Positions 1 through 64,000 of a stretch of DNA of 64,000 nt are shown here, one piece after another. Under the pieces are notes generated by a model. That model was not told where the DNA came from and did not search any database. It was given only the letters and a program-made list of their open reading frames with translations. Numbering within the stretch: position 1 is the first letter of the stretch; each line of letters starts with the position of its first letter. The translations under genes were made by a program, and so were the position numbers. The stretch spans positions 124,001 to 188,000 of the forward strand of contig WHUX01000075.1 of NCBI GenBank assembly GCA_015179025.1. The letters run 5' to 3'. Source of the DNA: Terfezia claveryi. Its lineage: Eukaryota; Ascomycota; Pezizomycetes; Pezizales; Pezizaceae.

Positions 1-1267
1 GCCTGTCCTAAGTTCCTTATTTACGGCCGTGTGGTTTAGAGTGAGATCCATGTTGGTTGGTAGTGACATATGGATGTCTCATCAATACACTAAACGTCAA
101 CACAAAGTGATTGTTCAAGGGTTCGGGGTCAATGAATAAAGTTAATGGGAATATGAATAATTTGGTGTTGGTTTATATAGTTGTTTAATATGCAGACGAC
201 ATCTTATCCGAGCGCTTGATGATACGTATGTGGGCATATTTACGTATCATGCAAGCTTTCTACAAACAATCTCAAGTTGTGTGAGCTTAGTTGCTGAGGA
301 GGCCCCCTCAAACAGATACGACATCAGGGTAATGCTGACGAAATTTCACCCACAAGTCGTTGTTAACTTCGTGTTGGGGCATGGGTTCAATGACACATGA
401 AAATGAAAGTCCCAACGGGGCAGCTGGTATCTAAGTTAGCTAGAAGATTATTTTTTTTTTTTTAAAATATAACAATCAAGCGTTCAAGCTACAGATGAAC
501 AATCTCATGCGGGGTTAGATTTACTACCGCTGCTTCCTCGCTACTAATATATAACTCTAAGGCCCTCCCTCTTCTGGGGTTACGTCAGGATGAAATATAT
601 ACAGCCAGGTACTCATTTGACCACTGGTATGAGTCTTCCGGGGGTTGTGAGTGTTTCTGATGTGGCAAAGGGAAAATGTCACGCGGATTTTAGTATACCG
701 GTACCCTGACTTGTTGACCGGGATTTGCTATTTGTAGCGATAGTTTGTATACTACCTACGTCTTTCCCAGGAAAGTTGTGTTATAGGGAGTGGGAATTAG
801 AGTTCGGTGAGAGCCCGTCTAACTACAAGACGTTTACCAGGCTGATATGTTGGACTAAAACAGAGCCCATAAAACCGTATAGAAATAAATAAACAACAAC
901 AATAATAACCTCATTGTTCCCATTGACTTCTTTTCTTAAAAGTATTTCCAAGTACACTGTATAAATGCCTACAGATTCATTTTCCATTTCCACCTTATTA
1001 AGCGAATACCGCCATCAACTCTGAGAATTTATTCATCCACTAAGTCGCATAAATTGGGTAATTTCTTACACCTAGAAACATAACAAAAACAACAAATCTT
1101 AAGATCCCAAACAAACCTATGAAGATAAATGAAAAGAACGCAGATATATCAGAGATACAACAAAAGAAAATAAATTAACTCCCAATCCTGAAAACACCCA
1201 ACCCCATTCACTCGTAACCACCATACCCCAACACATACACATACATACATACATACATACATACACT
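1..1267. other. Intergenic region downstream of the MINDY gene
   Basis: I see no gene here. The stretch is AT-rich with short A and T runs and no open frame of interest. A CATA/ATAC-type microsatellite runs from about 1233 to 1266, directly beside the stop codon of the next gene (minus strand), so it probably lies in that gene's 3' untranslated region. Confidence 0.6.
1233..1266. repeat. (ATAC)n microsatellite
   Basis: Repeated ATAC/ACAT units are visible directly. The tract ends next to the TAG stop of the deubiquitinase gene and is probably in its 3' UTR. Confidence 0.85.
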
Positions 1268-4200
1268 CTACATCACTACGCAATCCTTCTTCCCCCCACC
1301 CTCTCTATAACTCCCTCCACTCCCATGTGCATGTGGCCCACCAGGATGCCCACCCCACGCCGGGCCCTGCTGCCCTGGATACCCATGCCCTCCCTGCCCA
1401 GAAACCTCATTCAATAAACCCCTCGCATCATGTGCCCTCCTTATAGCTTCACTCCTTCGTCTCCCCAAACTAGCATTCGAATCATACCCCCTAGGCGGGC
1501 CACCAAGAACACCTACCCCCGAGACCGGCTGGTGGTGTCCAGAAACGGGATTACTATATCTTGCTAGTTCTGGTGCGGAAGTCCCTGCGGTATGAGGGAT
1601 ATACCCGCCTTGCTGGGGAGGTAAGATATGGGCCTGGTGGGATGGGTGTCGTTGATCCTGGACATGCGCCTCATATGGCGGTGGGGGAACATCTCTCTGA
1701 GAATCACCTCCATTCCCAGGACGTTGTTCCGGCTCGGGCCTTCGCTGTGGTGGCTGCAGCGGTTGACCTCCTGAATATGGAGTCTGTGGGGGAGCGGACT
1801 GATGTCTCCTCTGCCTCTCTAGCCTCTGCCGCTCCCGCTCATCTTCCTCTTCCTGTAATTGCATAGCGAGAGCAAGATCATAATCGGTACTATGCTCCTC
1901 TGGACCACCAGTTGGTTCTGCGATAGCGTCTCGTAATGATGAGAGGTCGAGTAGATTTGTGTTGGCGGGATTAGGGGGGGTTGAGGTGGAGTTATCTGTT
2001 CGAGAGGATGTTCGTGGGGGAAGCATAGGCGGAGGAATGGGATTATTTGGGAGAGAGTTATTATGCTGTTGTGTCGGTTGGGTTGGGTTTTGTGTGCCTC
2101 GGGGTGGTTGGGGTCCAGTGGGCTGATGCCAGAGACTAGCTTGTGCCGACTGTTGTCCACCTCGACCAAGGAGTGCGTCTACAAATGAGCGGCGTGATTG
2201 TGGGGTAGGTTGTTGTTGTTGGTGTTGATTCTGCTGCTGTTGGCCCCTTTGAGGAACATTCTGTGGGAGATGTTGATACCTCTGATCCTGATGGCCATGT
2301 TGTCCCCTCCCACCTTGCCCTCCTCTCCTCCTGTGACCACCAGCAGTCTCCCACCCTTCATCATCATCCACATCAACCATACTTCTCACTCGCCGTCCTC
2401 CAGCACCAACTCCCGCTCCGTCGCCCCCACCAACCGGCCTGTAATCCCCCGTTAAGAACCCCCCTCCCTGCCCTTTAACACTGACCAAACTCTCCCAAAC
2501 CACCTCCTCATAACCCCCATACCCCATATCAGTCACCAGGCTTAAAAGCACCTCACCATCTCTCCCTGGTAACCGTGCCTTCATCACCGTACAGAAATGA
2601 TCATTCCTAAACAGTATCCCAACTTTCCCCAGACTCGCCCCAGCACCATCATGCACATTCCCACCCCACCACCTCGTTAAACTCTCCAGCCCCCAATCCG
2701 TCAACTGCGTACAGCTATCATCTAACCACCCCCTTATCACCCCCGCATCCTCAACAACTCTCTCCTCCTGCCTCGTAATCTCCGCCTCAGGAGACCCCCC
2801 AAGCGCGGTACTAATCCTGTGTAATATAATCTCTTCTTGTAGAAGTAAATTCTGGACCTCCTCGTATGTAGGCGCAACCCGCTGCATAACTTTATACACA
2901 GCCGTTGTTGGTGAAGGTAACCACCCATGGTAAAGCGGGACTCCAAAGGAATTATATAACCTCATTTCCCTCGTCTGATCAAAGCTCCCAAGTAACTGCG
3001 GAGGACCATCATCCCCGCTAGGCAATTGGGGAAAGACGAAACGAGGGTTGACATTCATACCTGTACTGAGACTCATTAAGAAGGCGAAGAGATCTGACAT
3101 GTCGATGTCTACGCCTTGAGTGGACGCTCGTGTTACAACCCCATCAAAGACGGCGTCGAGAAGGAGGCCGAGAGAGATGTGTTCTCGTACTCTTAGGATT
3201 TCAGTTAGTGCTGTAGTAGCGCTGGACGGGGTCGAGAGTGTAAGAGCATTGACGAGAGCAAGGAGTGGACAGGGACCATTTTCATTCTGTAGGAGGATTG
3301 GCAAGCGGCGGGTTTGTAATGTGGTGGGATCAGCCCAAGTGATATGTTTAATTTGATAGGCTTCGGGCGAAGGAACTCTAGCTGGTGGTGCGGGCGTTGA
3401 CTCAGGAAGTGAGGGGGTATTCCCATCGACCTGTGGGACCTGTGGGACCTGTGGAGTTTTATCCTGTGGTTGCTGCTGGGGCTGCTTTCCCTGTTCCTCG
3501 TGCATCAGCAAATCGTGTTGTGGCTGCTGCTGAACTGGTTGCTGAACTGGCTGCTGAACTGGCTGCTGAGCCGGCTCTATAAGAAGCGGCGGTGGTAGAA
3601 CTCCCCCAAGATAATTTCCCCCGACCGGTGCTGAACCCGCAACCATAGCTCCCTGGTTCAACTTCCTCCACCCAGCCTGATTGCTCCCCGGCACAGGCAC
3701 AGCAAGCGCTCCATTAGCACTCCCGCTCCCCGTACTATGCGGTCTAATCTTCTCCGGTACCACAGGTCCAAACCTCTCCTCCTCCCCTCTCCAAAACTCC
3801 TCCCCCAACCTCCTCTCCATCTCCTCCTTCTCCGCAATCTCCCTCCGCCTATGCAACTCTCTCTCTGCTGATCTCCTCCGATGCTGCTCCTCCTCCCACG
3901 TCTTAGGTATTACTCCCCCATCCTCACCTTCCTCTGCCCAACCGTCGAGAAATGTCCCGTGCGCTCCACGGTAGCCGGGCATAGCTCGGGTAGTTGAGAC
4001 ATCGTATGAGGAGAGATCTACGCCGGGTTCGTAGTCGGAGGCGGTGGAGATAGTCGAAGAACGCCGGAGGGGTTGGTTGTTGGCGAGGAAGGGGTTGTTG
4101 GAGCCAGTAGTTTGTGGGGCAAGAGGGCGCCCGGAGGGTGGGGTAGTACCCACTTGTTGGGGGTAGGAGAAGCCGGAGAAGGAACGATCTTGACTAGTGA

Positions 4201-4500
4201 GATTGGAGCGCATTTGAGCTTTTGGCGTTGACGGCGCTATTCAACTCACCACGTTATTAGCTTTCCCTAGAGATGAGATAGGATTGAACGGAAAAGCGAT
4301 AAAATTGGTAGATATAGCAGCCGATAAGACGGGAAAGGATAGTCTGGTTGTGGAAAGGGAATTATCTCACCATTGTTGCTTTCATTCGAATAGTTCGATG
4401 CTGTATCCTCTGGTGTGACAGCTTTCACAACCCCAGCTCTCCCGTGCCATTCACCAGCTCCTCCAGATTCTGCCGGTAGCGGCCCCTTATACGTCCCCAT
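1268..4500 (-). CDS. MINDY-family K48-ubiquitin deubiquitinase, two exons
   Basis: This is a cysteine protease of the MINDY (FAM63/DUF544) type, a family that trims K48-linked ubiquitin chains. Counting from the Met at 4213, residues 305-319 hold the active-site signature NENGPCPLL, with oxyanion Gln309 and nucleophile Cys315. The catalytic His539 sits in NDHFCTV. A helix at about 776-793 (DYDLALAMQLQEEED) matches a ubiquitin-binding MIU motif. The protein ends in CVVM, a CaaX prenylation box, which suggests membrane attachment. Q/P-rich disordered tails make it long. The large exon is 1268-4236. A GTGAGA donor at 4370 and an AG after a CTAAT branch at 4237 define an intron (4237-4370) that joins in frame to an ATG exon at 4371-4500, adding 51 residues (1032 aa in total). 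The N-terminal extension is an inference. The catalytic assignment rests on recognised motifs. Confidence 0.88.
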
Positions 4501-5372
4501 CTCTTGTCGTTCTATCCTGATCCTCAGACTATCCTAATCCCGCTGGCCGTCCTCAGGCGACTGATACTGATTTGCCAACCACAAGTATCTTATCCCTCGT
4601 CACAATCTATTTCAATCACTGTCCTCAAACTCTCTTCTTTCGCTTCTGCTGTGCTGCTGCTGTGCTGCCGTCGTTGCTCGTGCTGTTATTCCCAAATCCC
4701 TCTCCACAAGAATACTTATTCCCTCCCAGTGCACTTCTTGTTCACAGATGCGTGCGTCAATCGTGGCTTATTGTTTGCCGTCAGGTGAGACAACTTGCTA
4801 CTGCAAATCAAATCTGAGGCGATGCCTGGAACTGATGCAAAGTTTGCCAATGTATATTCCAATGTGGATGATGCGAACGTTGGGGCTTACGCTAAGGCGG
4901 CAAAGAGCTGTCGTAAGTCAACCCGGGGCAGGGATAGTGACAGTGGCAAGTATTTTCCCCACAGCTGGAGAACGGAATGCACAGAAATGAAGTCCGGAGA
5001 GAAATGTACTGGCTCGAAGAGGGACCAGATCTCATAATGATAGCTCAGTAAAGCTTATAATTATACAGTTCATGCAACCCAGACTAGACAGATGCAGAAA
5101 CAAACATCCCACCACAGCGTGAATGCCTGGCTTTCATGTCTACCAATTGCACAACGCCCTTCAGAATTCGGCGATCATCGCTGATCCACGTCTGTTTCCT
5201 TGGCACATTGCTGGAGGGTCAGGGTAACAGCACCCCGTTAATGAAAGGCCCAATCTCTTTTTACTTATCCAGCAGTGCTCGATCGAGCAAAGAAAATCAT
5301 GCACATCAACATCAACTAAAGGGAGATAGACATAAGAAAATAAATTACCGAATAGAAAGCAAACAATGTATA
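4501..5372. other. Intergenic: MINDY promoter and NOP2 3' flank
   Basis: Both neighbours are on the minus strand, so this holds the upstream region of the MINDY gene and the 3' flank of NOP2. Short open frames are present but have no recognisable content. A variant of the dispersed TAGTCTGG motif lies at about 5077-5090. Confidence 0.55.
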
Positions 5373-7784
5373 CTACTTTTTACTATCCTTTGCTTTGGCG
5401 TTCTTCTTGCTTGGCACTTCCTTCTCCGTCTTCTTCACAGGTGGTTTCGATGAGCCATTTGTCTCCGCCTTCTTCTTCTCTCCCTTCTTATTCTCTCCTT
5501 TCTTCTCCCCATTCTTATCCACTACAGCCAAGTTCCCCACTCCCTCTTCCACCTTCTTCTGCTCCGTCTCCTTCTCACCGTCTTCCTTCGTCTCCTTCGT
5601 CGCCTTACTCAAATCTGCTCTTGGATCCAACCCCTTCCTCTTCTTCACCTCCCTCTGACCCTTCTCCAACCACACCTTATCCTCCGCCTCATCGAAGCCC
5701 GCAAACTCCCCACCCTCCTCCGTCTCCTCCCCATCCTCCTCTCCATCCTCAACCGTCTTCTCATTCTTTTCAGCCTTCGCTCCCTTCACCGGTGAGGGAC
5801 CAATCTTTTTGAACTTTGCAACAAAGAATCCATCAACATTGTACATATGTGGATAATACCTCTTCGTTAGGTTCAACTTCGGGTTAAACTTCTTCCCTCT
5901 AAATGACGTAAATCCCTCTCTCCCAAAGGTAAGGCCCGTTTCAACGAGCTTAACATTCGGCCTTGTCCGGAGCGCATAGTCAACCACTGCCTCATCCTCT
6001 TCAACAGTAACCGAGCACGTGGAATAAACAATATACCCCCCTGTTTTACTTCCATGATCCACACTATCAATCGCACAAAGCAATAACTTTTTTTGTAGCT
6101 CCGGTAACTGGATAAAATCCTTCTCCGTCTTATTCGTCTTCACACTCGGGTCCTTACTAATAACCCCGGTTCCCGAGCATGGTGCGTCAAGAAGCACTCT
6201 ATCGAACCCACCAATGACCTTGGGAAATTCTTGCGCGTCGTAATTGCAGACAATCGTGTTCTTGACTCCGAGGCGGTGGATGTTACCGACTAAACCCTTC
6301 GTACGAGCTTTATTCGCGTCGTTTGCGAACACGCATCCGGTATTTTTCATTAGCGCAGAGATATAGGTGGTTTTTCCACCAGGAGCAGCAGCCATATCTA
6401 GAACTCTCTCGTTCTCCTGCGGGGCGAGAGCCATAACGGGGAGGAACGAGGACGCGGCTTGTAGGATGTAATGCCCAGAGAGATACTCCGGGGTCGCACC
6501 AAGCGGAACCTGAGATTCGAAAATCTGTAGCCCAACCTTTGACCACTTCCCCACAGGCTCAAGAGTAACTCCACGGTTGATCAGTGCTTGAGCGAGTTCT
6601 CGACGAGTGGTTTTGAGTGTGTTAGTTCTGATGACTAGAGGGCGTTCTTTTTCGTTGGCTTCGAAAAAGGAGAATGCTTCTGCAGGGGAGAAGAGGTCAA
6701 GGAGTTTCTGCGCGAGGAAGGGGGTGTAGGAGTAGTATTTGCAGATGGAGTCGAGGAGGTCTTGGGTATAGTCTGCTCGGCTTCGCCCCTCTTCAAAATG
6801 TGAGGATCCAGGGGTAGAGAGGAGACGGATGGTATCTGTGATGCGGGCACGGAGGAGGGTAATGTCTGGTGGGAGGATTGGAGCGGTGGACTCCCCGGTG
6901 GTGGGGTCGGTTGAACCTAAGATTGTGACTCTGTCGGTTTCAAGGTTTGTTTGTAAACCGTTCTGAGCCATCTCTGTGGAAACAAGAGCAGCCTCCTCTT
7001 CCATTTGGGCATCAAGGCGTCTAGATAGCCCTTCAATATTTGCTGCGGTTAACTTCTCCTCTGCGTCGGACTCGTCTTCCTCGTCGGACCAGATGGGGCG
7101 TTTCTCTCGTGCTCCACCATCCTCCTCCTGGGAATCATAGACGTCCGAGTCGACAACTAATTCGTCACCACCCTCCTCTCCTTCACCAGCTTCCTCCTCC
7201 TTATCCGACTCCCCTAGGAAATCCAGCTTCAGTTTCCTAGCAACCTCATCACTCTTCAGCAACTTCTCCTCTACGTCTCCCATATTCATATCAATATCTG
7301 AGTCTCCACCATCGACAATCCCATCAAACCCATTCGGGTATTCATGCTCATCATCACTCTCCGGCTCACTCTCCTCTCTCGGAGTAAAATCCAACTTCCC
7401 CTTCTTTCCCTTCCCAGCAGGTTTCTTCCCACCCTCCTTCTTCCCATTAACCTCTGCGCCCTTCCCTCCAGTAACTTTCTTCCCCGCATCCCCCTTCTTC
7501 CCATCAGCACCAGCATCCTTCTTCCCTCCACCAAGCTTCACCTCCTTCGCCTTCCGCCCCTCAATTTCCGCTCTCAACCGTTTATTCCCTACCCTCTCCA
7601 CCCCATCGTCATCTCCTCGTCCAAATTCCTTCCGCTTCTTCGCAGTCTTTTTGTCGTTCTTGTCACCTACATCTACGGGGGCGAGAAAGCCAGTCTCTTT
7701 GACTCGCTCTTTGAGTTTGGCAATTGTTTGTGAGTCGAGGGGGGCGGGCGGGCCTTGCTTGTACTTGGTGCGGCCTTTGCCCAT
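5373..7784 (-). CDS. NOP2: Nop2-type 25S rRNA cytosine-5 methyltransferase (NSUN1/NOL1)
   Basis: This is the nucleolar enzyme that methylates a cytosine of large-subunit rRNA and is needed for 60S assembly. The single-exon protein has 803 residues; yeast Nop2 is about 620, and the excess lies in low-complexity tails. Residues 1-270 are lysine- and acid-rich. The methyltransferase core spans about 330-675. The SAM-binding motif I reads VLDMAAAPGGKT (about 461-472). DAPCSGTG carries Cys536 and YSTCSV carries Cys590, the two cysteines of the release and catalytic steps in RNA m5C enzymes. The C-terminal 130 residues are again K/E-rich. The ATG at 7784 gives a plausible basic start, MGKGRTKYKQG. 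It is divergent from GET5, with 344 bp between the start codons. Confidence 0.95.
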   Translation of the reverse strand: MGKGRTKYKQGPPAPLDSQTIAKLKERVKETGFLAPVDVGDKNDKKTAKKRKEFGRGDDDGVERVGNKRLRAEIEGRKAKEVKLGGGKKDAGADGKKGDAGKKVTGGKGAEVNGKKEGGKKPAGKGKKGKLDFTPREESEPESDDEHEYPNGFDGIVDGGDSDIDMNMGDVEEKLLKSDEVARKLKLDFLGESDKEEEAGEGEEGGDELVVDSDVYDSQEEDGGAREKRPIWSDEEDESDAEEKLTAANIEGLSRRLDAQMEEEAALVSTEMAQNGLQTNLETDRVTILGSTDPTTGESTAPILPPDITLLRARITDTIRLLSTPGSSHFEEGRSRADYTQDLLDSICKYYSYTPFLAQKLLDLFSPAEAFSFFEANEKERPLVIRTNTLKTTRRELAQALINRGVTLEPVGKWSKVGLQIFESQVPLGATPEYLSGHYILQAASSFLPVMALAPQENERVLDMAAAPGGKTTYISALMKNTGCVFANDANKARTKGLVGNIHRLGVKNTIVCNYDAQEFPKVIGGFDRVLLDAPCSGTGVISKDPSVKTNKTEKDFIQLPELQKKLLLCAIDSVDHGSKTGGYIVYSTCSVTVEEDEAVVDYALRTRPNVKLVETGLTFGREGFTSFRGKKFNPKLNLTKRYYPHMYNVDGFFVAKFKKIGPSPVKGAKAEKNEKTVEDGEEDGEETEEGGEFAGFDEAEDKVWLEKGQREVKKRKGLDPRADLSKATKETKEDGEKETEQKKVEEGVGNLAVVDKNGEKKGENKKGEKKKAETNGSSKPPVKKTEKEVPSKKNAKAKDSKK

Positions 7785-8128
7785 TATTGCGGTTCGATTT
7801 AGTTGTTGGAGAAGTTTTTGATTGGGTATCTAATTTTCCTGAACCCTTAGGGACCTGAGAGAGAGGAGTGAGGACGAGTTTGATAACGAATGACTTTGTT
7901 GGACAAGTGGTCGCGAATTGCTTGATCCTTCTCTGCTGCCCGAAGCTGGTAATATTTTTTTTTTTTCGTTGCGATTGGAGAGTTAGCCTGAAATCTTGGC
8001 GGCCAGGATACATTTGGTCACATGATTGATTTGAGTTGCTGCCAAGACCCTAACCGTTTTCTGAGCTTCATAATCTTGAAGATACCAAACCATCACACCT
8101 GACTACCTACGAGGTGCCTGAGACCAAT
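7785..8128. promoter_or_regulatory. Divergent NOP2/GET5 promoter region
   Basis: These 344 bp separate two ATGs on opposite strands and must hold both promoters. A T13 tract at about 7952-7965 is a poly(dA:dT) element of the kind that keeps nucleosomes off fungal promoters. I see no clear TATA box or transcription-factor site. Confidence 0.5.
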
Positions 8129-8954
8129 ATGGCAGAACTCGCCTTTACTAAACAATTCCTCTCCGCCCTAAATGGCCGCCCACTCAAGTTCGGTCCAGAC
8201 CACGTCGATGACCCCAAGACATACAACCGGCCTCCTGTATGCCGTCCCATCACCTCCCATCCAATAGTGTTCATCATCAGCTAACCCATCTCTCCCCCGA
8301 AAAGCACACCCTCCCAAAACCCCCCACATACCCCCCCACCAAAAAACTCCATCTCGAGGACGCTCCAAAGAGTATTCTCTCCCACCCTCTCTTCATCTCC
8401 TACCCACTAACCTGCCGCCCTAATTAGTCTCCATAACTCTCAAAACCCTCCGTCCTCCTCACATCAACTACACCACCCCCCCTCTCTCCCTCCCAACCAC
8501 CACCCTCCTCACAACGAAATTCCTCCTCTCCCAACACACTGGCATCCACATCGACAAGCTCAAGCTCTTGTACAAAGGCAAGCTCCTCCCAGACATATCC
8601 TTCCTCAGCGAGATATTTGGCGATGAGCCCCCCGAGGCAGGAGTGGGGGTATTGAATGTCATGCTCATGGGGGGTGCGGTGCCGAAGGTTGGATTGGCAG
8701 CAGAAAGGATAGATATCACTTCATATTCCGAGGGGGGAGGGAAGAGGGAGGAGGAAGAGGGTAAGAAGGAGGAGGAGGAGAGTAAGAAGGCGGAGAAGAT
8801 GGAGGTGGATGAGGAGAAGAAAGTAGGGGTATTAGAGCACGACTTGTTTTGGGAAGAGTTGAAGGGTTGGTTAGGGACGAAGTTGGGGAGTGGAGATGTA
8901 GCGCCGGAAGATGTATTGGGTGTTTTCAGGGAGGCGTGGAATGGGAGGAAGTAA
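8129..8954 (+). CDS. GET5: Get5/Mdy2-like ubiquitin-like protein of the GET pathway, three exons
   Basis: Get5 pairs with Get4 and hands tail-anchored proteins from Sgt2 to Get3 for insertion in the ER. Exons are 8129-8236, 8305-8371 and 8428-8954. The introns (68 and 56 nt) have GTATGC...GCTAACC...AAAG and GTATTC...ACTAACC...TTAG signals, and the spliced frame is open for 233 residues. Residues 1-45, starting MAELAFTKQFLSALNGRPLK, resemble the Get4-binding segment. Residues 60-142 form a ubiquitin-like fold starting with ISITLKTLRPP. A charged linker follows, then a C-terminal helical segment (about 190-233, DLFWEELKGWL) matching the Get5 homodimerisation domain. The coding sequence is broken in the raw frames, so an ORF finder sees only the last 128 residues. 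Confidence 0.88.
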
Positions 8955-9288
8955 TACAAATTCCCCTGCGGGTATGCAGGTTTGAGCAGAGCCTTATTTT
9001 GCGTACAAGGGGTATCTATTTATGAGGGCTGGAGAAATACCTTATGACGATGTGAAAGAAGTACTAATATTGTGACTGTTCGGTGTTTCCTTTTGGCATG
9101 ACTTAAGCGTGCCAACCAGACTAGACTTAAGCTAACCTCATTCCCGTCCTGACTTGTTGGGACTCCCGTTCGAAAATTCATACCAGCAAACATTTTTTTA
9201 TCTATTTCCCAATATCAAGTTCTCTTGGTATACTACACACCAATATATTTTCCAAACTCACCTACTTCACAACAATCTGACCCTTAGT
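8955..9288. other. Convergent 3' flanks of GET5 and TRM6
   Basis: The two genes converge here, so this is 3' UTR and terminator sequence. A perfect copy of the dispersed 15-mer (inverted orientation) sits at 9109-9123. Nothing else stands out. Confidence 0.5.
9109..9123 (-). repeat. Dispersed 15-mer TAGTCTGGTTGGCAC (inverted copy)
   Basis: Plus strand reads GTGCCAACCAGACTA. Located between the convergent GET5 and TRM6 genes. Confidence 0.8.
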
Positions 9289-11369
9289 CTAGCTCTGCCC
9301 CTCAGTCTTCTGCTCCGCCTCCCTCTTCGCCCTCAACTGCCTCCTCCCACCCCCCTTCCCCATTGCTTCAACCTTCCCTTCTACCGGCACCACTCTCGTC
9401 GCCACGAATACATACCCCTCTGCTCCCCCCCGAGACGTCATCACAGGATGTGTCCTTCCAGGTAACACCTGATATTTCCTAACAGTAGTGCTGTGAATCG
9501 TCGGAGCTAGCAAAATTGTCGGATCCAGCTCCTTCACACTCGGTGGTGTTGCGGCATTCGGTTTCGCATCAGGATTCGGCGGCGAGGGTATAACGAGATC
9601 AGGTAGCAAATGTGGGGTTAGTAGACTCGTTATATCTACTACATCCTTATTCGCCTCCTCATCTTCGAGAACTAAATATTGTAACGCTCCAGTTGTTTCT
9701 TGCAGCCTCGTCAATACCTCCTCCCAATTCACCGCCCCCGGCCCTGCCTCAGGTAATTCTCCCCGTTCCTTTCTCCTCAGCCATTCCCCCTTTTTCTCCT
9801 TCCCACACGCATCTACCACCCCAACCAAACCCTCCCTTTCCGGTCGCCAAACCACAACCTGCCCGCTTCCCCTAACGAACGGAACCAAATACCCTAGAAG
9901 GCTCTTGACATCCATCCATGAAGCAACCAATAGCCCATCGAACTCGCCTCCTCGAGTCTCCATCACAGTCCTTGCACTACGCTCCCAACGACGCCATTTT
10001 CGTAGATAGGCCGATTTCTTTCCAGATTTCCAGCTTTTGAAGATTGCTTCTGGGACGCGTTCAGGTGGGGTGAGGGTTGGATCTGACGAAGGAGAGAGGA
10101 GAGAAAGGTATGAGATTGTACGGAGGTGGGTATATAGAGGGTGGGAAGTAGGAGGCGTGTTGGGGTCATACCCGAAGTATTTCAGGAGCGAGAGGTTGGG
10201 TTGTTCGTTGGCGTGAACGACAGTTATGGTGTTTGCTGTTGCAGGCAGCGGATGGGTTAGATTCTGAAGAGCGTGGCGTGGGCGGGTGGATGCTGCTACA
10301 GGCTGAGAATCGTGGCTGAACTTCGCCTTCTTTAATGGAGGCACGTCCACTTCTAGTGCGGCTTTTGTGTTGGTAGCTAATGGCCCCTCTGCCTCATATC
10401 CTTCGGCATCTTCAGTTCCAGAACCCACCTCTTCCTGGTCGTCGTTGAGGTACTTTGGCTCATACTCCAACAATCCCAACCTTTCTGCTATAGCAGCGAC
10501 CAGTAGTCCTCCAGCCTCGTCTATCACTAGCCATCTTCCTCCTCTCCGTAGCTCATCTCCAACCTGGATATCTGGACAGAACCTAACATTCCCTTGAGCC
10601 AACATCAACCCCAATCCCTCTTGCTGCATCTCCATGACTTTCCCGGGCTCCTTTTCGTTCATTAGGTGGTCGAGTAACGCGGATACATCAACCGGTGAGG
10701 CTGTAAATCGTTTCATGTATTTAGAGCGCTTCCGAAGGGCGTATTTACTTAGAGAATATGCGGTCTTTTGGTGGATAGCAGTATGGGATGTCATGAGGGC
10801 ATTAATAATTTCCTATCTTACGTTACCCCCCATTAAATTTCTCCATATCAACCCTATTGCTTACCCTTCCCGACTGCCCACCCCCCCTCTTCTTCAATTC
10901 CTCGATCTCCTTCCAACTCAACTTTTGTGCATTCGGATCATCCACCGTCTCCCTATTATTCCTGACATCATCTAACCCCGCATCATCCCCCGGCATCGCC
11001 GAGTCTCCCCTCTCGCCAACCTCTCCATCCTCCTCATCACCATTCTCAGCTCCTTCTTCGTCGGCAGCTCGTGCTAACTCCTCACCTAAAATGTCCCTAG
11101 TGATCTCTTCTGTGCTGACGACAGAAATGGAAGGTGGTGAATCGAGAATGTCGAAGGTGAGGTGGTAGGGGCGGTGGATGAGGGAATTGGTGGGGAACGA
11201 GCCAAATTTGCCGAGATTTATCGACCTGTGAAGCTAGTTAGTGGGATAACGATGTGAGAGTAGGGTTGCAAGAGACGCACGAATCTGGAACGACTTTTAT
11301 GAGTTTGGTTGTCTGGTTTGGGAGGCGGAGGAGAACATAGGTATTTGGAAGAATTGTTAAGGGAGGCAT
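9289..11369 (-). CDS. TRM6: Trm6/Gcd10, non-catalytic subunit of tRNA m1A58 methyltransferase, three exons
   Basis: Trm6 pairs with Trm61 in the nucleus to methylate adenine 58 of tRNAs; Trm6 supplies tRNA binding. Exons on the minus strand are 11281-11369, 10865-11225 and 9289-10812, with introns of 55 and 52 nt. The junctions restore one frame of 657 residues. The N-terminus (MPPLTILPNTYVLLRLP..., then SINLGKFGSFPTN) and the segment TAYSLSKYALRKRSKYMKRF are characteristic of the family. The Rossmann-like segment lacks an obvious SAM motif, as expected. An acidic insert (about residues 80-130) and a basic C-terminus lengthen it relative to yeast (478 aa). The raw ORF beginning at 10794 misses the first 150 or so residues. 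Confidence 0.9.
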
Positions 11370-14300
11370 AGTAAGGTGGCTTCAGGAGTGGAGAGAAAGT
11401 CGCACTCGTGGAAGGTAAATTTCACGAACTTTTGAGTTTTGGAATGCCAAGATTTATATTTTTGGTGTCCAGGATCTGACGACGGGTCATAAACGACAAA
11501 GTGTATATAGACCTATAGGCCCTCATTAACAGATAGCTACAGCAGTTCCTCAGGTAATAGCTTATTGCATGTTATCGATGCTACAGTGCGCCGAACTGCA
11601 GCCAGTGGTGTGGATGTGAGGTGGTTCAGCAGCGAGATATTTAGGTATTGTTATTGTTGAAATTGGCAGGAAATATTAGTGCTAAGCAGCTGAGATACAA
11701 GCCAGCAGATATAAAAGATTTGTCTAAGGCCATGTGGGACTGTTATCAGTACCTGTCATCCACCCCATCCCCTATGTAGAGCAGGAACCAACCTACACTC
11801 TGAGCCTGATACAGAATAGCTTGGGCATATATGCAAAGGGATTGTTGTTTGCTTTAGCTGCCATGCTGATGGCAAAACTGACGCAAATTGTCTGAAAAAA
11901 AATATTCAGCACTTCAGGGTAATCTCTTCAAAACCCGTGCAAAAATGTAATGTTTGTGGTAGGCTGCACAGCGATTCTAAATTATATTCAATGTCCCGAA
12001 ATGAGGTGGAATATATACATATTTATACTCACCACTGTTATTATATATATATACACCTCATTCCCAGCAATTGAAGTTGTATACATGTATCATATATTTA
12101 CCTCACTGACATGTTTACACCGAGGAAGCAATTTCAAGTGCATTGACTTGTTGGAAGTTATAGCTACCATGTAGTTCAAGCTTACATACTTTACTTTTCA
12201 TCGACGAAACGACTCTTTGCACATACAACAGAATCTAGAAGTAGTGCCTCACGATCAGAAGCAAGTCTTTTTGAATTTGCGGTTCCGGATAATAGTTATC
12301 CAGTATCATGGCTACACACCCTGATGAAAGCAACATATTTGGCTGGCTATTATTTCTCATATGTTTATCCTGCTTGCGAACCAACCCATAGGTTTATGTC
12401 ACCTCCTTTCCCAGATGGGGCAACAAGGCCACCAACCCCACGTAGGGCCAGACTGAATGGGTGGAGTTTATTTAGACTCGCACTTAGTCTTACTAGGAGC
12501 AAGAATTTCATAGTGAATAATCCTGTTTCCAAGGCTTTTGCCGAGTACATTAAAAAAAACCCCTGATTGACCACCGCCCCAGAACGACCACTTACCCTGG
12601 CAACGGCTGTCCAAGCATAATTGAAGAAACACTTTTAGCAATACATGAACTCCTATCCAGCTGTAACCATTTCGCTCAAGCCAATAAATGGTAGCTAACA
12701 GGAGCAAGGTTCATAGCCTCCCTAGGAGCGGTCGGGTTTGAGACTAGGTTCATAGTATCCCCCATTGGTTGATATTTCCCCCTCGTCTCACGGGAGGGGC
12801 CGATTGCCGCCCCCGAGTGTTGCTTGCAACCTAGCCGACTCTAGGGTAGCATGTTAGTCAATGAATGCTAAGGGTATAATGAACATATTGAATGGAACGC
12901 CAATCGATTTGCAGCAAAGCCTTCATGCAACTGTCATGTGTTTCAAGTCCTATTGAAAGTTCTCCTCTCCACATGATGAGTTTGGTCCCAGCTTATGCAT
13001 GGGGCAACTACACTTGTGCGTGCTCATGCCGACATGACCTTCCCCCCTTGTCTGGGTGTATGTTTTAACGAGGAAGGTTTGTTGTCATACATTAAGGTTG
13101 CCTCTGCCGGTTACTTTTCGGGCGGGGATCGAGGGTTCTTGTGACGGATTCTATATATTTGTCTGATGCCGGCGCTTTGGTCGAGGCTCACTCTAGTTGT
13201 CGGTTGACAATCCCTGTTCCAGTCGCTTGATTGGTTTATCGGGCCACACGAGTATACGTAAAGCATGTGTCGTGGTTAGCAACAATGAAGAGCAAATGAG
13301 CAGTGGGTGGCTGCCCTAGATATTTATACTTCATATGCCCCACATAGGGAGGGGTGGGTGACCCGCTGTCTGAAGGTTTGATCTCTGATACGCTGGATGC
13401 ATAATGTTAGGCACGGTACTGCAGTGCTTACAACTTCCATTAGTTAGATTCTGACACTGAGAGGTTTTCTGAATAGGAGATGAGGTTTACACTCATGTTT
13501 TTCTGTTACAACGTTCTGACTACATTTTTCCGTCATTACACACAACTTTGCTCAACAGTGGAGCATTCATCCGAGTCATAACAAATCGTTGAAGGGCAAG
13601 GGTCTATCTTCTCATCTGAAATGATAATCCTGTTACTAACTTGCTAAGAATATAAGCTATACAACAGATATGTTCCTGAAGGCGAGGGTTTCTCAAGAGA
13701 GTAAGGTTGGCTGTGGCCCTCAGAGTGGTACCGGGTAGGGTGGTGGAGTGGTTGCTTGAAGGGGTCAAGCTACGGAGAGAGGTTGAGCTTTTCTGAGAAA
13801 ACGGAAGATAAGGTGGGGAAAACGGAGGTGACAGTGAAGGAATGGAAGACCTCTAAGGGGGAAGGGGGAAGGGCCATGGTGGGAGTGAGAATATGGGAAT
13901 TGATCCTTTCCTGGATGAGTATTGTTACCTCCGAACAATTTGGCTTCGCCCTGATATAAAGAAGCAGCTGGATAAGACGGTGAAGAAGAATTGAGGCATT
14001 GTGAGGGCAGCGCTGAGGTAGCAAAGGGAGTGGAGGAACTGGAGGTTGATAAAAAGGGTATTGAAGGAATAGTGGAGGTTGGAGATTATCATGGCTCACG
14101 ACCTCCAGAACATCGATCAAGGGGTTGGCTGAACTCAGAGGAATGGGAGGGGAAATGAGGGACATGAGACGGACCTGGGCTCCATGTTTTGGCAGCGTTA
14201 TCTTACACTGAAAGGACGAAACAGAGATAGTATAATGCCCTGATTACGTCTTGCAAATACTTGTTCTCTAGCAGACATCCACAATGAAACGTAGAAATTC

Positions 14301-15661
14301 CTCAGTTACTATAGACTCCATAATTGTAAGTACTAAGTACTGAAGTGTAGTCTGGAACGCAGGAAGGCTGTGTATGGCCCATTCCAGAGGTTGTCCCATT
14401 GTTTTCAGGGGATTAGCGGGCATCAAGAGGAGGAGTCCGATTGTTTATAATTTTAAGTAATTCTCAATTACGGCCACAAATACTTGCACTAGCATATCTA
14501 GATGGGTTGTCCTGTACGTGTAGTCTCGGGTATTCTCACATCAACTTCAGTTTCCCAGGTATCTTAACTGCAACTGTTCATCTGTATCTATGAAGCGCCT
14601 TTACTTTGGCGGACTGACTCATTGATAACCCCCATACCCAGCAACTCCACCCATCATCTCATCGTAACAACGAAAAGTGAAAATGTTTCACCGCCCGAAC
14701 CAAATGAAACCCATTCACTCGGCAAACAAGCAGCCAGTAGCATATTGAACAGTCAAGCAAGCGAAAAAGACCACATTCACTAACCAAAGTAGATCACGGA
14801 GGGTGAGGAATCTTCAAAGGAAAAAACGTTACGGCAGGGAAATCAGAGGGACAGGGACCTTAACCACACTCAACGGGCCTTCCACCCATCAATTTGAATT
14901 ATTTTAATATTCTTAATTTATTCTATCCATTTGGATTTCGAATCGCGAACTTTTGGCCGTTTTCGCCGTCTGTTGCAGCGTCGGCCCACGCGTGCTGATT
15001 CGCTGGCACCCTTACCCTTTCAGCGTGGGCGAACGAAAGCTTTGGCGACCACTCGGTGCTCTCGCCTCATCGGCTTTCACCCGCCTCCTTTTCCGACCAC
15101 ATCCAACCTTAACCCTTTTTTCCTTCTCACGGCCGCCTGGATCCTTCAACCTCCTACCCTCTTTCCACCCCTGACTGATCGCAACCTCTCTCCCCGTGCC
15201 TGGCCTTTCCCCTCACTCCAAGAAGAAAAGTATACGCATCCTTCAGCTGCAGCCCCAGCAGCAGTAGCCCCCTCTTACTCACTCTCTTCGGCGGACTGGA
15301 GTCGCCAGCGGCACGAAAGGTTCCCCCCACCATCAACCCCTCACCATTGTTTCCCCTAAATTCTGGTTACGAGATTTATGCTTCACGCTTCACGAAAACA
15401 CAAATTCGATACACGAGTACGACTTAAAGCCAAGATTCACGTTTGTACCTGATATTTGCATCATATTAGAAGAAGTGCATCTTCATTTTCAATATTCGCA
15501 GCGAGCTTGAGTTGAGATATTTGCCCCAAGTGGAGAATTGGATTTTTTTGTTTTTGAATATCTGGAGATAGCCATAGTAGCTAGAAGGAAGAACATACCC
15601 TGAGGAATTTTTCCAGCATCCTTTTCCAACAGGTACCAACAATTTTTTGCGACTAGTCGAG
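11370..15661. other. 4.3-kb gene-poor intergenic region
   Basis: No gene could be supported. The first part is AT-rich (TA dinucleotide runs near 12040-12055). Two ATG-initiated small frames exist, at 12324-12566 (+, 80 aa) and 13770-14165 (-, 131 aa), but neither shows a domain, family resemblance or splice partners. The last 700 bp, from about 14930, is pyrimidine-rich on the plus strand and probably holds the promoter and 5' UTR of the RRM gene. No tRNA box B or hairpin of note was seen. Confidence 0.5.
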
Positions 15662-17669
15662 ATGGCAAGCCCTCATCATCATCACCATGACTATTATGAA
15701 TCCATCGGGTCCGCACGTTCTCCCGGTGGAATCCAGCACCAACAGTCCCACCCCTCCTTGCATCGTGCACAGTCCAGACATTTCGAGACATTCACGGCAG
15801 GTGGACTTTACACCGCGGAGGATCATGCAGCTAGATATGACACCAACCGATTTGAATCGAGGCTGGTCTCGAATTACCCCCCTTATGAAGCTTCTGGTGC
15901 ACAAACGTGGAACCCCGGTAATTTCAACGCCGCAACAATGGTGGGCTTAGGCAGCGCAACGGGCCGGATTAAGACTCCGTCGAGACAGAGAGCAGCTTTA
16001 CCTTCTGTAAGTTGTTCCTGCCCTGTATGAATATTGGTTCGATGAAGTGCTTACCATTGCACAGACTTGGATGGAGCAAGCACCCATATTACCAACGGTG
16101 ACACCTATGCCCGGATTGGGCAACGTGCCTTTGGGAACTTCCCCTATGCGCACCGAAACGGTCAACTCCGACCCTGACGAAGAGCTCATCCCTACTGCTA
16201 TTGTCATTAAGAATATTCCTTTTGCAGTTAAGAAGGAACAGTTAGTTCAGTTGATGACGGACCTCCAATTACCTCTACCGTATGCCTTCAACTACCATTT
16301 CGATAATGGTGTATTCCGAGGATTGGCATTCGCCAATTTCACGACCCCAGAGGAAACTGCGATTGTTATTGAGGCGTTGAATCATTTTGACCTTCAAGGG
16401 AGGAAACTAAGGGTCGAGTATAAGAAAATGCTTCCCTTGGTGGAGCGAGAGCGAATCGAGCGCGAGAAGAGAGAACGTAGAGGCCAGCTGGAGGAGCAGC
16501 ATAGACCTGTGCCGGTTAATCAGTTGGCACAGCCATCTATCTTACCAGCTACATCTCCTACACCCAGTGCTGCCAGGGTGAAGCCAGGTACCATCCTTAA
16601 ATCATGGTCAAGCATGATGGAGCTAGGATATAACGCGAACTTGGTTTCTAACCAAAAGGTATCTATAGATGTTGACCTAAATGATCCTCAGACCCTCCAA
16701 TTCTATTCTCAGCTGCTTTTGTTCAGAGATGATGCTTCTAGGGAAGCGTTGATTTTCCCGCCTACTCTAACTCCTCAACAACGTCGGACCGTCCATACTT
16801 TGGCGCACCATATGGGATTGGCGCATGTGTCAAGGGGAAGTGGAGAACAACGTCAGGTCCAGGTCTTCCGTGCTCCCCCAGGCTCGGCACCTGCGATCAG
16901 TCCCTCGACCATTCCTACAGTTCATCCAGTTGAATCCCAGCAACGCCGAACCTTGGCTAGAGCGACAACAATGGATTTCAGTGATGCTCGATCTGAAGGT
17001 GCTGGTATATACTCAACTATTGGTCGATCAGCCCATGCTCTCCTGGATATCCCGGCGTCTCCATCTAGCCGCAATGACCTGCAGTCACGTCAGAATCTTA
17101 GGGCAGCCAAGTCATTTGCTGATTTACGATCCTATACACCATCGCCTGTCCCATCTTCTGCGAGTTTTCCTGCAACCCTAAGCGCAGGAATCTCGCGATA
17201 CACCAGTGATTATGGGAGCGTGTCGACGGCTACCCCAAGCCTCACACCGACGGCAACTGGGAATTCTATGTCCCCCTCAAACCCTAGTGAGTCTTTACTT
17301 GTCAACGGCCTTGCTGGAGTCTCGCTTACGACCTCCTTGGGTGGTAATCTCGGTATCGGAGCCAGTTTAAGAGAAGCCCGAGATCCACGACTAGCAATGG
17401 AACGGGAACAGCGAGAACGAGAGCGTGAGAGCCAGAACAGCGTCAATACTGGACATTCAGGAGGGACCACTAGGTCATATGCGGGTTATAGCGTTGATGA
17501 TTCACCAACACAACAAAGCAACAGAGGCGGGCAAGTTATACCACTTAGACAACCACGGGGACCGGACTCAGAACGGGGAGTTGGTTTTGGCAGGAATAGA
17601 CAACAAAGCCACCGAACAAATAGTGGGGAGCTCGATGTACAATCTGGCGTAGAGATTGTGGTCGAGTGA
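15662..17669 (+). CDS. RRM plus R3H-like RNA-binding protein (Pin4/Cip1-Cip2 type), two exons
   Basis: Probable cytoplasmic mRNA-binding regulator. Exons are 15662-16006 and 16065-17669; the 58-nt intron has GTAAGT...CTTACC...ACAG signals. The product is 649 residues. The RRM spans about 159-236, with RNP2 IVIKNIPF and RNP1 FRGLAFANF. A segment at about 325-385 (RREALIF-like helix, TVHTLAHHMGLAHVSRG) resembles an R3H single-strand nucleic-acid-binding domain. The arrangement of N-terminal disorder, RRM, R3H and a long S/P-rich tail matches fungal proteins related to yeast Pin4/Mdt1 and fission yeast Cip1/Cip2, which act in cell-cycle and stress responses. The start ATG is followed by a His-rich stretch (MASPHHHHH). 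The R3H call is weaker than the RRM call. Confidence 0.82.
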
Positions 17670-20600
17670 AGAAAAGCGGACTCCGGAATGGGTATCATGT
17701 GTTGAGGTTTCCTTTTTCCTATTTTCTTTTAGTATCCTTTTTATTTTTGATTCGTACGGGATCGCATTCATGATGATGATATCAACGATGAACGAACGAC
17801 GACGATTTGTTATGGTTTCACAAAAGCAAGAAGGGAGCGGGTGCTGTACCTTTTTATGATTCCTGTCCTTCCATCTGTTAACGGAACTCGATATGTCTGA
17901 ATGCAAATTGGATGGACGCAATTGTTGGGTGCTTCTCATCCATTTTGGGCCCAAGATATCGTTTGTCTATTTCACATGGCTTTATGAATTGTGGATTGGC
18001 GCTTCTTATATTTTTCTTTTCCATCAGCCACAAGGATTGATTGGAGATGCGCGATTGCCCGTATCCTGACTCCTGAGCCCTGACTTTTTGGTTTATCTAC
18101 TGTGCATTTGGTAAGTCCGGGCCTAAGTTCTGTGTTTCCTCCCTCTCGCACCGTCAATGTGAGGGCGGGTTGGTGAGGAGTTGGGGGAAATGAGGGCGCT
18201 ACGTCTATCTCGGGTTGTCATGGTTGTCATTTTCGTTTGTCGCGTTTGACTTTAACATCTACTTCGTTATATTATTCATCAATCATCCTCACTCAACACC
18301 CATCTAGAAAGGCGAAACTGTGTACTAGACGGGAGATTCGCAAGAGGCAAAGAGCATCAATAGGGCGGGCGGTAGGGGTTGGGAAAAGAGTTAATTGAAA
18401 TTCAGATAGAAACATTCCGTTGTTTATGTACTTGTTAATCTTCCTTGTTATTCCTACACAAGTATTTTTATCCCGTTGGTTTCATATTTGTTCTCGTGCC
18501 CATATTTGTATCAATATCTTCCTGCTGTGGCCCTCATCAATAATGCGAAGTAGCATCCACCATAAACCTCCACTGACACTTTCGTCTAGGGCCCGGTCTC
18601 ATTTGTCCATGCTGTTTTCGAACTGACATCACGGGCCTACTATTCCATCTAGTCTCGTCACAGAGATTCTTTAGGTCAGACTGCCAAACAAAACAGGTTG
18701 AGGTTCGTTGCCAGAATATACTAAATTGCAATTTCGATGTCTCCTTAATCATGAGTGCTTAGATTTTTTTGCATTACGATATCAATTTTGTTCTACTGCT
18801 AGTGCCACTATTTCACTATTTCCGCCTGAGCTTCCAACTGTGCCTCTGGTGATTTTTTGCATTCACTAACATAAATGCGAGCGTAATTCTTCCTGATCCC
18901 CGAAACCCATGTATATACATATAATTCCTAAAATAAATACTAACCAACTCAGGTGGTATATGGAGCATTAGCAACAATCCCATCGCACTCATATTGGCAA
19001 GCCTTTGTGTAGTGAATGTTCCTAACCGAAAATATCAGGTATTAGAGTCCCCTTCACGAAGTCCCTTAAAATGCTAAGAGGTCAAAAGCACACACAGTCC
19101 ATAATTTCAGGGCTAGTTATCGAGATACCATAAGTAACATCGGGCTAGTTGGTTGAGCTCATGTAAACTGTGGAGTTTAATTAGCTAGTGCATATTCTAC
19201 TGCTACAGCTTTCATTGGTGTATGAGCAGGACAAACTCTTATTAATATGATTCCGGGGTTTAAGTTCACTGCTGGATCAAATTCCCGTGACATTTACCCC
19301 AACCCACTTTACGGATACAGGTCATGGTCGTTGGAGACCCTAAACATTAACTCGGAGATCGTGTGGCTGCCAGCCACTGTGGAGAGTTGCTTTTGAACGT
19401 CGTTCGATAGCTTCTAATAGGTGAAGTCAGCTCGAATATCGTTTCATCAAGGCGCCTATGGCTTCACTTCCAATGATCCTTCTTATCTTGTTATCCAAAT
19501 TCCACACGCGCTTTGTGGGTGGTGTGAGTGACTTGGACTGCAGGAAGAGACCCTCTCAACATGGACCACCCGGAGTGCAGCCCTGAAATTACCAGACTAC
19601 CCTGAAATCACCCATATTGCTCGTTGATAATTTGATAACTTGATAACGATCCGTTAAAGAACCAGACTAGGCCTTGGCCGTTTTGGTCCAATCCCTACGA
19701 GAGGCCGGTGCCCGCCAGACTACTAGGTACGTACGATAACACGCCGTGTATAATCCCAAGGGCACAACACCCTCCATAGGAGGAATATAACTTTCCCCGA
19801 ATAAACAGCCCTGGGTCATAGTCGCAATTCCACTGCTCTTCATTCTCTATTTCCCTTCTCAGATTTCCCCTAATCGACCTAACTCTTAATACTAGCTTCA
19901 GCACTGATTTATCCATCAAATGATTACCCCCACTAGTAAAATTTCGGGATGTTAGAGTCGTTGGAGATTGCTGGAACTTGGCTTCAGGGAGAAGGGAAGC
20001 TGATCTTTGGGGAACAATGTGAGGACTTGATGGGTGGTGTATTTTGTTTTTGTGGGTAGTAACATAAGTATGTGAGGCATCACCGACAGTAGTCTCGATC
20101 CCAACCAGACTATCTCGATCCCTACTTCATGAATTGATAGCTCTAAAGTACTAGATACCGGTATAACGTGACCTGACGAGCATACGTTGTTTACCGAAGG
20201 GCTAGTGCACTTAGTAATTTGGTTCACAATACTTATTTTGGAAGTCGAGGTTTTCCTATTGGAGTAATTGGCAGATTCTAAGTCCAAGTCCATAGCAGAT
20301 TCATCTTCCCCGTGGAGTTGGCCAATGAGCCTTGTGGCCATAGTCTCAATCAGACCCTCGTAGAGGTGTGGCCAAGGCGCTACTTAAGTGATCTTGAAAT
20401 TCTTGGTACGGAATAATTTTTGAATTGATGACCCCCGTCTAATACAATATTACTGTAGGCCACAATAATAGTGCTTAATCCTCTTAACCGTAATATGCTC
20501 CTTGGTTTGAGAACACTTGCTACTTGACATTCTTCTAGATGGTCCTCCATCCATGTGTTACCGGTACAGACTGTGGAGCGTCCATCTCTAATACATTTAG

Positions 20601-21412
20601 TCTGGTTGACAATACATTGTGTTGAGAATTATTCGAGAAGGGTAGTTAGGATATCTTCTAGCTGGGTATGCATATTATACACTGATCACTGCCAATTATA
20701 TCTTGGGGTCCAAACCAATTAGGACCAGAGAACTAGACACCTATATTCAACATCTTCCCATCACAATAATCCTCACTTTTTGGTAGTCTGAAATCTGGGG
20801 TCGTGCCATAGAATATTAGCCTTTTGATTCCAGGAGCCGAACCCGAACAGGTAGTCCAAAAACAACAGAAGCGGGCTTGCACCCGCCAACACTATGGAGC
20901 CACCCCGCTTACCAAACTGGGCCAAAGTTGCCAAGGAGGACAAAAAGAACATATTGCGATACAACCGCAAAACAAATACAAGCGCATTACAGTGTATTGC
21001 AGCGTAATAACAAACGTATTTCGCCGGTTTGCTGATTAACGTACAAAGTCTGCGGGTAGAGATCCAGATCATACAAGATTCTCTCTGTGTGAGAAGTCTG
21101 GTGTTGCTGAGGCCAGGGTCCTCAGCCGAATACTTTACTTAGGGTACATCACGGTAATCTGGCATCAGTCGGGTCCTTGGTTTTGTCTGCAAGTGGATAT
21201 ATTTTAGTCAACTATTGGATGCACAACAGTTCACAACCCCTTTAGCAACAACTTTGTTCAGCAAAACTTCATTATCTCACCTTAGTTCATATAAACAGCG
21301 TCAGTTCTCTGCACGCCAGACCACACACGTCACTCGTCTCGATCGCACGTTCAATCTTACCTGCTTTTACCGCCTCAACACCTCGGGAACGGAGCAAGAG
21401 CGTCACCCTGCC
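17670..21412. other. 3.7-kb intergenic region between the RRM and striatin genes
   Basis: No gene with recognisable content. One ATG-initiated minus-strand frame (19952-20341, 129 aa) lacks any domain. Partial copies of the dispersed TAGTCTGG motif occur at 19660-19669, 20101-20112 and 20598-20611. The last 200 bp is the likely striatin promoter and 5' UTR. Confidence 0.5.
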
Positions 21413-24094
21413 ATGGCATGGCAATCGCCTTCTGCACACAACCCTCAAGATGGTAGCGGGCAAGGTGGAAACAATGGAGCGAGTCAAGGGCAAGGTGGGC
21501 CCCAAACTCTCGGGACAGAGTACACTCTGCAGGGTACAGATTGCCCAGATCTATACCATTTGACAATACGAGCACTGGCTAATTTTCGGCTCCCGGATAT
21601 GCTTTAGGTGTGATGCGATTCTTGCAAACGGAGTGGCACCGTCACGAACGAGATCGAAACTCTTGGGAGATTGAGCGGGCAGAAATGAAAGCGAGGATAG
21701 CGAAACTCGAGGGAGAAAACAGAGCTTCAAAAAGGTTACAGCAAGGGTCTGAAGCGAGGATAAAGATGCTTGAGATGGCCTTGAAAAGAGAGAGGTGCGT
21801 TATAATCACACGAAGGCGGCCACACGCAGCCCCATCATTGCCGCGGGGTGGTGGGGCAGATTGCGCTATCTCAGGCATGGTCTAACACTGGAAAATACGC
21901 AGATTAAGCAAGCAAGATCCCACAGGTAAAGCACAAGGCGATAGCTCGGAACCAATACCCTCGAAACGTATGATAGCAATTCAGATATCCCTTTGCCGTC
22001 TTGTATTCATTTAACGAGGAAATAGAAAATGTTACTACAAGCGCTTTGCACCCTTCGAACCAGGTCAACCCCTACAAGGCCGAAGAAGCACGGACCAAGA
22101 GTAGGATGTATCTGGCGAAATGCCTTCAGGAAATAACATACCTCTTGACCCCACCCAATCATCCCGCTCCTCAACAAACAATACCTAATTTAGATCCAAA
22201 CCTTGCCCTCCAGCAGCAAGCAAACCAACAACTTGCGCTGGACCACATGCTCGCTCAACAGCTGCAACAACATCAGCAACAAGCCCCACTTTCGTCAACC
22301 TACCAGCAACCACCTGAGCATCACAATCAGTCTCAACCACCCAACTCTCAAAGCCCTTTCACCGCGACCTCTAAGCAGTTTTTCGGTCAGACCCGAGAAG
22401 ATGATCGCCCACATAGTATTCCCAATCAGCAGCAAACAGGCTTGCAATCTGATGCAGCAGAAAATGCATCCAACAAGCTCCAACAGTACAATGCCCATAG
22501 ACGAGGGGCTTCAACCACTGATAGTAGCAACCTATTTAACTCTTCCTCTGACTCTTCTAAGGATTCTGACGGTTGGGATTTTGACGAATTATCTGAGGTT
22601 CCAAGTTTCAATAATAAGCAGACAACACCCTCAGATGAAGTGAATTTATGGAGTGGCAGGGCCCATTCTTCTGCTAAGAGTGGGAATTTACGGATAGGGT
22701 CACGGGGAAGGAAGAATTCCATGTCAAGGCGGATGAGCGCTCAGGAGGCTAGGGATTATGCTGGATCTATTTCCGGATCTAAAGGTGGTGATGCTGGAAA
22801 CTTCAAGGTCCGCTTTGCTCTGCGAGGGCATCTAGACGTTGTTCGTGCGGTTGTTTTCACTGGTGGTGGTAGTCCTGCCGAACCGGAAATATGTACAGCT
22901 GGGGATGACGGTGTCTTGAAGAGATGGTATCTACCTGGAATATTCGGAATTCATGCTGGCATAGATGTGGATGTGACTAGTCACTTTACACACAGAGGGC
23001 ATTCAGGCATAGTCACATGCTTAGCCGCTTGTCCCCCTGCAGATAGCAGTGGGAATGGAGATGGATGGATTTTCTCCGGGGGCCAGGACTCTACTATTAA
23101 GGTCTGGGAGAGGGGCAGAGTGGAGGCGAAAGCTACGCTCGTCGGGCACACCGACGCTGTGTGGTCTATTTGCGTTTTACCTGCCTCAGGAGATGGTGGG
23201 TTCGAGCGGCTCCTACTGGCTAGTGGAGCTGCTGATGGGACAGTGAAGATATGGTCTTTTACCCCAAGGCAAAACTCAACGTCCTCCACCGTTTCCTCCG
23301 CTAGCAACAGCATACGAGGCTCATCTTATCTCCAGAGTGGAGGAATAGGCGATTTGTCAAATTCACACAGTTTAAGTGCACCTTTCAGCTACTCTCTTAT
23401 ATCGACGATTACTCGTTCGGGTGTTAATGCTTCACCGACATGTATTACTCCGCTCTCCATAACGGGAGAGAATTTCATTGTATCTTACGACGATGCTGCT
23501 ATCATAATATACGATACTGCATCCGGGGAAGAAATAAGCACAATGGCAAGTTCAGAGACTTATGATGGAACGAAGGCTACAGGGGTGAATGCCGTAGTTG
23601 CTACAATCATGACTCTACAACAGGGTAGCCATAGTAGTAACAGCGCGGAGGGACACACTGCTGGCGTTGAAGAGGAGAATGTTTTACCTGGTGCCACTGG
23701 TTTGAAGGGCGGTGTACAAGGCGTGGTGATATCTGGCCATGAGGATAGGTATATAAGATTTTACGATGCCAATAGTGGTGAGCTCATCTAAACTCCCATT
23801 TTCAAGCCTCATAATTCTAATATATTAGTCACAGGTCAATGCACATACACAATGCTTGCCCACCCTGAAGCAATTGCATCTCTTGCTCTATCCCCCGACG
23901 GTAGAGAGCTAGTCTCTGGTGGTCACGATGCCAGTCTTCGATTCTGGAGCATGGAGAGGAGATCGTGTATTAAAGAAATGAGCACACATAGGTTAATGCG
24001 GGGGGAGGGAGTCTGTACAGTAATTTGGAGTGCGGATGGTAGATGGGTCGTCAGCGGAGGTGGTGATGGCGTCGTGAAGGTATACAGTAGATAG
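21413..24094 (+). CDS. Striatin (Pro11/StrA-like), scaffold of the STRIPAK complex, five exons
   Basis: Striatins scaffold the STRIPAK phosphatase-kinase complex, which controls hyphal fusion and fruiting-body development in ascomycetes. Exons are 21413-21533, 21608-21794, 21903-21967, 22026-23777 and 23835-24094, with four introns of 57-108 nt and consistent phases, giving 794 residues. The N-terminal striatin domain begins at [18 protein letters not shown] and runs into a coiled coil (about 36-100) that binds caveolin-like and PP2A partners in the family. The [13 protein letters not shown] segment follows. After a Q-rich disordered linker come about six or seven WD40 repeats (about 310-794), including [14 protein letters not shown] and [12 protein letters not shown]. 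In frame, exon 4 runs into a stop just past the true donor at 23778; the last WD repeats are restored by splicing. Confidence 0.93.
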
Positions 24095-25840
24095 TTAGTC
24101 CCTGCTTCTTTGATTATCTGGGTGTTTTAGTGTGAATAAGGATATATTAGGATTGGGCATGAGAAGCGGAAAGTGTTTTATTGTGTGTCGTTTCTTCGCC
24201 ATTTCAGTCGGTTGCTGAGACTTTTACATGTTTGCCTATGCCAGCAAGATTGCATTGGGGGTGCATGATATATTTTGTTTGTTTACTGCGTGTTTTCATA
24301 GCATTTGGATGAGCATGAGCATCAATAATCTAATCAATGGAGCACACTCACGTGATCTGATAAATTTGTATACTTTCAACTCTGTCATCCAGTCGTGCCT
24401 CACACCAGTTTGCTGCAGTTCAATCTACTGTACATACCATACCTACTCTCGCAACGTTTTCACTTTAAATTGCGGAAACTGTCTCGCGCTTCTGAAGCTT
24501 AAATGCGGGAACCAGGAACCAGGGACCAGGGTATGCTGTGACCATTAAAACCCGTGAACAACAACGTGGACGGGCGGGGCACTCCATCAATTACTACAAC
24601 ATCGGACAGCTTCATCGACCACCGAAAGCTTAAGCAGTACGGTGGAATGTTTGTGACTAAATGTTTTCAGTGTTCGGTTTCACTAGAAGGAACACCAAAG
24701 CAAAGCTAGCAGCCTCAGGACAGGGTCATGTTGCATGGTCTAGTTGTAATTGACACCGCATATGCGGCCAGGGCTTTCGACGATTCCCATTGCTGACGTG
24801 GAAGGTATAATGCGTCCATTCGTCACTGCCCCCCCGCGGAACTCCTCTATCGTTTACTCACTGCCTAGATATATAGTTTCGCTCCGCTTAGATACCCCAA
24901 AGGGTCTTCCAAGCAATGGACCCATGCTTTTCTAGCCCCGTTTGTTCGTTTCTAGCATGAGCAGCCGTTCAATGGACTTTGGGCTGCCCGTGTCAAATTC
25001 CCTCGGCCATGCGATGCGTATGCTGTGCGGATATACCTAGTCTGGTCGTACAGATATACTCTACCCAGTCTCGCTCCAGAACCTCGCAGGATCCCCTTTG
25101 ACTGGATATCAACGTTTATTCACTTATTGGATACAATCTCCAAAATTCCCGAAATACGAGTCTTTGTCCCCCCTCACTGGATGTTCTACCTTATTGGATG
25201 GACAATGGCGGAACACAAGTGAGCAATCTATGAGGGGGGGGCAAGTACCGTGAGGGCTGAGAGTACAGAAAAGGGAATGAATTGACATCGTAACAGAGTG
25301 CACGGGAAGGAGTAGGTAGTGAGCATCGCATCCCGCTTGTGGGGAGTTGGTCCGTTGCAGCAAAGAAGGGTTGGTTAAAAATAAGTCAGTATGCCGGATT
25401 GTAGTCTGCCTGCAGCCTACAGTAATTGATAAGCTTTGGAGACTGGTCATTGGAGTGTAGCCCTACCACGGGGTAGTCAACAAGGAAGGGCTATGTGTGA
25501 TGAGGTGGACAGAATGACTTACTGGTTGTTGGTCGTCAACCCCTCCTGGCCTCGTCCCACTCTCGTTTGCTAGACCTACCTAGACTTACCGGGGATGTGG
25601 TGCAGATGGCCTGCTATAGGCGGAAACTGCGTGCTTGGGGTTTGTATGGGTTAGAATATTATACCCCCCTACTCTTTTTTATATATATACAGACGGGGTG
25701 GTGGTGCTTTGTGACCTTTTTTGACTTAATTATTTTCATTTGGCATTTTCAACTTCAGCGAGTTTCATGAACTGAACGGGGTATTTTTATTTTATGACCA
25801 AGGCAAGCTTTTAATACCAAGTCCGTTTTCGGTTCACTTC
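24095..25840. other. Intergenic region before the deaminase gene
   Basis: No gene seen. There is a short GGGAACCA-like triple repeat at about 24505-24530, a TAGTCTGG variant at 25038-25048, and a TATA-rich stretch (TTTTTTATATATATAC, about 25675-25690) about 155 bp upstream of the next ATG that could serve as its core promoter. Confidence 0.45.
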
Positions 25841-28800
25841 ATGAAGCTGCTATCATTTGTTTCCAACGGCATCACACGAGTACAAAATAAGCTAGAAAGA
25901 GCAATCGATAAGATTACTGCACCGGAAGAGGTTGAAGAAATTGCAGGTGTGCGGGAGCGGAATCGGGTACCTGTGACTGCTGAGCGCCCGCTCAACAGTT
26001 CAGTACCTGATAGCGATATCCAAGGGCCCGATCCGCCTCGAGTGCCCGTTTCTGGAACCGTTTCTATGGAATCGACAGTAAGGGAGTTCACTGCTCGGTC
26101 AAGAACATTGGAGACGATAGAGGAGGTGGACAGTGAATTTGAACGAAGTTCAATACTAAGCTCCTTACGAAGTTCAGTATCAAGTGCATCAAGTGGTACC
26201 GAATCTACAATATCCTCAACAATAGCTAGCTCGACAAATCGATCGCCTGGATCCAGCTATGCCTCATCATTAGTCTCCTCCGCCTCACCGTCATCATCAT
26301 CATCATCAATATTATCACGACTATCCAACTCCTCTAATGGTTCAGTAACTTCATCATCGGGATCCTTGTTTGGATCCATAGCCTCCAGATCATCGTCATC
26401 ATCGGGGCTCTCATTCGGATCCAGAGGATCACTAGGGCTAGGATCTGGATTGGGGAAGACCTTCGAAAAATCCCCGAGCTTCATATGGGATTTCAACAGC
26501 CGCCGCCGATTTCAGGAAGCCGCAGCACTTCACTCAATCTTAAACCCCCAGATAATTACTGGGGAAGATGATAAGAAGCCAACGTCTCTCCCAACACCAC
26601 CAGCAACACCAATTTACTCAGCTACTGCCAACTTCCCAGTTGGAGATGAGGATGACGTTATGTCCACAATAACTGTTTCAGGCAACAGCTCAGAATCAAG
26701 GGCATTGGTCGACCAGTTAGCCTTTATTGCTGGAGGCGCTGCGGAGAAGCGGAAGAATAATGTTGTGAAGAAAGATAATGGTGTGGCAATAACAGGGAGT
26801 TACTGGGGGCAAGAGGAGTCGTGGAAGGAAGCTGAGCGGGAGAATATGACTGCGGTGTGTATGGAGCGGTGGAGTCGTGAGAAGGACGGCAAAACTGAGA
26901 GTGGAGTTACTTTCAGGATAGCTATGAATTCCGGTGTACCGCTCGATGTGTTAGAGTGGCTAAAGGGAGTCATAAAGGTCATGGAGCAATGTTCCCGTGG
27001 AGGTGAGATATCTTAGCGCCTTGTTTGAGGGAAGCCAGGACTAATTTTCATATAGCGAGATCTGAGCTAGATTCCGAGGATTTACTTTGGACAATGGTAG
27101 TTGAGATGAACTCAAGAAAAATCTATGACGATATTGTCAAACGATTATACGAACCAGTATCGAGGACCGGCGAAGCAGGAAATTCTATTCCAACTCTTAC
27201 CTCGAGGATAATGCCAATCCTGAAGCAGTACTCTGCCTCGACTGGAAGCAAATTACTAGGCGAAGCTGTGAGTGTAAGAGATGGAGCCACATGTTTAACC
27301 AAACTACACAAGTTATGTGAGAGGATCATTGAACAAGGCCGGAAAGTCGATCAAAAATTATTGAAGGAATTGCTTATTCAATGTTTTCATCTCAGACGAT
27401 CTCGAACATTCAGGGCTTTCATTTTCAGCTTCCAGGAGGGTTATGAGCTATTCAGGACAATTCAGAAGCTAGGCCGTTATCGAATCGCAACACAAGCTTT
27501 GATCGACGCTATTCGTACGAACCCTGGTCAATTCAACAACGTGGAAGTGGAGTCCGTGCAGCCACCCTCGTCGTTTGACGTCAACGCGAGCATTTACCCT
27601 GATGCCGATCTCAAGCAATATCTTAGGGGCCTCATGAATACATGGCGAATAACCAGTATATCAAAGGAGAGTTTCGAGCAGATGAAAGGTCACTTTACGG
27701 ATCGATGTGCGGAGTTGCCTGTTGTTCATGCCGAAATGCAGCTTATCAAGTATTATGAGGAGAATCCAAAGGAGGACCAACCAACTCTGATCGGATGCAG
27801 CAAGAAGCCTTGTCAAATCTGTGTGAGGTTCATCCATTTGCAAGGAAAGTTCCAAGTGGAGAAGGCACACGCGAGGATCAGTCATAGATGGGCAATCCCA
27901 AATATCCGATGTAAGAATGCAGAGACCACTGAGAAAATTTCGGATATCTTGAATACTATTTCGAGGGAGATGGAGGATTCCCTGAAGGAGATAATTAACC
28001 TGGGTCCGAAGGAACAGCCAAAGCGGCTACGGGAAGCGGCAAAAAGCTCTACGTTCTTGTCACCTCATGATATGGTACCTATCTCGAAGAATGCAGTTAC
28101 CCGAATACCCGTGGATATCCAGCATGCGTCCAGCTTCGATTCAGGCTTTGTGGATTCCCCTAATTCGTCTCTTGCATCTTTCGACGGCGCAACAGTCAAA
28201 GATTGGTATGGTGGCCTTAATGGTATCGTGACTAGGGATAATAGCATTGCGGAAACTCCACCTCCTCTTCACAGGCTATACCACCCACCGCCGCCAATCC
28301 CGAACTCTCCACCCCCGCTTCGCCGTCGCCGTGGATCCCCAGGTTCACTAAGTGAGGAGTATAGGATTGCAGAGACCTTTGGCGTACGACTCAGACCTGT
28401 CAGCATGCGTACGACCGCGCACACATCGGCAACATTGGTGGAGGGTCAGCCTTCTCCCCCGCCATCTTCTCCCCCGCCACCAATTCCTAGCATTCCTTCC
28501 AATAAATTGCGCGAAAGAGGTTCATCTCCAACGCTAGGCTGGAATACTAGGTTTCCGAGGCATTCAATCGATTCCCCAGAAACGATAGGCAACTCATTAG
28601 TAGTACCACCCACTCCTCCACCAGAGTTGGAAGGAGAAGTGGAAGGGGAAGGGAAAGCGGAAGAGGAAGAGGAAGAGGAAGAGGAAGAGGAAGTAGGACC
28701 ATCGCAATCAATACCGAACCTGCAAGTGTACCATGGAAGTCAGTCAAGTGGCCTGGATGAAGTACCCGAAGACCCCCAACCTCAGAACTTCAACCGTCCA

Positions 28801-30339
28801 AGCACGCCTCTGGATCCTGCGCTCATATTTTTCCAGAACAGAGCGTCGAGGCCGCGAAGTGTCACGGGTACCAATAGATCATCTGCGATCTCACCACATG
28901 GGAGGCTGAGTAGAGTAGCATCACATCGGAGATTGATCCCGGAACCCCAAAGCGGTTCTGATATATCACCGCCTCTAACACCAAATCCACAACAGAACGT
29001 GGATATTGATAACTCCAAACCCATGCATCCACAGCCGTACTCAGGTACAGGTGGCAGCAGTCAAAACAGTATTGAACGGAGAACTGTCGATGTGGAGATC
29101 GTCGACTCAACATCTCCCCATAGAAATGTTGTTTATGATATAGACGACATACGTCGATTACCGACACCCCCGCGTAATATTTACAGCCACTACCATGACC
29201 GACCACATTCTCCTGGGCGAGGGAAGGCCGCTATATCATCGCTAACAGCATCAGAGTCGAGGCATCGCCTTCGCCATACCCCGCCTGCGAATATTCCGCA
29301 TATTGTCATTACCTCTACCAGTCACCTACAGAATCAGAGTTACCTGCTGAGGGGGCCACGGCCACCACCACAGCTACCAGAAGCATATTACTCGCCTGAT
29401 TCATCCTATCTTTCCCCAACCCCGCCTTCTTCGTCATCTTCATCGAATTCCCTGACGTCATCAATGTATACCCCATCATTATCAAGAAGACATAATAGAC
29501 TCCGTCTTCCACCCACGGGGTCCCCAAGCCCACCTTTAACACCACCGCAGCCTCCAGTATTAGCACTAGACCCAGAGCCCCCAGAGAGTGATTTATCAAC
29601 CACCACAGCAACGGTCTCTTCTTGCTCGTACTTTACGAATAGTACTAATTCCTCATACTTCTCTGGCTCAACAGGTTCATATCTCTCAAGCAGCAGTGGT
29701 GGATCAGCAGCAACAGCAACATCGCACATCTCTATCCCAATAGATGGAGCCCTCAGCTCGCTCGATAGAGAAGTCGAGAGTACTTTGCGTGACACATATC
29801 GATCCTCATCTACTCTCCGCCAGGGCTACAGAACCTCATCGTCAAAATTTCGGCATTCTAGAGATCCTGATCACGACGACTGCAGCGGCCGTGACACTTA
29901 CTACTCCCGGGATAGCCGGTACAGCGGTAGCCACTTATCCAGTCAATTATTATCAGCAGCATCCCATCCACTACGCTTACCTGAGCCTCCAGGCATGAAG
30001 TCGTTTCTCCTTCGTGCAGTCAATAAACAGCAGCAACAGCTGCACCCAGCGGGTGGAGGGGAGAGTGTAAGCTGGATAAATCTCGATATTGGAGAGGATC
30101 TGTTGAGGGGGAGTGAGAGATTTGAGGTTTCGGCCCAGTTGCTTGATCCAGATAAACGGAATCGTCACAGAGACAGAGATAAGACACAGGGGAGTGGTCG
30201 AGAAAGAGGGAGTGTTGATCACGGTGGTGGTGAGGGGAATGGACTGGTGCTGCATCATGAGTATGATAGGAATGCGGACCGGTTGGTGCTTGACATTGAT
30301 TTTGGGGGAGCGGTGTTGAGGTTGAAGATTTATTGGTGA
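25841..30339 (+). CDS. Large protein with OTT_1508-like nucleic-acid/nucleotide deaminase core, two exons
   Basis: Exons are 25841-27002 and 27056-30339; the 53-nt intron (GTGAGA...GGACTAATT...ATAG) joins two long frames into 1481 residues. The core carries the zinc-dependent deaminase signature: HAEMQ with His612 and catalytic Glu614, and KKPCQIC with Cys640 and Cys643. The layout matches the fungal OTT_1508-like branch of the deaminase superfamily, which Aravind and colleagues traced to bacterial toxin systems; substrates in fungi are unknown. A helical, lysine/arginine-containing region (about 390-600) precedes it. The N-terminal 380 residues are Ser-rich. The C-terminal 800 are proline-rich and disordered, with a Glu run near 28650-28692. 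No signal peptide or membrane segment is seen. The fold and metal ligands are clear; the biological role is not. Confidence 0.8.
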
Positions 30340-32730
30340 GAAGGGGGAATCAATGTTCAGTACGAATCAGCACGGGTCAACTGGAGGGATATCGTATCGA
30401 CTATACTACTTCAATAATCGTTTCTCTATGGGTATCGGGTCACAACTCGTTTCTTTGGCTTTGCTGGTGAGAGGGAATCCGGAGTTTTTTTGGGGGGCCG
30501 ATTTTTTTTGCCAATCAGCAGCGAATCGTCATTCATTTGTGGAAGGAAATGAAAGCCACGACATTAGTTTGCTTTAGGGTACTGGATCTGGCAGTTACAC
30601 TCGTTTTGGCCTTGGGGACCGACATATCACAGTCACAGTCATTACTGGTTCGGTCACATATTACCTCTGGGTCGGCTTTACATTTGGGATACGGCGTTGA
30701 AGTTTTTCCTTTTTACACTATTAGGGGATGGGAATGTAGTCTCCCCCACCTACGGCGTTTCTGGGTTGAGTTTGCAGTATTCAATTTTTCTTGTATAGAT
30801 ATCTCCTTTCCCTGCTTCCCTACTAACTTCACCACCCACAAGGCCGAACTGGCACACCACCCTATCTCGTTTGTCCACCGCTACTATTTTGAATTGCGGG
30901 GTTGGTGTTGGTGGTTTCATGAGCACAAGAGATGATGTTACGACCCTAGTATACGATATATGATGAGATGATACTATATGTTATGATATATAAACAGTTA
31001 AAGAAGAATACGATACCACTGATCAATTGAGAATCATAACACCCCGTCAATGTTGCCTCGTAAAGTGAGCTTGTATATGTTCTGAGCCGCTCGCGGGCGA
31101 CATACTCACTACGCCCCTCGCGGGCAATTCATTTAACGAATATATAACTTACTTGAATTAATAAAAGTATACCCAACTGGAGCTATATTAAATACATACA
31201 ACTAGGCTATTAGTTGGATTGAGTGATCTTCCAGATCAATTGAGGAGAGGTTACCGCAGTCATGGTCTGCTAACCGCCCGGTATGATAAAAGAATGAGCA
31301 TTTCAACTCATTTATAGAGCATCGGCAGCAACGACTGGTATAGGACTTTTTTTGTAAATACATAAGTCATCACTAGAGGTTTTTTTTTGTGGGAATCCCC
31401 CTCTTGTTCAGGTTCTTTAGTTTTCCGCTCCTTTAATGGAAGGTGTACTTGCTGTAGATAGGGTCAACCAAAGATAATCTCAGAGGGGGTTTTGAGTGCT
31501 GAAAAGTATTTTGATCGATTAGTACCTAATGTAATATAACATGGAAGTGCTGTTATCCGACCCACTAGACTTTCCATTTAGTGAGACGAGATTTGTATAA
31601 CTCTATCAAGCATTTGGGCATGAGGTGTGCGAGGTTTTTCCAATGATTTATTTTAATACTCCAAGCTCATAATAATAAATGCTCAACTTTCTCCCTTAAA
31701 TTCTCCAAACATTATCAGATTGGTGAGCTATAAAAGATAATATTTTATCTTTTGATGGAACAACCACGTAACCATATGGTCTTTTTCATATGACAGAAAT
31801 TATTTATATTGTCCATCAGGTCTTACCGGGCATACATATCAATTTAGATCAACTTGAACCCGTTCAATGTGTCTATATTTTTATTAAATTCAAGTGCGTT
31901 ATGTACCAAAGGCAGTAATTAAATTAAATTGCTCGCGAGGGGGCATATTAGGCCGCGAGCGGCCCAGAAATTACTAATACTTGAAATACCCGGATAGGTG
32001 TATTGTTACCCTGACCTAGATACAGTCATTAGCCTAAAAACCCACCCTCCTTTCATCCAGAACTTGTATGTATATCTCGGATGAAACCGTAAGGATACAA
32101 CAACACCGAGAAAGCCATTGCCCAACCCCCCCCCTTCCCAATCTCAGAGATAGGTTTGAAATTATACATTTCCATGTAATGTTGGAAGCTGAAAAAAAAT
32201 AAAAAAAGAAGATTTACATATATGTGGTTACATCACAGAAGAGATTGTTTTTTACCTTATTACAATGGGAGTGTGTGTAGGAGAGAGAGTGTATATGTGA
32301 GGTGGAGCATGGGGAATATATACCTATGGAAACTGAATGTGTGGTGGTTCTCCAAGATGTATTTAATTAAATTTCTTAAAGAAAGATTGTCCCCTTTTTT
32401 TTTTTTTTTTTTTTTTGGGAGGGGGGGGGGGGGGGGGGGGGGGAAGATACTGAGAAACTGTAACTTTCTAACTTTGAAAAACCCCTGGCAAAAGAAAGAA
32501 ACAAATTGTTCTAAGAAATTTACCCTGAATAGAAAGAATGAGTAGGGTGAAATTATTCAATTTCTTAGAAAATTCAAGTACAACAACGGTCCACACTGGT
32601 GGATTGTATTACCAAGCCTCCAAAAGAGGTTCTAACAAAATCCATGGAAACCTATTAACGCCTTTCCAACCAAGAAAAAAAAAAAAAATAAACAACTCCT
32701 AATCGGGATCTCATCAAAATAATATACAAC
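30340..32730. other. 2.4-kb AT-rich intergenic region with GC clusters
   Basis: No gene supported. The region is strongly AT-rich between 30930 and 32400. It holds two small GC-rich islands with CTCGCGGGC/GCCGCGAGCGG palindromic words (31087-31126 and 31931-31966) and a T22-GGGA-G23 junction at 32395-32443. The apparent 107-aa frame across 32222-32545 exists only because it reads through the homopolymers. Confidence 0.5.
32395..32443. repeat. T22-GGGA-G23 homopolymer junction
   Basis: A run of 22 T is followed by GGGA and 23 G, read directly. It lies in AT-rich noncoding DNA. It may be real low-complexity DNA or a consensus error in a difficult stretch. Confidence 0.85.
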
Positions 32731-34022
32731 TCATAGCACCAGCTCCTCCACCTCGAACCCACACTCCTCACACGTCCTAACCGCCATCCCGTCTCCATTC
32801 TCCACCAGTACCCCCCAAACATGCTCATGCTTCCCCTTCTTTATCCCATCCCCTCCTGTCCCTTTCCTCTTCCATGTCTCCACTCTAGTCCTATTCTTGA
32901 GCTCCTTCAACTTACTCTTGAACTTCTCCTCCTTCTTCCTTCTTTTAACTCCTGCTCGCTTCTCAAATTCCGCATCTAACGCCTCAAAACTCCCCCATTT
33001 CGCAATAGCCCTAGCTTCAACTTGGTAACGTAAAAACAGCTGCATATCATTCCAAGTCGATTTATGCGGGTTAGGTTTCGTTAAGTGAGGGAGAATTTGT
33101 GTATCTTTGAGTTCCGGGTCGGTGATGAGATAGTCTTCTTTACATTCGGTTTTTGTGAGAAGACTGTATTTATCCGGAAGCTTCTCTTTACAAGTATTGC
33201 AGACTCGGCAGCGGAATATTTCAAACCACTTCCAGTCGATCTCCCAGCTTTGGCATTCCCAGCATTTCTTTAGTTCCTTCTCTTTCTCTGTTCCACGCAC
33301 AAGTTCGGAGAGGTGTGGGGCATGAGCTCCCTGTTTGCTTTCCTTGAGTTTCTGCCGGAGAAGCACTTCAGACCATTTCTCCAACGGCATGTTTTCGGGT
33401 TTACCCCGTGTGTCGAGAGCGGAAAGAGGATCATCGATCGTGGAGAGGAACCCACCTTTGGTGTCGGTCATTTTGGAGAAGTCATATTCAACGAAGGAGG
33501 CAAATTTTGCAGAGGCAGGACGAAGGGGAGCGGGACCGGATTTGCCTTTTTCATCTGGCTTGGAGGGACTGGGGACCTTGCGGGCGTCGCGAAGGTTACG
33601 GGGAGAAACAATTTCGCTATGGGGATGTTTTGCGGGAGTGGTAGGGGGGTTTAGGCGAGACTGGGACTGGCTTTTTTTGACTTTTTCGTCGTAGAGCGCT
33701 TTTGCTTTTAGACGATTTTCTTCCTAAAAGTAGTGAGGTGGGTTAATTGTTTTGTGATACACATGGTGACGAGAAAAGGACCTACTATTCTTTGTATTTG
33801 CTCGGTTGTTAGAGAAATCTTTTTTGAGCCCCCAACTCCCAAGTTTTTGCCCACCATATCTACCGATGATGATACACCAACGGCCCCGCACTTTTCCCCC
33901 ACCATACCCCCTGGTGGTGATCCTCCATGCCTTCCTGCTTGTGCAAGCCGTGAGGAACGACGCGCTCCCTCCATCTCCATTAAGCTCGGCACTCTCCGAA
34001 ATCTTCCTGCTTTCTCTTTCAC
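32731..34022 (-). CDS. RAD14: Rad14/XPA nucleotide-excision-repair damage-verification protein, two exons
   Basis: Rad14 (human XPA) verifies bulky DNA lesions and anchors the repair complex. Exons are 33786-34022 and 32731-33723; the 62-nt intron begins GTAGGT and ends TTTTAG. Splicing gives 409 residues and rebuilds TTEQIQRIEENRLKAKAL, typical of the family just before the disordered linker. The zinc finger is C-x2-C-x17-C-x2-C at Cys233, 236, 254 and 257 (CWEC ... CNTC), the exact XPA spacing. The DNA-binding region continues through DKYSLLTKTECKEDYL and DMQLFLRYQVEARA. The raw ORF starting at 33471 omits the first 163 residues, although it is open upstream. Confidence 0.93.
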
Positions 34023-34605
34023 TTTCCCACCGAAATGATAGGTATATGCTTTCCTCGCCCTTGCTAAATACCAGCTGACTACCGGGTATATGGGGCCTCG
34101 GCAGGGTGAGAGGTTTTGTTTGTTGAGGGAATAGGAGATCAGTGGCCTCTGTGAGGATATGTATAGTGATATTGTATAGTTATAGTTTGCTTCATGTATG
34201 TACTCTATAATATAGGCTGTACGATGATGCCTGGGTATATCGTGCTCCGCTGATATTGCAGCTGTGAAAAAAACACACGATGAGTCAACCGGAAATACGA
34301 TGTATATGCCTTAATCGACCGCGATTGCAGGGGATGCTTGGGCATGTTGGGTGCTAGTTAAGTACAGTATCCCGTGACTCATTCGGAAAAACCATCACCC
34401 CCCTGGCAATGCATTAAAAGAATAAACTCCGATACACAACAAGATCTTGTTCTGTTTACCATCAGATACAATTACACCATGGCTTCTTCCCTACAAAGCT
34501 CACATGGCCAAGTCGGCAACACATTATATTCCATTATACTGATATTTATTATCTATTCCCGTTATCAGTAGTAGTGTATCTCAGCTTCTGCGTGCCTTCC
34601 ACCGT

Positions 34606-34626
34606 CTACCGGTACCGGTACCGGAG
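34606..34626. repeat. TACCGG palindromic array, copy 1
   Basis: Overlapping TACCGGTA palindromes occur in tandem (CTACCGGTACCGGTACCGG). A second, longer array lies at 35197-35233 in the same intergenic region. Confidence 0.7.
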
Positions 34627-34980
34627 GCTAGTTGTCCTTCAGTCCACAGCGCATCATTTACGTTGATCATGACGAAACGCGGGAGTCATCCTAAGTTTCA
34701 TCATGATAATAATGTAAGGTAGTCAGTTGGGGCTCGTGCGTGATAATGCGGATTTCATTGAAATGTACATACTTCAGAACCTCAGGCGATATACCGTTTA
34801 CCGGTATGTAGGTTACATAGATGCCCGACGCCGGGTGGCTAGTACTGTAAGTAGGTAGGGGCCGGGCTCCGTTCCGGTATCGGCATTTATTTTATTTGTT
34901 TCTGCCGATACCAAAAAAGAAAGTACTGTAGTCAAAAAAAGAAACCCAACCCCGAGAGCCTCATATAAGTCTGCCTCATA

Positions 34981-34995
34981 TAGTCTGGTTGGCAC
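34981..34995 (+). repeat. Dispersed 15-mer TAGTCTGGTTGGCAC
   Basis: Perfect copy. Other perfect copies are at 35767-35781 and 48985-48999 (+) and 9109-9123 (-). The one here and the one at 9109 both extend to ...GCACGC. Confidence 0.8.
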
Positions 34996-35033
34996 GCCTC
35001 ATATTGCTTGCATAGTAGCAAAAGCGAAGCTAT

Positions 35034-35063
35034 GCGAACGACTAGAGGCTTGGTATGAGACTA
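35034..35063. repeat. Dispersed 30-bp repeat, copy 1
   Basis: The core CTAGAGGCTTGG-ATGAGACTA is shared with 46089-46119, differing by a few bases. It may be a remnant of a mobile element. Confidence 0.6.
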
Positions 35064-35196
35064 TTGCTTGCAGTCCAGCCGTATGTGGCTACTACATAAG
35101 GCATGAAAGACGCCCAGATCGCTTGTGCTATGGTTGATCTGTGTTCTACCTAGCGCAGAGGGATGAGGATCGTTTGGCGGGACGCATAAGTAAGTA

Positions 35197-35233
35197 TACC
35201 GGTACCGGTATACTGGTATACCGGTATACCGTA
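35197..35233. repeat. TACCGGTA/TATACCGG palindromic array, copy 2
   Basis: A run of interleaved TACCGG, GGTATA and TATACC words, each self-complementary with its neighbour, is visible directly. It could form a cruciform. Confidence 0.7.
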
Positions 35234-35708
35234 TAATGTATCATATGCTGTGCAATAATATTCAGCCTGTCAAGCGAGAGAAGGCTGCTGAAAATCTACC
35301 GGAACCACCCACCCCCACAAGGAGGCCTGCTGTAGACAGTTCTGGTTAGATTTATATACGGTACAAAAATACAAAGAAAGAAGGAATAGAAAAACAGAGA
35401 AAGAAGGTGGGACGATTCTGGCACAAACTACTCTGCATATGACCATCCAAACAGATGTTTCTGTAATATGCAGAATCCGCGTATCCGTTAGCTAAGCTGT
35501 TTCGCGTTTGGCGCAAGTGCTTTGCTCGTGTGCTTCATGTAAGGGCTCTGAGGAAGGAACAGTACCTACTTAGGTAGTTAGTTACCAAACGTAAGTTCTA
35601 GTCTGGCGTAAGTTCCCATATTCAGATTTGCAAAAGAAAGGACAACTGTAAACAGCTGCCCGTACTGTACTCTGTACGCATCGTTTTTATATGTTCCATA
35701 TTCCCTTC

Positions 35709-35709
<1 letters not shown>

Positions 35710-35747
<38 letters not shown>

Positions 35748-35749
35748 TC
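35710..35749. repeat. (TTTC)10 microsatellite
   Basis: Ten TTTC units can be counted directly. It lies 18 bp before a perfect copy of the dispersed 15-mer. Confidence 0.9.
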
Positions 35750-35766
35750 ATGCACACTCCAGAGTT

Positions 35767-35781
35767 TAGTCTGGTTGGCAC
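35767..35781 (+). repeat. Dispersed 15-mer TAGTCTGGTTGGCAC
   Basis: Perfect copy followed by AAC, as at 48985. It is a direct repeat of the copy 786 bp upstream. Confidence 0.8.
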
Positions 35782-36390
35782 AACACCTCCACAGTTCTTA
35801 AGTACCCACCTACACTAGTGCTTATAGCCTCGCTGCGTCCCGGCGGAAGAAGAGATTCGCCCGAGTCGCCCGTGGATAAGTAGGGCATATGTTTATGCGT
35901 AGGCTACTAGCATAACTGGCCTGCTAGTTCATCCCCCATACGCATAATCTGGTCCATACAGCAGCACTAAGAAGCGCAGATTGCATCACTCCCAAATATC
36001 GCAACAACTTCGACAAGGCAACAGCAACAGCAACAATTCACTTCACTACTTCCCCCTCCTCCACCCCTCCCCTCCCACCCCACCCCACCCCACCCCCCAA
36101 AAGCTCTCCGGATTTGCACGATACTATTGATACCTTCATTTCTGCCCCTCAAGATCAACGTAGCATTCCCGTGCCACACGACGTAAGGGACCAGGCTACG
36201 GGAAATTTCAAATTCCAAGGTTCTGAACACTTATTGAAGCATAACAGCCCCCGTTCAAGCATTCATCCAGCACATCTCGATAATTATTTACGAAAGATAA
36301 CCAACTTGTTGCTTCACCTCGGTAGAGCGCTAGAGGGGAAGAAGAAAAAGAAATACCGCTACTTTAGCACCTTGTCATAGCTATCTATAG

Positions 36391-37994
36391 ATGACGACAT
36401 CCGCCAGCATTATGAACAGGAAACGTCCCTCCCCGGGGTCAGCCGCTCCCATACAGATAGCCTCCGTATTATCATCGGCAACTAGCAATGTTCAGGCCGG
36501 CTACCTAAACTCTACTCCCAGCTCCTCGGCCGCGATCAACAGCAGCATGATATCTGCCACAGCAGGTCCATACGGTCACATAAATGGAGCAAGAAGCGTC
36601 ACAAATTCACCAAACTCAACCGTCGAATCATCGGATCTATATAACTTAACTAACGGGAGCCGGCTTTCACCAGAAACAAACAACGCTACTCAGGCACTGA
36701 ACCTAGCATTGAACGATAACAACCAGCTGGCTCGGATAACCAATAGGAACAATCAGTTGATGAAAATACCTCAGGGGTCGTACTTTCCGGGGCCTGGACA
36801 TACTGCAGGACTTGGGGAGAACTCACAGTTATTGGGAGCCGGGACTGGAATGCAGACTGGGTCTGGGCCTAATTTGGACATATATGGGGATTTAGCACCA
36901 ATGATACGGAAAGCAAGGGGGAAGAAAGCTAACATCCCACCATTTGTTCAGAAATTGAGCCAGTAAGTGTACACTGGGGGCCAAATTCCTCAATTCTTTG
37001 GAACTCAGACGTAGAACAGATCACTAACTTGTGATTGATTAGGTTCGTGAACGATCCAAAATGCGATCACCTCATTCGGTGGTCGCCGAGCGGAACATCG
37101 TTTTTAGTTCTCGATGAAGACGAATTCTCAAAAACATTGATTCCAGACCTGTTTAAACACAACAACTATGCCTCTTTCGTTCGGCAACTGAATATGTACG
37201 GCTTTCATAAAGTTGTGGGACTAGCTGATGGTTCATTGAAGACATCAGAACAACGCTCCAAGCCGCCCAGTGAATACAAGAACGAGTTCTTCATTAGGGG
37301 AATGCCAGACTTGATGTGGCTGATCCAGAAACCCAAGAATACCACAAAAAGGTCCAAAGGACGGAAGAAGGGGAAAGCGGATGATTCTGATGAGGATGGA
37401 GGGTCAGACCGAGAGATAATGTCCAGTAGCGGGATATTAGACGAGGGGCAGTTGCAGCCGAATGGGGGCGGATTCATTGAAGCACCACCCTCGCAGCACG
37501 TTCAGAGTACGTTATCAAAAAATCAGCTGGACCAAATTATCCAGCAACTAGACCAGCTAAGAGCCCATCAGCAAGTGATGACGAATTCTATCAATCGACT
37601 TCGGAAAGATCATACACAGCTGTACGAGCAATCCATAGCATTTCAAACCCTTCACGACCGGCACGAACACTCGATTAGTGCCGTTTTGACGTTCCTCGCG
37701 ACAGTGTACGATAAGTCCCTAGCTGGCCACCTAAGCAGTCAAACGCTACAAAACCTATTCCAGCCTTCTGTTGACCAGAGCCAGAACGCCGGGCAAGTCA
37801 TGGGGAACCCCGGTAATGCCGTGGCCAACATGGGACGAGCTGGTGTTGTTGGAATGGGCAATGGGCAACCGAGGACACCGTTTAAGCGACGGCCACTCAT
37901 GTTACCTCCTGTTCCCACACACGTTATTGGCTCTGGAATGCAGAAAAATCAAAACGACAATCAGAATCAACAGCAACAACAGCAGCAGCAGCAA

Positions 37995-38043
<49 letters not shown>

Positions 38044-39197
38044 CGCCGGATTCTTTCAATAATACCTACCGGTCTCCTTCTATCCAAGAGGCCTTCCCTT
38101 CAGCAACAGGACAATTATCTCCTAGTCCAAGCTCACCAGCGTTGTCGAACTCTCAGCTGAATACTAGCTTCTTCCCCGGAATATTTGGAAATCGAGACGA
38201 CAATAATCCCCACCAACATGCCATGACCCCCAGACAGCTGACTAGAGCGATTGCACCACTCCTCCGAGTCGCAGAGCAGCAAAAGCAACTTGCGCAACAC
38301 AACAAGAAAATGGCTGAAACGCATTCAGGAATTGACCAAATGACGGCATTGCAAAATCAGCAGAATGAAAATATCAATAGATTGATGGAAATTGTGGGTC
38401 CTTACATTACTACTAGAGAAACTACTCCTACCCACACACTTAACCCTATCCCTAATTCTCCTCCCGCAAGCGGTGTTGTTATCCCTGCTCCTACCCCTTG
38501 TGTCGCTGGTGCCACTGTCTCCCCTGTTGTGACTGCTGCAGTTCCCCAAACAGCAGTGGTTGCCACAGACGGTGCTAGTGTCCCAGGGATATCTGCTACT
38601 GCAGGTGAACAGTCAATTAATGTGGAAGCTGTGGCGAGTGCTAACAATGGTGCGCTCCCTCAACCTCAGACACCCTCACCACTAGCAACCGGTAATTACG
38701 GACATATTCCTTCCTCTCCGGGTGTAAATGTTGGAAGTGGTGATCCTACTGCGGGGTTGGTAGGAGGGGATACACCGGGGGATTTTGTGGTGGATATTGA
38801 CCAGTATCTACAGGAAGGGGATTGGTCGGGTATCGATGACTACCAGACGGTGGTGGATGATGGAATTCCGGGGGCGACACAAGGCCTTAGTGAGGTCCAG
38901 CTCGACCCAACGCTGTTTGATATGGAGAATGGATTTGGTCAGGGATATATGAGCGGGGGATTGCATGGGATGGGTGGTCTTGGGATGGGAGCGCAGGGTA
39001 ATGGGCTGGGGCTGGGGCTGGGGGGTTTGGGAGTAGACGGTATGGGCCAGGTATTAGGCACAAATCCTAGCACTGCAGTAGGAAGTCCGCGAAGTCCGGC
39101 ATTTAGTGATGGGACTGCGAGCTTGCTGGATGGCAATATGGGGAATATCGAGGAAAATTTTGGCGGGAGCGCGAAGAAGAAGAGGAGGACTTGTTGA
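36391..39197 (+). CDS. HSF1: Heat-shock transcription factor (Hsf1 type), two exons
   Basis: Exons are 36391-36962 and 37043-39197; the 80-nt intron splits the DNA-binding domain, giving 908 residues. The winged-helix HSF domain covers about 183-295, with PFVQKLSQFVND, the recognition stretch HNNYASFVRQLNMYGFHKV and a wing ending at LMWLIQKPK. A heptad coiled coil (about 352-412, LDQIIQQLDQLRAHQQ) is the trimerisation region. A 25-glutamine tract follows (residues 500-524, mixed CAA/CAG). The tail holds acidic-aromatic segments such as DIDQYLQEGDWSGIDDY, which fit transactivation, then a Gly/Met-rich stretch and a basic end. The long N-terminal arm ahead of the domain is S/N-rich, as in yeast Hsf1. 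Skn7 is unlikely because there is no receiver domain. Hsp60, a usual target, lies 4 kb downstream. Confidence 0.93.
37968..38042 (+). repeat. CAG/CAA repeat coding for 25 glutamines in HSF1
   Basis: 25 consecutive Gln codons; the last 13 are pure CAG and the first part is interrupted by CAA. The pure portion is likely to vary in length between strains. Confidence 0.9.
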
Positions 39198-40502
39198 AGT
39201 TTATGTTGACTGGATACGTATATCAGGTACAGTAGATCTAGGACCGAGAATGGGCATAGGTGTTCGATTGATGGATGATTGTATCTCAAGTGTGGGGTAA
39301 ATAACTTGAAATCTGTTTTTCTCAGCGGAATTTCATTGAAGATCATCAGGCAGTATAGATGGGTTTGATTCATGGGAGTTGGACGTTTTGTTTGGTTGCT
39401 TTGATTGGTGGACGTTTTGTTTGGTTGCTTTGATTGGCTGTTTGCGGGATATGAACAACAAAAAGTGAAGGAAGCAAACAAATGGGAAAAATTCATGGAT
39501 AGGATGGATATGAATAGAATTTTCTACTGGCTGGTTTCTTCATTCTTTTTAGCTTTCTCGTCTTCACTCTTCCTTCTTTAGTTCGCTGGTTTTTTTCTCG
39601 GGTTGTGGTGGTGGGTTTGTGTTTGTCTTTTTGGACCCATGGAGTGTACGGTTTTCTTCTGCTTCTTTCTTTCCCTTCTATACATTCTTGGGGGTTTACT
39701 GGTCTGGTCTGGTCTGGTCTGGAGCGGCTTTGTTACCTCGAAATATCTATATCTACATCAAGTGCTTAATATACTGTTGCATCCCCTTTGCTTTGCTTCT
39801 TCTGCTCTCTTTGTGTTTGTTGATTGTGCGATGTTTACTACAAGTATCCTGCATGTAGATGGGGGGGGTGGTTTAAGGGTTGCCTAAGTAAGATGCCCTT
39901 CGAGAATATATAGCATCTTTGAGTCTTTCTCCTGATGATCGTTTGGTGAAGCTTTGCATGATCATTGACATGATATGTAAGGTTTATTTGGCGATTGAGC
40001 TGAAGTTGACTAGGGATCCTACAGTCTCATGCCAGCCTCTCCTAGTCGGTTTACTGGAGTACGGGGAAGTCAAGAACACTCTGTAAACGAGTCTGTAGTT
40101 TTTACCCGCAACAGTGAACGTTACCGATAGTAACAAAAATGGGTTTGATAATCTATATTTTCTCTCTCTGCTGAATACTACAAGAATATCCTTCTTTATT
40201 CATTCTATTTTCTTTATTCCTGTGCCAGTTTGCCTCGGCTAGGGAAATCTGGGATAACCAAGATCATTATTTTCTTCTAGTATGGACCTCCTTGTGGTTA
40301 ATTCCAGATGTTCCCACGAAGGTTGATTGATTCTCGTTACGGAACAAAGGGGGGAGGCCACCGTCAATATATATGTAAATATATATACCAGTACCCTTCC
40401 GTACAACTTTGATATTACTCCCAACACATTCCTCAACTCCCACGCTTAGCTCCATCTTCTTGAAATCTCACTTGCAATTAAATAAACCCCTCCCCCCCCA
40501 CA
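39198..40502. other. HSF1 3' flank and promoter of the first Myb/SANT-like gene
   Basis: No gene seen. There is a 29-bp tandem duplication at 39381-39438, a TCTGG pentamer run at 39699-39722 and a C run just before the next ATG. Confidence 0.5.
39381..39438. repeat. 29-bp tandem duplication in HSF1 3' region
   Basis: Two adjacent 29-bp units beginning GGACGTTTTGTTTGGTTGCT differ only at the last base. They lie about 185 bp after the HSF1 stop, probably in the 3' UTR. Confidence 0.85.
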
Positions 40503-41076
40503 ATGACCACCCCCGAGCATCCAACACTAAGCACACCGCCCACCACCACCCCTACCCCAACCACCGAACCCGAACCATCAAAGAAAATTGAGTTCTGGCG
40601 TGCCCTTTTTGAGAGCCTGATTGTTCCACCACAGGTATGGTATACACATACATATACTCCACAATCCATCCATTTATTTTTTTCACATTCCCTGCTGCAG
40701 AGCCCCCTCCCCCCCTCCCCCCAAAACCCAAAGTACATGTAAACAATCAATAGACCAACTATCTAATACGGTTCCAACCATTTTTTTCCCCCTCCCCCCA
40801 ACCCCTCCACAGATCGACTTTGAAAAATTCGCAAAACTAGCTGGGTATAAAAATGCAGCTTCCGCACGAGTGGTTTATGGATCCAAGAGAAGGAGCCTTG
40901 GTGTGGGTATGGGTAGGGACAAGAATGAAGAGTCAGTTGATGGCACGAAAGCGACTAAGACGAGTAAGGCTTCTTCTTCTTCTGGGAATGGGGTGCCAAA
41001 GAAGAGGGGTAGGAAACCAAAAGTACAACTGAAGAAGGGTGAGGTGGAACATACAAAGGAAGGCGGACTGGCCTAA
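40503..41076 (+). CDS. Small Myb/SANT-like domain protein with AT-hook-like tail (cluster member A)
   Basis: Exons are 40503-40634 and 40813-41076 (178-nt intron, phase 0), giving 131 residues. A Pro/Thr-rich arm leads into a three-helix segment: KKIEFWRALFESL, then after the intron IDFEKFAKLAGYKNAASARVV. This resembles the fungal Myb/SANT-like domain of the Myb_DNA-bind_8 kind. The basic tail carries KKRGRKPK, an AT-hook-like minor-groove binding motif, so nuclear DNA binding is likely. The intron sits between helix 1 and helix 2, at the same place and phase as in the genes at 46.4 and 49.5 kb. The family call is from memory of the fold pattern. Confidence 0.7.
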
Positions 41077-41908
41077 GTGTAATAACAAGAGATGCATAGT
41101 AGGGAATAAGCTTAAGGCAAATTGTGTCGAAATGGAAATTTAATTTTTTCACATATAATAGGTACGCGCTGTTAGAGGGACAGTACATTCCCTAAAAAGT
41201 ATGTAAATAGTCTACGACCAGGTATCATATCACAATCTTCCCAAACCTCTGCTTTTTCAATTCGCTTGAGTCCCGACTTTATTTACTGCTCTATGGGTGG
41301 ATATCGCAACTTCGGACCCAGAATTAGGTTCGCGAAGTTACCCTGAGCTCCCCGATTGCCAAGTGTGGGGCCAGCTTCAAGTTGAAAAGAATGACCGAAG
41401 AAATCACACACTAGGCACGAGATCAGAACTTACTTAGGTGCGGAATGGGAATTCACTAAATTCTCTATTCTGAATATCGAAGGGCTCTGGCGACAAGAGA
41501 CCAATTCGTTGCCAAGCGAGGACAGGTGGGCACTAAGAATTCTAATGGTAGTAGGGTTGAAGTAGTCTGGCTTGCACTGGGTTGAAGGTAGTCTCTGGCT
41601 AGGAGGTTGAAGTCTCTCTCACATGTCCCAGAAAGATTTGACCCATAACTTAGCAAAGTTATGGAAAAAACAGGACTACATAAAAACTGACTCATCCCTA
41701 CTTTGACAAACCAGCAAGCAAGCTAAGCCCGTTCGACAATCTCCCCGAGAGTAGGAGGCGCAGAAGTCACAAGCAATAATCAATTGAATTAACGGGGAAT
41801 TTGAATCCTTCTAGCCGATTCATGATTAAAGGAAGAGCTATTGGTTAAGATGACAGGCTTGATAGAATGGGTAATAAGACGGCCATCGTGATTGTCGTAG
41901 CGTTGTAC
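41077..41908. other. Convergent intergenic region between gene A and cofilin
   Basis: 3' flanks of two convergent genes; no coding content recognised. A variant of the dispersed motif (TAGTCTGGCTTGCAC) lies at 41563-41577. Confidence 0.5.
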
Positions 41909-42571
41909 TTATTGAGTGGACTTCCTCTTAGCAACCTTCTCGAGGACGGCTTCGTAGTCGACCTCGCTGATGTCAGTACCTTGGACGTCGGCGCCGACAC
42001 CGGACAGAGCGCGGCGGAGGGTATCCTTGGAGGAAGCGTAAACCATCTTGCTCTGCTAAATTGTAAGCAATTACTACCTGAAGTATAGATAAGGACATAC
42101 TCGAATTGGGGCAATGTCGGGAGACCATGTAACAAACACAATTTTATTCCTAGTTATGGCGATTTCAATCAGCTATGTTTTCTATGTTGTACTCCAGCTC
42201 ACTAAAAGGTTATCTTACCTCTTTCCCTCGGTTGGATCTAACTCGTAGTGAAAGTCAAAGACGGCATATCTGCATTCGGCCTTTGGTAGTTCGTCGACAA
42301 ACTCCCCGTAGGTCGATTGCTCGCACTTGTCCACTACAATTGTCGTCCTGTCGTCCGAAAGCTTGTAAATGATGTAGGAATAGGTCTTCCTCAGCTTGAG
42401 CTCTTCGAAAGTACTAACACAGTCGGGTCCAAGGCCAACACTAAAGTAGACAAATTGATTAGATTAAAAGAGTAATGAGGCGGGTTCCGTGGGTACCCTG
42501 AACGAGACTACATCATTAGAGGAGGTTAGCATCACTGAGTAGAAGAACGTAGCCCAAGGAGGGCTCACCAT
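41909..42571 (-). CDS. COF1: Cofilin (actin-depolymerising factor), five exons including a 3-nt and an 11-nt exon
   Basis: Cofilin severs and depolymerises actin filaments. Exons on the minus strand are 42569-42571 (ATG only), 42497-42507 (11 nt), 42219-42440, 42101-42149 and 41909-42052; introns are 61, 56, 69 and 48 nt. Splicing gives 142 residues starting MSRSGVGLGPDC, the expected cofilin N-terminus with the regulatory serine near the start. The ADF-H domain fills the protein. The actin-binding long helix is [19 protein letters not shown], and the C-terminal [16 protein letters not shown] is typical. No raw ORF reveals this gene because every exon is short. Frame, length and family signature all agree, so the microexon model is well supported though not proven by transcripts. 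It is divergent from Hsp60. Confidence 0.9.
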
Positions 42572-43173
42572 GATCAAGATATAATATATCTAAACAAAAA
42601 GAGCGAGAACTCGAGAACTCGTAACGTGTGGCTACCCCAAGGCGTCAGTAAATTGTTTGACTTTCATTCTAGCTACTTGCCGAGCTCTCCTCTCGACTTC
42701 CAGCAGCTATAGAAATTCGGCATACCAATAAGCAAGCTAGTAGCTGTGGAAAGCAGATGGGATTTGAGGCAGGAGACCGTTTGTATGTCGGAAATGAGAA
42801 AGGTATGTTTCTTAAGAGAGGTTACGTTAGATGAATAGGAGACGGTGTGAGGGGTATCGTTTGTTTGGCTTAGAGGGTGCTTGCAGCCACCAAAACCACC
42901 GTGGCTGAGGTGGCTTCCCTCATGCCGAGCGTTACGCAAACTCTTGGCCCACAAAAAGATTCAACCACCCATCACGTGAGGATGCCCTAGCCCGAACAAG
43001 GGTATTGTAACAGAGGTTCTCGATGATTCTTCTCCAAATTTTTTCCTTTAGTGCGGCCCGCACTGGAGTAACATATAATCAGCCTCATCATTCCACCTCC
43101 TATCAACATACAACCTCGCTTTCCCCAATTGCATCATTCCAGCCTATCTTAGTCGTCTTTAAGACCCACTACA
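42572..43173. promoter_or_regulatory. Divergent cofilin/HSP60 promoter region
   Basis: 602 bp separate the two ATGs. A heat-shock-element-like array TTCTCGATGATTC (43017-43029) fits TTCnnGAAnnTTC with one mismatch (GAT for GAA), about 145 bp upstream of the HSP60 start. A TATA-like ACATATAA lies at about 43070. CACGTG occurs at 42973-42978. Confidence 0.45.
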
Positions 43174-45057
<1,884 letters not shown>

Positions 45058-45860
45058 ATAGGTAGGTGATGAATATGAAGAGCTGGCTTGATACGATTAA
45101 TGTCCCATTTTTGATTGCTACCCAAACCCCTCCCCCATAGTCGGATATATCTCTCCACTCCTACCTATTTTTTTGTTTGTTGATTTTTCTTTGTCTATAC
45201 GGAAGGAAAAAATAAGCGGAGTTAACTGTTTTCTTCTCGGCATTTATTGATTTTGATGTATATACTTTTATCAATTCCAAAGGTAATCTCTGCTTTTTAT
45301 GCAAAGCGGCATCGAGACAGATATGCCGTCGTTACCCTCAATTGAATCTCTAAGGATATATGTTACATACCGTATTATCTAGAGAAATTCGTTAGCCCAA
45401 ACACGTCGCTAAAGCATGCAGGTGGAGGGTTATGCTCAAGAAGGCAAAGGACCGCATACCGACATATTGAGCAAACAACAATAATTAACCTCATCGAAGG
45501 CAGAAGATGTAGATAGCAAACTCAAATACTACAATGAAGTTCATCCATTTTGTTTTATGCTTAAGCCTATTTGTATATTATGTTTTGGGGGCACCACCAA
45601 GACACGAGTTTTGCAGCGTATATCAGTTTCTGATACCAATATATATATATCCTACAGCACCCATTTGGTAGTCGATCCCTGCTACGCCACGAGCAAAACA
45701 GCGAGCCTAAGAGTTTGGAAAATCGAGTACGGTAGTACCGCATCTAACGATCCTTGTCAGCTCTACATAATATGCATCAGGCATGCACATAATGAACAAT
45801 TGTTGAAAAGGTTAGAAGTTAGAGGACCATACCAGATGGGCGCTCACGGTGTAAGCTTTG

Positions 45861-46037
45861 TACCGGAAAACTGGTGAGTAAGACTCCTTGTCTGTCTCTT
45901 TGCTCTTTCCTTTTTGTGGTAGGAGCGTTACTAGTTGTGGGCAGATTAGCGTCCTTGACTCGAATTTTGACTTATTCTATCCGTAGAGTTATGATTCAGA
46001 TACAGACAAGGAGTCTTATTCACCAGTTTTCCCGGTA
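45861..46037. mobile_element. MITE with about 37-bp terminal inverted repeats and TA ends
   Basis: The left end (45861-45899) and the reverse complement of the right end (45999-46037) match over about 37 bp with one indel and two or three mismatches, sharing GGTGA-TAAGACTCCTTGTC. Both termini read TA-CCGG, fitting the TA target-site duplication of Tc1/mariner-type elements. The 100-bp core has no coding capacity, so it would need a transposase from elsewhere. Confidence 0.75.
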
Positions 46038-46088
46038 TCTCTCTAGGTTAGAAGGGTTGGGAACGAGACCCAGCAGAGGTTTATTTGC

Positions 46089-46119
46089 GCGACCGAACTA
46101 GAGGCTTGGCATGAGACTA
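46089..46119. repeat. Dispersed 30-bp repeat, copy 2
   Basis: Shares CTAGAGGCTTGG-ATGAGACTA and flanking bases with 35034-35063. It lies 52 bp beyond the MITE. Confidence 0.6.
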
Positions 46120-46419
46120 GTCGATTTTAATCAAGGTAGGTTAAAGTAGTGGATGCGAGAAATAGTTCAGGGTAACTATAACTTGTCCTCCGTTAGTTGA
46201 AGCGGTGTATGAGGTTCAGTAAAGTACTATAGTACTATACCATCATACTCGGTACTAATAATATGGGGATTCATGGCTAACAGATAAAAAATCCACAAAT
46301 GAATGTAACGAATAAAAATAGTATAACCATAAACTAACAGCTTAGCTAGCTACCTGCAGTATTACTCGCAACATTTCTCAACAGCCCCATTGGCGAAACC
46401 CCATGCTAGTGTGATTACC

Positions 46420-46924
46420 TCAAGCCTCCTCAGTCACCTTTCCCGGTCCGTCTTCTTGTTCTTCAGCTTTCTTCGCCGCTGGTTTTCTCACTCTAGGCTT
46501 CCTCTGGGCGCTATCTTTAGGAGGCTTCGGCTTCGATGCCTTCTGGGCTTTCTGGGCTTTTACGATTTTGGATTCTGGCCTAGCTTTGAGGCTTGTTCTC
46601 TCCACCCCTAGTTTTTTAAGCTTCTTGCAATAGCAGTCGCGTGCCACTTTTGCGCTTTTATACCCCATTTCCGTGGCAAGTTTATCATAATTAATCTGGG
46701 AACGTTAGCTCCATTTGTGGAATGGGGATTATAAATTCAGCAATATAAAGAGGGGAATAACTGACTTTTGGCTCGGTATCCATGCATCGAAATACAATGG
46801 GCCAAAAATCGGCTTTCTTGTCCAGGACAGCGCTGTCTCCTTCAGCCTGTGGCTGTGGAGAATTTGTGTTGTCTTCTTCAGTTGGTGCTTGCGGTGGTGG
46901 GGAGCTGGCAGGTGGCGAGGACAT
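46420..46924 (-). CDS. Small Myb/SANT-like domain protein with lysine-rich tail (cluster member B)
   Basis: Exons are 46766-46924 and 46420-46695; the 70-nt intron has a GTCAGT donor, a GCTAACG branch and a CCCAG acceptor, phase 0. The product is 144 residues. A Pro/acid-rich arm precedes DKKADFWPIVFRCM and, after the intron, INYDKLATEMGYKSAKVARD, closely parallel to member A in spacing and in the intron site. The tail (KPRVRKPAAKKAEEQ and similar) is histone-H1-like and basic, so chromatin association is plausible. I recognise a fungal Myb/SANT-like domain but no specific ortholog. Convergent with HSP60. Confidence 0.7.
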
Positions 46925-49460
46925 CCTAGTGAATAGAGGGGAGTTCGAATATGTCTCGACCTAGGTAATTTTGGATATTTTTAATTCGGGTGTAAGGGTA
47001 TATTAGACAGCTGAGACCGAGGGTATAGGGTCTATTAATGGCTGGTTGCCTACATTTATATAGTATGTAGTCCTGACTGTTTACTCAATGATTCGGTTCA
47101 CGTCCTGTTGGCACCAGACTCATATCCATACGAATTGAAGAACAAAAACTACCTGTATCCACTGGACTGACAGCTTGTTTGCTACTGTGGATGCACTATG
47201 TCTCTAGTTCGTTAGAAACTGGGTGCGGGTGTCACTAACCGGATAGTTAAGTCTAGTAACTCCCGCTAGATGAAGGGAGCTCTGACAAGATCTAGAGGGA
47301 TAGCTAATTATCAATATTGGAACAGACTAGAAAAAAAAAGGAACGTAAAAGCGTATCTTAGAGTTAGTTGTTGTTTGATCTAGTTAGCTGTTCTACCAAC
47401 CCAAACACAAGCTCTCTTCTTATGCTAAACAACTTCTGAATATATCAATATTCTCGTCTATCTTAGCCTTATAATCTTACACTGCCAATCAATAAAGGAA
47501 GCTCGAGAAACTATGGTATGCTCGACAACCACTTGACGTTTGCAGCTGCATGCAGCAAGCTTGAGACTGTATAACGGCCACAAGGGATTCTTCTACAGCT
47601 ACTAGAGACTACGAACTCTATAGACCAAAACATAGCAAGATCACAGATTTCTTCCAGTTAAAGCCATACGGTCACTGTTGACTATGACAAGTTATATATA
47701 GAATAAACTTTGACCTTCTAGACGGTCTCCACAAGGATAACACTCTCTTTCACTCTGGCCGGTACTCTGGATTATCAATGGATCCGTGGTACTCCACTTC
47801 GAGAAAGAACCCCTAAGTATCAAGTAGCTCTCTCTCTGTGTATATATATGATGCATGTGTGCCGTTGGCTTCAAGAATCCCAGTATGTACAGTCTGGTTC
47901 AGAAAGTGTCCGGGACGCATAAAACGAGCTGTATTTATGTCTGTCTGTATGTCTTTGAGCTCTACCTCAATCCACAAAGGACTGGCTGAATGGTTTTCCA
48001 AATTCTCAGACACTTGTGTTTAAAAAACCAGCCACTACAGCTGAGGTGTTCTGGGACTAGGGACGTGCCAAATATTCATTCAAGATAGAAAGAGAATCCC
48101 TCCCCTAGGTATTGTAAATGTGTCTGAAATCGAAACAACGTAGACTCTACTAGATATATATTCCTCCCACTATTTTTCCCTCCTGTGACCGCGTGGTGGT
48201 TGTCCAACATAGTTTATTTGTTTAGCCAAAGTCTTCCCATTGTGAGTCGCCCGTCTGTCACGGCACTGGGTTTACCCTTCCCTACAGGTGGCTAGGGTAC
48301 CAATACATCTCCAACCCTCCTTTATGCAAGGTACGTATTAAGAGATATACTAGATGAATTCTGTGAAGAAACCACGACGGCTTCACAGTATAAGTTCAAG
48401 GCATGGTCACTGCTAAGAGAAGATGATTGCCTTAGAGAAGCGAAGGAAACTACTTAGGGAGCTCTTAGCCCAACAAATATATCCATTCTCTTGAGATACA
48501 TGAATACTAAATTCTTACGATTAATCCTTCTCTCTACTCGTTCCTCCGCCCCGGCATAACTATGGCCCCTAGAAGGTGAAGATCGGGTGGATATCATCAT
48601 TTAGGGGAGTTTATGTCATCTTCTTGGGTTGGGAATTGTGGACAGGGTTTCAGGGACAAGATGGCGAGGTAAGAGTTTTGGTTCCCGAGGATGCAATTTC
48701 CTTCCGCATTCACTCTCGTAAGATTTCTATTGGCCGATCGTCCGCTCTAGAAGCTTGATCAGGATATCCAACTATCGTCGCGATGACTGTATTTACCTCT
48801 CCCTTCCTACATAATATGGGTCTCTATTCCGTCTTTTATCGATGGTGAATTATTCTTGTCCTTGTGTGCTGTATATTCCGCACTCCAGCATTAGTTCACG
48901 GCCACCGCTTGTTATCCCTTGACGTCAAGCTTATGGCAGAAGTGTTATAATAGGTCGCCACAGGCTACGTCAGCTCCGAACTTGTAGTCTGGTTGGCACA
49001 ACTTCTCGTAGAGAGCTTATCGTAGAGAACCAAAACGGGTTCAAAGTAATGTCACGTGTTTATGCTAGCTGAAAGTGGAAGTATATCACCGGTTTAGGAA
49101 GTCCTCACCAACAGCGCGAGTAGTGGGTATACCGGTAGAAAACTGGATGCGTATACCTAACCAGACAGAATACCCAGGAACCTAGTGTGATTAGCACGCG
49201 GCGGTATCGCAACTCTAAATAAATTGAATCACCTGGTGAGAAGCTAGAATCTTTAATGAGACTATGTATACTTGTTCTGTTTTATATGTACTGAGCAATC
49301 GAGCTATTAGTACAGCTATAACTAGAACTCATTTCTTCCAAGTCTCCGTCTTTAACCTATCCAATCCAATGGCCATTCCAGATCTCATGATCCCAATACT
49401 CGGCGGCGTTATAACCGCGATGACTGCACGAAATTTCTGCACATTCACATCTCAGTGAAA
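46925..49460. other. 2.5-kb intergenic region in the Myb/SANT-like cluster
   Basis: No gene supported after checking for further copies of the small domain. Several frames of about 60 aa lack splice context. A perfect copy of the dispersed 15-mer is at 48985-48999. A TATACCGGTAGAAAACTGG stretch near 49127-49145 resembles the MITE terminus at 45861. Confidence 0.5.
48985..48999 (+). repeat. Dispersed 15-mer TAGTCTGGTTGGCAC
   Basis: Perfect copy followed by AAC, as at 35767. Confidence 0.8.
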
Positions 49461-49923
49461 TCACACATATGTATCCTTCTCTACCTTTACCTCAACAAAA
49501 GTCTCCTGGACTTCTTCCGTGCCCTGTGCAGGCTTCTCGGGGTCCTGCTCAACCTTAATCTCCTGTTTCACTACTTTTCGCGATGACGCTTCACTACTAC
49601 TGTCGTCGTCTCCCATCATATATCTTCGTTTCTTTTTCTTGATTCGAGATTCTCTTGAGGATGGCTCTGGGACTGGCCCATTATTCTCTTCCTTTACACT
49701 TGCTCTGAAACGAATCCAGCGATTTTGTGCAGATTTGGCGGTGATCCCGTTCTCTTCTGCGATCTGGTTCCAATTGGGCTTCGGCGTGTAATGTCAGCAT
49801 TAAGGGTGAACAGGACGGCTGGCTGATAGTGCTAGCTTCGGGAGGAAACAGAAGGAAGTTATACTAACTAACCTTGTCTATCTGCTTTGCCATGCTATAG
49901 AGAAATTTTTCGTTTTTCGTCAT
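49461..49923 (-). CDS. Small Myb/SANT-like domain protein rich in SUMO-acceptor motifs (cluster member C)
   Basis: Exons are 49873-49923 (17 codons) and 49461-49778; intron 94 nt, phase 0, donor GTTAGT. The product is 122 residues. MTKNEKFLYSMAKQIDK forms helix 1, then PNWNQIAEENGITAKSAQNR forms helices 2 and 3 of a Myb/SANT-like domain. The intron site equals that of members A and B. The tail has a basic patch (IKKKKRR, likely nuclear import) and four hydrophobic-K-x-E sites (VKEE, VKQE, IKVE, VKVE). It is head to head with member D, 726 bp apart. Confidence 0.65.
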
Positions 49924-50649
49924 ATTGAAAGGAGACGTGTATATTAAATTGGTAGATGTGTATACGGTCTTTTCGTGATGGACGATAAGCAAAAGTGAGG
50001 ATAGATACGCACAGTAGCCTAGATACTTGGGGGTGTTTATGGTTTAATATGCCTAATTCTCATAATTTGCAAAGAGCTGACGATTCATCTACATATGCGA
50101 GGAGGATTGATCTATATTTGCGAGGAAGATTCTACACGAACAAAGATATGTCATGTTTGGGCTGTCATGGATGGGAGCTGTTTGTTTAAGCTTAATATTA
50201 GGTTGGGCTTTGATATAAGAACATCGAACAGTATTTACTTTATTTATGGACGCAAAAAGAGGTTGATACTTCATGAGTGACTCCTGTTTGCTTTCACCCG
50301 CATAGTCCATCCACCCACTTAATACGCTTCGGCATAATGCATCTCAGGAGCAAACTTCCATCAGAATCATTGGTTGTCATTGATTCTCAGCTTTCCTCAG
50401 CTTTCCCCAATACCCTTCGTTTGCTCACATACTACTATCCCATTCCTTGTCAGAATGCCTACAAACACCATATTTCCCCCGTAACTTTCTTCTTCCATCA
50501 AACAACCATCTTCTCTGTCAGCTTCCATAGTTCAAAATACCTTACTGTCTATCTTTCCAGTAACACATCCACATTCCATCACATCTTTCAAACACCTAGT
50601 AGCGTTACCCCATTTCTGCCAGTTTCTGCCTTTATATCTACCCGAAAAA
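49924..50649. promoter_or_regulatory. Divergent promoter region between members C and D
   Basis: 726 bp between two start codons on opposite strands, so both promoters lie here. No specific site recognised. The 250 bp before member D is pyrimidine-rich on the plus strand, as is common for fungal transcription starts. Confidence 0.45.
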
Positions 50650-51259
50650 ATGCCATCATGGTCAGACTCTGAACGCAATAAGATGTTTCTTGCAATGATC
50701 GAGTTAATGGCTCCACATGGGTCGAATAATAAACTTCCCTCTTGGACTCTTGTCGCGGAAAGAATGCAAAGCGGGTTCACCGGGGAGGCAGTTAGGTATA
50801 TCTGTTTTTTCTCACCTACTTGCCATGAATCTACCTTTTCATATACCCAACGAGTTATTCCGTCCTTATACCTCACTAGTATAAATTGCAAACTGACAAT
50901 TATCCCTCGACAGACAGCAATTCCAAAAATGCCGAAAAGAGGGCCTGCCCCGAAATATACCTCCACGGAGCTCATCTGGGAAGACTTCCTCTAGCCGTTC
51001 GAGAGCTTCCCGCGGCGGAAAGCGATTCTCCTCAGGTGACTTTGACGATGACGATGACGAGTCGCTGTTATCTGCCAATAAGAGAGTGAAGCTGGAGGCA
51101 AACAAGTTGTTAGCCACTGGGATTCATAGCGCTGGACAACTTGCGAATGCGAACGATGGTGCAAGGCCAGTGAAGATGGAGAATATGGATGGAGAGCAGG
51201 CCATTGGAGCGCATGTGGGTATGGGGATAGGAATGGAGATGGGTGTTGGGAGTAATTAG
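50650..51259 (+). CDS. Small Myb/SANT-like domain protein with acidic and Met/Gly tail (cluster member D)
   Basis: Exons are 50650-50795 and 50914-51259; intron 118 nt, phase 2, within the codon for Arg49. The product is 163 residues. The domain starts at the Met: MPSWSDSERNKMFLAMIELM, then LPSWTLVAERM and the third helix EAVRQQFQKCRKEG. The tail has a Ser/Arg-rich basic segment, an acidic run (DFDDDDDE), KRVKLEANK, VKMEN (two SUMO-acceptor-like sites) and a Met/Gly-rich end. The tryptophan pattern is Myb-like. The intron position differs from every other member. Convergent with member E. Confidence 0.65.
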
Positions 51260-51925
51260 TCATTTGATTCTGGGGCTCTAGTTGCGGAAGAGCTAGCTAA
51301 GGAGCGTTTGACTGACAAGTAGATATGCTCACCTCTGGTGCACTGGTGATGAAAGATGGGGTTTCGAGGAATATTATAATCGGATGAGATGGGCGAGAGC
51401 GGCAACTGCCTAGCCCTTTGTGGGTGCTAGATTGGGTAGTGACGAACGAATATTATTGAATTTTTTTCCCACCTCCAATTCACTGAAACCGATTGGTAAA
51501 ATATATATATGACCGTTACGTGATGGTGGCCCCTTTTGAACTGTTTGTTCTGTAGGGTCTAGAAACTAGTATGACGTCGCAATCATTAATGTAGCGGCGT
51601 ACGTATAGCCATATTGTTCTGTTTTAGGTATGCAACATTCTTCACAAAGATTTCTTCGGCGTCATGCATGGCCTATAAATCTGTATTTTTAAGTAATCAG
51701 GAGTGAGACCGGGTAGGGTGGAGATAAATTAATTATATCCACTACTTGGGATTGGAAGTTCAGGGTAACAGACTACTATTAAGAAATACCAGCACTCGTT
51801 GTGCTAAAGGCCTAATGTTGACTGCATTTTGCAATTAATGTATATAATGTGCATTCAGATACATACATCACATCATATATATGTGTCTAGCTTATATAAA
51901 AAGATGCAACTACTTCACATCCAAT
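51260..51925. other. Convergent intergenic region between members D and E
   Basis: 3' flanks of two convergent genes. AT-rich with a short TA run near 51500. No gene or repeat of note. Confidence 0.5.
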
Positions 51926-52590
51926 TTACTCATCATCATCAGAATCATTAGTTCCATTCACACTTCCATCGCCACCACGCCTCTTCTTAATCCTCTCCGC
52001 AACCGCCCCCGCACTTGCAGTAGTTGTCTGCCACCCTTGTAATCCTACCACTACCATTGGGCTAGACTTACGCTTCCTCGTGGTATTCTGCGGAGTAGCA
52101 ATCGGGGTAATAATCTCAACATAAAGCTCTCTATCCTCCTTTTCATTCTTGTTACTTTCTTCAGCCTTGATTTCAACCTCCTCCTTAATTTCCACCCCCG
52201 TTAAGCTTCCTCTTTCCCCACCATCATCTTCGTCAAGATTGACTTGCCATTTCTCCTTCCCTGGTTTACTCCCCCCTTTTCCCTTTTTCACCTTCTTGCC
52301 CAGGGATCCACCATCGATACCACGAACCCCAGGTTCACTCTTGACAGCGATGCTGTTCCGGAGGAAACGGATGCGATCTTTGATGGCACGAGAGGTGGGA
52401 ACTTCACTGTCGGGAGGACGAGGCCAGGCGGACCGGATTTTCTCGGCGTTGGTTACAGTTGGAGTGGGTTGTGCTTCGATAAACTGGATTAGAAGCTGTG
52501 AGAGATGGAGGAAGGAAGGTTAGTGGTGATAAGTAAAAAGAAAGCGTATGGGGGACTCACGAGGAGATCCTTATCAGGAGTCCACTTCAT
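51926..52590 (-). CDS. Small Myb/SANT-like domain protein (cluster member E)
   Basis: Exons are 52561-52590 (10 codons) and 51926-52495; intron 65 nt, phase 0, with GTGAGT, a CACTAACC branch and a CACAG acceptor. The product is 199 residues. The domain opens the protein: MKWTPDKDLL|LLIQFIEAQ (bar marks the intron), then NAEKIRSAWP and TSRAIKDRIRFLRN as helices 2 and 3. The tail is basic (KKVKKGKGG), then acidic with VKSE, IKEE and IKAE SUMO-acceptor-like sites, a second basic patch (RIKKRRGG) and a DSDDDE end. The helix-1 intron matches that of member G in position and phase. Confidence 0.68.
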
Positions 52591-54198
52591 TTTGTTTAGC
52601 AGGACAGTGAAATGATTTGTGACGATATGGCTGAAGAACCGAGTGAAATATTGTGGATTACCGTGGGAGTTTTTGATATGCTCGTCAAAGCTTGCAGTAG
52701 ATATATATATAGGTATTGAGGCAAAAGAGGAGAAGAGTACTCTCTTTTGATATCTGTTGGGTATGAGGATATATTGAAGGAGTATATAACAGGTAGATAG
52801 AGGTTCTTGGATTCGTTCCCACTTCGAAAGACACGAAGCAGGTACGTTGAGGGGATTAAACATCCCGAATTGTTGACTCAGGAATAAAGTATGATTGTTT
52901 TTCTCGTTACTTCGCTCAATGCTTTTTGTAGGGGTCTGAGACAAGAAGAACACAGGAAGATGCTTGGACGGGTTTGTCAGGAATATGAACATGAATCTGA
53001 TGATCAGAGCTAGGGGCTTCCACCATGATCAGGGTAAACAGTAACCCACATTTACAGATGCAGTTTCCACAGCATTCCAATAGGCCCAAATACTTCAAGT
53101 TTGCCACCATACTCTACCTTATTTGTATCAAAGCTTCGATCTGTTCAATAAGCCATGTCTTGATTCTCGGTTCTTCTTCATTCCCGTACGCCGTCTACGT
53201 TCACATCCTCCTGTCGATACATCATCTACCTAGTTTCTGGTCCATTTGGTCCCATCTTTCATTTGCATGCTCGTACTACGTTTGCTCATTCGACATCAAT
53301 ATATGCAGTCCAGGTTCCAGAAGCAGCTTAAAAGGCAAGTTACATGTTGAGCAACTGGGTTCTGATTCCTCCCAAGTTTGCTGTCTCAATTGCAACATCG
53401 TTATCATGAGTACTAGTATCTAAATGTGGCAGTTTGAAGATCGAGAGCACAGGCATATTAAACAGGGTTTAAGAATTAACACAAAACTCCAGGACATTTA
53501 CCGGTGTTAGCAGAGCCGTTGAGACAAGCATATGCATCACTATCCCTATGAGAGCATGGTGGTCCATGACTACTGTTTTAGGATGTCCACGGAAATCAGG
53601 TAAGTTAGTTGGCTATGATCGAGACTAAGTTGGCTAGCGCTGGTAACCTTCCAGAAGCGGTAATTTCAACGTCAGCACTTGCTCTTCAAAGACCACAGCC
53701 TAAGTACCGTACTTACGTGCTAATTGAAACAAGGGCCAATTGAGCAAACTAGATACTTTTGCAAACACAGCTTGGGACGTACCTACTATACATCCTAGTA
53801 AGTATCAGAAGAGATTGATTTGATGAATTGCTGGCGCGGTCAAGAAAGAGCAATCAATAGTAAATCTCGAGAGTTTCCATATCGCAAATCAAAGAAGATG
53901 GTGGAGCAACCTAAAAGAGTATGGAGCATGCGTGTCGTATCGTGAACTTATTCCGTACTGCGTTCTTTGTCAAGAATGGGCTCTCACGAATTATGAGAAT
54001 ACCCATGTAATCAATATATAAAGCAGCTCAAAGTAGTCTCCATGCATGTCATTAATTCCTACTGTTCCACCTGCCCAAACATAGAGTTACATTTTTATTG
54101 ACGTCCAGTACTCCTGTGCTGTTCTTGTTACCTCATATATCCCTTTCAGCTACTGCAATAGTCAGTACAGCCAGATTTCACAAATCCGCCTCACCACA
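52591..54198. promoter_or_regulatory. Divergent region between members E and F
   Basis: 1.6 kb between start codons on opposite strands. It holds both promoters. I looked for another copy of the small domain and found none. The plus-strand frame at 53025-53423 has no family resemblance. Confidence 0.45.
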
Positions 54199-54546
54199 AT
54201 GCGCTGGGACCATCAAGCGGATAACGAGATTTTATGTATCCTGCTACGGCTCCTCCAGGAGCAGGGCATAGCCATCCCGTATGCAGATATTGCTGCGCAA
54301 TTCGGGCACGGAATAACGTTGGCTTCACTCAAGCATCGCATCCAGAGAATCCAGAGGAGCAAATATACAAACAAGGCCGAAGAAATCCAGGGAGAAGTGG
54401 GAGGCGTAGAAGGGATAAGCTCGCCCCATGATACACCAGCGAAGCCACCGACCAAGAGAGTCAAGAGGGTCGAGAAGGCCAAGATGGCCAAGAAGCCACA
54501 GGTTGAGAAAGCCGTCGGGCATCAAGTGGAAAAATCTAGCGGATAA
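54199..54546 (+). CDS. Small Myb/SANT-like domain protein, intronless (cluster member F)
   Basis: A single exon codes for 115 residues. MRWDHQADNEILCILLRLLQ gives helix 1, IPYADIAAQFG helix 2 and TLASLKHRIQRIQRSK helix 3. The tail is basic and Pro/Lys-rich (KPPTKRVKRVEKAKMAKK), fitting nuclear DNA binding. Unlike most members it has no intron and no SUMO-acceptor-like site. It is the first of three members on the same strand (F, G, H). Confidence 0.65.
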   Translation: MRWDHQADNEILCILLRLLQEQGIAIPYADIAAQFGHGITLASLKHRIQRIQRSKYTNKAEEIQGEVGGVEGISSPHDTPAKPPTKRVKRVEKAKMAKKPQVEKAVGHQVEKSSG

Positions 54547-55123
54547 GATTGCCCCAACAAAGAGGGAGGAGTGTTTGGTGTTAGTACTGCGATATGAGTT
54601 GGAGAGTCAATTGCAGAAGATTATGTAGATTCATATGTGGAGGTTACTTGGTTACTATGTGTAAAAACGAGTGCAGAAGGGGGTATATATTTATAGGGAA
54701 TATGTAAGGGTGTGAGGTTTCTATTTGAAGGAATTTTGAATCCATTGCATCACATAACTCCGGACTGTCATTCACCTGCTTCACCGTACCGATAGATGTT
54801 CCTCATGCGCAAGAGTACGGTAGTAGGTGTAAATTCTGAATCAATGGCCCATGCACGGCCCCGTCAATATGTTATGGATTTCCCATCAATTGCATATCCC
54901 ATTTCATCAAGTTTGCCCTGACTGCAAAACGGGCCGCTGCCTTAATTACGGGCAAACCTGATATATCCCAGCAGTTCTGAGAAGGGATTTAAAAGCACAA
55001 ATGCCTGACATTCTTCCATAAGCATCTCTCCAATCCTCTTCACTTGCGAAGCATCCCTTTTACTATCATCGAAAGCACTTGATTTCAGCCGCCCAGTAAA
55101 CCTGAGTACTTCCTGATAAAATC
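54547..55123. other. Intergenic region between members F and G
   Basis: 577 bp, AT-rich, no coding content recognised. It presumably holds the F terminator and the G promoter. Confidence 0.45.
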
Positions 55124-55661
55124 ATGCCGAAAGTTGTAAGTTTTTCCTCCCAATATCTAATGTTGCTATAATGGAACCATAGATTAACAAACAAACTAAC
55201 TTTAGGTTTGGTCTGCGGATAATGATCGAAAAGTCAGCATATCCGCATTCAATTGCCATGAATGTTACCGTGAACGTTGGGCTGACTAGAAGCAAGCTGC
55301 TAATCCGGCTGATTGACCGTTCTGCAAAATCTTACGATTCCATATCGTTATCCAAACTATTTCCAGGTGAATCCTCAACCTTTCAAGTGCGTTCGATAGA
55401 ACTACTTTGTTCCGTTCGCTCAAATATCCCTAGCTAACTTAAAGAGAAGGCGCTACACCGAAAGCAATTGAAGAGCGCATAGCCAAACTCAAACGGGAAG
55501 CAAAGGCTCTAGATGGGCCTGGAAAATCTGTCAAAACTCCTCCAGCCGCACCAATGGGCAAGAAAAGAAGGAAATCTACCAAGGGTATGGGTATGGGAGA
55601 CGAAGATGACGAAGAAGAAGAATACGGTGAAAATAAGAAGAAAGTCAAGTTGGAATGCTAG
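55124..55661 (+). CDS. Small Myb/SANT-like domain protein, four exons (cluster member G)
   Basis: Exons are 55124-55135 (12 nt), 55206-55232 (27 nt), 55297-55366 and 55447-55661, giving 107 residues. Introns are 70, 64 and 80 nt with consistent phases (0, 0, 1). The spliced N-terminus reads MPKVVWSADNDRK|LLIRLID (helix 1), then SISLSKLFPEGATPKAIEER into a basic third helix. The tail has KKRRKSTKG, an acidic run (DEDDEEEEYGE) and a terminal VKLEC. No raw frame shows the protein intact. The second intron falls at the same helix-1 point as in member E. Exon choice rests on splice signals and on similarity to the other members, so the first two short exons are the least certain. Confidence 0.6.
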
Positions 55662-55990
55662 TTGTTTCTTATGCATGAATGTCTGATTGAGTGAGGTGGC
55701 TAAATTGAAATTGTTTGTTATGGCTGTCTGTATTCAGGGTCACGCTCACCACTCATAGAGCCTCCCAGATTTCTGTCTCGAAATGTAATAATAGCCCTGA
55801 AAACGCGGATCTTACAGTACTTATATGTGAAATCGAATTCTCCTAATCACCCAATTGCACCGGGTCCAGTCACACTCATAAACTGACTTCCTAGCCACCC
55901 ATCGGGCCAGATATCGAATACCGCAATAGTGGGGTATGTATATGGCCCAAAGTATTGAACCTAGGTTGTTCTAACTACTCTCAGATAACC
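55662..55990. other. Intergenic region between members G and H
   Basis: 329 bp, no coding content. It holds the G terminator and the H promoter. Confidence 0.45.
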
Positions 55991-56410
55991 ATGAAGTGGG
56001 ATGCCAGCACCGACCGTGTGTTACTCCTAGCAATCTTGGAGAGCCACAACATCACGGTCGATTATGAATCCGTTGCTCGCAACATTGGCAACGGATGTTC
56101 CGCGAGGGCCGTCTATACGCAGTTACTTAAGCTTCGAAAGATGGCAACAGAAAACCGGTCGAACCTAACTAAGAAAACATCCAGGAAGGGTGGAAAAGGA
56201 AAAGTAAGCTTTGGTGATGACGACGAGGACGTCAAAAACTTCAAACCTCGACCTTTCCTGCAGCGGAAGGTGAAAACTGAACAAGGGGAACATAAGATTA
56301 AGCACGAAACAGAGGTGGCAACCGTAATCAAAAGGGAAGGAAAGGAAGCTCAGTTCAGCGATGTTATTATCATTGATGATGACGAAGATGATGGTGAAGA
56401 TGATGAATAG
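55991..56410 (+). CDS. Small Myb/SANT-like domain protein with SUMO-acceptor sites and a SIM-like tail (cluster member H)
   Basis: A single exon codes for 139 residues from the ATG at 55991. MKWDASTDRVLLLAILESHN is helix 1, VDYESVARNIG helix 2 and SARAVYTQLLKLRKMA helix 3. A basic, Lys-rich middle is followed by three hydrophobic-K-x-E sites (VKTE, IKHE, IKRE). The C-terminus is DVIIIDDDEDDGEDDE: a hydrophobic V-I-I-I core followed by acidic residues, the standard form of a SUMO-interaction motif. Both acceptor-type and binding-type motifs in one small DNA-binding-like protein are unusual. Confidence 0.68.
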   Translation: MKWDASTDRVLLLAILESHNITVDYESVARNIGNGCSARAVYTQLLKLRKMATENRSNLTKKTSRKGGKGKVSFGDDDEDVKNFKPRPFLQRKVKTEQGEHKIKHETEVATVIKREGKEAQFSDVIIIDDDEDDGEDDE

Positions 56411-57521
56411 GCGTCCTTGCTGGCAATAGTATCTGTGCTGGGTTACTGATGTAGACTGTGTTTGAGGGGCATGCATGTTTTATATATTTCCTTCTGGTTT
56501 CTTGGACTACTTATTGCCCATTATGTCTGAAAAATACCAGCTGTATACCTAGGTAGTTGTATACATCTAACAAAGACTGGTTATAACTATAGCCGGGATA
56601 GCAATGTCTACCGAGATCTTATACCCAGATTGGCCTATTAGCATACTCAAGAGCCATAGAGAGGATAGCATAGTACTTGAACGACTGACAACTTGTTGGG
56701 TTTGTGACAAGAGATGGAAGTCTATTGAAAAGACGGGGTGAATTTAAGGCTTAATTGAGCCTTTAATAGGTTCACTATTTCCTAATCTGACAATATCTTT
56801 CGGCCATATATGTACGGTAGCCGAAGTTTGCCAACAGGCTTGACTGTATTCTCGGATATAGACTGCACTTGGGGCATGACTCATGATACTCAGTGATTCA
56901 ATTGGAGTAGGTTCTACATGCATCTATTTAACATCCTTACACTTCAAAACTGTCCCTTCTAACCATGCAATTCGCCTAAATCAGTATATGTCTAGTGGTG
57001 GGTTGTGGTCAATGGAAAAATTCCAGAAGTGGCCAAAAGCGAGAAACAAGAGTAGAAAGGGTACGCATGAAGAAAGAAACGTGATTATGCAATGCAGCCT
57101 GTCTTGTTCGAATTGCCGTTGTCTGGCAGCGCTCACAGATCCGCGCATGAATGTACATAATATCGAAAGGTAACAGGTACCTGAATTCAAATATTGAAAT
57201 TGGGCCAAGGATCATGCCGAGCACGACGAACTCCGTAAACCACGGTCAAGGCCAAGCCCATCCCAAGCCAAAACCAGCTGTAGACTAGCGCTCCCCCCAC
57301 ATGACCCCCTGGCTAAGAAAAACAACACAACCGCTATCCATTCGCTGTCGTTCTACCCAACCAACCTAACCTGCAACTGTTGCTCCCCTATCCTTTTTTC
57401 TCAGTCCGTCTCCCTTTTCTCCTCCTCCTCGATTCCTCTCCTAACACCCTCGAAACTACTAACAGCATCTCCTTCTTCACGACCCTGATTTACCAATAAT
57501 CAATATACCCTTTAATTCAAT
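56411..57521. other. Intergenic region before alpha-tubulin
   Basis: No gene seen. The last 200 bp on the plus strand is a C/T-rich tract (about 57380-57450, TCTCCTCCTCCTCGATTCC) typical of strong fungal promoters, directly upstream of the tubulin start. Confidence 0.5.
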
Positions 57522-59502
57522 ATGAGAGAAGTCATCAGTTTGAACGGTACACCCCGCAAAAGATTTTCCCCGCTATGGCGATACACTAGCTAACGAGTTA
57601 TCATCACAACACAGTTGGACAGGCTGGTGTCCAGATTGCCAATTCATGCTGGGAGGTTTGTACCAACACTCCATACATTCCGACTGAATTTCACTAAACT
57701 AGGTCCCATAGCTTTACTGCCTTGAACACGGTATTCAGGTTAGAAACATCGCTTCAATCCCCAATATAACGACGTAACAGCAGACCTGACATTCGCCACC
57801 TTGAACATAGCCCGATGGATACTTGACCGAGGAGCGTCAAAAGGGTCCTCAGGATCAGGGATTCAGCACCTTTTTCTCTGAGACTGGTTAGTAGCATTAT
57901 CCCTATCTTTTCCCTCGCTATCGTTTGATTTCTGAGGTGGCCTACCCTGGATGTTCGGGGACCAACCACAACGCGTACCATGCCTTAGAAAAAACAAAAA
58001 CACTTTTTTTAAAATCAATTTGCTTACTCTATCACTTCCTTCAACTACAGGCCAGGGAAAATATGTCCCCCGCACAATCTACGTCGACTTGGAGCCAAAT
58101 GTGGTCGATGAAGTCCGAACCGGTACTTACAGGCAACTGTTCCACCCTGAGTGGATGATTACTGGGAAGGAGGACGCTTCAAACAACTGTACGTCCTTTC
58201 TGAGTTTGATGGCAATGTTGATACTAACTCGGACTTTAGATGCTCGTGGTCACTACACCGTCGGAAAAGAATTGATTGATCAGGTGTTGGACAAGATCCG
58301 CCGTGTCGCAGGTAAGTGAAAAAAAAAAAAACCTTTGGGATTGGAAGTTATATCTAACATCAAGTGTAGACAACTGCTCTGGGCTTCAGGGCTTCCTTGT
58401 CTTCCACTCCTTTGGTGGTGGTACTGGATCTGGTTTTGGTGCCCTTCTTATGGAACGTCTCTCCGTTGATTACGGAAAGAAGTGCAAGCTGGAGTTCTCT
58501 GTCTATCCGGCTCCTCAGGTTTCCACCTCTGTTGTTGAGCCATACAACTCCATCTTGACCACTCACACCACTTTGGAGCAAAGCGACTGCTCTTTCATGG
58601 TTGATAACGAAGCCATCTACGATATTTGCCGCAGGAGCTTAGATATTGAGAGGCCAAACTTTGAGAATTTGAACAGATTGATTGCTCAAGGTATGGTGAT
58701 AGTAATTATGGGTTTGCGGGGATCATTACTGACAGTTTATAGTCGTTTCCTCTATTACTGCCTCTCTCCGATTTGACGGTTCCCTCAACGTTGACCTAAA
58801 CGAGTTCCAGACCAACCTTGTGCCATACCCAAGGATTCACTTCCCCTTGGTTTCTTATGCTCCTGTCATCTCTGCCTCCAGGGCCTCCCACGAAGCCAAC
58901 TCGGTTCAGGAGATCTCCAACTCTTGCTTCGAGCCCCACAACCAGATGGTCAAGTGCGACCCCCGAAATGGAAAGTACATGGCCACCTGCCTGCTCTACA
59001 GAGGTGATGTCGTCACCAAGGAAGTACATGCTGCTGTCGCCTCTCTCAAGACCAAGAAGACCATTCAATTCGTCGACTGGTGCCCGACTGGTTTCAAGAT
59101 TGGTATCTGCTTCCAGCCACCACAGTTGGTTCCTAACGGTGATTTGGCTAAGGTTAACCGTGCTGTGTATGTATACCTTTTAATCGGAAGCTCATGATAT
59201 TGGTAACTAATAGTACTTTAGCTGCATGCTTTCCAACACTACTGCTATCGCCGAGGCCTGGAACGCACTCAGCCACAAGTTCGATCTCATGTACTCCAAG
59301 CGTGCGTTTGTCCATTGGTATGTCGGTGAGGGTATGGAGGAGGGTGAATTCTCAGAGGCTCGAGAGGATTTGGCCGCTCTTGGTAAGCTTATATATTCCA
59401 TTTACTTTCTTTTACCATTACTAATCTTCCATTACAGAACGGGATTATGAGGAAGTTGCTTCTGACTCACCAGGCGATGATGCTGAGGAGGCCGAGTACT
59501 AG
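57522..59502 (+). CDS. Alpha-tubulin, ten exons
   Basis: Structural subunit of microtubules. Exons are 57522-57546, 57615-57655, 57712-57738, 57811-57886, 58051-58188, 58240-58311, 58370-58690, 58743-59166, 59222-59382 and 59438-59502. All nine junctions keep frame and give 449 residues, the normal length. It starts [20 protein letters not shown]; the GTP-binding signature [16 protein letters not shown] is present, and the protein ends in EEAEY with the C-terminal tyrosine typical of alpha-tubulin. The 5' end is intron-dense, with exons of 25, 41 and 27 nt. Third-codon positions favour C, as in abundant proteins. Whether this is the main or a second alpha isotype cannot be told from one window. 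Confidence 0.96.
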
Positions 59503-60091
59503 ATAATGATTCGGTGTGTGATGTTTGATTTTGTAGGAATGGGTAGTTTGGGGAGGTATTACTTTTTGAATCTGCATATAATTGGCTTTGTCTGACAGTT
59601 TCTGCTATCAATGACCCCTTTCTCCAGAGCACGCAGAAATTAAATGGTTCAAACTGCACCCTTGTCCACGGATTTCCTTGATTTTCTTTCTTCTTTTACT
59701 TATCCCACAAGCTTTATCTACCACGTACTACCTACCACTTTTTAGTTGATTTATCTTTTTTTCCTTTAGAAATGAAAAAATTCCATGGGTTGTAATAATG
59801 TTTTGTGGTAGTAGCTTGTAAAGTATGTGTATCGAGTGCAATTGCAAGTACCGGAGAATGCCGGGGATATGGGGTGTAGAGCCGTGTTGAAACATACTAT
59901 TGCTATTGCTCTCTTCTCCGGACCGATTGATTTATTCCTTTTGAGGTTCCATCGTATTACGTGTAAAGTGCTTCCGTCGCGTCGGTGACATCGCGTCATC
60001 GCATTCCCATGTTGCCAAGCCCAGGTTCCAAGGTTACCCATCCGCAGAGGTTATACTTCTCTACTTGATCATTAGATACCAGGTACCGACA
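59503..60091. other. Intergenic region between alpha-tubulin and the proline-rich gene
   Basis: 589 bp: tubulin 3' UTR and the next promoter. Nothing further recognised. Confidence 0.5.
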
Positions 60092-61662
60092 ATGCAGGGT
60101 CCTGCAGGCCAGAAGCTTCCTGAGAAGCGAAAGGTAGGTGTATAGTTGACAATATACATCTAGCAGCGGAAAATTGCTGATCTTCGTCTCATGAGCAGCT
60201 ACAATTTCAAGAGGATATGCTGATGGACTTTCCTGAGTGCGTCGCGCACCTCCATATCATGATTTCCAGCTTCTGACCTTGCTCTGGCTATAGCGTCGGC
60301 TCCCTACAAACGAGCTTCCAATCTACGGAGGAGAAACATCTCCAATGGCTTCACAACCTGGAAGAGAAGCACAAGATCCAACAAATGAGGTTGAGAAATC
60401 GACATATCACAGAATATGAAGAAACAAAGCTTTCGATTGACCCAGAGATGGTATTGCCACATTACTCGACCACGGCGCCGAAGGAACAAATTCATGAGGC
60501 CTCATTGCCGGTTCTTTCGAGTCAGGCTGCAAAGGATGCGTTGAACAGGGAAAAGAGAGAATTCAGACATGTTCTTGTTAGTATGGAGCAGTTGGAAGAT
60601 CAAGGAAAAGAAGAAAAGATTCGAAAGAGCGGGTACTCTAGTGTGGAATTTGCAGCTGAGGTGGGGAGGATGGGGGTCAATCTGAGGAAGACGATGGTGG
60701 ACGAGAAGATTGAGATGAGGATGTTTCAGGCGTTGGAAAAGGAGATGGTCCTGAATTTTTTGTTGAAGTCGGATCCGGAAAAGTATGGGAAAGGAAGGAC
60801 TAGAAGGCAAAGTAGTGCCGGCAATGGAGGATCCTCTGGGGGCCCAAGTGTCATAGCAATGTCATCCAGACCCATGCACCATCCAGCGAAGCAGGGACTT
60901 GCGCAAGCGAATGCTGAGATTGGGGGAGCAGGTTTGGCAGATATGTTTGACAAAAGTAAGCCCAGGCAGCCGCTTAACATCAAAATACCACCCCTTCCTG
61001 GACCACGTCCTCCAGGGCCGGCATCCCGTACAGCGACCCCAATGACTGCCGTGTCAACAGCGACAATAGCAGGGGATGGATATCCTCCCGGATTACCTTC
61101 GGCTGGGCTTATGAGGGATCCGAGACTCGCCTCGAAACCCGCAGAACTTCCGAAGGACCCTCGACTGTCTTCAAACAATCCCCCATTATATAGAAATCTG
61201 GGGGGAGGCGGTGATGAAGGAATCGGGGCAGAGGGTACTACTGGGATAAATGCCACTGCTACTTCTAACCCACCGATTAATACCTCCGGTAAACCTCCTA
61301 TCCCGTCTACTATTTCATCTTCTTCTCCTTCATACCATGGGCTTCCTCCAAAGCGACCTCCAACTGTACCATCTCTTGTCTCTCATTCCGTATTGCCACC
61401 AGAACCGATGCCTCCGCCACCTCTGCCAGTTGGGGTTGCCCCCGTGACCTCTATTCCCATAGCTGATGTAGAATCCTCAACTAAGCACGTGGCGCCCTTG
61501 GTATCAGAATTGTCTTCCTCCACTCCAGCGTCCCCCTTTCCACACCTTTTTCAGAAAGAGAGATTAAAAAGCTATTATTATGATCTATTCTATATTCTAT
61601 CTATTTCCTTGAGTCTGATATTGCTTGTTTGCTTTGCTGACCACCCATGCCCTTGCACGTGA
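60092..61662 (+). CDS. Unrecognised coiled-coil and proline-rich protein, three exons, 3' end uncertain
   Basis: Exons are 60092-60133, 60199-60236 and 60294-61662 (introns 65 and 57 nt), giving 482 residues. I do not recognise the family. Residues 1-200 are charged and helical (EEKHLQWLHNLEEKHKIQQ, NREKREFRHVLVSMEQLEDQ), and the rest is Pro/Ser/Gly-rich and disordered. The last 30 residues turn hydrophobic (LFYILSISLSLILLVCF), which looks like read-through of an intron rather than a true C-terminus. A candidate downstream exon after an ACAG acceptor at 61706-61709 would read SGSKLEYNERIGELES in phase 1, but I could not fix its donor. The N-terminal junctions are sound; function is unknown. 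Confidence 0.55.
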
Positions 61663-62457
61663 ATTCGATAGATTGATTTTTTTTGCTGGAGAGCTATTTT
61701 TATCAAAACAGGCTCGGGTTCGAAGCTGGAGTATAACGAGCGCATTGGGGAATTGGAATCACACAATGTAGTTTTGTCTGACGGTTGGATGCGATTTGGG
61801 GGATCCGGAAAATGCAACTCCTATTGTTGATTATGGATACCTCTTGGGGATGCAAGAGAGCCTACTGGGGTTCGGCAAGAAAGCGGTGTTGCCTGAAGAG
61901 AATATGTATAAAAGTTTTGGTGGGGTGTACGGATTTACGTTGATTGCCTCACGAGCCAGTAGTTAAATAAAGCCATTAACCAGACTTTAAAATAATGCAA
62001 GATCAAGTGCTGAGAAGGGGTAACATGATCCCTCTATTTTGATTAGGACATCAGAGTGACAGAAACGGTGAGGTAGGAAGATCTGGGGAATGAGGTGGTG
62101 GTCAGTCTGGCTTATGGGGTTGATCAGAACTAGGCTTACTAAGTAATTCATGCACACGGGGGAGGGGGAGGGAGGATATTTTTGCATAAGTTCTCAGAAT
62201 TATGCATTTTCATCCATCAGTTCACGTGGGGGGACACTCGCTTACTCACGTGCCTTACGCAGTGGAATCTTCAGCCGTAACACAGAATACTTCATTGAAC
62301 ATTCAACCCCATCTGAACAGCAGGACACAGTAAAACAACCGCGATATAAAATCCAGCATATAGTCAGGTCCAATTCACATAGCACCACAACAGCAAGCGA
62401 GCGTAATTGGCCAGAACCTTCTTTTTATTTGATCGGGATATTTTGAGAGAAATTCGC
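61663..62457. other. Intergenic region, possibly including a missed 3' exon
   Basis: The first 160 bp may contain a last exon of the preceding gene (about 61710-61829). The rest is the promoter of the next gene. TAGTCTGG-like variants occur near 61979 and 62104. Confidence 0.4.
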
Positions 62458-63819
62458 ATGCAGCGTGCAGCGCTTACAGGCACCAGGGGTATCTGCCTAC
62501 GATGCAGCATCCTCAGTTGGAGGATTGGGGCATCGTTGGCGAGCAGACACATCGGCGGCTACGAGGTACCGAGTTGGATCAGTAATAGGACCATTACGAC
62601 TGGCAACAGATCGTCACAAGCTTCCTCCCCTCTGCCCACTTCGACGGAGATTACCCCAGCGGCATTCACGGGAGTGAAGCGGAGCGAGAACTGGGAAGAG
62701 GGATGGTTTGAGGGTAATATTCACCAGAAGGCATTTGGTGGGATTGGGGCAAGTGTGAGGCGAGGGCCGTATAGGGGGGTGGCAGTGAAGAGGGTTAGGG
62801 AAGTTAGGATGTCGAGAGCTGATGGGATTGGGAATGGGAGTTGGGGTGGGAGGAATGAGGTTGAAAGTGTAGCGGTGGTAGCGGAGGGTGGTGGTACTGG
62901 GAAGGCGGTTGCAAAGAGGCAGGAGCCTTCGTCGGAGGAATCATCGTCATCACCGTATCCTACAGCCGCCGAGGAAACCCCACCGGAGGAAGATCTCCCA
63001 GAAACCACCATCCGCAAACCACTAAACCAAAATCAGCGCGAGCCGCCCGACGAGCGGACTGTCAACCTCGGGAAAAGTAACCCCCCAATCCCCTCTCCAT
63101 CTTACTTACAACTCCATACTAACTTTACTTCACCAGCCGTCCGCACCTTACAACGCCTCCTCCCCACCATGCTCTCTTCCCCCACCTCCATTCCCAACTC
63201 CGTCCTCTCCCCCTCTGTCACTCTTCACCTCTTCCCCTCCTCCCACCCGCACCTCCCCACCGCCCGCGGCCGCGTCGCTTACAAAACCGCCCTCTGGACC
63301 TCCCCCTTCGTATGGGGCCAACTCCCCGGCCGCGCTAAACTGGAGATCCTCGCTGCGCGCGTTGTCAAGCCCTGCGATCGCGGGGAGGAACTCCGGGTCC
63401 GATGGCGCGCAGTTCCATCCTCCTCCTCTACTCCCTCCACCAAAGTTCCGGACCCACCAACACACCCAAACCTGTTCAAGTCCGATTCCAATGGCAATGG
63501 CGATACAGAGAAGGGATTCTCGGGGTTGTTTATATTTACGTTCGACGATAAAGGGAGGATACTGAGTCATACAATTGAGCATGCGGATCGAGGGTGGAAT
63601 AGGGGGGAGGAGGAATCGGGGTATAGTTTTTTGGGGGTGGCAGAGTGGTTGTTGAGGAAGGCAAAGCAGGCTGGGGCGGGGGTGGCGGGGGTGGCGGGGG
63701 TCGGCGGGGGAAAGACGGAGCCAGGATTGGTATTTTTGAGAGATGGGGCTGGGGAAGAAATGAGGAGGTGGGGAAGTGGAAAAAGGGAGGGAGGAGATGG
63801 AAGTGGTGCAGGGAGGTAA
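62458..63819 (+). CDS. Conserved-looking fungal mitochondrial-type protein of unknown function
   Basis: From the ATG at 62458 the frame is open for 453 residues. The first 60 are Arg/Ser/Leu-rich with few acids (MQRAALTGTRGICLRC), a probable mitochondrial presequence. The C-terminal half has a compact alpha-beta-looking domain: VTLHLFPSSHPHLPTARGRV, KTALWTSPFVWGQLPG, LEILAARVV, then GLFIFTFDDKGRILSHTIEH, a pattern seen in fungal proteins of unknown function with an NTF2/DUF2358-like look. A 60-nt stretch (63077-63136) has a GTAACC donor, a TACTAACTTTACTTCACCAG end and a length divisible by three; removing it gives 433 residues and a smoother domain start (NLGKTVRTLQ). The function is unknown and the family memory is loose. 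Confidence 0.6.
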   Translation: MQRAALTGTRGICLRCSILSWRIGASLASRHIGGYEVPSWISNRTITTGNRSSQASSPLPTSTEITPAAFTGVKRSENWEEGWFEGNIHQKAFGGIGASVRRGPYRGVAVKRVREVRMSRADGIGNGSWGGRNEVESVAVVAEGGGTGKAVAKRQEPSSEESSSSPYPTAAEETPPEEDLPETTIRKPLNQNQREPPDERTVNLGKSNPPIPSPSYLQLHTNFTSPAVRTLQRLLPTMLSSPTSIPNSVLSPSVTLHLFPSSHPHLPTARGRVAYKTALWTSPFVWGQLPGRAKLEILAARVVKPCDRGEELRVRWRAVPSSSSTPSTKVPDPPTHPNLFKSDSNGNGDTEKGFSGLFIFTFDDKGRILSHTIEHADRGWNRGEEESGYSFLGVAEWLLRKAKQAGAGVAGVAGVGGGKTEPGLVFLRDGAGEEMRRWGSGKREGGDGSGAGR

Positions 63820-64000
63820 TTGGTCAACTTTAGAGTGGGGGGAAGAGAATGCTGTGGAGAATGTCCTGGTATTGGAGATGGTCCTGGGCGTTTTTCCGAG
63901 GTTGAAGGAAGTACTTGCAACCGGGCACGGCAACGCAGCACTGTGTATTGGGAGCAACAAAAGCTGTATCGTTTGTTTTGTTTTGGGTTCTGATTGTCTC

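Follow-up and report, generated by a model that had tools for sequence, protein, structure and literature searches.

Is the group of eight small Myb-like genes in this part of the Terfezia claveryi genome a fast-changing array, of the kind that might serve genome defence or self-recognition, or is it a conserved locus for gene control? Within the window (the whole stretch of DNA analysed here, 64,000 nucleotides) the segment from 40.5 to 56.4 kb holds eight small genes on both strands, M1 to M8, which encode proteins of 106-199 amino acids. Taken together, our comparisons fit a conserved locus for gene control better than a fast-changing array for defence. The reading that we favour, on which our judgement is evenly poised, is an old local family of single-repeat Myb-like regulators with a predicted DNA-binding domain and putative SUMO-controlled tails.

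Gene models and coding evidence

The first-pass annotation had placed eight genes here with products of 131, 144, 122, 163, 199, 115, 107 and 139 aa, and had stated that only cofilin and Hsp60 lie between them. Both places and sizes were reproduced, with M7 refined to 106 aa; cofilin and Hsp60 are indeed the only other genes recognised within the cluster, and both sit between M1 and M2. The gene models are as follows.

M1: 40503..41076, plus strand; 131 aa; exons 40503-40634 and 40813-41076; identical to deposited P0053
M2: 46420..46924, minus strand; 144 aa; exons 46924-46766 and 46695-46420; metagenome orthologue P0009
M3: 49461..49923, minus strand; 122 aa; exons 49923-49873 and 49778-49461; metagenome orthologue P0007
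M4: 50650..51259, plus strand; 163 aa; exons 50650-50795 and 50914-51259; identical to deposited P0015
M5: 51926..52590, minus strand; 199 aa; exons 52590-52561 and 52495-51926; identical to deposited P0017
M6: 54199..54546, plus strand; 115 aa; intronless; no orthologue found; weak paralogue of M8
M7: 55124..55661, plus strand; 106 aa; exons 55124-55135, 55206-55232, 55297-55366 and 55450-55661
M8: 55991..56410, plus strand; 139 aa; intronless

Six of the genes contain introns, eight in total, all of them GT-AG. The last exon of M7 was moved to start at 55450 by comparison with relatives, which shortens the earlier 107-aa model to 106 aa. The deposited T. claveryi model of M7 (P0016, 135 aa) is without the tryptophan-bearing exon; because this exon is present in K. 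pfeilii P0022 and P. echinospora P0023, the M7 exon of the first-pass annotation is better supported than the deposited model. In M1 the Myb-like domain spans approximately residues 26-76, and the tail contains an AT-hook-like KKRGRKPK.

M1, M4 and M5 are identical to the deposited T. claveryi proteins BGX38DRAFT_1261528, BGX38DRAFT_1204307 and BGX38DRAFT_1144372, respectively, and homologue searches returned no named T. claveryi protein for M2, M3 or M8. The codon score, which is largely a matter of amino-acid composition, lay above all 60 intergenic control segments for seven of the eight genes and above 58 of the 60 for M7. By synonymous codons alone, M5 and M6 stand out (1 of 60 controls as high in each case), as does M4 (4 of 60), and M7 (58 of 60 as high) and M2 (43 of 60) do not. 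Chance ORFs were rejected in view of the identical deposited proteins together with the codon score, within the limits that its dependence on composition sets. For M2, M3, M7 and M8, the support as real genes comes from comparison with their orthologous sequences.

Copies elsewhere in the genome

A wider genome-level family of M1-M8 relatives was sought across the 72.6-Mb genome and none was found. Single-sequence six-frame searches returned no paralogues outside the window for any of the eight; the counts from these searches are lower bounds, because six-frame searches break at introns and distant split copies may escape. An all-member profile picked out no additional copy elsewhere on the 255.8-kb contig (best other segment, E 0.044). 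The Pfam model PF22980 (Myb_DNA-bind_8) matched M3 only in the genome, and the classical Myb model PF13921 matched 20 places, of which one, a weak match, is on the same contig outside the window and the other 19 lie on different contigs. No direct DNA repeat of 25 nt or longer was found in 40-57 kb; nothing there points to recent copying, and recent tandem duplication was rejected on this ground. The gap at 47.0-49.4 kb was also considered as a transposon bed and rejected, its matches elsewhere being short dispersed pieces of 33-53 bp only.

Relation among the eight genes

If the cluster is a family, as the first-pass annotation supposed, a profile of some members should retrieve the others. 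In a leave-one-out test, in which one group was omitted and the profile of the others was run against 7988 background segments, this was the case for M5-M8, marginally so for M3 and M4, and not for M1 and M2. M8 (E 1.7e-8), M7 (2.8e-7), M6 (2e-6) and M5 (0.0053) were retrieved above all background segments, and so were M4 (0.11) and M3 (0.22) in spite of their weak E-values. M2 reached E 95 with 109 background segments scoring better, and M1 was not found by the profile of the other members. The retrieval of M3-M8 above background therefore supports six of the eight genes as one superfamily. Profile-profile comparison ties M4 to M8 (probability 96) and to M7 (92), and on these sequence comparisons M4-M8 are one family, in which M4 is marginal by leave-one-out and firm by profile-profile. 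M1 and M2 pair with each other (39% domain identity, M1 being the nearest relative of M2 in the genome), and are tied only weakly to the other six, by PF22980 scores below the cut-off and by an intron placed as in M3, so that their membership is no more than suggested.

An intron just before helix 2 lies at the same place in M1, M2 and M3, and an intron position within helix 1 is common to M5 and M7. Two Orbiliomycete entries (P0047 and P0048) have extra residues exactly at the M5/M7 helix-1 intron point, as if this intron had been read through, in which case it would be old. Paralogue domains within the cluster are 19-39% identical. The domain tree, built on 62 columns, resolves little (23 of 34 inner branches are open) and served only to spot long branches; M5 and M6 sit on such branches. 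The relation of M4-M8 and the shared intron positions thus agree with the earlier view that this is a local group of related Myb-like genes, each with a single domain, that probably arose by duplication.

The Myb-like domain

The domains probably share a three-helix Myb-like fold, which was predicted for the M7-type domain and for M8. For the M7-type protein P0022 the predicted structure has three helices at good confidence, with Myb/GARP domains among its best matches at modest scores; M8 is likewise predicted with three helices, at lower confidence. Helix 3 has a net charge of +3 to +6 in all eight proteins, and this basic third helix is predicted as the part that most likely binds DNA. Behind the domain each protein has a disordered tail, both basic and acidic. 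Of the classical set of three Myb tryptophans, M4-M8 retain only the first, apart from a second one in M4.

By Pfam, M3 is a member of PF22980 (43.9 bits vs. a curated cut-off of 27; E 1.4e-11). M2 (14.9 bits, E 0.016) and M1 (12.4 bits, E 0.1) score below the cut-off, as do T. nivea P0057 (E 0.063) and the M8-type P0058, and M4-M8 give no match at E 1 or better. Among the relatives, 4 of 17 match the model at E 0.1 or better. A PDB sequence search with the M8 profile gave five matches (best E 0.23), none of them a Myb.

Age and conserved neighbourhood

M7 is the most widely conserved domain of the cluster. Homologue searches found its relatives in Pezizomycetes, Orbiliomycetes and Geoglossum, with domain identities to the T. 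claveryi gene of 78-94% over 18 relatives; M7 is the member to study first because its domain is still 80-86% identical between this Pezizomycete and ten Orbiliomycetes. Relatives of M4 occur in Pezizaceae (K. pfeilii, P. echinospora) and Ascobolus and, more distantly, in Circinaria (98, 98, 60 and 40% domain identity over four relatives), and in two other Pezizaceae the domains of M7 and M4 reach 94-98% identity. M8 has relatives in Tirmania, Wilcoxina, Maublancomyces, Rhizina and Tuber, with 48-98% domain identity over ten of them (82-98% in six close and 48-61% in four more distant relatives). Family or class was checked against taxonomic records for T. nivea, K. pfeilii, Rhizina, Maublancomyces, O. 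oligospora, T. claveryi and P. echinospora; the other relatives are placed by their usual classification. The tails are 27-51% identical to those of relatives for M7 and M4 and 23-94% for M8.

The rapid divergence proposed in the first-pass annotation is therefore contradicted for the core of the cluster by the identities of M7 and M4 in the two Pezizaceae, of M7 in the ten Orbiliomycetes and of M8 in its six close relatives. At least M4, M7 and M8 are old genes with good conservation among related fungi. M5 and M6 may evolve fast; homologue searches including both found no orthologues of either.

The neighbour pairs are old as well: other Pezizomycetes still have M7-type genes next to M8-type ones. 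Both types turned up in just two other named species, Rhizina and Maublancomyces, and in each the M8-type and M7-type genes have consecutive locus tags. Three metagenome M8/M7-type pairs (P0003/P0024, P0004/P0042 and P0056/P0033) come from the same source and from contigs of equal size, and so each pair probably shares a single contig. The M7- and M4-type identifiers of P. echinospora are three apart, on contigs of equal size. The T. nivea relatives of M1 and M8 are both on a 1.12-Mb-sized contig (weak evidence of linkage); against linkage, the M7- and M4-types of K. pfeilii lie on contigs of different size.

SUMO-type motifs in the tails

Sites of the form psi-K-x-E and hydrophobic-acidic strings mark SUMO biology. 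A search of the tails for psi-K-x-E, written as [VIL]K.E, gave eleven sites (three in M3, two each in M4 and M5, one in M7 and three in M8) and none in the tails of M1, M2 and M6. They are listed here with a SUMO-interacting-motif type string near the end of M8.

49571-49560, 49559-49548 and 49490-49479, minus strand: psi-K-x-E in M3
51086-51097 and 51170-51181, plus strand: psi-K-x-E in M4
52189-52178 and 52171-52160, minus strand: psi-K-x-E in M5
55644-55655, plus strand: psi-K-x-E in M7
56270-56281, 56297-56308 and 56327-56338, plus strand: psi-K-x-E in M8
56360..56392, plus strand: DVIIIDDDEDD near the M8 C-terminus, of SUMO-interacting-motif type, kept in several M8-type relatives

Compared with composition shuffles, the sites are in excess in M8 (p 0.0008), M4 (0.001), M3 (0.0014) and M5 (0.037); for M7 alone (0.087) the result is not significant. 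As controls, the mirror motif occurs four times in the eight tails (two in M3, one each in M2 and M8), and psi-R-x-E and psi-K-x-D do not occur. Across twelve further ORFs of the window, most of them complete proteins with a different composition, there are one psi-K-x-E and eight mirror motifs in total. In chosen relatives the ratio of forward to mirror motifs is 9:0 for the M4-type (4 proteins), 10:0 for the Pezizomycete M7-type (7), 15:3 for the M8-type (7) and 0:0 for the Orbiliomycete M7-type (5).

At least one psi-K-x-E is present in 7/7 M4-type relatives, in 11/13 M7-type relatives from Pezizomycetes or metagenomes, in 11/16 M8-type relatives in the wide sense, in the one M3-type relative and in neither of two M1/M2-type relatives. 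Most Pezizomycete relatives thus retain the site while the remainder of the tail diverges. The hydrophobic-acidic string of the M8 end is matched in 7 of the 16 M8-type relatives. None of the M7-type relatives from eight Orbiliomycetes and one Geoglossum has a site. If SUMO control is real, it would therefore have been gained after, or lost from, an older function of this domain.

Proposed working and alternatives

How could such proteins work? DNA binding, the attachment and reading of SUMO and a regulatory role are all inferred in the scheme that we find most likely: the Myb-like domain would bring the protein to chromatin, SUMO attached to the tail would alter its partners or stability, and the C-terminal string of M8 would read SUMO on M8 itself or on neighbouring paralogues. 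A more elaborate form, which we regard as a long shot, sees an ancient Pezizomycete regulatory locus in which an M7/M8-type pair and its diversified neighbours act in mixed chromatin complexes glued by SUMO, with M8 recognising SUMO carried by the tails of its linked paralogues; the genome neighbourhood would then reflect a partnership of the products. Among the functions suggested in the first-pass annotation, locus-specific chromatin control would come close to our preferred reading, and for genome defence or self-recognition we found no evidence. A fast-evolving array for those purposes would fit the low identity between paralogue domains and the long branches of M5 and M6, whose orthologues were not found. 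It is very improbable, however, given the strong conservation of the M4, M7 and M8 domains between genera and of M7 even between classes, the age of the neighbour pairs and the lack of recent copies.

Could the domains instead be SANT-like binders of proteins or histones, in small adaptors of chromatin complexes, with the SUMO-type sites incidental or secondary? Myb and SANT belong to the same general fold class, the scores to DNA-binding Mybs are modest, and the first classical tryptophan alone is kept across M4-M8. Helix 3 of a typical SANT domain is acidic, however, whereas it is basic in all eight proteins here, and M3 belongs to a Pfam family named DNA-binding (a name, not a test); we consider this explanation possible but unlikely. 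Doubtful, too, is a DNA-binding single-Myb protein without SUMO control, in which psi-K-x-E and VIIIDDDED arise as a side effect of disordered tails rich in K, E and D, with these tails used for nuclear localisation and acidic contact. The tails are of low complexity, and the site is absent from three of the eight genes and from each of the nine M7 relatives examined in Orbiliomycetes and Geoglossum, yet M3, M4, M5 and M8 have more sites than composition shuffles, forward motifs outnumber mirror motifs in M4-, M7- and M8-type relatives, and the sites are kept as the tails diverge. The cluster might also be a mixture, with M3-M8 as one Myb-like family and M1 and M2 as an unrelated helical pair alongside, in line with the failure of the profile of other members to retrieve these two; the weak PF22980 scores of M2, M1 and T. 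nivea P0057 and the intron of M1/M2 at the same place as in M3 speak against it, and we doubt that it holds.

Comparison with known Myb and SANT proteins

Single-domain Myb-like proteins are already known, and the named relatives found here are annotated as hypothetical, uncharacterized or Myb-like domain-containing protein. Within the open-access literature searched (PF22980, small Pezizomycotina Myb-like/SANT proteins, desert-truffle Myb-like domains, and SUMO with Myb) we found no account of the cluster family, and the conserved cluster with SUMO-type tails was not found described; nor is a family of these small Myb-like proteins treated in passages of PMC8396895 and PMC3998117. Our favoured reading, of DNA-bound and SUMO-controlled proteins, gives this unstudied family a concrete idea that can be tested.

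The nearest named family is PF22980, whose model M3 passes and which has a short single Myb-like domain as in the cluster; M4-M8 are unmatched by it, so most of the cluster falls outside the family as now drawn. Classical R2R3 Myb proteins have at least two repeats, each with three spaced tryptophans, whereas M1-M8 have one domain per protein and M4-M8 mainly the first tryptophan only. From typical SANT domains all eight differ in the charge of helix 3. The single-Myb/GARP proteins ARR1, ARR10, RAD and LUX and the Myb structure of Cdc5 resemble the M7-type domain in its predicted three-helix arrangement and basic helix 3. In alignments, however, ARR1, LUX, RAD and Cdc5 (6jui) are only 14-32% identical to the M7-type domain, and the cluster differs from the single-Myb/GARP domains and Cdc5 in having one tryptophan instead of three and unrelated tails.

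Gene model of M7 and search of the contig

In the deposited T. claveryi protein model of M7 (P0016, BGX38DRAFT_1316416), the small Myb-like gene at window 55124-55661 (+), the second exon differs from the exon structure described here, and the conserved VVWSADNDRK segment is missing. When a profile built from all cluster members was run against the rest of the contig (C723), the top non-member segment was C723:247119-247244, outside the window, with an E-value of 0.044.

Neighboring ORFs and repeats

A Ser-rich ORF (25841-27016) precedes a long ORF at window 27025-30339, whose product combines a deaminase domain of the OTT_1508-like type with a Ser/Pro-rich tail of great length. Within the cluster, an inverted repeat at 45865-46032 has 35-nt arms that are 94% complementary and enclose 98 nt. 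Between M2 and M3, a stretch of approximately 36-44 bp at 47882-47929 has copies on several other contigs (89-98% identity), and further short dispersed pieces were matched near 48983-49034 and 49176-49231. The inverted repeat appears similar to a small MITE-type hairpin element, and the stretch at 47882-47929 looks like a transposon end.
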